This document shows, piece by piece, positions 1-42,089 of a stretch of DNA of 42,089 nucleotides (position 1 is its first letter; every line of letters starts with the position of its first letter). Source of the DNA: a virus; the IMG/VR virus record IMGVR_UViG_3300028394_000133, positions 1 through 42,089 of that record. One strand, given 5' to 3'. The translations under genes were made by a program, and so were the position numbers. The notes below the pieces were generated by a model that saw only the letters and a list, made by a program, of their open reading frames with translations, was not told where the DNA came from and ran no database searches.

Positions 1-590
1 TGATGGAGATCGGATATACTGCAAAATTTGAGTGGGCAGACATTCGAATTAGTGGAGGCGCATTTGCCGAAAAGGCCACTTGGTTAGGCAATGCAGTAAA
101 TGGGTTCGAAGGCGGCGGCGACAACTCAGCTAGTGTAACTCAATTTTTAGGGCTAGGGGTAGAAAAATCCTTTGCGGATGATTACAAAGTTCATGCCAAT
201 ATTAGCCATGGAGTAACCAATACCAAAGCTCATAGTGCCAACATTAATAATATTGGCCCGATACTGAGTTATTCCTGGTCTGCAGGAGTAGAAAAGAAAC
301 TATCTAAAAATGACAGTATTGGAGTTATGATGTACCAACCGGTCAGTGTTTATTCTGCAAAGGCAAACATTACAGCACCTGTTGGATTAGACAACGATTT
401 TAACATTGTTCAAAATAGTACTGCTAATTTGGCCGCAGATGTCCTCGAACGTCGAACTGGTGTCTACTATAAAATCGATGACCGTAAAACTACCAAGGTA
501 ATGACCTTTATCGAATATCGAAATAACTACAAAGGTCAAGAGGGTGTTACAGATAAAGTTGTCGGATTGACAATTAACAAACTATTTTAA
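1..590 (+). CDS. Outer-membrane beta-barrel-like protein, 5' truncated
   Basis: The reading frame is open through the left edge, so only the C-terminal ~195 residues are seen. They show many short alternating hydrophobic/polar strands separated by Gly/Asn/Asp turns, such as YKVHANISHGVTN and SWSAGVEKKLSKNDSIGVMM. The last residue is Phe (GLTINKLF). Alternating strands ending in a terminal aromatic residue are the usual form of barrels inserted by the BAM machinery, and the pattern resembles the C-terminal barrel of autotransporters, including those fused to subtilisin-like proteases. The missing N-terminus would settle whether a passenger domain is present. The next gene starts one base after this stop. 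It could alternatively be a beta-rich virion protein. The barrel class is inferred from pattern only. Confidence 0.5.
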   Translation, partial: MEIGYTAKFEWADIRISGGAFAEKATWLGNAVNGFEGGGDNSASVTQFLGLGVEKSFADDYKVHANISHGVTNTKAHSANINNIGPILSYSWSAGVEKKLSKNDSIGVMMYQPVSVYSAKANITAPVGLDNDFNIVQNSTANLAADVLERRTGVYYKIDDRKTTKVMTFIEYRNNYKGQEGVTDKVVGLTINKLF

Positions 591-591
591 T

Positions 592-1047
592 ATGAATAAA
601 TTTTTAAATTTCCTAGAGCGTATAGGTCGTAAAAGGATTATTATGGATCGTCAAAGCAACGACCCATATTTGGAAAGATATTATATTTTTTTAAAAGATC
701 GTAAGAGTTTTCCATTCAATGTTTTCTTGCATAAATTCTTAAAAGGTGATCCGGATGATGTTCACGATCATCCATGGCCCTATGCTACATTAATTCTCAA
801 AGGCGGTTATAATGAATGGGTTCCAGTTTTTGACCATGCTGGCAAAAAAATTGGTGAGATTTGTCACTGGCGTGGTCCTGGTCATTTTAGGATTTGTGGT
901 GCTAATAGTTATCACCGTATTGAACTAGTCGAAGGGATAACACCTTGGACTTTGTTTATGCCCGGTCCACAAAAGAGAGAATGGGGGTTCCTTGTTAAAA
1001 ATAAATGGATTCACAACGAGCAGTATCTTGTAGAAAAAGCAAAATGA
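592..1047 (+). CDS. Cupin-fold metal-binding protein
   Basis: This 151-residue protein has a cupin-like core. His58 and His60 lie in DVHDHPWPY, followed by TLILKGGYNE (Glu75), and a second motif has His108 in GANSYHRIEL. This is the usual His/His/Glu...His arrangement for one divalent metal ion. The tail TPWTLFMPGPQKREWGF is also typical of small phage and bacterial cupins. The substrate is unknown; such proteins may be dioxygenases, isomerases or sugar-binding folds. The start lies one base after the upstream stop, and the stop overlaps the next start as ATGA, suggesting translational coupling in a run of small metabolic genes. No clear Shine-Dalgarno sequence is visible. Confidence 0.7.
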   Translation: MNKFLNFLERIGRKRIIMDRQSNDPYLERYYIFLKDRKSFPFNVFLHKFLKGDPDDVHDHPWPYATLILKGGYNEWVPVFDHAGKKIGEICHWRGPGHFRICGANSYHRIELVEGITPWTLFMPGPQKREWGFLVKNKWIHNEQYLVEKAK

Positions 1048-1325
1048 ACAGTAAAGAAAAAGAAGTGATGGATATTCTGCAAGAAGAATGTGCAGAAGTA
1101 ATTCAAGCAGTGAGTAAGATTAGTCGCTTTGGAATAGACAATTTTAAGCCGGGCAAACCAAAAACTAATCGAGAACACCTCGAAGAAGAATTAGGAGATA
1201 TGCTGGCTATGATTGATATCCTATGTAGTATGGAAGTAATCGATTTAGACAAACTTCGTGTTGCTAAATTAGCAAAAATTGAAAAACTAAAGAAATGGTC
1301 AAAAATTTATGAAGAACACACCTAA
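1044..1325 (+). CDS. MazG-like nucleotide pyrophosphohydrolase
   Basis: This 93-residue protein has the all-alpha NTP pyrophosphatase signature. An EECAEVIQ helix (Glu14, Glu15, Glu18) is followed by EEELGDMLAM (Glu49, Asp52), giving the EExxE...ExxD set that binds magnesium. The family hydrolyses (d)NTPs to NMP and pyrophosphate; phage members are thought to clean nucleotide pools or alter host nucleotide signalling. The frame extends upstream to 1005, but I chose the ATG at 1044 because it overlaps the cupin stop as ATGA and the 13 extra residues precede the conserved fold. The substrate cannot be read from the sequence. Confidence 0.78.
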   Translation: MNSKEKEVMDILQEECAEVIQAVSKISRFGIDNFKPGKPKTNREHLEEELGDMLAMIDILCSMEVIDLDKLRVAKLAKIEKLKKWSKIYEEHT

Positions 1326-1500
1326 AGACGGAAGCAGATGGGCAGGTAATAATCGAGATACATTTCGTGTGTTAAACACAGTCGAATTAACTGACCATAC
1401 ATGGGTACATTACATTAAAGAAAATACCGATGCAGATCCTAGAGAATACAGTTGCTATTTAGAAAGTTTCTTGCAAAGGTTTACACCCATTCTTGATTAG
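1309..1500 (+). CDS. Small conserved phage-type protein
   Basis: This 63-residue protein overlaps the end of the MazG-like gene by 17 bases. It has an N-terminal GSRW motif, then alternating strands (TFRVLNTVEL, TWVHYIK) and REYSCYLESFLQRF near the end. The pattern (GSRW, a beta hairpin with WVHY, then YSC...F..RF) resembles short beta-rich proteins found in many phages, some filed as domains of unknown function. No catalytic motif is visible. There is no strong ribosome-binding site, so translation may be coupled to the upstream gene. Its position between a MazG-like and a HIT protein suggests an accessory metabolic or host-takeover role, but nothing specific. Confidence 0.55.
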   Translation: MKNTPKDGSRWAGNNRDTFRVLNTVELTDHTWVHYIKENTDADPREYSCYLESFLQRFTPILD

Positions 1501-1522
1501 ACACACATTAAAGGAAATATAA

Positions 1523-1903
1523 ATGTCTAAAATTTTTGAAGGTCCTGATTATATCGAAGATAGCAGTGCCCCTTGGACCGATGTAGAACGAGAAGATTTT
1601 CATGTGGCTGTGTATAGAGACAAATATCCCTGCACCCCAGGACATCTACTATTTGTCCCCAAATATAATACTGTTGGAATTTTAACCAATGCGTTTGATG
1701 ACGCTGTTAGGTACGGGCAAGACAAAGTCGAGTCCGGAGAATGGGACGGATTTAATATTGGCATGAATTACGGAGAAGCCGCAGGACAAACTGTCAACTG
1801 GCCACACATCCATCTTATTCCCCGCAGAAAAGGTGATGTTGATGATCCAACAGGCGGAGTTAGAAATACAATACCCGGCAAGGGAAATTATTCCAAATTT
1901 TAA
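1523..1903 (+). CDS. HIT-family nucleotide hydrolase/transferase
   Basis: A 126-residue histidine-triad protein. The motif WPHIHLIPR (residues 93-101) aligns with the HxHxHxx signature: His95 is the expected nucleophile and His97 the last His, while the first His is replaced by Trp93. It is preceded by NIGMNYGEAAGQTV and followed by RRKGDVDDPTGGVRN, the usual Fhit/HinT-like context. HIT proteins cleave nucleoside phosphoramidates or dinucleoside polyphosphates. AAGGAAAT lies just upstream of the ATG. The stop codon overlaps that of the convergent radical SAM gene inside a perfect palindrome. The family call is strong; the substrate is unknown. Confidence 0.85.
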   Translation: MSKIFEGPDYIEDSSAPWTDVEREDFHVAVYRDKYPCTPGHLLFVPKYNTVGILTNAFDDAVRYGQDKVESGEWDGFNIGMNYGEAAGQTVNWPHIHLIPRRKGDVDDPTGGVRNTIPGKGNYSKF

Positions 1904-1910
1904 AATTTGG
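1893..1910. terminator. 18-bp perfect palindrome over two convergent stop codons
   Basis: CCAAATTTTAAAATTTGG is a perfect palindrome that contains the stop codons of both the HIT gene (plus) and the radical SAM gene (minus). As RNA it can fold to a 7-bp stem with a TTAA loop in either direction. On the plus strand it is followed by TAATTTTTT, a U-rich tail; the minus side has only a weak AT-rich tail. A compact bidirectional terminator for convergent genes is the simplest reading. The stem has only two G-C pairs at its base, so strength is doubtful. Confidence 0.5.
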
Positions 1911-2811
1911 TAATTTTTTGATCGTTAGGATATATACAGGCCTTCATTGAACACTGTTGAGGGCCCTGTGGCGGTGCCCACCCATCGTGCCATATATTGC
2001 CTAAAGGTTGATTGTTACATTCACTACCCGATACCCATCCTTGGTGGCTTATGATAAGATACTCAACTCCTACATTACACATTTTACCTGTGTAACTAGG
2101 GTTTCTATCGTATATATCTGTGTAGCGTTGATCCCAAGTTTTAATCTCAAATTCAATTTTTTCTTGTAATAATGGAGGTGGAGGTGGAGGTGGCTCAATC
2201 ACTGGTTTTGGAACAGGAGGTTTTGGTTTGATGCCGGACATGATCATTAATTGATCGTTGGTATATTTGAACATGCCTCCTGCACGATCAGCATTTTTAT
2301 AAAGAACTGCCTTGCCTACATTAATATTCAATGTTTCTTCAGCATCGGTTGCACGTTTCATATCTTCTTCAAAATGATCGGGCCTAATCGGAACAGATAC
2401 ATGAAACGGTTTTTTATTTTTTTGAAAAGTATCAACAATATATTTTATAAGTGCAGGATTTTGCCAGTAATGATATGTAAGATTTAATTTGTCAACATAC
2501 GGTTCAATGGCCCACCAATCCATCCAAAGTTTTCCACCATTAGTGGTCAATTCCATACTGTCACCATTGGTCCTGCATAGTTTGAGTAGTGTGACTATAT
2601 CATCCATATCTAGCGGTTCTCCTCCGTTAAAATTCCAATCGATAGATCTACCCATATTCCTATAGGCGTCAATGATAAGATTAGCTACTCTTAAATAATC
2701 TTTAGTTTCCGGAGGCAATGTACCCCCTCTTAGGTGGACCGGACAATAACTGCATTCTGATTTGCAATAATCGTGTATGTTCCAGTTTATTTTGGTTTTT
2801 AAATTATTCAT
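1900..2811 (-). CDS. Radical SAM protein with SPASM-like C-terminus
   Basis: This 303-residue protein has the radical SAM cluster motif CKSECSYC (Cys16, Cys20, Cys23) in the CxxxCxxC spacing, and NGGEP at 62-66, which binds the SAM amino group. A second cysteine set (Cys245, Cys265, Cys287, Cys292) fits an auxiliary iron-sulphur cluster of the SPASM/twitch type. Between the two parts is a proline-rich linker (196-213) with seven consecutive prolines. Family members modify peptides, nucleic acids or small metabolites by radical chemistry; the substrate is unknown. It is the only minus gene in this early-type region, convergent with HIT and divergent from queE. Its start codon lies in a 9-bp hairpin overlapped by a late-type octamer. 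Confidence 0.82.
   Translation of the reverse strand: MNNLKTKINWNIHDYCKSECSYCPVHLRGGTLPPETKDYLRVANLIIDAYRNMGRSIDWNFNGGEPLDMDDIVTLLKLCRTNGDSMELTTNGGKLWMDWWAIEPYVDKLNLTYHYWQNPALIKYIVDTFQKNKKPFHVSVPIRPDHFEEDMKRATDAEETLNINVGKAVLYKNADRAGGMFKYTNDQLMIMSGIKPKPPVPKPVIEPPPPPPPLLQEKIEFEIKTWDQRYTDIYDRNPSYTGKMCNVGVEYLIISHQGWVSGSECNNQPLGNIWHDGWAPPQGPQQCSMKACIYPNDQKITKF
2173..2193 (-). repeat. Hexanucleotide repeat encoding seven prolines
   Basis: The plus strand carries 3.5 copies of TGGAGG. Read on the minus strand it encodes Pro207-Pro213 of the radical SAM protein as alternating CCA and CCT codons. Short tandem repeats of this kind can gain or lose units, changing linker length by two prolines without breaking the frame. 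Confidence 0.8.
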
Positions 2812-2835
2812 ATTTAGGTTGACTTGCCTAAATAT
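2810..2835 (-). promoter_or_regulatory. Start-codon hairpin of the radical SAM gene
   Basis: On the minus strand ATATTTAGG (2835-2827) pairs perfectly with CCTAAATAT (2818-2810), leaving the loop CAAGTCAA. The 3' arm contains the first two bases of the ATG at 2811-2809. RNA read through from upstream would therefore bury the start codon. RNA begun at the predicted late start (about 2827) would lack the 5' arm. On the plus strand the same inverted repeat brackets the -35 box of the queE promoter, so it could also serve as an operator. Confidence 0.55.
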
Positions 2836-2847
2836 TTATTGTACACT
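2819..2847 (+). promoter_or_regulatory. Host-type promoter for queE
   Basis: TTGACT (2819-2824), a 17-base spacer and TACACT (2842-2847) fit a bacterial sigma-70 promoter. Transcription would begin near 2854, just ahead of AAAGGAAT and the queE ATG at 2869. The -35 box lies in the loop of the inverted repeat 2810-2835. Confidence 0.6.
2833..2840 (-). promoter_or_regulatory. Candidate late promoter AATAAATA
   Basis: AATAAATA on the minus strand matches NATAAATA, the relaxed T4-like late promoter element. With T4 geometry (octamer at -13 to -6) transcription would begin near 2827, leaving about 16 bases before the radical SAM ATG. A/T octamers also occur by chance; position and hairpin geometry are the support. 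Confidence 0.45.
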
Positions 2848-2868
2848 AGTACTATCTAAAGGAATACT

Positions 2869-3729
2869 ATGAGCAAAATAAAAATAGCAGAATTATTTTA
2901 CAGCATACAAGGTGAAGGACGCTACATGGGGGTACCCAGCGTGTTTTTACGCACCTTCGGTTGTAATTTTACCTGTCAAGGCTTTGGCATGCCAAGAGGC
3001 ACGTTTAGTATAGAAGCCGCACATATTGCTAGGAACCCTGAACAATTTAAAAAATATGAGGAACTACCGCTAGTATCAACTGGTTGTGACAGTTATGCTA
3101 GTTGGCATCCTGCTTTCAAAGATCTAAGTCCGTTGCTGACTACAGATGCTATTGTAGAACGTATTATGGAAATGCTTCCGCATAATGAATGGCGAGACGA
3201 ACATCTTGTGATTACAGGAGGTGAACCGTTATTAGGTTGGCAACGTCAATACCCCGACTTGCTATCACATCCCAAGATGCGTGGGTTAAAAGAAATTACA
3301 TTCGAAACTAATGGTACGATGAGATTGACTAAAGGTTTTAAAGATTTCTTAACAGCATGGCAACAGCCCGCATTGGGTTGTGCCAAAGATCATGAAATTA
3401 CATTCAGTATCAGTGCTAAACTTCCATGTAGTGGCGAGCCTTGGGCTGATGCCATTAAGCCCGAAGTAGTCTGCGATTACGAAAATTATGGTACTGCATA
3501 TTTGAAATTTGTCATTGCCACAGAACAAGACTTTGAAGATGCCCACCGTGCAACTAAAGAATATCGTGCGGCAGGATTCAAAGGGCATGTTTATTTGATG
3601 CCGGTAGGCGGCGTGGAAAGTGTTTACGCACTGAATAATAAGGCAGTGGCTATCATGGCAATGAACGCAGGTTTACGTTATAGTGATAGGCTACAGGTGC
3701 CGTTGTTTAAAAATGAATGGGGTACTTGA
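2869..3729 (+). CDS. queE: 7-carboxy-7-deazaguanine synthase-like radical SAM enzyme (QueE)
   Basis: This 286-residue protein begins with KIAELFYSIQGEG, the QueE N-terminal signature, then GVPSVFLRTFGCNFTC (Cys32, Cys36), and ITGGEPLL (GGEP at 117-120) for SAM binding. QueE converts 6-carboxytetrahydropterin to 7-carboxy-7-deazaguanine on the route to queuosine and to phage 7-deazaguanine DNA bases. The third cluster cysteine is not two residues after Cys36. Instead, 36 residues later comes TGCDSYAS (Cys73), which matches the usual CDxxYA end of the motif. Other QueE proteins also vary in this loop (a CX14CX2C form is known), so the enzyme is probably active. AAAGGAA precedes the ATG. No queC, queD, folE or transglycosylase gene lies in the window. 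Confidence 0.82.
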   Translation: MSKIKIAELFYSIQGEGRYMGVPSVFLRTFGCNFTCQGFGMPRGTFSIEAAHIARNPEQFKKYEELPLVSTGCDSYASWHPAFKDLSPLLTTDAIVERIMEMLPHNEWRDEHLVITGGEPLLGWQRQYPDLLSHPKMRGLKEITFETNGTMRLTKGFKDFLTAWQQPALGCAKDHEITFSISAKLPCSGEPWADAIKPEVVCDYENYGTAYLKFVIATEQDFEDAHRATKEYRAAGFKGHVYLMPVGGVESVYALNNKAVAIMAMNAGLRYSDRLQVPLFKNEWGT

Positions 3730-3777
3730 ATGCCAATTCCAGAACGTATCACCATTTACAAAAAAGAAGAAAGTATA

Positions 3778-4149
3778 ATGAATAAATTTATTAAAAAAAT
3801 ATTTGGCATTGACCAAAATAAACCTGATACAGAGGCTGAACGCATTGCCAAGTTAAGTCCTAAACAATTGGCTACAGAAAGAAAAGAACCGTGGGTTGCG
3901 GTACTAGATACTCATGTTAATAAAGACAATATTCGTAACGGATTTTTTGAACTTGACTGGAACGAGTACTTTGTGATGCAATTAAAATCTAATGGATTTA
4001 CAGGCGACAGCGAAGAAGAAATTGTAGATCAATGGTTCAGCGAATTGTGTCGCAATGTTGGAGCCGAGGAAGGAATTGATATGAGCCGACGGGGATCGGG
4101 CTATGTTAACAGAGCATTACGTGACGATGGCAAAACTGAGGTTTATTAA
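3778..4149 (+). CDS. Conserved hypothetical phage protein
   Basis: The product is about 123 residues if translation starts at 3778. The frame also has an ATG at 3730 directly after the queE stop, but AGAAGAAAG sits before the second ATG, which I prefer. The N-terminus is basic (KFIKKIFG), followed by a Lys/Glu-rich linker and a well-ordered domain (EPWVAVLDTHVN, NGFFELDWNEYFVMQLKSNGF, EEEIVDQWFSELCRNV). The look is of a small alpha/beta protein conserved among T4-like phages. No catalytic motif or membrane segment is seen. The stop overlaps the next start (TAATG), tying it to the RNase H gene. Confidence 0.6.
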   Translation: MNKFIKKIFGIDQNKPDTEAERIAKLSPKQLATERKEPWVAVLDTHVNKDNIRNGFFELDWNEYFVMQLKSNGFTGDSEEEIVDQWFSELCRNVGAEEGIDMSRRGSGYVNRALRDDGKTEVY

Positions 4150-5141
4150 TGAGTAAAACTTATATTCTGGTCGATACTGCTAATACATTTTTTCGTGCTC
4201 GACATGCTATTCGAGGTAGCTTGGAAGACAAAGTAGGTATGAGCATTCATACTGTGCTGGGCAGTGTCCGCAAGGCTTGGAAAGATTTCCAAGGCGATCA
4301 TGTCATCTTCTGTCTCGAGGGGCGTAGCTGGCGCAAGGATTATTATGCTCCATATAAACGTCAACGTACAGATGCTCGAGCCGCACATAGTCCCAAAGAA
4401 GCTGAAGAAGAAAAAGTATTTTGGGAAACGTTTGATCAGTTCAAAGATTTTATTATTAACAAGACCAATTGTACTGTACTACATAACCCTCAACTAGAAG
4501 CTGATGATCTTATTGCAGGGTGGATCCAGAATCATCCAGAAGACACGCATGTGATCATTAGTACAGACGGCGATTTTGCACAATTGATTGCACCCAATGT
4601 CAAGCAATATAATGGTGTAATGCAGATTACGACCACTCATGAGGGATACTTTGATGATAAGGGTAAGCCTGTTAAGGATAAAAAAACTGGCGAAACAAAA
4701 GGCGCTCCGGACCCTGCATGGTTACTCTTTGAGAAGTGTATGCGTGGCGACACCTCCGACAACATCTTCTCTGCTTATCCGGGAGTACGTGAGAAAGGCA
4801 CAAAGAATAAAGTTGGTCTCCGTGATGCGTTTTCCGATCGAGCCAGCAAAGGATATTCTTGGAACAATCTCATGCTCCAGCGTTGGTCCGACCACGAAGG
4901 TATCGAACATCGTGTGTTAGACGACTATAATCGTAATGTGGTATTGTGTGACCTTACTGCACAACCTGTTAACATCAAAGATTTAATTAAAGATACTATT
5001 CAAACTGCCACTACCGCAGATAAAAATATTCCACAGGTAGGTATTAGGTTACTAAAATTCTGTGCAGAATTTGATCTACAAAAAGTCAGCGAGCAAGTAA
5101 CCAGCTACGTTGAACCACTCAACGCAAGGTATATAAAATGA
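4149..5141 (+). CDS. rnh: RNase H / 5'-3' exonuclease (T4 Rnh-like, FEN family)
   Basis: This 330-residue protein shows the acidic active-site set of FEN-type nucleases: Asp9 in ILVDTAN, Glu57 in FCLEGRSWRKDYYAPYK, Glu117/Asp119/Asp120 in QLEADDLIAGW, Asp140/Asp142 in STDGDFAQLI, and Asp201/Asp204 in RGDTSDNIFSAYPGV. The last segment leads into the helix-hairpin-helix region that grips duplex DNA. The T4 homologue (305 residues) removes RNA primers and adjoining DNA from lagging-strand fragments. Length and motif order agree. The start overlaps the upstream stop and the stop overlaps the next start as ATGA, so the gene sits in a coupled replication/early operon. Confidence 0.88.
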   Translation: MSKTYILVDTANTFFRARHAIRGSLEDKVGMSIHTVLGSVRKAWKDFQGDHVIFCLEGRSWRKDYYAPYKRQRTDARAAHSPKEAEEEKVFWETFDQFKDFIINKTNCTVLHNPQLEADDLIAGWIQNHPEDTHVIISTDGDFAQLIAPNVKQYNGVMQITTTHEGYFDDKGKPVKDKKTGETKGAPDPAWLLFEKCMRGDTSDNIFSAYPGVREKGTKNKVGLRDAFSDRASKGYSWNNLMLQRWSDHEGIEHRVLDDYNRNVVLCDLTAQPVNIKDLIKDTIQTATTADKNIPQVGIRLLKFCAEFDLQKVSEQVTSYVEPLNARYIK

Positions 5142-5620
5142 ATTCAACAGCAAAGGTGCTTGTTCCAAATAAAGAATGGCTAGTACAAGACGGTAGAAAT
5201 AAAATTGGATCAATAAGCAAAATTAAAAAAGGTTATGCTTTTTTAAGAAATGGTAAACAAATTAATTTTAACGACCTGACGGAAATTTCAGCTCAATTTG
5301 GAGTGGCTGTTTTTGAAGAAAAAATCAAAAAAGTAAAATCTGAACAGGTAGAAAACAAAAATTATGCCATATATGATTTTCCGTGTAGCAGTAAGCCCTA
5401 CGATCCCATGTACAATGTAAAGAAAAAATTACCGTTGTTTGCCAAAAGCGATAAAAGTAAGAGTCAATATTGTGCAGGATACTATGTAATTAAATTTAGA
5501 AAAGGCTGGGTTAAGAGTTTTTGCCCTAAGCTAATTACACTAGAGAGATATCCTTTTCAAGGGCCTTTCAAAACCGAATCGGAAATGAAATCTACATTAA
5601 ATATTGTGAACAAATCATGA
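5138..5620 (+). CDS. Conserved hypothetical phage protein
   Basis: This 160-residue basic protein has two visible parts. An N-terminal ~65 residues (GRNKIGSISKIKKGYAFLRN) look like a small beta-barrel. A conserved core follows (AIYDFPCSSKPYDPMYNVKK, SKSQYCAGYYVIKF, GWVKSFCPKLITLERYPFQG). The core resembles a small protein often next to replication genes in T4-like marine phages; its function is not known to me. Cysteines occur singly, so a zinc site is not obvious. It overlaps the RNase H gene by four bases at its start and the next gene by four at its end, indicating co-translation. Confidence 0.65.
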   Translation: MNSTAKVLVPNKEWLVQDGRNKIGSISKIKKGYAFLRNGKQINFNDLTEISAQFGVAVFEEKIKKVKSEQVENKNYAIYDFPCSSKPYDPMYNVKKKLPLFAKSDKSKSQYCAGYYVIKFRKGWVKSFCPKLITLERYPFQGPFKTESEMKSTLNIVNKS

Positions 5621-5838
5621 AACAATTAAACACATTACCCATAGAAGATTTTTTAGATAGAGCCAGAATTGCTATTAAATCTAATCAAAAAAATTTAACT
5701 CTATCAATTAAAGAAGCCACTGACCTACAGAATAGTCTTGCAGTGGTTATGACTAGATTAACTGGTGAATTAGATCAAATTTCCGCAGAAAAGACGCCGG
5801 AAACAGTGACAATCAGTATGGACGGTGGAAAATTTTAG
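5617..5838 (+). CDS. Small helical hypothetical protein
   Basis: This 73-residue protein is mostly predicted helix (IEDFLDRARIAIKSNQ, SIKEATDLQNSLAVVMTRLTGELDQ), with hydrophobic residues at spacing that would suit a helical hairpin or coiled coil. It ends in a short acidic tail followed by MDGGKF. No enzyme motif is seen. It starts inside the upstream gene (ATGA overlap) and is the last member of this coupled run before a candidate late promoter. Confidence 0.6.
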   Translation: MKQLNTLPIEDFLDRARIAIKSNQKNLTLSIKEATDLQNSLAVVMTRLTGELDQISAEKTPETVTISMDGGKF

Positions 5839-5846
5839 TCTGATAG

Positions 5847-5854
5847 TATAAATA
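5847..5854 (+). promoter_or_regulatory. Late promoter TATAAATA
   Basis: An exact match to the T4 late promoter consensus lies in the short gap after the gene ending at 5838. With T4 geometry (octamer at -13 to -6) transcription would start near 5860, giving a leader of about 25 bases for the ATG at 5885. The octamer's last three bases are the first three of the 5' arm of the leader hairpin. Confidence 0.6.
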
Positions 5855-5886
5855 TATACACACTTTTTGGAGATATGTGTATATAT
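5852..5886 (+). promoter_or_regulatory. Leader hairpin over the ribosome-binding site
   Basis: ATATATACACA (5852-5862) pairs perfectly with TGTGTATATAT (5876-5886). The 13-base loop contains the Shine-Dalgarno GGAG (5869-5872), and the 3' arm includes the first two bases of the ATG at 5885. Early read-through RNA should fold and restrict initiation. RNA starting near 5860 keeps only three bases of the 5' arm and should be open. T4 genes e, soc and 49 are known to use this arrangement. Confidence 0.6.
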
Positions 5887-6184
5887 GAGCAGGCCAAAAC
5901 CAAATGTACTGTTAGAGGTTGCCAATAAAAAGACCTATAAAACAGAACAAGTCTTAGAAGCAGAAGCTATCTGGGCCGTATTCTATCAGGCCAAACCAAT
6001 TAATCTTAAAACCTCTAGTTTGGTCGGACATCAATTGGGCCCAAAATATAAAAAAGTTAGTTTTTCTAATAGCGGACATGCATTTAATCTAGCCGAAAAG
6101 TTAAACAAGTTATTCAATACAGAAGATTTTGATGTTTATAAGTTAACTACCGGTGAAAAGATAGTTGATGAACCAAAAAATTAA
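5885..6184 (+). CDS. Hypothetical protein under a late promoter and leader hairpin
   Basis: The product is 99 residues from the ATG at 5885; an in-frame TTG at 5867 would add six residues but lies at the Shine-Dalgarno itself. The sequence is basic and mixed alpha/beta (PNVLLEVANKKTYKTEQVLEAEAIWAVFYQ, HAFNLAEKLNKLFNTEDFDVYKL). The final stretch, with a conserved-looking FNLAEKLN helix, suggests a small nucleic-acid or protein-binding fold, but I do not recognise the family. Its own late promoter and sequestering hairpin point to a product that must be kept low early and made late. It overlaps the next gene by 17 bases. Confidence 0.6.
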   Translation: MSRPKPNVLLEVANKKTYKTEQVLEAEAIWAVFYQAKPINLKTSSLVGHQLGPKYKKVSFSNSGHAFNLAEKLNKLFNTEDFDVYKLTTGEKIVDEPKN

Positions 6185-6548
6185 AATTACCAAATACGTA
6201 GCAGAACAAATTGGGCTAGATGTTTCCGAAAAGTCAATAAGGAAACTCAAACAAGTTTGGTGGAAAAATCCTAGACTTAAAGAAAAGGGCGGCCTTAGAC
6301 TAACTGAAGAAGGTTACAATAGCCTGGTGTCAGCCGACATAAAGGTACATCGTGTTAAGTTTGATCCCATTGCGGAATATAATAATCAAGAAATTATTTG
6401 GTTAGATAACTTTATCGATTGCCCGTGGTTTTTGACCAAAAAAGAAATCTTTGTGTTCGGAGAAAAAATGGCTGTACAGCTGGTGTTGTTTTCCGGCAAC
6501 ATAAAAAAATTTGCCCACGCAAAAGCAGAAAATCTAAAAAGTTCTTGA
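6168..6548 (+). CDS. Conserved hypothetical phage protein
   Basis: The product is 126 residues from the ATG at 6168 (a TTG precedes it directly). The N-terminal half has a helical, helix-turn-helix-like look (ITKYVAEQIGLDVSEKSIRKLKQVWWKNPR, then GGLRLTEEGYNSL). The C-terminal half is IIWLDNFIDCPWFLTKKEIFVFGEKMAVQLVLFSGNIKKF, which resembles a small conserved protein of T4-like marine phages. The TEEGY segment is reminiscent of phage proteins whose fold reads a ramp-like DNA or protein surface; no catalytic residues are evident. The coding region ends right at the -35 box of the next promoter. Confidence 0.62.
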   Translation: MNQKIKITKYVAEQIGLDVSEKSIRKLKQVWWKNPRLKEKGGLRLTEEGYNSLVSADIKVHRVKFDPIAEYNNQEIIWLDNFIDCPWFLTKKEIFVFGEKMAVQLVLFSGNIKKFAHAKAENLKSS

Positions 6549-6573
6549 CACAGCCAGCGGTCTAGTGTACAAT
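6545..6573 (+). promoter_or_regulatory. Strong host-type promoter for the MoxR gene
   Basis: TTGACA (6545-6550), a 17-base spacer and TACAAT (6568-6573) match the sigma-70 consensus at 11 of 12 positions. The -35 box overlaps the stop codon of the upstream gene. The start site would be near 6580, giving a leader of about 55 bases to the ATG at 6635. Confidence 0.75.
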
Positions 6574-6634
6574 ATATACATATTGATGCATAAGGCAGTC
6601 AATATTTTATCAACACTATTTGAGAAAGATTAAA

Positions 6635-7714
6635 ATGGCTGAAAAAATTAGTTCCAATCGTTCAGTTACTCCGAATGAAGCCAAGCGAAGCATTCGCAAG
6701 TGCATCAAAATTCAGCGTCCTGTATTCATGTGGGGCCCTCCAGGTATTGGTAAGTCCGATATCGTTAAGCAGATCGGCGATGAACAAGCTCGTGAAGTTA
6801 TTGATGTTCGTTTGAGCTTGTGGGAACCTACCGACATCAAAGGTATTCCATATTACAATAGCACTGAGAACACAATGACTTGGGCTCCTCCTGCAGAATT
6901 GCCCACTGATCCAGAGTCTACCGCTATCCTGTTCTTAGATGAATTGAACAGTGCGGCTCCTGCTACACAGGCCGCGGCCTTCCAATTGGTACTTAACCGC
7001 CGTGTTGGTACTTATATCCTTCCAAAAGGTGTTTCAATCGTTGCGGCTGGTAACCGTGAAACTGACAAGGGCGTTACTTATCGTATGCCTGCTCCGTTGG
7101 CTAACCGTTTTGTTCACTTGGAATTGAAGAGCGATTACGAAGATTGGCTGGAATGGGCTGTTAAAAATAAAGTCCACGATCAAGTTGTAGGTTATGTTGG
7201 TTTTGCCAAACAAGACCTGTACGACTTTGATCCGAAAAGTTCAAGCCGTGCCTTTGCTACACCACGTAGCTGGTCTTTTGTATCAGACTTGCTCATCGAT
7301 GACGACCTAGACGAAGGTACCTTGACTGATTTGGTTGCAGGTGCTATTGGTGAAGGTCTGGCAGTTAAGTTCATGGCACACCGCAAAGTTGCTAAACAGA
7401 TGCCTAAGCCAGAAGATATTTTGGCAGGCCGTGTTACAACCTGCAATATCAAAGAGATTTCCGCCATGTACTCGCTGACAGTGTCTATGTGCTACGAACT
7501 CCAAACTGCACATGAGAAGAAGGTTAAAAATTGGGATTCCCAAGCAGATAATTTCTTTGGTTTTATGATGGATAATTTCCCAACTGAGTTGGTTGTTATG
7601 GGCGCCAAAGTGGCTCTAACAAATTATCAACTGCCTTTTGATGCATCTAAGTTGAATAACTTTGATCGCTTCCATACAAAGTACGGCAAGTTCATTATCC
7701 AAGCAATGGAATAA
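6635..7714 (+). CDS. MoxR-type AAA+ ATPase
   Basis: This 359-residue protein has Walker A GPPGIGKS (34-41), Walker B AILFLDE (97-103), sensor-1 Asn140 in AAGNRETDKG, and PAPLANRFVH (153-161) with the expected arginine finger Arg158. The order and the ANRF motif mark the MoxR/RavA clade. These ATPases form rings and work with a VWA-domain partner to remodel proteins or help insert metal ions. A metallopeptidase-like VWA gene follows directly. The ATG at 6635 is chosen over a TTG at 6620 because GAGAAAG precedes it. The gene is flanked by its own strong promoter and a strong terminator. Target unknown. Confidence 0.88.
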   Translation: MAEKISSNRSVTPNEAKRSIRKCIKIQRPVFMWGPPGIGKSDIVKQIGDEQAREVIDVRLSLWEPTDIKGIPYYNSTENTMTWAPPAELPTDPESTAILFLDELNSAAPATQAAAFQLVLNRRVGTYILPKGVSIVAAGNRETDKGVTYRMPAPLANRFVHLELKSDYEDWLEWAVKNKVHDQVVGYVGFAKQDLYDFDPKSSSRAFATPRSWSFVSDLLIDDDLDEGTLTDLVAGAIGEGLAVKFMAHRKVAKQMPKPEDILAGRVTTCNIKEISAMYSLTVSMCYELQTAHEKKVKNWDSQADNFFGFMMDNFPTELVVMGAKVALTNYQLPFDASKLNNFDRFHTKYGKFIIQAME

Positions 7715-7738
7715 AAAGGCCCGAAAGGGCCTTTTTTA
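7713..7738 (+). terminator. Intrinsic terminator with GAAA tetraloop
   Basis: A 10-bp stem (7713-7722 with 7727-7736; core GGCCC/GGGCC) is closed by a GAAA tetraloop (7723-7726) and ends in six T residues. It starts within the MoxR stop codon. This is a textbook rho-independent terminator and separates the ATPase transcript from the next gene. Confidence 0.92.
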
Positions 7739-7739
7739 C

Positions 7740-7768
7740 TTGCATTTTTTTTATATTGGCTGTATAAT
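7740..7768 (+). promoter_or_regulatory. Host-type promoter for the VWA gene
   Basis: TTGCAT (7740-7745), a 17-base spacer and the perfect -10 box TATAAT (7763-7768) lie right after the MoxR terminator. A start near 7775 leaves a short leader carrying CAGGAG before the ATG at 7798. Confidence 0.7.
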
Positions 7769-7797
7769 AGTATACATACAGTTAAACAGGAGCACAT

Positions 7798-9057
7798 ATG
7801 TCATCTAAATCAACTACTGCTACCAAAGGTACTAAGATTCAGAAAAAGAATTTCACTGAATCAGAAAAAAATAAAATTGTAGAAAAACTTATTACTGCTC
7901 GGATTGGCCTGTTGCTTCGTCATCCGTTTTTTGGTAATTTGGCAACACGCCTAAAACTTGTAGATGCAACGGATTGGTGTAGTACACTGGCCACAGATGG
8001 TCGCCACTTTTATTACAGCAACGACTTTGTAAACAAACTGACTCCAAAAGAAGCCGAGTTTGGATTTGCTCACGAGGTCCTTCACAACGTATTTGATCAC
8101 ATGGGGCGTCGAGATCATCGAGATCCAGTTCTGTCAAATATTGCGGCTGACTACGCGGCCAATCAAATCCTTAAAGATGAACGCATTGGTGAAGTGCCAG
8201 ATTGGATTAAAATTTTCCAAGACGACAAGTACCGTGGCAAATCATACGAAGAAATCTACGAAGAGCTCGAAAAGAAAGCTGTCAAGATTAATATTAGCGA
8301 CCTCGGAGAACTTCTCGACGAACACCTTGACGGTGAAGGCGAAGACGGTGCCGATGGCGAGGACGGAGACCAAGAAGGTAAAGGTAAAGGTCGCCCTAAA
8401 CTAACTGCTGAAGAAAAGAAACAAATCCGAGATGAGATCAAAGAAGCAATGGTAGCGGCTTCTCAGGCCGCAGGTGCGGGCAGGGTGCCTGCAGGGGTTG
8501 CACGTATAATCCAAAGTTTTACCGAGCCGAAAATGGATTGGCGTCAGATGTTGCGCATGAATATCCAAAGTATTCTTAAAAGCAACTTTAGTTTTAGTCG
8601 TCCTAACCGCAAGAGTCAGCATTGCGGAGCAGTACTGCCAGGCATGATGAACGAAGAAACTATTGATGTATCTGTGGCAATTGACATGAGTGGGTCTATC
8701 AGTGACAAAATGGCTATGGACTTCTTGTCAGAAGTTAAAGGTATCATGGATGAGTATCAAGACTTTAAACTAGACTTATGGACATTTGACACAGAGGTTT
8801 ACGGATACCAACGTTTTACAGGCGACACAGCCGATGAAATTATGTCATACAAATGCCAAGGCGGCGGCGGAACTGACTTTGACGTAAACTACGAGTTTAT
8901 GAAAAATGAAGGCATTGAGCCAAAACGTTTCATTATGTTTACTGATGGGTATCCGTGTGGTAGCTGGGGCGATGAAAACTACTGTGAAAGCCTGTTTATT
9001 ATCCACGGGAACGATACCATAATTGCCCCGTTCGGCCAGACAGCACACTATAAATAA
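7798..9057 (+). CDS. Metallopeptidase-like protein with C-terminal VWA domain
   Basis: This 419-residue protein has two domains. The N-terminal part carries AHEVLHNVFDHMGRR with an HExxH zinc motif (His92, Glu93, His96), followed by NIAADYAANQIL, as in DUF2201-type putative metallopeptidases. A highly acidic Gly/Glu/Asp linker spans about 178-195. The C-terminal part is a von Willebrand A fold with MIDAS residues DMSGS (296-300), GGGGTD (355-360) and FTDGYP (381-386). Such proteins are encoded beside MoxR ATPases, which act on or with them. CAGGAG gives a good ribosome-binding site. The last codons overlap a TATAAATA octamer. Its role in the phage is unknown; host-protein or virion-protein remodelling are options. 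Confidence 0.85.
   Translation: MSSKSTTATKGTKIQKKNFTESEKNKIVEKLITARIGLLLRHPFFGNLATRLKLVDATDWCSTLATDGRHFYYSNDFVNKLTPKEAEFGFAHEVLHNVFDHMGRRDHRDPVLSNIAADYAANQILKDERIGEVPDWIKIFQDDKYRGKSYEEIYEELEKKAVKINISDLGELLDEHLDGEGEDGADGEDGDQEGKGKGRPKLTAEEKKQIRDEIKEAMVAASQAAGAGRVPAGVARIIQSFTEPKMDWRQMLRMNIQSILKSNFSFSRPNRKSQHCGAVLPGMMNEETIDVSVAIDMSGSISDKMAMDFLSEVKGIMDEYQDFKLDLWTFDTEVYGYQRFTGDTADEIMSYKCQGGGGTDFDVNYEFMKNEGIEPKRFIMFTDGYPCGSWGDENYCESLFIIHGNDTIIAPFGQTAHYK
9049..9056 (+). promoter_or_regulatory. Candidate late promoter TATAAATA
   Basis: An exact T4 late octamer overlaps the last codons (Tyr-Lys-stop) of the VWA gene. Transcription would begin near 9062, eight bases before the ATG at 9070. Part of the match is dictated by the coding sequence, so it could be chance. 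Confidence 0.42.
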
Positions 9058-9069
9058 AGTAGGTGCTTA

Positions 9070-9366
9070 ATGTCATTAAGTCGAGGAGAAGTAAATCCAC
9101 TCGGTGTACTAAATCTTAGGAAACTAAATTTTATCCCCGAACATTTTACCAAAATTGCAGTTAGTTCAGCGGTCGATCTCAAACTTCTCGATCAATGGAT
9201 TAACTACAACTTAAATAGCAGGTACGCAATTAAAAAGCAGTACACCGTAGACCAAAGTAATAAAATGGTTGAGGTGATAGAAATAGGTATAGAGGATCCG
9301 AAAGAAATTTTGATAATGACATTAGGTTGTCCTCATATACATAAAACAAAAAAGGAAATTTTTTAA
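9070..9366 (+). CDS. Hypothetical protein
   Basis: This 98-residue protein has a mixed composition (LGVLNLRKLNFIPEHFTKIAV, DLKLLDQWINYNLNSRYAIKKQY, ending in a Lys-rich tail). I do not recognise a family. The start lies 12 bases after the VWA stop with only a weak GGTG site. The ATG sits in the palindrome CTTAATG-T-CATTAAG (9066-9080). A late octamer just upstream could give it a very short leader. It leads a run of three small genes before thyA. Confidence 0.55.
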   Translation: MSLSRGEVNPLGVLNLRKLNFIPEHFTKIAVSSAVDLKLLDQWINYNLNSRYAIKKQYTVDQSNKMVEVIEIGIEDPKEILIMTLGCPHIHKTKKEIF

Positions 9367-9367
9367 A

Positions 9368-9622
9368 ATGGAAAACCAAGAAACCGCACAAGTAACAACC
9401 GCCAACGGAGTGGGGGGTGAAGCTCCTGCTCCACAAGCTCAACCTGAGCTTACAATTACAGATTTGCAAAATCTACGTGCTATCATTGATACTGCCGCTC
9501 GCCGTGGTGCATTCCCTGCCGCAGAAATGCAGGCCGTGGGATCAGTGTTTGATCGTTTGAATAAGTTTTTAGAAGTAGTTACTCCTCAGACACAAGATCA
9601 ATCTGAAACACCAACAGCCTAA
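9368..9622 (+). CDS. Small conserved phage protein
   Basis: This 84-residue protein starts one base after the previous stop; AAAGGAAA lies just upstream. A low-complexity Glu/Ala/Pro/Gln N-terminus (1-27) precedes a conserved helical core, LTITDLQNLRAIIDTAARRG followed by AFPAAEMQAVGSVFDRLNKFL, and a polar tail. The core looks like a small helical-bundle protein common in T4-like marine phages; function unknown. The flanking disordered arms suggest an adaptor or a protein that wraps a larger partner. Confidence 0.65.
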   Translation: MENQETAQVTTANGVGGEAPAPQAQPELTITDLQNLRAIIDTAARRGAFPAAEMQAVGSVFDRLNKFLEVVTPQTQDQSETPTA

Positions 9623-9634
9623 TAGGAGACCAAC

Positions 9635-10210
9635 ATGAAGCATGTAGGAAAAATGAAGAACAATGGTGCCAAAGTTATCGTGGCATATCGCACTCTTCCA
9701 GGCGATGCATACCACGCATTGGTTATTGGTACTAGTAATTTGGGTCCTTCATATCACGATTCTTTGATGAGCGTGATACAAGATCCAGAAGGTCAACAAG
9801 CTAATGAACTAGCAGAAGTATTGGCCATCAAATCGTTTCCAGACGGTAGCAACATGTTGGCATGGTTCCATGAACGTGGTCACCTTAAAAAGGTGCCAAC
9901 TGATGGAGTGATGATGACTCCTAGTCCGCAGGCTCAAGTTAGTTTGGATCAGCTTAATCAAATCATTGCAGAACAAAAAGGTGTTAGTCTTGACGAATTA
10001 GCCCTTACTAATGGGATCACTCCAAATCCTAAGACTGTAAAACCAGTTGAGCCAATCAAGGAAGAATCTACAGATAATCTTAGCCCTATAGAACTACGCT
10101 CTCGTGCAGATGCATTGTTCAAACAGGCACAACAGTTGCGAAAGAAGGCCGACGAAGTAGATCCTCCTAAGAGCAAAAAGAAAGCATCTGTGGTAGTAGA
10201 AACTGAATGA
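9635..10210 (+). CDS. Conserved hypothetical phage protein
   Basis: This 191-residue protein is preceded by AATAGGAGA, a strong ribosome-binding site. The N-terminal ~95 residues form a compact alpha/beta domain (KVIVAYRTLPGDAYHALVIG, YHDSLMSVIQDPEGQQANELAEVLA, DGSNMLAWFHERG) resembling a protein kept next to thymidylate or replication genes in T4-like marine phages. The C-terminal half is Pro/Lys/Glu-rich with one helix (SPIELRSRADALFKQAQQLRKKADE), probably a flexible arm ending in a basic patch. Function unknown. Its stop overlaps the thyA start (ATGA). Confidence 0.65.
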   Translation: MKHVGKMKNNGAKVIVAYRTLPGDAYHALVIGTSNLGPSYHDSLMSVIQDPEGQQANELAEVLAIKSFPDGSNMLAWFHERGHLKKVPTDGVMMTPSPQAQVSLDQLNQIIAEQKGVSLDELALTNGITPNPKTVKPVEPIKEESTDNLSPIELRSRADALFKQAQQLRKKADEVDPPKSKKKASVVVETE

Positions 10211-11085
10211 TGCATCCAGAGCAGGTATACTTAAACGCATTACGAGACATTTTAGATAACGGCGAGGATCGGTCCGATCGAACAGGTACCGGCACTCGCA
10301 GTATCTTTGGTCTACAGATGCGTTTTAATTTGGCTTTGGGTTTTCCAGCAATCACTACTAAAAAATTAGCTTGGCGGGCAATGGTCAGTGAACTACTTTG
10401 GTTTATCACAGGCAGTGGCGATGAACGCAAACTAAAAGAAATACTATACCAAGATCCAAACTCCGATAAGAAAACTATTTGGTCTGACAATGCCACTGCT
10501 GAGTACTGGAAACCTAGATCCAAATTTAAAGGAGACCTAGGCAGAGTATACGGTGTACAATGGCGCACCTGGAGAGCTCCTGTGTTCGGTGCTAATCGCA
10601 TGGGACTCAAACATATCGATCAATTGACTGATTTGATTAACGGTATTAAGAAAGATCCTAATAGTCGCAGACATATTATTACTGCATGGAATCCAGGAGA
10701 ACTTGATTTAATGGCATTGCCGCCCTGTCATATGATGGCACAGTTCTATGTTAGTAATGGAAAGTTAAGCTGTCAAATGTATCAACGTTCAGCAGATATG
10801 TTTTTGGGAGTGCCATTCAACATTGCCAGTTACGCATTGTTCACACAGATGATAGCTCAGGTCTGTGATTTAGAAGTTGGAGAATTGATTGTTACAATCG
10901 GTGATGCTCATATTTACAATAATCACTTTGATCAAGTTAAAGAGCAACTGAAAAGAAAACCCCTACCATTGGCAACTTTAAAGTTGAATCCAACCATAGA
11001 GGTTATTACAGATTTTAAAATGACAGATATCGAGTTAGTGGGCTATCAAAGTCATGAAGCCATCAAGGCTCCTATGGCTGTTTAA
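10207..11085 (+). CDS. thyA: Thymidylate synthase (ThyA)
   Basis: This 292-residue enzyme methylates dUMP to dTMP using 5,10-methylenetetrahydrofolate. Diagnostic parts are DRTGTGTRSIFG (Arg25 phosphate contact), WRAMVSELLWFITG, GDLGRVYGVQWR, the double Arg at 154-155 (SRRHIITAWNP), the catalytic Cys174 in LPPCHMMAQFYV, QRSADMFLGVPFNIASYA (Arg194, Asn205), and GDAHIYNNH. The set of active-site residues is complete and the length agrees with family members. It is the last plus gene before the minus-strand virion block. Its stop overlaps the stop of the convergent fibre gene. Confidence 0.96.
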   Translation: MMHPEQVYLNALRDILDNGEDRSDRTGTGTRSIFGLQMRFNLALGFPAITTKKLAWRAMVSELLWFITGSGDERKLKEILYQDPNSDKKTIWSDNATAEYWKPRSKFKGDLGRVYGVQWRTWRAPVFGANRMGLKHIDQLTDLINGIKKDPNSRRHIITAWNPGELDLMALPPCHMMAQFYVSNGKLSCQMYQRSADMFLGVPFNIASYALFTQMIAQVCDLEVGELIVTIGDAHIYNNHFDQVKEQLKRKPLPLATLKLNPTIEVITDFKMTDIELVGYQSHEAIKAPMAV

Positions 11086-12311
11086 ACCACTAATACCTCA
11101 ATAACGCCAAAGCCTTCGGATTGCGATTCGAGGGCTTTTCCAATTATAGCCCCACCAAATACACTATTAGCCGCAACTCCATATCCGGGTGTGCTACTAG
11201 TAACGATTAGATCACCTTTCTTAATATAGCCTTGAACTTTGCAAGGAACACGGCCTTTTAAGGCAATATAGGGGTGAGTTTCGTCGGATCCTGCCTCAGA
11301 ATTCATCATATAGGCTGGGTTTTTACTTACTATACCCGCTACCCTTGTATCGGCAAATGTTGTGGTAACAGTGACTTCTTTTTCTCCACCGATCACCAAA
11401 ACAGTACCTTCATCATAGACTGCATCAGCCTCATATCGTTCTGCTAAATCTGCATATCGTGCGGCAGAGGCGGTGGTAGTTAACACATTCGAAGATGGGT
11501 TGTAGGTTATGCCTGCATCAGTTTGTAAAGATCGATTGCCAGTTGCGCCGGATGCAAATGGTACATAAAATGTAGCATCAGCTGAAGAAGAAGTAAGTGT
11601 AACATTAGTAGCTGTTATTGCTCGCAATGATTCAACTGCTGTTCCCCAAAAATAATATTCACTAGAGGTACTACTACCATTTGCATCGCATCCTGCAAGG
11701 GTGATACCTTTTCTTATACCATTTCTAAAATTATCATAAAGATCAGATGTAGTTTTTGGATCTAATCTAGTAGCAGGGTCTAGAGCAGAACCTAAACTAG
11801 CTATTGTGATAATAGGTGAAGAACCTATTAATCCTTTAATAACAGAATATGATGTGTTCGTAGGAGCATTAACACCAATTTCTTCGTCAAACACCCATTT
11901 GGATCTGGAGGCAGAACTTGTAGTCGGGCCAATGACCAAATACTCAGTACCATCAAAAGCTCTTAATTGTTTATTGGTAGAATCCCACCATAGGTCTCCC
12001 TTGACAGAAGAATCAGGTGTATTAGATTGCACTCGAATTGATGCAATTCCTTTGAAATTTCTACCATCGTAACAGACATTTAATCTTCTGTTATCAAGCG
12101 TATTATCAAACCATAACTGCCCCTGTAGAGGTTTAGATGGTGCAGTATTTGATGAAAAATTTTCTAATAACTTAACAAGATTTTCGTTTACAATTTCGCC
12201 ATATCCGGAATAGTTTCTTCCAACAAAAGTTAAATTCGTTGTGAGATCTACACTAGCATCTTGTACAGTAGCTAATACTGCTCCGTTAGTTTTATTTAAA
12301 ATATATGGCAT
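11082..12311 (-). CDS. Tail-fibre paralogue A with peptidase-G2-like C-terminus
   Basis: This 409-residue protein is the first of four paralogues sharing a ~128-residue N-terminal module: a TNGAVL hairpin, LTFVGRNYSGYGEIVNENLVKLLENF, PLQGQLWFD (61-69), GDLWWDST (105-112) and VIGP. The middle is a variable Ser/Thr-rich beta region. The last ~125 residues (YADLAERYEAD, GGEKEV, GIVSKNPAYMMNSE, YIALKGRVPCKVQG) resemble the peptidase-G2/intramolecular-chaperone-like ends of phage fibres, which may self-cleave. The shared module probably docks the fibre to the baseplate or to a common partner. A late TATAAATA lies 25 bases upstream. The stop overlaps that of thyA. Confidence 0.68.
   Translation of the reverse strand: MPYILNKTNGAVLATVQDASVDLTTNLTFVGRNYSGYGEIVNENLVKLLENFSSNTAPSKPLQGQLWFDNTLDNRRLNVCYDGRNFKGIASIRVQSNTPDSSVKGDLWWDSTNKQLRAFDGTEYLVIGPTTSSASRSKWVFDEEIGVNAPTNTSYSVIKGLIGSSPIITIASLGSALDPATRLDPKTTSDLYDNFRNGIRKGITLAGCDANGSSTSSEYYFWGTAVESLRAITATNVTLTSSSADATFYVPFASGATGNRSLQTDAGITYNPSSNVLTTTASAARYADLAERYEADAVYDEGTVLVIGGEKEVTVTTTFADTRVAGIVSKNPAYMMNSEAGSDETHPYIALKGRVPCKVQGYIKKGDLIVTSSTPGYGVAANSVFGGAIIGKALESQSEGFGVIEVLVV
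11109..11139 (+). terminator. Possible thyA terminator inside the convergent gene
   Basis: AAAGCCTTCG (11109-11118) pairs with CGAGGGCTTT (11129-11138), ten pairs with one G-T wobble and a 10-base loop, ending in TTTT. It lies 24 bases past the thyA stop and within the C-terminal codons of the minus-strand fibre gene. The T-run is short, so termination may be partial. Confidence 0.4.
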
Positions 12312-12328
12312 AATTTACTCTGTTGAAA

Positions 12329-12336
12329 TATTTATA
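12329..12336 (-). promoter_or_regulatory. Late promoter TATAAATA for fibre paralogue A
   Basis: An exact T4 late octamer on the minus strand, overlapping the stop of the upstream fibre gene. Transcription would begin near 12323, leaving a 12-base leader with AGAG before the ATG. An internal late promoter would raise expression of this last fibre gene of the block. Confidence 0.6.
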
Positions 12337-13351
12337 GAATGATTGCTTCAATTGTGTCTTTAGTACCATCACTATCTTCTAACGCAATAGCAAACACTTC
12401 GTTTGAATGATAAACTCCTGCTGTTGCTCTGCCGCCGTTGGCCGCAATCAATCCCTGTTTTTTACGAATTACTCCGGACACTTTAACAGGTACTCGACCC
12501 TTTAGAGCAATGTAAGTTCCACCTTCTAATTCGCTGTTCATCATGTATCCTGGTTTGCTACTAACAACTCCAATTGCTCGATCCCCCCAAGAAGATGCAG
12601 TGACTTCTTTTTCCCCGCCGACCGATATAACTGTGCCTGCAGGATAATCTTTATCTGCTAGATATTTTTCAGCCAGATCGGCATACTTAGCCTGCGTTGA
12701 TGTTCCGTGTCCTGTTGTAAACCAAATATCGCCTGCACTATCTCTGGCCACTACTTTAAATGGACTTGCACTATTAATTGTTCCAACATCAACTGACCAA
12801 GTTCTAGGTACAGCCCCGTTAAAAGATTCACCTAACATATACGAACCAGTTGATAGATAATTTGTAATGGTTGAACTAATAACGATATTTTCAGTACCAT
12901 TAAATACTTTACCATTAATAGTTCTATCAGAGTCTAAGCGAGTTGCTCGAAGAGCAGTATAATTTGGGCCAACTAACGTATGCCCGGTTGGTGTCCACAT
13001 AAACAACTGATTATTAGTTGTATCCCACCACAGGTCTCCGGGTGTCTGATCCGAAGGCGGGGTAGCATTTACAGAAATAGTAGGTAGCTGTCTCCATTGG
13101 CTACTGGCACGGAGTTTTAATCTTGCAACTCCATTTGTAGCGTCAAACCATAGTTGACCATCTAGATAATTACTAGGAGGCGTATCTTTAGCAAAATGTT
13201 CCACCATCCAAAGTAAATTGTCGTTTTGTATTTCGCCATAATTACTGACATTTTTTCCAATAAATTTAATACTAGCGTGGGAAGTGTCAACAAGACCATC
13301 GGCCAGTTGAAATATTATTGTTCCATCACTTTTTGTTATGTTATATGGCAT
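12332..13351 (-). CDS. Tail-fibre paralogue B with peptidase-G2-like C-terminus
   Basis: This 339-residue protein has the shared N-terminal module (SDGTIIFQLADG, IKFIGKNVSNYGEIQNDNLL, YLDGQLWFDAT, PGDLWWDTTNNQL, LVGP). A shorter middle region follows. The C-terminal 117 residues from about 223 (YADLAEKYLADKDYPAGTV, GGEKEV, GVVSSKPGYMMNSE, YIALKGRVPVKVSG) match the end of paralogue A and suggest the same maturation or trimerisation function. GGAAAG precedes the start. It sits 14 bases downstream of paralogue C. The two proteins may form alternative receptor-binding fibres. Confidence 0.68.
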   Translation of the reverse strand: MPYNITKSDGTIIFQLADGLVDTSHASIKFIGKNVSNYGEIQNDNLLWMVEHFAKDTPPSNYLDGQLWFDATNGVARLKLRASSQWRQLPTISVNATPPSDQTPGDLWWDTTNNQLFMWTPTGHTLVGPNYTALRATRLDSDRTINGKVFNGTENIVISSTITNYLSTGSYMLGESFNGAVPRTWSVDVGTINSASPFKVVARDSAGDIWFTTGHGTSTQAKYADLAEKYLADKDYPAGTVISVGGEKEVTASSWGDRAIGVVSSKPGYMMNSELEGGTYIALKGRVPVKVSGVIRKKQGLIAANGGRATAGVYHSNEVFAIALEDSDGTKDTIEAIIL

Positions 13352-13365
13352 AATATACTTTCCAA

Positions 13366-14418
13366 TTATAATACTGTGTTAGTAGCAGTAAACTGAGCAA
13401 TGATGTTTGGCCCTGAACCTAATACTCCAGTTGATGTAGATTTACTATACCAACGACCGACTGCACCTAATCGACTTGCTTCAAATAATCTAACCTGATA
13501 CATTCTCGGATTACCAGGAATCGTATTTCCTGGAGGAACGGTTCCTTGGAAGGATGACGATCTACACAGTACTCTGCACTGGCTAAAAATAGGAACTCCA
13601 ACTTCTAAAGTTCCGGCGCTATATGCATTTTGCATGTTTGTGGATCCAAGATTAATTGGGAACATTGCGTCTAACACATTACAAATTGCAGAATTTTGAG
13701 CCTGCCGATCAGTTTCATTGGTTGTGGTCATATCCCATTTAGTCGGATATAATGTTGCAAAATCAACTTCTATAGATAGGTACTTGTTAGATATTTTTCC
13801 TGTATACTGTATGTCTCCCAGAATAGTTAATCCTTTAACAGTAGCAGTAGTGGTCCCCGAAGTTAGATATGTATAATTAGTTGATGTATTAACTGTAAAT
13901 TGTTCGTTAGATATATAACCTAAAGTTTGTCCGTAGTTCCTTAAAACTGTAATATTTTTAGAATTATTATTTGAATCTTGAACTTTAATTACAGGAAGAC
14001 CCCAACCGTTCAGACCTACATCTTTAGGAAACGCAGGTCCGATAACTTGAGCACTAAGGCCGCTCCATAATTTTAATTGGTTGTTAGTTGTATCCCACCA
14101 TAGGTCACCTGTAGATAAGTTACCTGGTTGTGTTGCGCTGACTATTGCACCGCTGACTGATTTAAAAGAATTGTCATAAACCATTAGGCGTCTAGCTGTA
14201 GTGTCGTACCACAATTGACCTGTCAGTGGGCTACGGGGAGGACTGCCAGAAGTACTAGCAGAATTAGCCAATAATTTAATTAAATTATTATTATAGTACT
14301 CTCCAAACCCGCTATAATTTTTACCAATCAAAGTAAGGCTAGTAGTAGATTGATCTATCTTACCGTCTGCTAGTAAGACCAGCGTTGAACCATCAGTGTT
14401 TAAAATTGTATAGGCCAT
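13366..14418 (-). CDS. Tail-fibre paralogue C with a different C-terminus
   Basis: This 350-residue protein has the shared N-terminal module (NTDGSTLVLLADG, LTLIGKNYSGFGEYYNNNLIKLLA, PLTGQLWYDTT, TGDLWWDTTNNQLKLW, VIGP), then a unique C-terminal ~145 residues (YLSIEVDFATLYPTKWD, ICNVLDAMFPINLG, GVPIFSQCRVLCRSS, MYQVRLFEASRLGAVGRWY). It lacks the YADLAE/peptidase-like end of A and B. The new end may be a receptor-binding tip or a structural cap. The start lies one base after the end of paralogue D; only AAGA is available as a ribosome-binding site. Confidence 0.62.
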   Translation of the reverse strand: MAYTILNTDGSTLVLLADGKIDQSTTSLTLIGKNYSGFGEYYNNNLIKLLANSASTSGSPPRSPLTGQLWYDTTARRLMVYDNSFKSVSGAIVSATQPGNLSTGDLWWDTTNNQLKLWSGLSAQVIGPAFPKDVGLNGWGLPVIKVQDSNNNSKNITVLRNYGQTLGYISNEQFTVNTSTNYTYLTSGTTTATVKGLTILGDIQYTGKISNKYLSIEVDFATLYPTKWDMTTTNETDRQAQNSAICNVLDAMFPINLGSTNMQNAYSAGTLEVGVPIFSQCRVLCRSSSFQGTVPPGNTIPGNPRMYQVRLFEASRLGAVGRWYSKSTSTGVLGSGPNIIAQFTATNTVL

Positions 14419-14419
14419 A

Positions 14420-15976
14420 TTATGTCTTAATTATGTAATAAGTTGCTGTAGATGCACCTCTAGTATCTCCTGCAGGCAGTGGTGCAGAAGTTGCAAGATT
14501 AGGAAGATATAATCCTTGCCCAGTTCCCCATTTTCCATATGTATAGCCAATTGCGTTATATAGATTTACATACGTAGCAGTTGTAGCAGTAGTTCCGTTG
14601 CAAACTTTCCACCCTGTAGGCACACTATTTGTTGCTGTCGATCCTGCCCACAATCTTAAAGTGCCTGCCGGAGTATTATAGTTTGCAGACCAAATATTTG
14701 TTGCGTAAATATTATCGGAGTAGGTGTTTCTAAAAGGAACCGCGGCGGTACCAATATCGTACATAGAAGCAGTATTGGCAATCAGAGCTGTCCCGTTTCC
14801 TCTACTAGTACCTAGGTGTAATGTCTCAGTAGCAGTTGTTATGCCTGCAACCATAAGGTTAGATGCTATCAATACACTGCCAGTGGTAACAGATATTGTT
14901 TGTGCTACAAGGGTGTTTACTGTTAGTGTATTAAGTATTCTAGCATCGCCATAAACATCAAGCGTGGGACTCAACGCAGAGGTAGTTGTATTAATTGCTA
15001 TTGTTCTACGAGACACTATCATAGTGTTTACCATGTTAGAATCAGTAGGACTTTTAGTTTTAAATATTATCTGGCCGCCTTGCTTATTATTAGCAATGAC
15101 TGCCGCATCATTTTGTTTATAAAATTGTACATATTCAGAGGTAGGGTATCCCGAGACTCTCACTACAAGCCCATCTCGACCTTCCGGTGAAGTTGCATTA
15201 GGAGTCTCAAATACTACTCGACCGGTAATTATCTGTCCTATTGAAGTAGCATCGTTTTTCTGTAGGTAATTTGCGGCAATTACTCCTCCCAATTTTAAAG
15301 CATTAGATGCATCACCTTGTAGTTTCCAAGGTTGTCCGGATTTTGTAGTAAGTGTTATACCCGGAACAATTGTAGTAAATCCTTCCATGCCAGAGGGATA
15401 TGTTGTTGGAGTAAACTCATTTCCACTAGAAATAACCGATATAACATATCCGTCGGCCCAATTTAAAATAACTCGGCGTATGGCATTATCAGATGAATCA
15501 ATTAGTTCAACTGGCTCAGATCCAGTTTTTAGTACTCCGGACACAGAGGGACCTACCGTAGTCCAACTTCCCGCGCCGCTGTAAATCTTAAGAAGATTGT
15601 CTGTAGTGTCGACCCAAATATCTCCAGTTTTTAAACTTGATCCGTTATACAATTGAGGATTTAACGGTTGCTGATAAATGCCGTTAGCACTGGGCCAGTT
15701 TGCTCCGGCAGTGCCATCATTGATTCGAAGCACCTTGCGGGCAGGATCGCTAGTGTCAAACCATAACTGCCCTTCAATAGGATTTTGAGGAGGTATTGGA
15801 CTAGAAAAATTTTCTAAAAGATATAAAAAATTTTCTGCAAACTTTTGTCCGTATGCAGGATACCCTTTACCAACAAGACTTAGGCTGGTATCTATTGTGT
15901 TGATCCCAGGAACATAATCGGGGACTATTACAGTATCAGTTTTAGACGGATCAGAAAATTTTAAGGTATAGCTCAT
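14420..15976 (-). CDS. Tail-fibre paralogue D with tail-collar-type C-terminus
   Basis: This 518-residue protein is the longest of the four. The shared module (LSLVGKGYPAYGQKFAENFLYLLENF, PIEGQLWFDTSDP, TGDIWVDTTDNLLKIY, TVGP) is followed by a beta-rich Thr/Ser shaft with ILNTLTVNTLVAQTISV-type repeats. The last ~86 residues (AGTLRLWAG, VPTGWKVCNG, YVNLYNAIGYTYGKWG, LYLPNL, IIKT) match the phage tail collar domain of short tail fibres such as T4 gp12. This suggests it is the main fibre tip of the set. GGAG lies before the ATG. It is the first of the four to be transcribed. Confidence 0.72.
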   Translation of the reverse strand: MSYTLKFSDPSKTDTVIVPDYVPGINTIDTSLSLVGKGYPAYGQKFAENFLYLLENFSSPIPPQNPIEGQLWFDTSDPARKVLRINDGTAGANWPSANGIYQQPLNPQLYNGSSLKTGDIWVDTTDNLLKIYSGAGSWTTVGPSVSGVLKTGSEPVELIDSSDNAIRRVILNWADGYVISVISSGNEFTPTTYPSGMEGFTTIVPGITLTTKSGQPWKLQGDASNALKLGGVIAANYLQKNDATSIGQIITGRVVFETPNATSPEGRDGLVVRVSGYPTSEYVQFYKQNDAAVIANNKQGGQIIFKTKSPTDSNMVNTMIVSRRTIAINTTTSALSPTLDVYGDARILNTLTVNTLVAQTISVTTGSVLIASNLMVAGITTATETLHLGTSRGNGTALIANTASMYDIGTAAVPFRNTYSDNIYATNIWSANYNTPAGTLRLWAGSTATNSVPTGWKVCNGTTATTATYVNLYNAIGYTYGKWGTGQGLYLPNLATSAPLPAGDTRGASTATYYIIKT

Positions 15977-15979
15977 AGA

Positions 15980-16609
15980 TTATACTCCGCCTGTAAGACT
16001 TTGGATCCTTACTGTGTAGTCAATTTGAATCATCCTGTTCAGTGATTTCTGTACAGGATGGAAAATAACGTGAGTTAATAAATCACCTAGACCTGTACCG
16101 TCAGGACTGTAAGCACGTAGTCCCAATTCATCAAATACGAATTCTCCGCTTGAATTTGTAGCATTATCGAATGCGGCTTGTCCCGAAGGCTCGCCAAAGT
16201 CTAACAAACAACTAACTAAAACATCAGAATATGCTGTGCCTAATACATGTCTAACTTCCATAAAATTTCTAGCGGGATCTAAACTAGATGGTTGCTTAGG
16301 GTCAACAATCTTAGTGTAGGTTGTATTATACAAATCAGAGTTAATGCCAACTGTGTTAGGAGTTAGGTATGTGATAATACCGGTTTCATCGACTCGTGTT
16401 CCGCCATTACCAAAACTCATTTCAGAAATAGTACCGTATCCCTGATTACTGATACTGCGTGCCAATGCTACTGAAAAGTTTTCATAATGAATAGCATTAC
16501 GCTTGTCGACAAAAACTTTTCCAGATTGCGGATCAAATATTTTAATGTGGCCTTGTATTCTTACATTGCCCTGTTCGTTTGGTTTATTCATGGTATTATC
16601 AGTTTTCAT
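15980..16609 (-). CDS. Virion structural protein of T4-like phages
   Basis: This 209-residue protein contains VRIQGHIKIFDPQSGKVFVDKRNAIHYENFSVALA, EMSFGNGGTRVDETGIITYL, VLVSCLLDFGEPSGQAAFDN and FVFDELGLRAYS, a combination I associate with a conserved structural protein near baseplate and fibre genes of T4-like marine phages. It is all-beta in look, without catalytic motifs. There is a second in-frame ATG seven codons in (16591). A CATAAATA octamer upstream would place a late start at the first ATG, so the second may be used in late RNA. Its exact place in the particle is unknown. Confidence 0.65.
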   Translation of the reverse strand: MKTDNTMNKPNEQGNVRIQGHIKIFDPQSGKVFVDKRNAIHYENFSVALARSISNQGYGTISEMSFGNGGTRVDETGIITYLTPNTVGINSDLYNTTYTKIVDPKQPSSLDPARNFMEVRHVLGTAYSDVLVSCLLDFGEPSGQAAFDNATNSSGEFVFDELGLRAYSPDGTGLGDLLTHVIFHPVQKSLNRMIQIDYTVRIQSLTGGV

Positions 16610-16614
16610 GTTGA

Positions 16615-16622
16615 TATTTATG
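16615..16622 (-). promoter_or_regulatory. Candidate late promoter CATAAATA
   Basis: Matches the relaxed NATAAATA element on the minus strand, 13 bases before the first ATG of the structural gene. The predicted start coincides with that ATG, which would make the second ATG (16591) the functional start, with an 18-base leader. Confidence 0.35.
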
Positions 16623-16626
16623 CTAA

Positions 16627-17499
16627 TTAAAATGCACTGGCAAACAACTTTTTCCAGGTGTCAGTGGCGATACACAGATACACAAAGTTGCTGTCATAGG
16701 CAATATCCCCAAATGTTCCTGTACTGGCCGAGCTAACAGGAACTGCCACACTTCGTATACTAAACGGTCCTGTAGGTCCAGTTGGCCCTGCACCAGTAGG
16801 TCCGCTCGGGCCAGTCCACCCTGTCGGGCCAGTCCACCCCGTCGGACCTGTAACTCCCTGTGGTCCGGTCCATCCTGTAGGCCCAGTACTACCAGTAGGT
16901 CCAGTAGGTCCGGTCCACCCTGTCGGGCCTGTAGGGCCTAAATCTCCCTGGAATCCTCGAGGTCCCGATACACCTTGGGGTCCTGTAACGCCTTGGGGTC
17001 CCTGCTCGCCTTGCGGTCCGGTAGGTCCCTGCTCGCCTTGCGGTCCTGTAACTCCGGTAGGACCTATTGGTCCTCCACTAGGGCCAGTTGCTCCGACATC
17101 CCCCGTAGGCCCGGTTGGACCTATGCCACTTGGGCCAGTTGGTCCTGTTGCGCCGGCACCGGTTGCTCCGGTTGGTCCTGTACCACTCGGTCCTGTTACT
17201 CCAGTAGGACCAGTCGGTCCACCGTAACCAACTCCGCTAGGGCCAGTTGGTCCTTGTGGTCCAGCTACAGTACTAGAAGGTCCAGTTGCTCCAGTTGGCC
17301 CAGTCGCCCCGTTGTTTCCCGGACTGCCTGATAATCCCGATGATCCTGTAGGACCAGTTGGCCCTTTAGAAAAAGTAGTAATAATTTGATCAACTACTTG
17401 TCCAAACGTAAGTCGCTTGGCCAGTCGATTATCGACTACCATGAAATAGGTTTGATTAGTAACTGTGGTTATAATTGGTAATTGATTAATATTTGCCAT
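16627..17499 (-). CDS. Collagen-like virion protein
   Basis: This 290-residue protein has a ~45-residue N-terminal domain ([33 protein letters not shown]), about 200 residues of Gly-X-Y repeats (46-246) dominated by Gly-Pro-Thr, Gly-Ala-Thr and later Gly-Trp-Thr units, and a ~44-residue C-terminal cap ([25 protein letters not shown]) resembling a small trimerisation or adhesion domain. Phage collagen-like proteins form trimeric rods, often on fibres. Several repeats are interrupted. AAGGAT precedes the ATG, two bases from the end of the giant gene. It probably forms a thin fibre on the baseplate. Confidence 0.8.
16762..17364 (-). repeat. Collagen Gly-X-Y coding repeat
   Basis: A degenerate nine-base periodic repeat coding mainly for Gly-Pro-Thr and related triplets. 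Near-identical units (for example Gly-Trp-Thr-Gly-Pro-Thr, and Gly-Pro-Gln-Gly-Glu-Gln) suggest recent local duplication. The opposite strand gives long false open frames here. Confidence 0.85.
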
Positions 17500-17501
17500 T
17501 T

Positions 17502-20500
17502 TTAAAATCCTTGTAGTGTGTTTCCTTGATCGTCTGTTACAGCAAATCCGCTGTCGTCAAACAATGCAGGATCACCTCCATAATAATACTTGTCAGGTAA
17601 TTCAGCAGGACGAGCTTGTAAGAATCTTGCAGGAACTGTAGTACTGTCCATTAGAGATTTAGTTGATTCTCCCGGCACTATCACATCATTCCAAACATCA
17701 TAACCGGCAAACTGACGTTTAACCATTGTTAATCTTACTCCTGGCTGTACCCCTTCCGGAATATTTAACGAAATTTCTTGCTTAAATTCATTAGCCACTA
17801 CTGAAAATTCTGGAGGGCGATACATTAACCCTCGATACTCATAACCGTTAACTGCATTTAGCTTATTAGATTGCGTATAGACCCAGACCTGATTGGTTAG
17901 TGTGGTTACATATGCGGTGCCAATAATTGTTGTGTACGGTAATGTTTCAGTAGATGTAGTAAAATTAACAGTATTAATGATAGGACTATCATAAGAAATA
18001 TTAATATCTTGATGATACGTTCCTAATTTATTCAGCAATCTACCTCCATAATATACAGATATTTGATCAGCAGAGTTTATGTAACTAGCCGTAGACAATA
18101 TTATACCATTGTTGTTAAATGATCCGGTGTTTACAGAATCTGTATAGAATTTAGATATATGATTATTTTTATAAACAGTATAGGCGGTACTGATGCCTGT
18201 TAAGGTATTTTGCACTAGAATGCTTTCATCAAACGGCACTGTTTGCTCAATGCTTTGATCGATAACTTTTGTATTTTCTTGGCTATAAAAACTTGGCGCT
18301 GTTCCTAATGTACTTCTTCTTAACTGCGCTAAGACATGAGCTGTACTGTAAGTTTTTCTGATAAAGGTTACTTCAGTTCCTGTAGTCAAAGCTATCGACG
18401 CAGTATTGTTCAAGGTTACCCTGTTTGATACTGTAGAAATAACTGTAGTCTCTAAAGGTATTCCCTGTATTGTTACAAAATCTCCCGGATTAATCAAATA
18501 GTTAGTACCGGTATCAATAGCGAGTACGTTTTCTCCAAATCTTGTTAGACCAATAATTGTTGTTGCGGTTACTAATGTTTGAGTTTCTACAGGTCTAGTT
18601 TCTGTTTTAAAGAATTCAATTCTTTCGCCGTCAATTATTACAACCCCAGGAATATTTGCTTCCACTGAAGGTCTAGCAAGCACTGTCAAGTCTGCTACAA
18701 AAATTTCTGTATCAGTAAAAGTTAACGGTTTTGTTAAGTAGGTAGTATTCTGTTTACTCAATCGTTTGAAGTGAGTCCTATTAAACAGATCATTGAATAT
18801 TCTGTGTCCCAGTATAGTCGATGATAATTTTTCACTGCTGAATGTTATGATAACAACTTTGTCAACGGGTTTGAAATTAAACCAATCGCTTACCTGTACA
18901 GTGACCTGATCTTCTAATATTTCAAAGTCAACAAAATTGACCAGAGGTATACCATTAACTGTGATCCAGATATAATTTTCATCCAATACAGGTCTACTAA
19001 TTTTATATCGTCGACTTGGGTTGCCGTTGAATACTTCTGTCCTGATCAACATGTCGTCTTGATTATTATAGGTAATAACTTTTATTTCACCAGACCAGTT
19101 GGTATTCCAACCGTAATAACCAAAATTAGTAACAGGAGCACATAATAATAAATTTGATCCCACAATATCATAATGATAATCTTGTTCAGGAAAATCAGCA
19201 GTACTTCCTGGTTTTCCTAGTATTGCAATTACATCTCCCCTACTTAACAGCGCCGAGTTAATAGTAACTTGATAAACTCCGTCAAGAAGTCCTACAGTAA
19301 AATCAAATCCTCGTTTTAATTCAGACCCGTTAATATATGTTCTAACTCTGGCTAGATCAAAATTTTTCAATGCGCCAGTGCTGGTCACATTGTTAATTGC
19401 ATAAGAATTATCTGCTGGATCTTCTACCTTATAATAATCTATATGAGGCGGTGTCAGCATGCTTCGTCCGCCTGTGGAAGTATTATAAAATTCAACTATT
19501 GCATTGGCCACAAATGGTTCAACTTCCCCCGGAGGGTTCTCTAAAGCATAAGGAATCTCAGTGTATGTACCTACAGGAGCACGAGCATCTACATTGATTA
19601 TTTGCTCATGGATTTCATTAAAGTACTTGTGCCCAAACCCAAAGAACCAAGCTGTTACCACATTAGGACCTGTGGCGGTTGACAGATTATAAACATTAGC
19701 AACCGCTCTGCGATTGTCGTCATCGGCATAGGTTAGTATGTAACCGTATTCAGTTGAGGTACTTACCGCAGGAATACTTTGTCCGTTGACTGTGACATAT
19801 GCTGATCGAACTGAGTCAATGCCAGCTAAACTTTGTACCTGTGCAGAACTAGTCGGAGGTATAATTGTAGCAGAATCAATAACTCCTGCTTCGGTATCTG
19901 GGCGGCCGCCACCGATGCTGATCACTGTGTATCTCACTAATCCAGAACTGCCTTGAGGTGGTATTATTAATTCATTTGTAGTCCAGTTAATTGCATATTG
20001 AGTACTGGTTGTAAAATTAGTATTTGTATTATATGAAAAAATTGTATTGGCATAACTGACCATTACACTGGCATAACTAGGAGGAACAATACTCATTATG
20101 CGAGTAGCAGTAGAGTTAGAATCTATAAAGAATGAAGATGATAAAACTACCGGTGCACCCTCTGGATTTTTTGTATAAACATTAATGCCTAGGCTTTCGG
20201 CTACGTGCCCGGGAACTAGCTCCTCAGGAGCATAGCTGTTGTCTGAACTAATAAATCTATCTCCATCTATAATAACATCTTCGGGATTTATTCCAAGGGC
20301 ACCGTTTGCAACTCCAGCGTTCCATGTGCCGCCAATGATGGCACTATCTAGCAAGGCCGAATTAACGCTATAACTCCAGAATTCAATAGTAGAAGTGTTG
20401 GGTATTGTTTTAACCGTAGTAGTGTTAACTGTAATCACCTTGGTTATCGGATTGATACCTACCACTTTAGCAATAGATGATCTGAAGATAGGTGTAGATG

Positions 20501-23500
20501 TACTGATCACATTTACTGACTGCCCTACAGTAATTCCACTAATGTCAGATACCGCAATGTTTGTCCAAGTACCGCCGACTACAGAAGACGACGCAGTTGT
20601 TACGGCACTGAAATATGTTCCAACTTCGTCGGCCCATAGGGCTCTATCAAAGCCTAGATAAGTATCCCATTTTGTACTATAATCAAATGTTAGCCCTTGG
20701 ATTGATGCCTGGGGGTAAACAATACCTGTCATTAACTGCCCTAAATCTAATCCTGGCATCCCCGATTTAGGTGTGTAATAGTTTAAAATTCTATCAACAG
20801 AGTTCAATACATCTGTACTCTTAATATAGGATATTTCAAGTGTCTGACCATTTAGCGGCACATAATTTAAAAATATTATTTTATTTTTATGCTGTAAATA
20901 TTCTTGAGAATCGGTAGAATATTCAGTATAGTACTTTATTGTATAATCTGAATTCAACACTAACTCACCGTCTAATGTTGCTACTATTTTATTTTTATCC
21001 GGATCTGCAACCCAAGATAAAATAAATTCATTAGTCGATCCATCGCAAACGAATGCGTCTATCGTGTTAAGATTACCTGTTTCGGACTGTCGACTTGTCC
21101 TATCAAATCTAATTCCAATAGTATTTTCTCGAACTTTACCATTTGATAATTTAGCATAGGCCACTGCATTAATTAAACCAGTAGATCCTCCGCCTTGAAT
21201 AACAACTCTTGGAGACCTACTGTAATTTTGTCCTGGGTTAGTTACGATAATATCGTAAACTTCACCTGATCGAATGTACGCTTCGGCAGTGGCCCCGGAG
21301 CCAGTATCTCCAGGCTCTGTAATTAGATCAACCTTCGGAGGGAATGTGTATCCTGCCCCCGGGTTTCCTATAGAAATTTCACCCACTCCGAACAGATAAT
21401 TATCAGCCCAGGCCTTCCAAGGCTGGGTATTCATTAAAGGATTACCAAAATTAACTGTGATAAATTTTTCTAAATTATTATCATAAACTGACGGTAAATC
21501 AAAGTCTGTCACATAGGTTTGACTTGGTTCTAATACCGTGTAGTTAGTTGTAAAATTTCGAATACTGGTATGGTATGGTTTAACTTCGCCGATATAATCT
21601 TCATAGAATTGACTATTTTGAAGTTTATAAATAGGTCGTTGATCCAAATCACCTGCATAATTTATAACATTGATAAATGATGTTTTGAATGCCCAGTCTA
21701 AAAGTTTTTGCTCACTTAACGCATATTTAACTGCTTTGAAGAACAACAAATTCCAGTTAATTTTTAACGCATTAACAAATAAATCGTCTCTTAATGCAGT
21801 CAATAGGTAGTGTAATTCAATATCTGGTATTTGGTCAAACAAAGTTTGGTCAAATGCACTGTTGTTATCATATGATAAATTACTATTTGAAAAATTCCAA
21901 ATGTTATCTAGTATTTTTATTGTGCCGTTTTCTGCATAGACAATATTGAAATTACTATCAAATGTACCATTCACTCCGTCTGATGTTTTTTCAACAATGA
22001 TATAAGTTCCAAGGCCTGCATCGTTAACCTTGACATACGATCCTACTGTTAATTCAGTCAATGTGTCTAGTTCATATACTTCATTAACTGTTGCCGAATA
22101 ATCTAAAAATTGGTTATATGTGTCCGACGACCAATCAATATAGTCCCAATACAATGAGGTGTTGTATTCTTGAGTATGAGCTCTAATCCAGCTATCTGAC
22201 AATTTGTCATAGATAAATTTTGTCCATTTGCCCGTAAATGACGTATCAGCTAACACTATTACTGTATAAGGCCTAACTGTTAACCGCGGAGCTGTGGCCA
22301 GTCCCTCACCGGCATTTTTAATTTCAGCGGAAATAACATGTCCTCGAGAATTAATTGTAGTAACTATTTCAGCACCGTTGCCTCCTTCAATAGTCACTAC
22401 TGGACTAATTTTATAACCTGCTCCGGTTTTATCAATAGAGACGCTACGGATTTTTCCATCTTTTATTGTGCAAGACAACTCCGCGGCAACTAACTGTCGA
22501 GTATCAATTAATAGCAGTGCTTCGTTATCTTCGACTACTTGATCGTATTCGTGACTATATTCATCTGGTGGAATTTCTTGTTTGTTTAAATTTTCAAAAC
22601 TATAATTTCCGGTAATTCTTTCTTTAGATAATACATCGTTAGCAAATTCAACAATATTTCTTAGAGCAGACAGTCTATCTTTAAACATGGTTTGTCTAGG
22701 CCTGATACCAACACCATAACGAGCCCTAGCAGATAGTGCAGGATCAGGTACAGTATTACCTAGGCTATCATGTCCTAATAAACTGTCCATTAATTTCTTT
22801 TCTAATAATGCATTAGGTCGACTAGTAGCTAATCCGTCTTGCAATAATAACCATTCAGTGTGTCTAGGTATTTCATTACTGATAGTGTCGGACGCAATAT
22901 TAAGGTGTATTCTATTATCAACTAATAAATTACCAACATTGGCTAATACTACTGCATCTTTAGCAATTATTGAAGCATATTGTAATCCATAAATTGTAGG
23001 ATTAGCAATTAGGCTTGATACTTGATAACTATTGATTCTTCTATTTTTTACATTAGGAACAACTAATTTATTTTTTACCCAGAAGTAATAATAATTTGTA
23101 AAAGAATCATTTATGCTGTTATAAAATTGTTTAGCAGACACCACTGAGTTATCAGGGTGTTTAGGTTGCCCGCTAATTCCTAAGGCAAGGCCTTCTGTGG
23201 TGTCGGCAAATGCCGCCCATTGACTCGGTAAGTATGTAGATCCTACCCATTCGTATACATCAATACTTGACCCTGGGAATAATCTTCCCCAGTTATTTTT
23301 TCTATACTCTAAGCTACCTTGTTCATACCATGAATATTTTACTGTGCTTAAATCCCACCATAGGTCTCCTACATGTTCTTCCATCCAACATGTATTAGGA
23401 TCATTTACTGTAGCATCCGTACCGATGGCATAAATTGCAGGATCAAAAGATGATTTGTATCGTATTTCTTGTTCTGCAAGACCTGAAATTTTTCCCTTTA

Positions 23501-26500
23501 ACGGATCAATTACATCAAGGTATTCAACTATTTCCTCATTGAAGGTATCAATTAACGATACCTTTTGAATAGCGTTTACAGATATTAAATTGTCCTGCTC
23601 TCTTAATAAATTTAAACTTTGTGCCGTGGTATCTTTTTTGTAAAACTGATAGAATGAACTGGTTGCCAAGTCTGGTGTGACAGAGTTTTTATAAGCCGGA
23701 GATCCAACATAGATACTATTTTGATTCAATGCAATACTAAACCCAAAGTTAGTTCCCGTAGTTGTATCCGGAGGAATTAGTTCGTCGGCTAATCTAAACA
23801 GATTATTTTTTCTGTTATATACATATGCCGTTCCCGAATATGTGATGGCATCAAAAAACGTTGTAGATTCAAGGTCAAATGTTGTCTGGGCATCTGATTG
23901 AGTACTATTAGGATCATTTACATATTGTGCTGTAAGATCAGGTTGTGTTCCTAGCAACAAAGAATATTTGTCAAAGGTTTCAGAAACATGTCGATTGGTA
24001 CCAATTGCTGATACTACTATTTCAGTAGCATCAGGGTTAATATCAACAGCCTGGCCAAACTTCATTCCTACACCGATTACAGGATTAGATATAATTTGTA
24101 ATAGAGTAAATGTACCAACTGAACTGGTTCTTTTATAAATTGCAACCTTACCATAAGATTGATCAGAATTTCGAGCTTCGGATGCAGTTACGCACATGTA
24201 ATTGCCGGTAGGACTAACAGCAATATCTGTACCAAATTTAGCATACTTGTCAAATGGACTATAAATTGTTTGTAAAAATTGAGTAGTTGTTCCTACAAAA
24301 ACTGTAACTAAACCTTTGTTGGAATCATACCCAGGGGCACTAATTGCAATTATTTCTGCATTGTCAGATCCGGTAATTATACTACCCCATTGACTGCCAG
24401 TGTTTGCCAAAGTAATTACTGGATTAATAACCTTGCCTTTATAAGAGATGTCAACGGTTCCTGTAGTGACTGTGCTGGTAGTGACCCAGTAAGAATAAAC
24501 AGTTCCTGTCCCAAGAGAATTAGTTTGGGGAGCACCTACCAATAGAAGCTTACCTAATGAAGTAGCAACTTCATAAATGCTAGTTCCAAATCGTTCGTAA
24601 TTAGATGGGTACGGGCTTAATAAAACTTTTTGTGTTTTTTCTTCTATTAAAGTTCCGTCAACGCTACTAATTTTAACCAGACCTTCCTGTGTCCTCGATG
24701 ATGCACTACCGGTACCCGATGCATATCTTAATGATCCAACTGCATCATTAGATTTAACTTTACTTGTAAGAGGGGCTCCTACAAACATCAATCCGTAGCC
24801 CGTTGGCCCATTACTGTCAATAAATTCTTGGCTGTCGTAGGCCAAATCCCATCCAAATCCAGTTTCATCACCTAAAGAATAATACTGTGTGATTCCTGTG
24901 TTAATTCCGTACCTGAACTTTAATTGTATAGAATTTCCAGATTCGTAATAAACAGATACGTTACCAGTGTTTACATTTTCTGTATACCCCGGACTACCTA
25001 CCATGAATATATTAGTCGGACTTGATCTACTGATACTCCATCCTAACTTTTGATCAGTCGGTGATGTGCTAGCAGAAACTGATAATTCGTGATAGTTTTT
25101 TATTTTTTGATAAACACTCCATTTATTATTGCCGTTATCATCGACCCACAACTTTGATCCTTCGGGCAATTCTAAAAGTGTTTGATCTGATGGTAAATTA
25201 TCAAAAGTACTATTTCTAGCACTGACGAATTTAAATAATAGTCCCGGAGAAGACGGAGTAATAGTACCTGCAACCACCGTAGAAGAATTTACAACAATGA
25301 AACGATTCAATCCAGGAACTGATTGAATTTTATATACACCATTAACTCTATCGTCAAACTCATTTACAGATACAACGTCCCCTACAGACAAATTGTGTAT
25401 GTAATCAGTGTAAAACTCAATTGTTCCTGCAACTTCGGTATCTGAAGTCATACTAACTAACTTAGCAGTGTCGAGATTATATTTTAAAACATCCCAATCT
25501 CCGTTGTTTTTAGAACCTACCCAAATAGTTGTTCCTTGTACAAGTAAATTAGTATTGGTTAACGTTAATATTTCAGATTCGTTAAACAGTGTAAAATCTA
25601 CATCGTCAAATCTTGCATATCCAGCAGTGGCTAATTGGAAAGAATCTGTTCCGGTTTCGGTAGTAAAAGTAGCAGTTGATTTATATTCTATAGGAGTAAT
25701 AGATAAATCTGCAGGCAAACTATAATAAATTAAATCGTTTGGTGTTGTAGGTGTTGTCTCAACAAAATTAATGACTTGAGGATTTTCAATGAACCCGCCT
25801 TCAACTAACGGTACTTCAATTTCTTTATAGGTTTCGTAAGATCCATAGTATCCAACTCGGAACGCCCACTCTTCGTTGTAATCAATTTGTCCTTGAAGAT
25901 TGTGGATTGTTGCTTTAGAAAGTTTACTAATTGCATTCTTAGTTCCCTTTTCTTTGATAAAACCTTGATAGAATTTATATTGAGCAATAGGATCTGTAAA
26001 AATATTGTTTAAGTAAACTCGAGGTGTATAGCCTGTTAGATGCTGTGCCATTTTTTGTTGGGCACTGTCAAAATTATCAATATCTAAACTGTAAAAATCT
26101 TCAAACTGACTAATTTTATAATCAAAATTTGACAACAATGCGGCTACAGGTTTTTCGCCTAGAGGAACCCATTTTGTAAAATCAAATTTTTCTGAAGAGG
26201 CAACATTTTGTTTAGCAGAATAATAATTTCCGTTGAAACGAACAACATCACCATATCGATAATTAGTGTATGTCTTCCAATCTGTTACTGTTGCTTCGTC
26301 ATATATAAAACCCGGACTGAAATAATCGCCATCCCAGTTTGCAGTTCTAAAACCTTTTACTTTCATCCTATGTTGGCGATATCCTGTGACTTTATCATAG
26401 ATAACATCATTAAACATAGTTCTATTTTTGAATACTAGACCGTGTTCTTTTTGTACAGAATTTAATCTAGCAAAATATATACCGTCAAAAGAATTTAATG

Positions 26501-29500
26501 TTTTGATTGTACATACTCCGTCTTCACGGTCGACTGACAAAGATGTTTTAGGAAACGGACGGCCATTGGCCTGTAATATACTATATTCGTAAAAACTATT
26601 AAAAATATTATCAACTACAGATGCAGGATTTTTAAATTTAATCTGATTAGCAAAAGGACTTAATGTAATGATATTTTGAGAAGCCCAGTTTTGTGTAGTC
26701 CAATATAAAAATTCTTTACATGTAAAGTCCCAATCAATAGCTGACTGAAGCTCACTGTTATATTCATCAAAATAGAACCCTTGCCCTTTGAGCCAGGCAC
26801 CGTATCCTATTAATAAATCATAGACTTCTTGAATTGTATTAAACTCTGTTCCGTAGGGAATATTTTTTTCTATACTGTCAATTGTACTTGCAATTTGCAC
26901 AGTGGCCCCGCCAATTATCGGCAATGCAGGTAACCTTTGGAAATAAGACTCAACAAAAGTATCACCACTTCTGTGGCTATTTTTAACCCTATAATAATAA
27001 TTTCCGTATTTTACTATCTGCCCTTGCTGATAATAAGTGCCTGATAATGCAGAATTTGCAGTAGTCGTATCAACTGACGATAACCCACTTTGCCCGATCG
27101 ATGAACTCGATGCCCATGTAATGTAAGGATCTGAAACTCCGCCTACTGTAATCGTCGGAGTGTCGGTATTTCTTAAAACAGTATAGACTGTAAAGTAAGG
27201 ATTATTATTATCATATCCTTTAACAATGAATTTGCCATTATTTTTTTGTACAATTACTCCAGAAATTGCAGTAGATTTAATAGGGTTACTAACATTTAAA
27301 ATTAAACTATAATCTTCCGGAGGAAGCAATGCTCCCTGACTAGTGCTGGTAGGCTCAATAGAATCAATAGTAATTTGTAATTTGTTTTTATTAACAAATC
27401 CGCCAGCTTTATAAAATAAATTAAAATCTGCATTATCAAGATCGGATCTTAGCTCTTTAATATAATTGCCGGTACGCTGAAGGCCAATTTCACTAACATA
27501 TACACTATAACCGCTGTTGGTTATAGTATCAGTCTCTCCGTGGATGCTTACATTTTTTAATTTTAAAAATTCAAAATTTGGCTCGTAGTCCCACTGCCCG
27601 GAAAGGTTTCGTCTAGTCTTAATCGGGTCATACATCAGCGACGCATAGGAAGCAGGACTTGTTAATGCCAATAGTTTTTGGATGACAAATGGCCAATAAC
27701 TGCTTCGGCGCCATGCGGTTTCGGCCGCACCATGATCTCCAAATTTCCAAGGCTGGCGGCGGTTATAAGCAGTTACATTTGTGGCTATTAATTGGGTCGG
27801 ATCTACTAATCTTCCTTGGTCGTCAACTGGTAATACTTTAGATAAGCCAGGTCTTGCATATTCAACATGCACTCCTGCACGGTATCCTTGTCTTACTAAT
27901 CCTTGTTCTAGATCTCTCCATAACAACTCGTTTCCAGAAGTGTAAGGTGCAGGACCATATTGGCTAGCCCACCAGGTTGGATACTCTGTAAAACCCAGCA
28001 TTTCCCACGGAGTATAATTAGGAGTGTCAGTATCGTAGAAATAATTAAATATCGATCTCCAACTTCCCGATAACTCAATGCCAAATTCTCTGTTATAACT
28101 TCCTGCGTAATTCCAAGTAAATGGATCATATTGATCAAATGCTGTATTTTCCTGATAGTCAATGCCGTAGGTTCCTGACCATTTAATAAAATCTCTTTGA
28201 ATTATTTCATTTACTTCTTTAACAGAATAATCAGATTTACGGAATGCTCCAGGTAATGCACCCATGAACTCGAATACATTTGAGTTATAAGGAAATTTAA
28301 TATTGTTATATACTCTCTTTTCAAATTCAAGAATGATATCATCTCTATAATCGTTATAAGCCGCCATGATACTGCCATCATGACATTTGATGGATTTGCG
28401 AAGGCCGTTTACATACGATCCATCATCATAGATGTATGGTCGGCTTTTTGGATAAAGTCCTAATTTTGTAGGTGTCGGCGGAATAAAAGATCCGCGAGTA
28501 TCGCGGTAGTCTTCGACTACTAAAATATCGCCTTTATTACGAGTTACCAATAACTGAACAGCAGAATTTGTCGGCGAATAATCGTACTGTGCTCCATGTA
28601 TTAATTGTACTCCGTTTAAGTATACCAAGACAGATCTATATGTATACCTTGAAATACCCGTAGCATCAAATGCTGAAGTAATAGGATAAGAAGAAATATT
28701 GGGATTAGTAATAGTCCAAGTTCTAGTATTTTTATCTGATCCATAGGCTATCATATCAGATAGATAGTAAGGTGATTGAACGTCCTTATCAACGTTTAAT
28801 TCTTTAAGTGCTATATCAACTGCGGTTACAGGATCAGTTTGTAACCCAATGCTGGCGATCTTTTTTAAGAAAGCCATTCTAAATTGATTATATTGATCAG
28901 CCGCAATTGTTATCGCATCAATGGCATTGTGTTCTTTTTTACCAAGGAAGAAATGCGCAAACGACATAGGATTTTTATTGGTTATAAACCTATTTCCCTT
29001 GGCAGAAATATTACTAAGATCTCTTAAATTGCTATCGCCTGGAAAATTGCCAGTAAATTCTGAAGTTTTAACAACCATCGATTTAACATGATCGCTTATT
29101 TCGCTAAGTGTAAAACTATCAGCATTTTCATTTAGTGGGTTATTGGTCAATCCTAGGGGAGTTTCATAATAATTTGATTCACCAACAGTTGTGGCAATAT
29201 CAGATTTTAATAACGGAATTTTATAAGGATCAGCTATTGACCAAGTATTAAAAAAGTTATCGCCAATCTTAAAAAATGTTGTGCTAGTAGGTATCGTTGT
29301 CTCATCTTCGGGCAAAACTATTTGACCGTCCATGAAATAATTTTTAAAAAGATAACTACCTACTCCGATACTATTTCGATAGTTTAAAGGAAACCCTAGG
29401 ATTGGATCTGCAGAGCCCGATCCTATATCATACCCAAACACTTTATTACCAGAAAAACTAGTAACATAGTAATTTAAATCACTAAAACTTGCTCTCCTAT

Positions 29501-31127
29501 AATCGTATAGATCAAATAAAGGCGCTTGATTTAATGCAGTTTTTTGTTGTGAATATTTCCATTCGTCTCCGTTAAACCACCAACTAGTTCCTGTGTATTT
29601 TTTACCATAGTTTACAGCTACTACTGATTCCGTTGCAGGGGCATCAACTTGTTCGAGGGTTAATCTTAATCTATTATTGATACCAATATAATTAACTTGA
29701 TAAATTTTTCCACGGACTTCGTTGTCAGTATCTGCTACAAATATAACTCTGTGACCTTGCGCTAATTGTACACCGTCAACATGATGTCCAGCAGACCCTT
29801 CAACTAAACTAAATGCGTCGGTTGTTTCTGTGTCAATTAAATCAACATTTTCTATGCCTCGAGACCCAAAGTTAAATAATTTAAAATCAGCTTCAAATTC
29901 AATAATAGGGCGTTTAGCTCTTAGGTTGGCAGGATATACAGGAGTTTGACCTGTGGCCAGAGCAGATGCGGTAATAACGTCTTTATGCACCCATCGATTA
30001 TATCTTGACCAAGGGTTTAAATCCCTACTTGCTCGATTGATCGTAATGTAATCAGGTGTTAATGGTAACTTCTTAAAACTATCAAATGGATAGTCATCAA
30101 AAGGAGTAGCGTCAAAATTTTCATTAAAAGTTGCTGTGGGAAGTTCAGCACAGTTTAATAAATCATATTCGACTAACCTAATGGCAATACCTACACCTTC
30201 AACAAAAAAGTCTCGATCTCTATAAAATTCGGGATACACATCTCCGCCAAATCTAATCTTCATACCATTTGACAGGACCACATTGTTTCCGGAAGTATAA
30301 TGTTTTTTACCTATAATATCTGTTTCAACATTTATTTGAGAATCTTCTGCAACTGCTTTGACAGAAATTTGCCCTTGTGCATATTGTTGAGTATCACTGA
30401 CGTAGAATAAAGTATCTGGAGTATTGTTATCGATTGTAACAGAAATTATTCCGGTACTGGTTCCATTATTAGTAACTCCAAAATTAAATTGATCTCCAGT
30501 ACCCAGGGTGGCAGAAGTTTTAATGTAAAATTTAAAAGAAGAGTCAACTTTGAAGTGATAGGTGTTTCCTCTGTAAAGAGAAATTAACGGATTAGCAGTT
30601 AGTCCATCGGGGGTAAACACAAACGCAGTTTTTGCTCTGTTGTTTACAACAGTATATGTACTGGTACTATTTTTTGGAGATCCGTCAATTGTTATAACAT
30701 TTGGACCGGTAACCAACCAATAGTATTGCTGATAGTTGATTAATTTATCCCAGTCAATATGAGGATTATAAGAATAAAACTCGGGCCTAAACAATCTGTC
30801 AAAGTTATCAACTTTACTACCTTGTATAGACAGCTCGTTGACTAAATCATCTAATGCCACAACATCAGTTACATTATCAGAAGAATCTCTAATTACCAGG
30901 GCAGGATCTAATTGATAATTTCTTCTCAAAGGCAGTGTTTCAGAAATATAGATATCTGCTGTAGAATTGTAGGTAACAGTTTCGGTGTCACCTATATATC
31001 CATCGAGACGTTCAACTTGCGGTTTCTGTATTAACTGATCAATTGTGCTGGATAGAAATTTAGAATTTCTATCTGTTCTTAGAAACTCCGGAAGTAGATT
31101 TACTGATTTAATAATTTTATCTGCCAT
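17502..31127 (-). CDS. Giant 4541-residue baseplate/tail structural protein
   Basis: A single uninterrupted frame of 13.6 kb directly after gp6, where T4 has genes 7 to 10. The N-terminus ([38 protein letters not shown]) resembles a large virion protein of T4-like marine phages. Roughly residues 2030-2490 hold repeated blade-like segments ([59 protein letters not shown]) typical of FG-GAP/integrin-type beta-propellers. Later come [17 protein letters not shown] and GAGYxxxPxVxI repeats near 2900 and 3260. No enzyme motif was recognised. It overlaps neither neighbour; gaps are two to three bases. The role is probably a baseplate-periphery scaffold with adhesion modules. Confidence 0.75.
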
Positions 31128-31130
31128 GGT

Positions 31131-34100
31131 TTAACTGCCGCTAGTGGTTACTATTCCTGATGCTTTTAATTGTGAAGATGTTATGGCATCGATGATTTCT
31201 ATTTCATTGGCAGATGCACCGCTAATAAACAATTCGTTGCTTTGACATGCAATTTCATAAAGGCTACCAAAACTGTTAGATGCTGTCGGAACAATAATAA
31301 AGTTAGTAATATCAGGAGACATAATGTTCATCACATATGTTGAAAGCTCACTGAAGAAAAAAGACTGCCCAAAATCCCAATTTTGTAAGTTAAAAAAATC
31401 TTCAATGGCCATTAGTATTCTACTTCTTAAATCGTTGTCGCTAGTAGGGCGAGAAGGATTTCTTACTGCTTTGAATACTCCCTGTAAATTTCCAGAAGCC
31501 TTGTTGCCAAACAACACTTTATATTTGACTGGTTGGAAAATAATTTCATCGCTGATAGTTTTAATAGGTTCTAATTTAGATGAATAATTCTGTTCTAAAC
31601 TAGAACTAGTGGGTGCTAATGGTTCTGCTCCTGTTCCAGAAGATAGCCATGTTCTAAAACTTAAATCATAATCGGAGGTTAATAGATATACATCTATGAT
31701 ATTGCTCTTACTAGGGTCAATTCGTCTATCTTCACCACTGTTATGTGTATACTGAAATTTTAATCCATCTCGACCAGAATAGGCATAATAATCAGGTTCG
31801 TATACCCAATGATCAGATGTTCCTAAGAGGGCCGCAGAAAAACTTTTAACAACATTGTATTCTGGATTGTAAAAATAAAACAGGTCCCCGTTATTAACCG
31901 CTAATTGATTTAACATAGCATCTGCATCCTCTGGCGTAGGAAATGCTCTAAAAAGTTCTTTATCCATTAGACTGTATCTTTGCCCGTCTGTAGATTTTTT
32001 AAAATATACAAACTTATCATTAAAATTAGTGGTCTCGTTAGTGCTTGACGGCTCTACTACATTCATAAAGGTATCGGGATCTGAAATTTGCCCAGAACTA
32101 TTATAATCATAAAAACTCACTTTGACTTTTTTAGGCTCAACATACCCGTCAGTTTCTACAATAGCACCATCAATCTGCCATTGATAATCTTTACCCAATC
32201 CCGAGTTAATGTCTGTGTTCATCGTATTAATTGATAACACATTTATTTGATCTTTAATCACAGAATTAGTATTATAATCATAGTTAACGGTATTAGGGTC
32301 AATAAAAAATGCTGTTTCTTTTTCACTTTCAAAAATATAATCTGTTAGACGATATCTTACTTTATAACTCTTTCCTGTCCACGTAAAAGCCACCATCCAG
32401 CTGGCATCTCTATTTGCATTATCTTTGTTTCCTTGGAAAGTAAGACTAAATGGGCTAATTAGATCAATATTAGTATCTAATATAATTACCCACTTCCTTG
32501 TAACTTTGTTAAATGAGAGCCCAAAATTTCTTTGATTCAGACAAAGATTAACCAATTCGTTTTCGAATGTATAGGTGAACACATCAATAAACTTAGGTAT
32601 CACTTCAACTGGGATGGCTCCATTATCTATAATATTGCTGAGAATAACGGGACCCGTGCCGGTATCTAATGCACCCTGTCCTGTATTAGATCCGTCTCCA
32701 ACTACTTGAACAACTTTGACCCAAATGTAATCTAATGTGTTACTGCTTTTAACAGCGACTAAGTTGCCATTTGGTTTGAAATATTTTTTGCTGGCGTTGT
32801 ATCTTGCATCAGTAGGCGGAAGGCTTCCTGGTGCTACGAATTTCATCAATGCCCCTTGAGTTGCATATTTGAGATTATTTGAAATAAATGTGCCTAAACT
32901 AGTCGGGCCGCCTAGATTAATATCTGTGATATGTCCAGTACATTGTGTTGCACTCTTACTGTCTTGTACCCAAGATAGTTTTAAATCGCTAAGGGAAGGT
33001 CTTTCATATTGGTCAAAATAGAAAGATCGCAATGCTGGGTTAGCAATTACTGGTTCTAAATAAAATTTAATAGCAGAAAATACTTCGTTCCTATTGCCAG
33101 TTGTAAATGAAAATTCAAAACTTTTTTCTTGAGTATTTTTATATAATATACCATCAGTGGCAAAAATATTAGTTTTACTGTATTTTCCACTGACGTCACT
33201 AAGTTCAAAATATTTGCTTAATCCGCTGTTGACCCTGGCTACACTTTTTACTTTTAAAATGTTACTGCCTAAGGTTAATGGAGCCACGTTATAATCTTCA
33301 GCGGTAACCATACGGTTCTGTGTATAGTATACCTGTGGTGCTTTATTTTGTATGCTGGCGTTTGTTTCTGGGCCTGCGCTATTACTCACAGTGTATTGCA
33401 ATCCCATTGTCAATGTTAATGTATGCCCTTGCCCTGATTTATTAAGGTATGGTATTTCAACTACAATTCCACTCATCTGCTCTGGTTTAATTGTATAGGT
33501 CAAGCCGTTACTCTGTCTGTAAAATAGATTAAATTGCCCTTGTGGAAGATTACCGAAGCTACCGTCTGCAAAATTTAAATCAATCTGATCTTGGTCTCGC
33601 GAAGTAACGCTATAGATATTTCTTTCACTGTTAGATAGGCTATTATAGATAATATTATTACCAGTTATTGCAGGGACCTTGGTCCATAACGTAGAATATC
33701 TGTTGTTGTTGTCTAAATTCCAAAGCCATACGTCTGTATCATTAATGTTGTTAACATTAACTCCGACAATTTCATTAGAGACTGGGGTGGTAATATTAAA
33801 ATTAGATACTGCTAATTTACCTTGTTTAACGTGTACAAAAAATCCTGTATTATTACTACTTGCACCCTGATTGTCATTTTTATAGATTAAACTAAAAGAG
33901 TTAGCCGGTTTAGGTGCTTCTTCATATACAGAAGTAGTTCCGGACATGGTTGCAGGAACTATTTCAAAATTCATTGCTGTACCATTAACTGTTTTTAAAA
34001 AACTGTATATAGGTACGTCTATGTTAGTACTGTTTATTCTATACTGCTCTGTTAGTATGCCGTCGATGGTTTTTCTATCGTAAGGTTTTCCAAAAATAAA

Positions 34101-34598
34101 ACTGCCGCTCATAGCAGAATTCATTATAGAAATAAACTGTTCATACCAATTGGTACTTGTGGGATCATTCCAGACAATGGTAGTATTTGCCACGTTTGTT
34201 CCATTGGAATCAATTACAGAATCAGTTGTGGAAACCGCAGTGATTTTTAAAAATCCGCTAGCGGGAACGTTTCTAGTAGGTGCATAACTGATTAGTTGTG
34301 CTAAACGTAGGATGCTGTCTCGACGTTGGGCTGTTTCTAAAAAATTTTCACGGGCGTTTAAGTCAACACGGAAACTTAAATTTTGCCCTAGGTATGCAAT
34401 TAGATCAACTAGAGCAATGTATTCGCTACTATCAATAAAATCATTAAAATCTTCAGGGTAATTTTGCTGAAGATACTGGATCATAGTGCGTCTTAGGGTT
34501 TCAAAATCGTAACTTTGAAACTCAGCATTGCGATAAGATTGGTATATTTTTTTCCAATCTTCGGACACTAGCAATTTATTATTAGTTGATGGGATCAT
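31131..34598 (-). CDS. gp6: Baseplate wedge protein gp6
   Basis: This 1155-residue protein carries the gp6 N-terminal signature: YDFETLRRTMIQYLQQNYPEDFNDFIDSS, LVDLIAYLGQNLSFRVDLNARENFL, RDSILRLAQLISYAPTRNVPASG. gp6 dimers join neighbouring wedges into the baseplate ring around the hub. The T4 protein has 660 residues, so this one is much longer, with extra beta-rich central sections. The C-terminus contains ALLGTSDHWVYEPDYYAYSGRDGL and DLRSRILMAIEDFFNLQNWDFGQSF, typical of gpJ/gp6 C-terminal folds. There is no Shine-Dalgarno; an AATAAATA octamer lies 28 bases before the ATG. It precedes the giant protein by three bases. Confidence 0.86.
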   Translation of the reverse strand: MIPSTNNKLLVSEDWKKIYQSYRNAEFQSYDFETLRRTMIQYLQQNYPEDFNDFIDSSEYIALVDLIAYLGQNLSFRVDLNARENFLETAQRRDSILRLAQLISYAPTRNVPASGFLKITAVSTTDSVIDSNGTNVANTTIVWNDPTSTNWYEQFISIMNSAMSGSFIFGKPYDRKTIDGILTEQYRINSTNIDVPIYSFLKTVNGTAMNFEIVPATMSGTTSVYEEAPKPANSFSLIYKNDNQGASSNNTGFFVHVKQGKLAVSNFNITTPVSNEIVGVNVNNINDTDVWLWNLDNNNRYSTLWTKVPAITGNNIIYNSLSNSERNIYSVTSRDQDQIDLNFADGSFGNLPQGQFNLFYRQSNGLTYTIKPEQMSGIVVEIPYLNKSGQGHTLTLTMGLQYTVSNSAGPETNASIQNKAPQVYYTQNRMVTAEDYNVAPLTLGSNILKVKSVARVNSGLSKYFELSDVSGKYSKTNIFATDGILYKNTQEKSFEFSFTTGNRNEVFSAIKFYLEPVIANPALRSFYFDQYERPSLSDLKLSWVQDSKSATQCTGHITDINLGGPTSLGTFISNNLKYATQGALMKFVAPGSLPPTDARYNASKKYFKPNGNLVAVKSSNTLDYIWVKVVQVVGDGSNTGQGALDTGTGPVILSNIIDNGAIPVEVIPKFIDVFTYTFENELVNLCLNQRNFGLSFNKVTRKWVIILDTNIDLISPFSLTFQGNKDNANRDASWMVAFTWTGKSYKVRYRLTDYIFESEKETAFFIDPNTVNYDYNTNSVIKDQINVLSINTMNTDINSGLGKDYQWQIDGAIVETDGYVEPKKVKVSFYDYNSSGQISDPDTFMNVVEPSSTNETTNFNDKFVYFKKSTDGQRYSLMDKELFRAFPTPEDADAMLNQLAVNNGDLFYFYNPEYNVVKSFSAALLGTSDHWVYEPDYYAYSGRDGLKFQYTHNSGEDRRIDPSKSNIIDVYLLTSDYDLSFRTWLSSGTGAEPLAPTSSSLEQNYSSKLEPIKTISDEIIFQPVKYKVLFGNKASGNLQGVFKAVRNPSRPTSDNDLRSRILMAIEDFFNLQNWDFGQSFFFSELSTYVMNIMSPDITNFIIVPTASNSFGSLYEIACQSNELFISGASANEIEIIDAITSSQLKASGIVTTSGS

Positions 34599-34618
34599 AT
34601 TTTTATTAACTTGTACCG

Positions 34619-34626
34619 TATTTATT
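34619..34626 (-). promoter_or_regulatory. Candidate late promoter AATAAATA for gp6
   Basis: A NATAAATA element in the 48-base gap between gp25 and gp6. The predicted start is near 34613, with a 15-base A/T-rich leader. Elements of this form have been described upstream of gene 6 in cyanophages. Confidence 0.5.
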
Positions 34627-34646
34627 GCCAGAATTATCTGGCTACA

Positions 34647-35081
34647 TTATTGTGTTACTATACCTAATTTCTGATCAAAGGTCAGTTTCAATACAGACGA
34701 CTGATCATCATTTACCAAACTTAAGGTTATTTCTAAAATAAATCCCATAGGATATTCTGTAATATCAATTTGAGATGCCGAAACTCTAGGGTCAGCTGTG
34801 CAGATAGTAGTGATGTCATCTTTAAGTGCATCTCGAGTTTGCTCAGTTAACGGTTCCATTAACAAATCCCATACAATACTACCAAAATTAGGATTCATAA
34901 CCCTACTACCTTTTTTAGTATTAAAGTGATTAATGATATCTTGTTTGACTAGATCCATGTCATAAAGTCTAGATCCAGGATTCGCAGACAGTGAGCTAAA
35001 TCCTTTGTAGAAATGACGTAGCTTTGCCGGCTGTTCGTTTATAGCATTGGCATTGGTTAGTTCGATAGTTTTAAATGGCAT
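34647..35081 (-). CDS. gp25: Baseplate wedge protein gp25 (gpW/gp25 family)
   Basis: This 144-residue protein is a clear member of the gpW/gp25 lysozyme-like baseplate family: YKGFSSLSANPGSRLYDMDLVKQDIINHFNTKKGSRVMNP in part, NFGSIVWDLLMEPLTEQT, and a C-terminal beta sheet (GFILEITLSLVNDDQSSVLKLTFDQ). gp25 initiates sheath assembly and sits next to gp6 and gp53 in the inner wedge. Order gp5-gp25-gp6 is the same as in related phages. No good ribosome-binding site is visible. AATAAATA at 35086-35093 lies so close that a late start would fall within the ATG. Confidence 0.92.
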   Translation of the reverse strand: MPFKTIELTNANAINEQPAKLRHFYKGFSSLSANPGSRLYDMDLVKQDIINHFNTKKGSRVMNPNFGSIVWDLLMEPLTEQTRDALKDDITTICTADPRVSASQIDITEYPMGFILEITLSLVNDDQSSVLKLTFDQKLGIVTQ

Positions 35082-35091
35082 ATGGTATTTA

Positions 35092-36648
35092 TTACCCTGT
35101 TGATCCCGGTCTATTTGCAGAAACTACAGTTTCATCTGATCCTAAAGTAACATCAGTAGCGGGCTTGCTAAATTTTTCACTATTAATATTTTCGTGTTGT
35201 ACCCAAGGTTCATGCATAGGTACACGTTGCATAATACTGGTGATCGGAGCACCTTTAAAGAAATTACCATCACTCCATCCAACATTTTTATCAGTACTGG
35301 GTAACGAATAAGTTATCATTTTTCCAGGAGTAGCAGGATCAGTAGCAGGACTTGCTGTGCCTGCCGACGGGCCATTCATGTGAATTTTAGCCGCTGTTTC
35401 AAAATGCATGGCGCCACTAGAAATATTGGTATCTCCAGATGCTGTAAAAAAGTTAGTACTTCCTGAAATATTAAAATTGCCTGTAGCTGATTGATATACA
35501 GTGTCGCCTTTTAGATGTACTGCCGAATCACCAGATAATTTTAATTCTAAATCAGATTTTATATTGGCAGATTCTGCAAAATGTAATCTTCCTGCCCTGT
35601 CTGCCCGCAGATTAAAATCACCTGCAGATTCGAGATTGATATTTTTACCTGCTTTGATGTTAACATTTCTTCCTGCTTCAACGTTAAAATCTCTATCAGC
35701 ACGGAAGTTAAAATCAGCTTCGGTATGTATGCTGACAGAATCTTCACAATAGATATCCATTTTTCCATCGCTGGTCAATTCAATCCAGCTTGTACCTCTG
35801 GCGTTCCCTATGTAGATTAAATCTTGACTATTGTGTAAAAGTATTTGGTGCCCTGTTCGAGTCCTAATGCGCACTAGTTCATTTTGTCCTTTGGCATCTC
35901 CGTCGTCCATAACAAAACTACTACCACCTAGCCGCGATACAGGAGACTGTACACCTGCACCGTAACCTATTTTACCTTTTTTGGCATTGGTGTCAGTTTT
36001 TAACGGGCCAGGTGTGCTAATACCGAATACCCTACTAGGTACTTCTCGTCTAGCACTACTCGAAGTAACTCCCCTTGTGGTGTCTAGTAATAATCCCTGA
36101 GACAATAATCTGTCAGCAAAAGGATGTATAGCTTTTTGTATTTTATCTATGTTAGGACCCGAATTGAGAGTTTGGCTTTTCTTGTGTACCTCTGCCACGG
36201 GCAATAAAGAAGTTCCATACTTACGTTGTTGTTCGGCAGTTAGTGCAGATTGCAGTGAGGCCGCAATACCAGGAACCATTTGATTTTGAAATCTATCTTG
36301 AATGCATCCAAACCAAAATCCTTGGTTAGGGTCACCATCAACAAAAATAACCAAAACCTGTGTACCTACATCAGGAGGGACCATCCACATGCCGTAGGAT
36401 TTTTGTACGTCGTCAAAATTACCGCTGTTGTTGCCTTCGTGCCTTGCAGATGTTACTCCGTAAAATGGACTTAGATATTGCACAGGGTAAACTGCATTTT
36501 GACTACCAACTAGTCCAGGTATACCTTTCCTAATGGCCACTTCAACTCCGCCCATATAGGTTTTATCTAAGTGATTGGTTATTTCTCCTATATAGGGGCC
36601 AGGGCTAGGTAGCTTGGCACGGGTTCTTGTATCTTGCGTTCCGCTCAT
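35092..36648 (-). CDS. gp5: gp5-like central spike / hub protein without lysozyme domain
   Basis: This 518-residue protein has an N-terminal OB-fold (about 15-125: GEITNHLDKTYMGGVEVAI, YGMWMVPPDVGTQVLVIFVDG, GFWFGCIQD), a linker, and from about 285 to 425 a beta-helix with repeating strands (KMDIYCEDSVSIH, FNVEAGRNVNIKAGKNINLE). These are the first and last parts of T4 gp5, the membrane-piercing spike. The lysozyme domain of T4 gp5 is absent, as in many marine relatives. The C-terminus (residues 440-518) has a Pro/Ser tail. It begins with an ATGA overlap with the hub gene and AGGAAA as ribosome-binding site. Confidence 0.82.
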   Translation of the reverse strand: MSGTQDTRTRAKLPSPGPYIGEITNHLDKTYMGGVEVAIRKGIPGLVGSQNAVYPVQYLSPFYGVTSARHEGNNSGNFDDVQKSYGMWMVPPDVGTQVLVIFVDGDPNQGFWFGCIQDRFQNQMVPGIAASLQSALTAEQQRKYGTSLLPVAEVHKKSQTLNSGPNIDKIQKAIHPFADRLLSQGLLLDTTRGVTSSSARREVPSRVFGISTPGPLKTDTNAKKGKIGYGAGVQSPVSRLGGSSFVMDDGDAKGQNELVRIRTRTGHQILLHNSQDLIYIGNARGTSWIELTSDGKMDIYCEDSVSIHTEADFNFRADRDFNVEAGRNVNIKAGKNINLESAGDFNLRADRAGRLHFAESANIKSDLELKLSGDSAVHLKGDTVYQSATGNFNISGSTNFFTASGDTNISSGAMHFETAAKIHMNGPSAGTASPATDPATPGKMITYSLPSTDKNVGWSDGNFFKGAPITSIMQRVPMHEPWVQHENINSEKFSKPATDVTLGSDETVVSANRPGSTG

Positions 36649-39575
36649 TGTGTTTTTCCTGAATTAAAAGTAATTAAATTGCGTACATCAATCGGAGAAG
36701 AAACGCTACTGGTGACTGGGAATAGCGATTGCAGTAAGGGCACCGAAGAAGCAGGGGGGGCCGGAGGAGCCAGGATTACCGACGGAGGTAAATTTGTTTG
36801 CCTGGAAGTAATCACAGGAGTATTAATTGGTGCTGTAGTCACTACTGCTGGGTCAAAGCCAAAAACACGCACGGCATCAAAACTGCCTTCACTAGTTTGG
36901 ACTTCTTGTTCCACTGCCGCATCAGCTGGTGCTACCTCTGCAGGCGGTGCTGTCCTAACGGGCTGGGTCGGAGGAACATTAGGTAACTTATCGGGGAGAA
37001 GACTAATACCTTGTGCTTCTGCCGCGGCCACATCAACTCCCTCGGGGATTCTTCTGGCCAAAGCCAACATGGTAACAATTTGCGTAGGCGACAGTCCGCT
37101 AATTTGATTTGGACCTAATCCTAGTTTTTCGGCGCCGCTGAATATTGTTTGATTTATTCCCTGTACCGAAGCATTAATTTTTTGCGCAACTTTTGTTATT
37201 GGAGAAAGTGCGGCGTTAATTGCGGTGCTTCCTTTGGTTGCCGCGGCTTGTAAGGCGGCGCCTGCTTCTGATGCTAGCCTGGCAGGTGTATTTAATATAC
37301 TAGTAATGTCTTTGTTGATACCATTAATAAAATTAAGAAGCGGCATTTGTCGGCTAGGATTAAATCTTCTAGTATCTTTTACTACTTGATCATTTGGGTT
37401 TGGCCTAGTTTTCATTACATCTAAGTCGTCTTTAACATCAACGTTGATATCCCCTTCTATGTTTGGCATCCTCATTACTTCAATTGTTTGTTTGAATGCG
37501 CCTTCTTTAAAATGAGACTTAATTTTTTTAATCATGTAGACCCCAGAAAATGACATCTTTTCAAAATCAAAGTTCATCATTCCGCTGTCTTTTCCTGAAG
37601 TTAGTATATCAATTGGATTTCTAAAATTTAAGTTTATAAGAACCAATCCTCTGCTTAGGTCTGTTTCATTATCCTCTGTTATCCCCGGTCTTAATATTTT
37701 AGGAACATAATTTCCGAGCCCGCCGGTGGCAAGAAAAAACGGGTCTCCAATAATTTCTAATTCACCTATAAGTGCGGCATATTGAGTACTTTTTTGTAGA
37801 CTTGTAAACAAATCTTTAGCCAAGATAGAATACGGGTCCGTTTGCGGGGGTCCCGCATTTCCTCCGCTAGATTGGGTTTGATTGGCCTCGTTAGTTGGCA
37901 TACTCACCGGGGTAGACAATATTCTTTTGTCAAGAACTTCTAACCTTGAAGGTTGCTTTTCAACCTGGACAGTGCCGGCAGGGGCCGCGCCGTCTTTGCT
38001 AGGAACTGCATCACTATTACCGTTGGCGGGCGGAGTACTTTGAAAAAACAGGCTGTTAAAGTTTAACCTAAAAGATAAAACATCTGTATTTTTACCTGTA
38101 TAGGTATAATTGTATTTCCTGTGTATCAGTGGGTTAAGGTCTTCTTGAGACGCACCTATTGCCTCATATCCCGGAATCATTGTGAAATGTATTTTATAAG
38201 GAGTCACTACATAAGTTATCTTTTTAAATTGATTCCTAGTCACAGGGTCTACATCTAGATTGTCAACTTCTATACTAACTCTAAAAAAGTCTATCATTCC
38301 GTTATTATCTATAGTTCCTTCTTTTCCTATAGTTTTTAAAATATTTTTAAGATATTCGCTATCGCGAATAATTGCTGATATAATTTCAGAAATGTTTGCA
38401 CCATCGGCAAACATTGCTAGAGTTTTTCCCGGTTCATATCTCACCGAATCTTGATTTGTGCCAGGATTATAGGGATTAGGTCGAGTCGGATCACTTGGAT
38501 CTGCAAATGCATAAACTCTGTTATCTCTTAATAATTCTGCAATTTTTGCTTGGCCTATTTTGTTTGTTTTTTTCCTGTCGGGATCTCGATTCCCATCTTT
38601 GTCAATTTCTGGAAAAATTATATCGTATACATCATGGTCGGTTGCGTTGGCCGCAGGCTTACTGGCCTTATCATCAGCAGTTATTTGCTCATTTTTTTTC
38701 TTTATAAAATCTTTTAATATTTCTGAAACTGTACTACCCGACATCTGAACCGGGCGAGTTAGTCGATTAGGTGCACCAAATGCTAGATCATTAAACGGCA
38801 TACCTTTTATACGATATCGTGTGCCGTTTTCGGTTAGGTCTACATCCATGCCATTAATTGTAAAAGGAAAATATCTAGTCGATCCGGGAACCTCGATTGA
38901 TTCGGATTCATTTTGATCAGGATATCCTATAAATTGCATCTTTAATAAAAACACAGCCCCTTGATATCCATTATAACCGGTAGCAATAGCCGTAGCATGT
39001 AGTGCATCAATAAATCCGGTAGTGCTTAGTGGTTCAAAAATTTCAAAAGATAATGCTGTGCTAAATGAGTTTCCCGCTGATGGTTTCAATGCGGTTATTT
39101 CAACATTCTCGATAAACATGTCAAAACGTCCTGCACTACGTTTATTAAACTCTGAAATTGTGACAACATCATTTATTTTACTAAAATTAACAATGCCGCC
39201 TGCTGGGTTACGAATAGGATTAGTTAGTTGTTTACCCGAAGTTAACGATCTACCATTTCCATCTACTTTAACTGCTCCGTAAGTGGCCGCCGCATTTAAC
39301 CCTGCAGTTCCTTTGCCACCTGATTTTAAAATAACAAAGTCTAATTTAGCATCTCTGTATTTGGTAGGGTCATTGGCGATTTCTCTTGGCAATCCTGCCA
39401 GTGTAAAATTGTAAGTATATGATCTAAAATAGTTTAATACATTTGCATTGGGGTCTACATAGGGGCGTTTTCCTCTAATTACCACTGGTTCAAGACCGTC
39501 AGCTACTGCCTTTGTTCCGTCTGGCAAAGTTATATTAATTTTGGCAGGAGTTTTTGTTACAATCTCAGTTCCCAT
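36645..39575 (-). CDS. Large baseplate hub-like protein (976 residues)
   Basis: This protein lies between gp53 and the gp5-like spike. The N-terminal third includes YVDPNANVLNYFRSYTYNFTLA, RFDMFIENVEITAL, FEIFEPLSTTGFIDAL and FPFTINGMDVDLTENGTRYRIKG, which read as a beta-rich phage hub domain. A Lys/Asp-rich helical segment follows, then VVTPYKIHFTMIPGYEA and KKIKSHFKEGAFKQTIEVMRMPN, similar to late-control-gene-D/gp27-like hubs. The last ~250 residues are Ala/Pro-rich and probably disordered. Position and partner suggest it replaces gp27, the ring on which gp5 sits, but this is inference. AGGAAT precedes the ATG. Confidence 0.6.
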   Translation of the reverse strand: MGTEIVTKTPAKINITLPDGTKAVADGLEPVVIRGKRPYVDPNANVLNYFRSYTYNFTLAGLPREIANDPTKYRDAKLDFVILKSGGKGTAGLNAAATYGAVKVDGNGRSLTSGKQLTNPIRNPAGGIVNFSKINDVVTISEFNKRSAGRFDMFIENVEITALKPSAGNSFSTALSFEIFEPLSTTGFIDALHATAIATGYNGYQGAVFLLKMQFIGYPDQNESESIEVPGSTRYFPFTINGMDVDLTENGTRYRIKGMPFNDLAFGAPNRLTRPVQMSGSTVSEILKDFIKKKNEQITADDKASKPAANATDHDVYDIIFPEIDKDGNRDPDRKKTNKIGQAKIAELLRDNRVYAFADPSDPTRPNPYNPGTNQDSVRYEPGKTLAMFADGANISEIISAIIRDSEYLKNILKTIGKEGTIDNNGMIDFFRVSIEVDNLDVDPVTRNQFKKITYVVTPYKIHFTMIPGYEAIGASQEDLNPLIHRKYNYTYTGKNTDVLSFRLNFNSLFFQSTPPANGNSDAVPSKDGAAPAGTVQVEKQPSRLEVLDKRILSTPVSMPTNEANQTQSSGGNAGPPQTDPYSILAKDLFTSLQKSTQYAALIGELEIIGDPFFLATGGLGNYVPKILRPGITEDNETDLSRGLVLINLNFRNPIDILTSGKDSGMMNFDFEKMSFSGVYMIKKIKSHFKEGAFKQTIEVMRMPNIEGDINVDVKDDLDVMKTRPNPNDQVVKDTRRFNPSRQMPLLNFINGINKDITSILNTPARLASEAGAALQAAATKGSTAINAALSPITKVAQKINASVQGINQTIFSGAEKLGLGPNQISGLSPTQIVTMLALARRIPEGVDVAAAEAQGISLLPDKLPNVPPTQPVRTAPPAEVAPADAAVEQEVQTSEGSFDAVRVFGFDPAVVTTAPINTPVITSRQTNLPPSVILAPPAPPASSVPLLQSLFPVTSSVSSPIDVRNLITFNSGKTQ

Positions 39576-39576
39576 A

Positions 39577-39876
39577 TTAAATTCCTAGAGAAGATTGTAT
39601 GTTGGTTAATTTAGGCAAATAAATCCTAACGCCTGCTACAAGATCAAACACAGGATCTTTTAACACATTTCGATTCCTTGCGGCAAACACCCACCACAAC
39701 CCCACATCTCGATAAAGATCGTAGGCTAACATATCGGGCCTATATTCATAATCTTTAGGAACCACAAACTCAATGTCGTCAACTTCCGCTATGATATCAC
39801 GCGGTTTGATAACATCTAAATACCCATTGGTATTAGGTGTAGTATAGTAAGGGCTGGTTTTTTGATATAGAGACAT
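39577..39876 (-). CDS. gp53: Baseplate wedge protein gp53
   Basis: The product is 99 residues from the ATG at 39876. An ATG at 39912 would add 12 residues read inside the upstream gene and is less likely. It contains MSLYQKTSPYYTT, VDDIEFVVPKDYEYRPDMLAYDLYRD, VGLWWVFAARNRNVLKDPVFDLVAGVRIYLPK; the last part is the LysM-like domain of T4 gp53. gp53 clamps the inner wedge to the hub during baseplate assembly. T4 gp53 has 196 residues; this one is about half that. It starts two bases after the stop of the tail-tube-family gene and is followed directly by the hub gene. Confidence 0.85.
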   Translation of the reverse strand: MSLYQKTSPYYTTPNTNGYLDVIKPRDIIAEVDDIEFVVPKDYEYRPDMLAYDLYRDVGLWWVFAARNRNVLKDPVFDLVAGVRIYLPKLTNIQSSLGI

Positions 39877-39878
39877 GA

Positions 39879-40610
39879 TTAAATGTATACTGAATTGTAT
39901 TTGGCAAGCCAATTTTTAACTGAAAATTGTTGCATTTCGTTTCTACTGTACACAGGCAAACAAACAATGTTGATGCTAGACACTATAGGAACCGAAGCTT
40001 GGCCGTAAACCGGGTCTGCTGTTTGCTTGCCGAGAGTGATGTAATCTACTTCGGCTGGCAGGTCAACCCTATAGCTGGTGATAACTACCGGAATATCTTT
40101 TAACATGAATTCTCCATATGCAGATAATCTACACACAGGCGGAGGTGCTCCTGCATCCGAGTCGTTACCAAATCTCATCTTAGTCAGTGCCTTGATCAAA
40201 TGTACCGTGGCTAGATATACTGTGGCATCTGTTTCATTTTGTACAGTGAATTTTCCACTGATATTGATGGAACCAACACTGCTATTTTTGTAAAAATGTT
40301 GAGTATAATTTCCGTGAGTAGGATTTAAAGAACTGTATTCTGCTTTGACATCATAAGTAATTTGCGGAGTATAAGGAAAAATTATTCCTTGATTTCCTCG
40401 AGTTGCTAGTTCATTATTTTTTCCAGAAGTTGATTCTTTTATGTATTTTTCAGGAACTTTGATACGAACTCTCAGGTCATCTTTCTTAATGTTTCCTTGC
40501 AGATCTCGAATAGTTATTAGTGGGGCAGAAGGAGCCGGACGCTCTGCTCCGAAAAAAATATTTCTGGCTGAACTAGCAAAACCAGATAATATGCCGTCTA
40601 AGTTTGCCAT
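39879..40610 (-). CDS. Tail-tube-family baseplate protein (gp48/gp54-like)
   Basis: This 243-residue protein has the pattern of T4 tube-family proteins (gp19/gp48/gp54): a basic N-terminus, IFPYTPQITYDVKAEYS, NPTHGNYTQHFYKNSSV, GSINISGKFTVQNETDATVYLATVHLIK, LSAYGEFMLKDIPVVITSYRVDLP, and a C-terminal beta strand (VPIVSSINIVCLPVYSRNE). gp54 and gp48 start and cap the tail tube on the hub. Which of the two this is cannot be decided here. GGAGAT gives a strong ribosome-binding site. It is the first gene of the minus virion block; the gap to gp55 is the only divergent spacer on this side. Confidence 0.68.
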   Translation of the reverse strand: MANLDGILSGFASSARNIFFGAERPAPSAPLITIRDLQGNIKKDDLRVRIKVPEKYIKESTSGKNNELATRGNQGIIFPYTPQITYDVKAEYSSLNPTHGNYTQHFYKNSSVGSINISGKFTVQNETDATVYLATVHLIKALTKMRFGNDSDAGAPPPVCRLSAYGEFMLKDIPVVITSYRVDLPAEVDYITLGKQTADPVYGQASVPIVSSINIVCLPVYSRNEMQQFSVKNWLAKYNSVYI

Positions 40611-40668
40611 ATGATCTCCATTATGATATATTTAACCGATAAATAAACTGCTAACTTAATTACTGTGG

Positions 40669-40696
40669 TTGACAAACAACACTTCTGTGTTATACT
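40669..40696 (+). promoter_or_regulatory. Host-type extended -10 promoter for gp55
   Basis: TTGACA (40669-40674), a 16-base spacer and TATACT (40691-40696), with TGT just before the -10 box (extended -10). It would give a leader of about 20 bases with AAGGAT before the ATG at 40722, so the late sigma factor is made by host polymerase early. The rest of the 111-base divergent spacer shows no clear minus-strand promoter; GATAAATA near 40639 faces plus with no gene close by. Confidence 0.75.
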
Positions 40697-40721
40697 TAAG
40701 AATAAGGATAATAATTAAAAT

Positions 40722-41639
40722 ATGACCGCAATCTTCACCACGAGAAAAGTAAAATACCTAAATAATCGAGACCTATTAGCAGAAATACACAGAAGTAAAT
40801 GTTCTTTTTCGAGTTTTACTCAACCCGAATTCCAACAATACGACATCATACTTCCAAATCTAAGCAAGGTCAACATACGTAGCATTGCCGATGCTAAACG
40901 AACCAAAGCTAAAAGACTAGGGCTACTTGCATTCTCGGCCGCAAGACTCTCGGGCGATAAAAAAATAAAATTAGCCGAATGTGTTCCGGACTACAAAACA
41001 ATTGCCAAGACAGATATTATTATTCGTATAATGACCTTTGATCATATTCCACTAGCGCCGGGACGTAAAAAAACTACCAAAACTGTAGCCGATAGTCATG
41101 ACAAAGTAAATTTTCCGCCATTCCAACATTGGAAATTTAATGATCAAGACGAATTGATATGCGTTGGAAAAAGTCACTGGAAAGGCCCAATAGACACTGG
41201 ACACTTTAGCAAAGATCACGGTCGTATTACTGAAAACTTAGGTAAAATGTATATCAAACTCAGCGAGAGATATGCACAGCGTAGCAACTGGCGTGGTTAT
41301 ACCTATATCGACGAGATGAAAGGGCAGGCAATTCTACAGTTGAGTCAAATTGGACTACAGTTTGATGAATCAAAATCAGAAAACCCGTTTGCCTATTACA
41401 CTGCGGCTGTTACCAATAGCTTTACCAGGGTACTCAACATTGAAAAGAAAAGTCAAAATATTCGAGATGACCTGCTCGAAGATGCAGGATTAACTCCTAG
41501 TTCAACTCGGCAGAATGCTCATGAGTACGCAGAAGAAACTGCTCGCCAGGCCGAACTATATAAAAATATGCGTATGCCCAAGAGTGAGGAGGATCTTCCG
41601 GAAGATGAAGACGAAGAAATTGAAGAACCTAATCCTTGA
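40722..41639 (+). CDS. gp55: Late-transcription sigma factor gp55 with N-terminal extension
   Basis: This 305-residue protein contains, from about 170 to 262, the gp55 signature: MYIKLSERYAQRSNWRGYTY, DEMKGQAILQLSQIGLQFD, NPFAYYTAAVTNSFTRVLNI, KKSQNIRDDLLEDAGLTPS. This corresponds to sigma region 2, which lets host RNA polymerase read TATAAATA late promoters. T4 gp55 has 185 residues. Here about 165 residues precede the sigma core (YLNNRDLLAEIHRSKCSFSSF, QYDIILPNLSKV, NFPPFQHWKFND, LICVGKSHWKG). The first 115 look like a separate small phage protein now fused. A Glu/Asp-rich tail ends the protein; in T4 the C-terminus contacts the sliding clamp, but a clear clamp motif is not seen here. Confidence 0.85.
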   Translation: MTAIFTTRKVKYLNNRDLLAEIHRSKCSFSSFTQPEFQQYDIILPNLSKVNIRSIADAKRTKAKRLGLLAFSAARLSGDKKIKLAECVPDYKTIAKTDIIIRIMTFDHIPLAPGRKKTTKTVADSHDKVNFPPFQHWKFNDQDELICVGKSHWKGPIDTGHFSKDHGRITENLGKMYIKLSERYAQRSNWRGYTYIDEMKGQAILQLSQIGLQFDESKSENPFAYYTAAVTNSFTRVLNIEKKSQNIRDDLLEDAGLTPSSTRQNAHEYAEETARQAELYKNMRMPKSEEDLPEDEDEEIEEPNP

Positions 41640-41664
41640 CTTTTAAATTGATAGCTGTTAAACT
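41636..41664 (+). promoter_or_regulatory. Extended -10 promoter for gp47
   Basis: TTGACT (41636-41641), a 17-base spacer and TAAACT (41659-41664) with TGT before it. The -35 box overlaps the gp55 stop. The inverted repeat ATTGATAG/CTATCAAT covers the spacer and -10 box. Confidence 0.5.
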
Positions 41665-41670
41665 ATCAAT
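41647..41670 (+). promoter_or_regulatory. Inverted repeat over the gp47 promoter
   Basis: ATTGATAG (41647-41654) and CTATCAAT (41663-41670) are perfect 8-base inverted repeats around the 8-base centre CTGTTAAA. They overlap the putative -10 box and end just before AGGAG of the gp47 ribosome-binding site. The sequence could be a repressor operator or an RNA stem. Confidence 0.4.
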
Positions 41671-41683
41671 AGGAGAATAATTT

Positions 41684-42089
41684 ATGGCCTTGTTTAAAAA
41701 GGTAGCCTGTTTCACTGATATTCATTTTGGTTTAAAATCAAATTCAACTACTCACCTCCGTGACTGTGAAGAATTTGTAGATTGGTTTATTCAAGAAGCA
41801 AAAGATGCAGGATGTGAAACCTGCATCTTTTTAGGGGACTGGAGCCATAATAGAAACAGCCTTAACCTATATACGTTAGATACGTCTATTCGATGTTTGG
41901 AAAAACTTGGCGCGGCCTTTGAGCAGTTCTTTTGGTTTCCTGGCAACCACGATTTGTTTTACAAAGACAAGCGAGACATTCATTCCTCGGCGTTTGGTCG
42001 CCACATTCCAGGAGTTACCGTTGTAGATGGTATAACAACTCTTGATGATGTTACCCTTGTTCCGTGGTTGGTAGGGGACGAATGGCGTT
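41684..42089 (+). CDS. gp47: gp47/SbcD-like recombination nuclease, 3' truncated
   Basis: The frame opens with AGGAG and an ATG and runs off the right edge after 135 codons. It shows metallophosphoesterase motifs: CFTDIHFG (Asp12, His14), FLGDWSHN (Asp52, His55) and FPGNHDLF (Asn88, His89), which bind two metal ions. In T4, gp47 pairs with the ATPase gp46 to resect DNA ends for recombination-dependent replication. gp55 followed by gp47 is a common T4-like order, and gp46 would be expected further right. About 120 bases into the frame lies a terminator-like hairpin. Confidence 0.87.
   Translation, partial: MALFKKVACFTDIHFGLKSNSTTHLRDCEEFVDWFIQEAKDAGCETCIFLGDWSHNRNSLNLYTLDTSIRCLEKLGAAFEQFFWFPGNHDLFYKDKRDIHSSAFGRHIPGVTVVDGITTLDDVTLVPWLVGDEWR
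41801..41832 (+). terminator. Terminator-like hairpin inside gp47
   Basis: AAAGATGCAGG (41801-41811) pairs perfectly with CCTGCATCTTT (41820-41830); the loop is ATGTGAAA and five T residues close the structure (41828-41832). Within a coding region this could cause premature termination when translation is slow, acting as an attenuator, or may be chance. Confidence 0.4.

Follow-up and report, generated by a model that had tools for sequence, protein, structure and literature searches.

The gene for a 99-aa protein at positions 5885 to 6184 of the window (by which we mean the whole stretch of viral DNA analysed, 42,089 nucleotides) very probably has an early-off, late-on leader, judging from its sequence and from comparison with its relatives: a late promoter lies within the hairpin that contains the ribosome-binding site (RBS) of the gene. 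The elements of this arrangement and its surroundings are the following.

5847..5854 (+): core of a T4-type late promoter, TATAAATA (-13 to -6), read from the sequence
5852..5862 (+): 5' arm of the hairpin, -8 to +3 of the promoter, one half of a perfect inverted repeat
5860 (+): predicted late transcription start (+1), placed by T4 numbering (PMC2988020)
5869..5872 (+): Shine-Dalgarno (SD) sequence GGAG in the hairpin loop, 12 nt 5' of the ATG, read from the sequence
5876..5886 (+): 3' arm of the hairpin, over the SD-ATG spacer and the first two start-codon bases, A and T
5885..6184 (+): 99-aa open reading frame with its ATG at 5885, the regulated gene (M[SA]RPKP...PKYKK.SFSN.GHA.NL)
6168..6548 (+): downstream gene, 126 aa from the ATG at 6168, overlapping the 99-aa gene by its reading frame
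2819..2847 (+): possible sigma-70-like promoter, from a consensus scan only (9/12 matches)

The first-pass annotation had placed the promoter, the stem, the GGAG, the ATG at 5885 and the 99-aa frame, and all of these proved exact to the base. The stem, 5852-5862 with 5876-5886, is Watson-Crick at 11/11 pairs and closes a 13-nt loop, with a distance of 36 nt from the TAAATA to the ATG. We propose that RNA entering from upstream, through early or middle transcription of the 2869-5838 block, would carry the whole hairpin 5852-5886, which would bury the SD-ATG spacer and the start codon and hold GGAG in a closed loop, so that the 99-aa gene would be poorly translated. A gp55-type sigma factor would redirect the host RNA polymerase to TATAAATA, transcription would begin near 5860, and the resulting late RNA, minus eight of the eleven 5'-arm bases, would form no hairpin and would be translated. 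The loss of eight bases, which the annotation had also claimed, holds if +1 is 6 nt past TATAAATA; this agrees with the numbering of T4 late promoters, in which the first T is -13 (PMC2988020) and which thus puts +1 at 5860. The predicted folding energy is -14.8 kcal/mol for the early leader of the window versus -4.5 kcal/mol for the late one. In this scheme, it is the start site, the read-through from upstream, the size of the translational effect and the reason for avoiding early expression that we infer. As to read-through, the genes of the 2869-5838 block lie on the same strand, no terminator-like site was found on the + strand from 2847 to the hairpin, and transcription from the predicted sigma-70-like site at 2819 into the hairpin is plausible. 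The 6168-6548 gene is probably co-transcribed with the 99-aa gene.

Taken by itself, the hairpin of the window is only moderately unusual for such A/T-rich DNA (fold z = -1.8; 9/200 shuffles fold equally well), and it is the comparative data that carry the case. The string TATAAATA is likewise not enriched in the window (4 found vs 6 expected). The 12 nt between SD and ATG make a long gap, and we count this against our explanation.

Protein relatives number several hundred in IMG/VR (three overlapping scans matched 589, 588 and 220 stretches), while a scan with the homologue from phage SCTP-2 as the query returned zero relatives. The comparison covers 244 loci, namely 240 IMG/VR contigs and the jumbo phages PA5oct, Atu_ph07, Phosso and SCTP-2, and 155 distinct leaders among these homologues, the window included. 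In every one of the 244 loci TAAATA is found 16-63 nt 5' of the homologous gene; shuffled 70-nt leaders contain it in 12.6% of cases.

There is support, from the placement of the motif across genomes, for TAAATA acting as a late-promoter core. In a 328-kb relative, G001, no hexamer is more enriched at 12-60 nt upstream of genes (62 found vs 8.3 expected), and in the reverse orientation it occurs upstream of genes 15 times. TTGACA and TATAAT are likewise enriched upstream of genes in this genome. In the window, structural genes have TAAATA upstream of them, at 24-26 nt for a baseplate wedge gene (start 34598) and a virion protein gene (start 40610), and at 23 nt for a tail-fibre-like gene (start 12311). 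Over the window as a whole the hexamer is depleted (31 found vs 70 expected), as if avoided away from promoter positions. The window itself is a 42-kb fragment; among its relatives, a gp55-type late sigma is present in 13/13 of those searched (phrog_12791, E <= 2e-82); one has also been reported for Atu_ph07 (PMC6102473). The sliding clamp activates late promoters in T4, and the T4 clamp family phrog_223 gave 0 matches in 10 relatives (G001-G006 and the four named jumbo phages), nor did it match in the control genomes. We count the missing clamp against our explanation, but the search may be insensitive. A gp55-type sigma together with no phrog_223 match would mean either a divergent clamp or another mode of late-promoter activation. 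A literature search found no paper on the late promoters of these jumbo phages.

Each leader was scored by its best stem between the segment that follows TAAATA and the ribosome-binding and start region, a score >= 7 being called strong. A strong stem is present in 95/155 distinct leaders (61%) vs 4.7% of dinucleotide shuffles, and the score of the window's own stem was reached by 0/2,800 mononucleotide shuffles made from the 56 leaders first compared. A looser criterion (at least 4 pairs in the minimum-free-energy fold) was dropped as the main measure, as 33% of shuffles pass it. MAFFT with RNAalifold on 37 leaders returned zero consensus structure; the loops vary from 5 to 30 nt in length, which misaligns the 3' arms, and for this reason alignment was replaced by register-aware counting with matched shuffles and arm swaps. 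It is on this counting, set against matched shuffles, that the claim of covariation rests.

Across the 95 strong-hairpin leaders, Watson-Crick or G-U pairs make up at least 94% at positions -6 to +1, and Watson-Crick pairing is down to 43% at +3. The pair at -4 is Watson-Crick in 94/95 leaders (AT 82, GC 8, CG 3, TA 1), and that at -2 is AT in 50, GC in 39 and GT in 5; compensated pair types and G-U intermediates also occur at pairs -5 to +1, so that compensation is seen at nearly every pair. When arms were swapped between loci with unlike 5' arms, in the first 56 leaders, the Watson-Crick fraction fell from 0.885 with the own arm to 0.60, a conservative control given that some arm sequences are common by descent. 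Base-pair probabilities, which involve no choice of register, give the same band: positions -5 to +1 pair with the RBS region at a mean probability of 0.72-0.79, compared with 0.31-0.38 for shuffles. The pairing is concentrated at -6 to +2, and the stem would thus cover the promoter-to-start segment absent from late RNA, and little beyond. For RNA that begins at +1, the predicted mean unpaired probability of -13..+3 is 0.74, up from 0.32 for early RNA, with a rise in 93/95 leaders. An SD-like motif is present in 112/115 leaders classed as RBS hairpins. Two leaders, L042 and L057, lack any SD-like motif although their hairpins (11 and 13 bp, around the start) are strong; these unexplained cases we count against our explanation.

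On the comparative evidence, then, the hairpin is more than a product of chance. The comparison of homologous leaders that the annotation had called for did turn up compensatory changes in the stem, which ends at +2/+3, and at each inferred step the comparison lends support to its reading of a late promoter that removes a translation-blocking hairpin.

The same observations bear on other ways of reading the repeat. It overlaps the promoter, and basic stretches (RPKP, PKYKK) are conserved in the 99-aa protein, so that the repeat might be a DNA operator at which a repressor dimer, perhaps of this very protein, blocks the late promoter. We regard this as very unlikely, since a loop of variable length and a stem that changes freely with compensation, G-U pairs included, fit RNA pairing and do not fit a fixed spacing of half-sites; moreover, the stem changes in this way while the proteins of close relatives are about 80% identical, and the 99-aa protein matches no known DNA-binding fold. 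That the hairpin instead serves as the RNA operator of a repressor acting in trans (like RegA or gp43, or in autoregulation), its overlap with the late promoter being secondary, seems to us equally improbable. Leaders repressed by proteins do exist in T4 (PMC3014915), and GGAG is displayed in the loop; however, little is conserved beyond TAAATA, the SD and the pairing, the loop varying in both length and sequence, there is no Rfam match, and an RNA operator would give no reason for the stem to stop where late transcription is predicted to begin. Least likely of all is a genuine late promoter in an A/T-rich leader with an incidental hairpin, for although A/T partners for TAAATA are easy to find and the promoter persists in several homologues without the hairpin, a score >= 7 is far more frequent in the distinct leaders than in their dinucleotide shuffles or at other TAAATA genes, the pairing is lost on arm swap, and G/C at -1/+1 opposes the usual composition of the promoter.

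The other genes preceded by TAAATA number 105, in five relatives and the window, and only 3 of them have a strong stem, the rate expected by chance. The bases at -1/+1 are mostly C and G at the 99-aa gene and A/T-rich at the 105 others, as would be expected if pairing overrides the promoter's preference. Further TAAATA hairpins in G001 (at 132251, 136820 and 243553) were discarded, as their frequency is at the chance rate.

The late promoter within the RBS hairpin is thus our preferred reading for the window, but the hairpin does not accompany the gene everywhere. Phosso, PA5oct, L025 (at 83% identity), L221 and others keep both the gene and TAAATA and have no strong pairing; among the four named jumbo phages, 0/4 have a strong hairpin. 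The annotation had held that phages retaining the gene should not lose the pairing uncompensated. Such cases do exist, in PA5oct and Phosso and in a small number of others, L025 and L221 among them, so the pairing is neither universal nor essential everywhere. The promoter is accordingly the constant element and the hairpin a trait of lineages.

Some of the leaders of this second kind have other structures near the promoter. A terminator-like hairpin lies just 5' of it in 13/40 leaders without an RBS hairpin, vs a background of 3%, and in 2/114 hairpin leaders; a simple Fisher test gives a strong association (p = 3e-7). A long hairpin upstream of the RBS, with its beginning in TAAATA, is seen in L147, L163 and SCTP-2. 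In L163 the stem is G/C-rich and a T-rich tract comes after it, so that this hairpin may be a terminator whose 5' arm holds the late promoter. It is tempting to propose that one family of small proteins is always encoded behind a late promoter across a wide range of gp55-encoding phages, while lineage-specific devices block read-through: an RBS hairpin that overlaps the promoter, an intrinsic terminator directly 5' of it (PA5oct, Phosso and the L142-L181 group), or a long hairpin starting in TAAATA (L147, L163 and SCTP-2). We find this broader scheme possible, if somewhat doubtful, and offer it as a lead only, because the tree test (six independent pairs, almost none informative) could not show independent replacements; the idea that terminator and hairpin replace each other independently is unsupported there. 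If it were true, early expression would be strongly selected against, and interchangeable early-off devices would evolve around a fixed late promoter.

The annotation had called the 99-residue protein unrecognised. It does lack any annotation, for searches of Pfam, PHROG, NCBIfam and the PDB, by sequence and by fold, gave nothing convincing, and the only fold matches are two uncharacterised phage proteins; but it belongs to a large and strongly conserved phage family, with 21 invariant columns among 66 sequences and homologues in PA5oct (EST35_0330), Atu_ph07, Phosso and SCTP-2. No plasmid homologue was found. Its predicted structure has a mean pLDDT of 87.7. That the protein would be harmful or useless early, and hence need late-only expression, is suggested by the leader alone. 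A similarly sized gene follows the homologue in PA5oct, Phosso and SCTP-2, as the 126-aa gene does in the window. Beyond it, 6635-9057 encodes a MoxR-type AAA ATPase and then a DUF2201/VWA metallopeptidase-like protein, for which the PHROG label 'HNH endonuclease' looks a misnomer given the Pfam match; a strong sigma-70-like promoter (TTGACA-17-TACAAT) lies at 6545-6573, directly 5' of the MoxR gene, and in Phosso an AAA ATPase likewise comes after the homologue. Elsewhere in the window, 17502-31127 (-) is one open frame of 4,541 aa amid tail and baseplate genes.

Translation of the T4 genes e, soc, 49 and I-TevI is repressed by leader hairpins of this sort, about 100-fold in the long RNA of gene e (PMC3014915). 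Passed through the same pipeline, T4 soc, e and 49 have TAAATA 32-35 nt before the ATG, a 5' arm formed by the box-to-start segment, a folded early RNA and a more open late RNA. The analogy drawn by the annotation is thus borne out by a common geometry: the T4 genes and the window gene are alike in a late promoter core near the ATG and a 5' arm between the box and the late start. They differ in that the SD of e and 49 is in the stem, whereas the window has its SD in the loop, with the 3' arm lying over the spacer and start codon. The window gene has no detectable relation to e, soc or 49, and the phages studied here are gp55-encoding members of a mostly jumbo lineage, not of the T-even group. 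In the leaders of I-TevI, I-TevII, I-TevIII and Aeh1 mobE, the RBS is likewise sequestered in read-through RNA, and I-TevI is freed by a late promoter, as proposed here (PMC3014915); those are homing-endonuclease genes, whereas the gene here lies outside any intron and encodes a conserved 99-aa protein other than a homing endonuclease. The split ribosome-binding sites of T4 genes 25 and 38 also have a hairpin between or around the SD and AUG. That hairpin improves translation by shortening the SD-AUG gap, which is not possible for the window's hairpin because its SD is inside the loop.

A known kind of T4 regulation is thus well supported, on comparative grounds, in a separate lineage of mostly giant phages. 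The mechanism was worked out in T4 with e, soc and 49, and the same design would now be found in well over a hundred distinct natural leaders, with a pairing end point that agrees with the late start expected from T4. This provides a rule for finding further genes under such regulation. It also marks an unstudied and highly conserved small phage protein as probably late-only, which makes its function testable.
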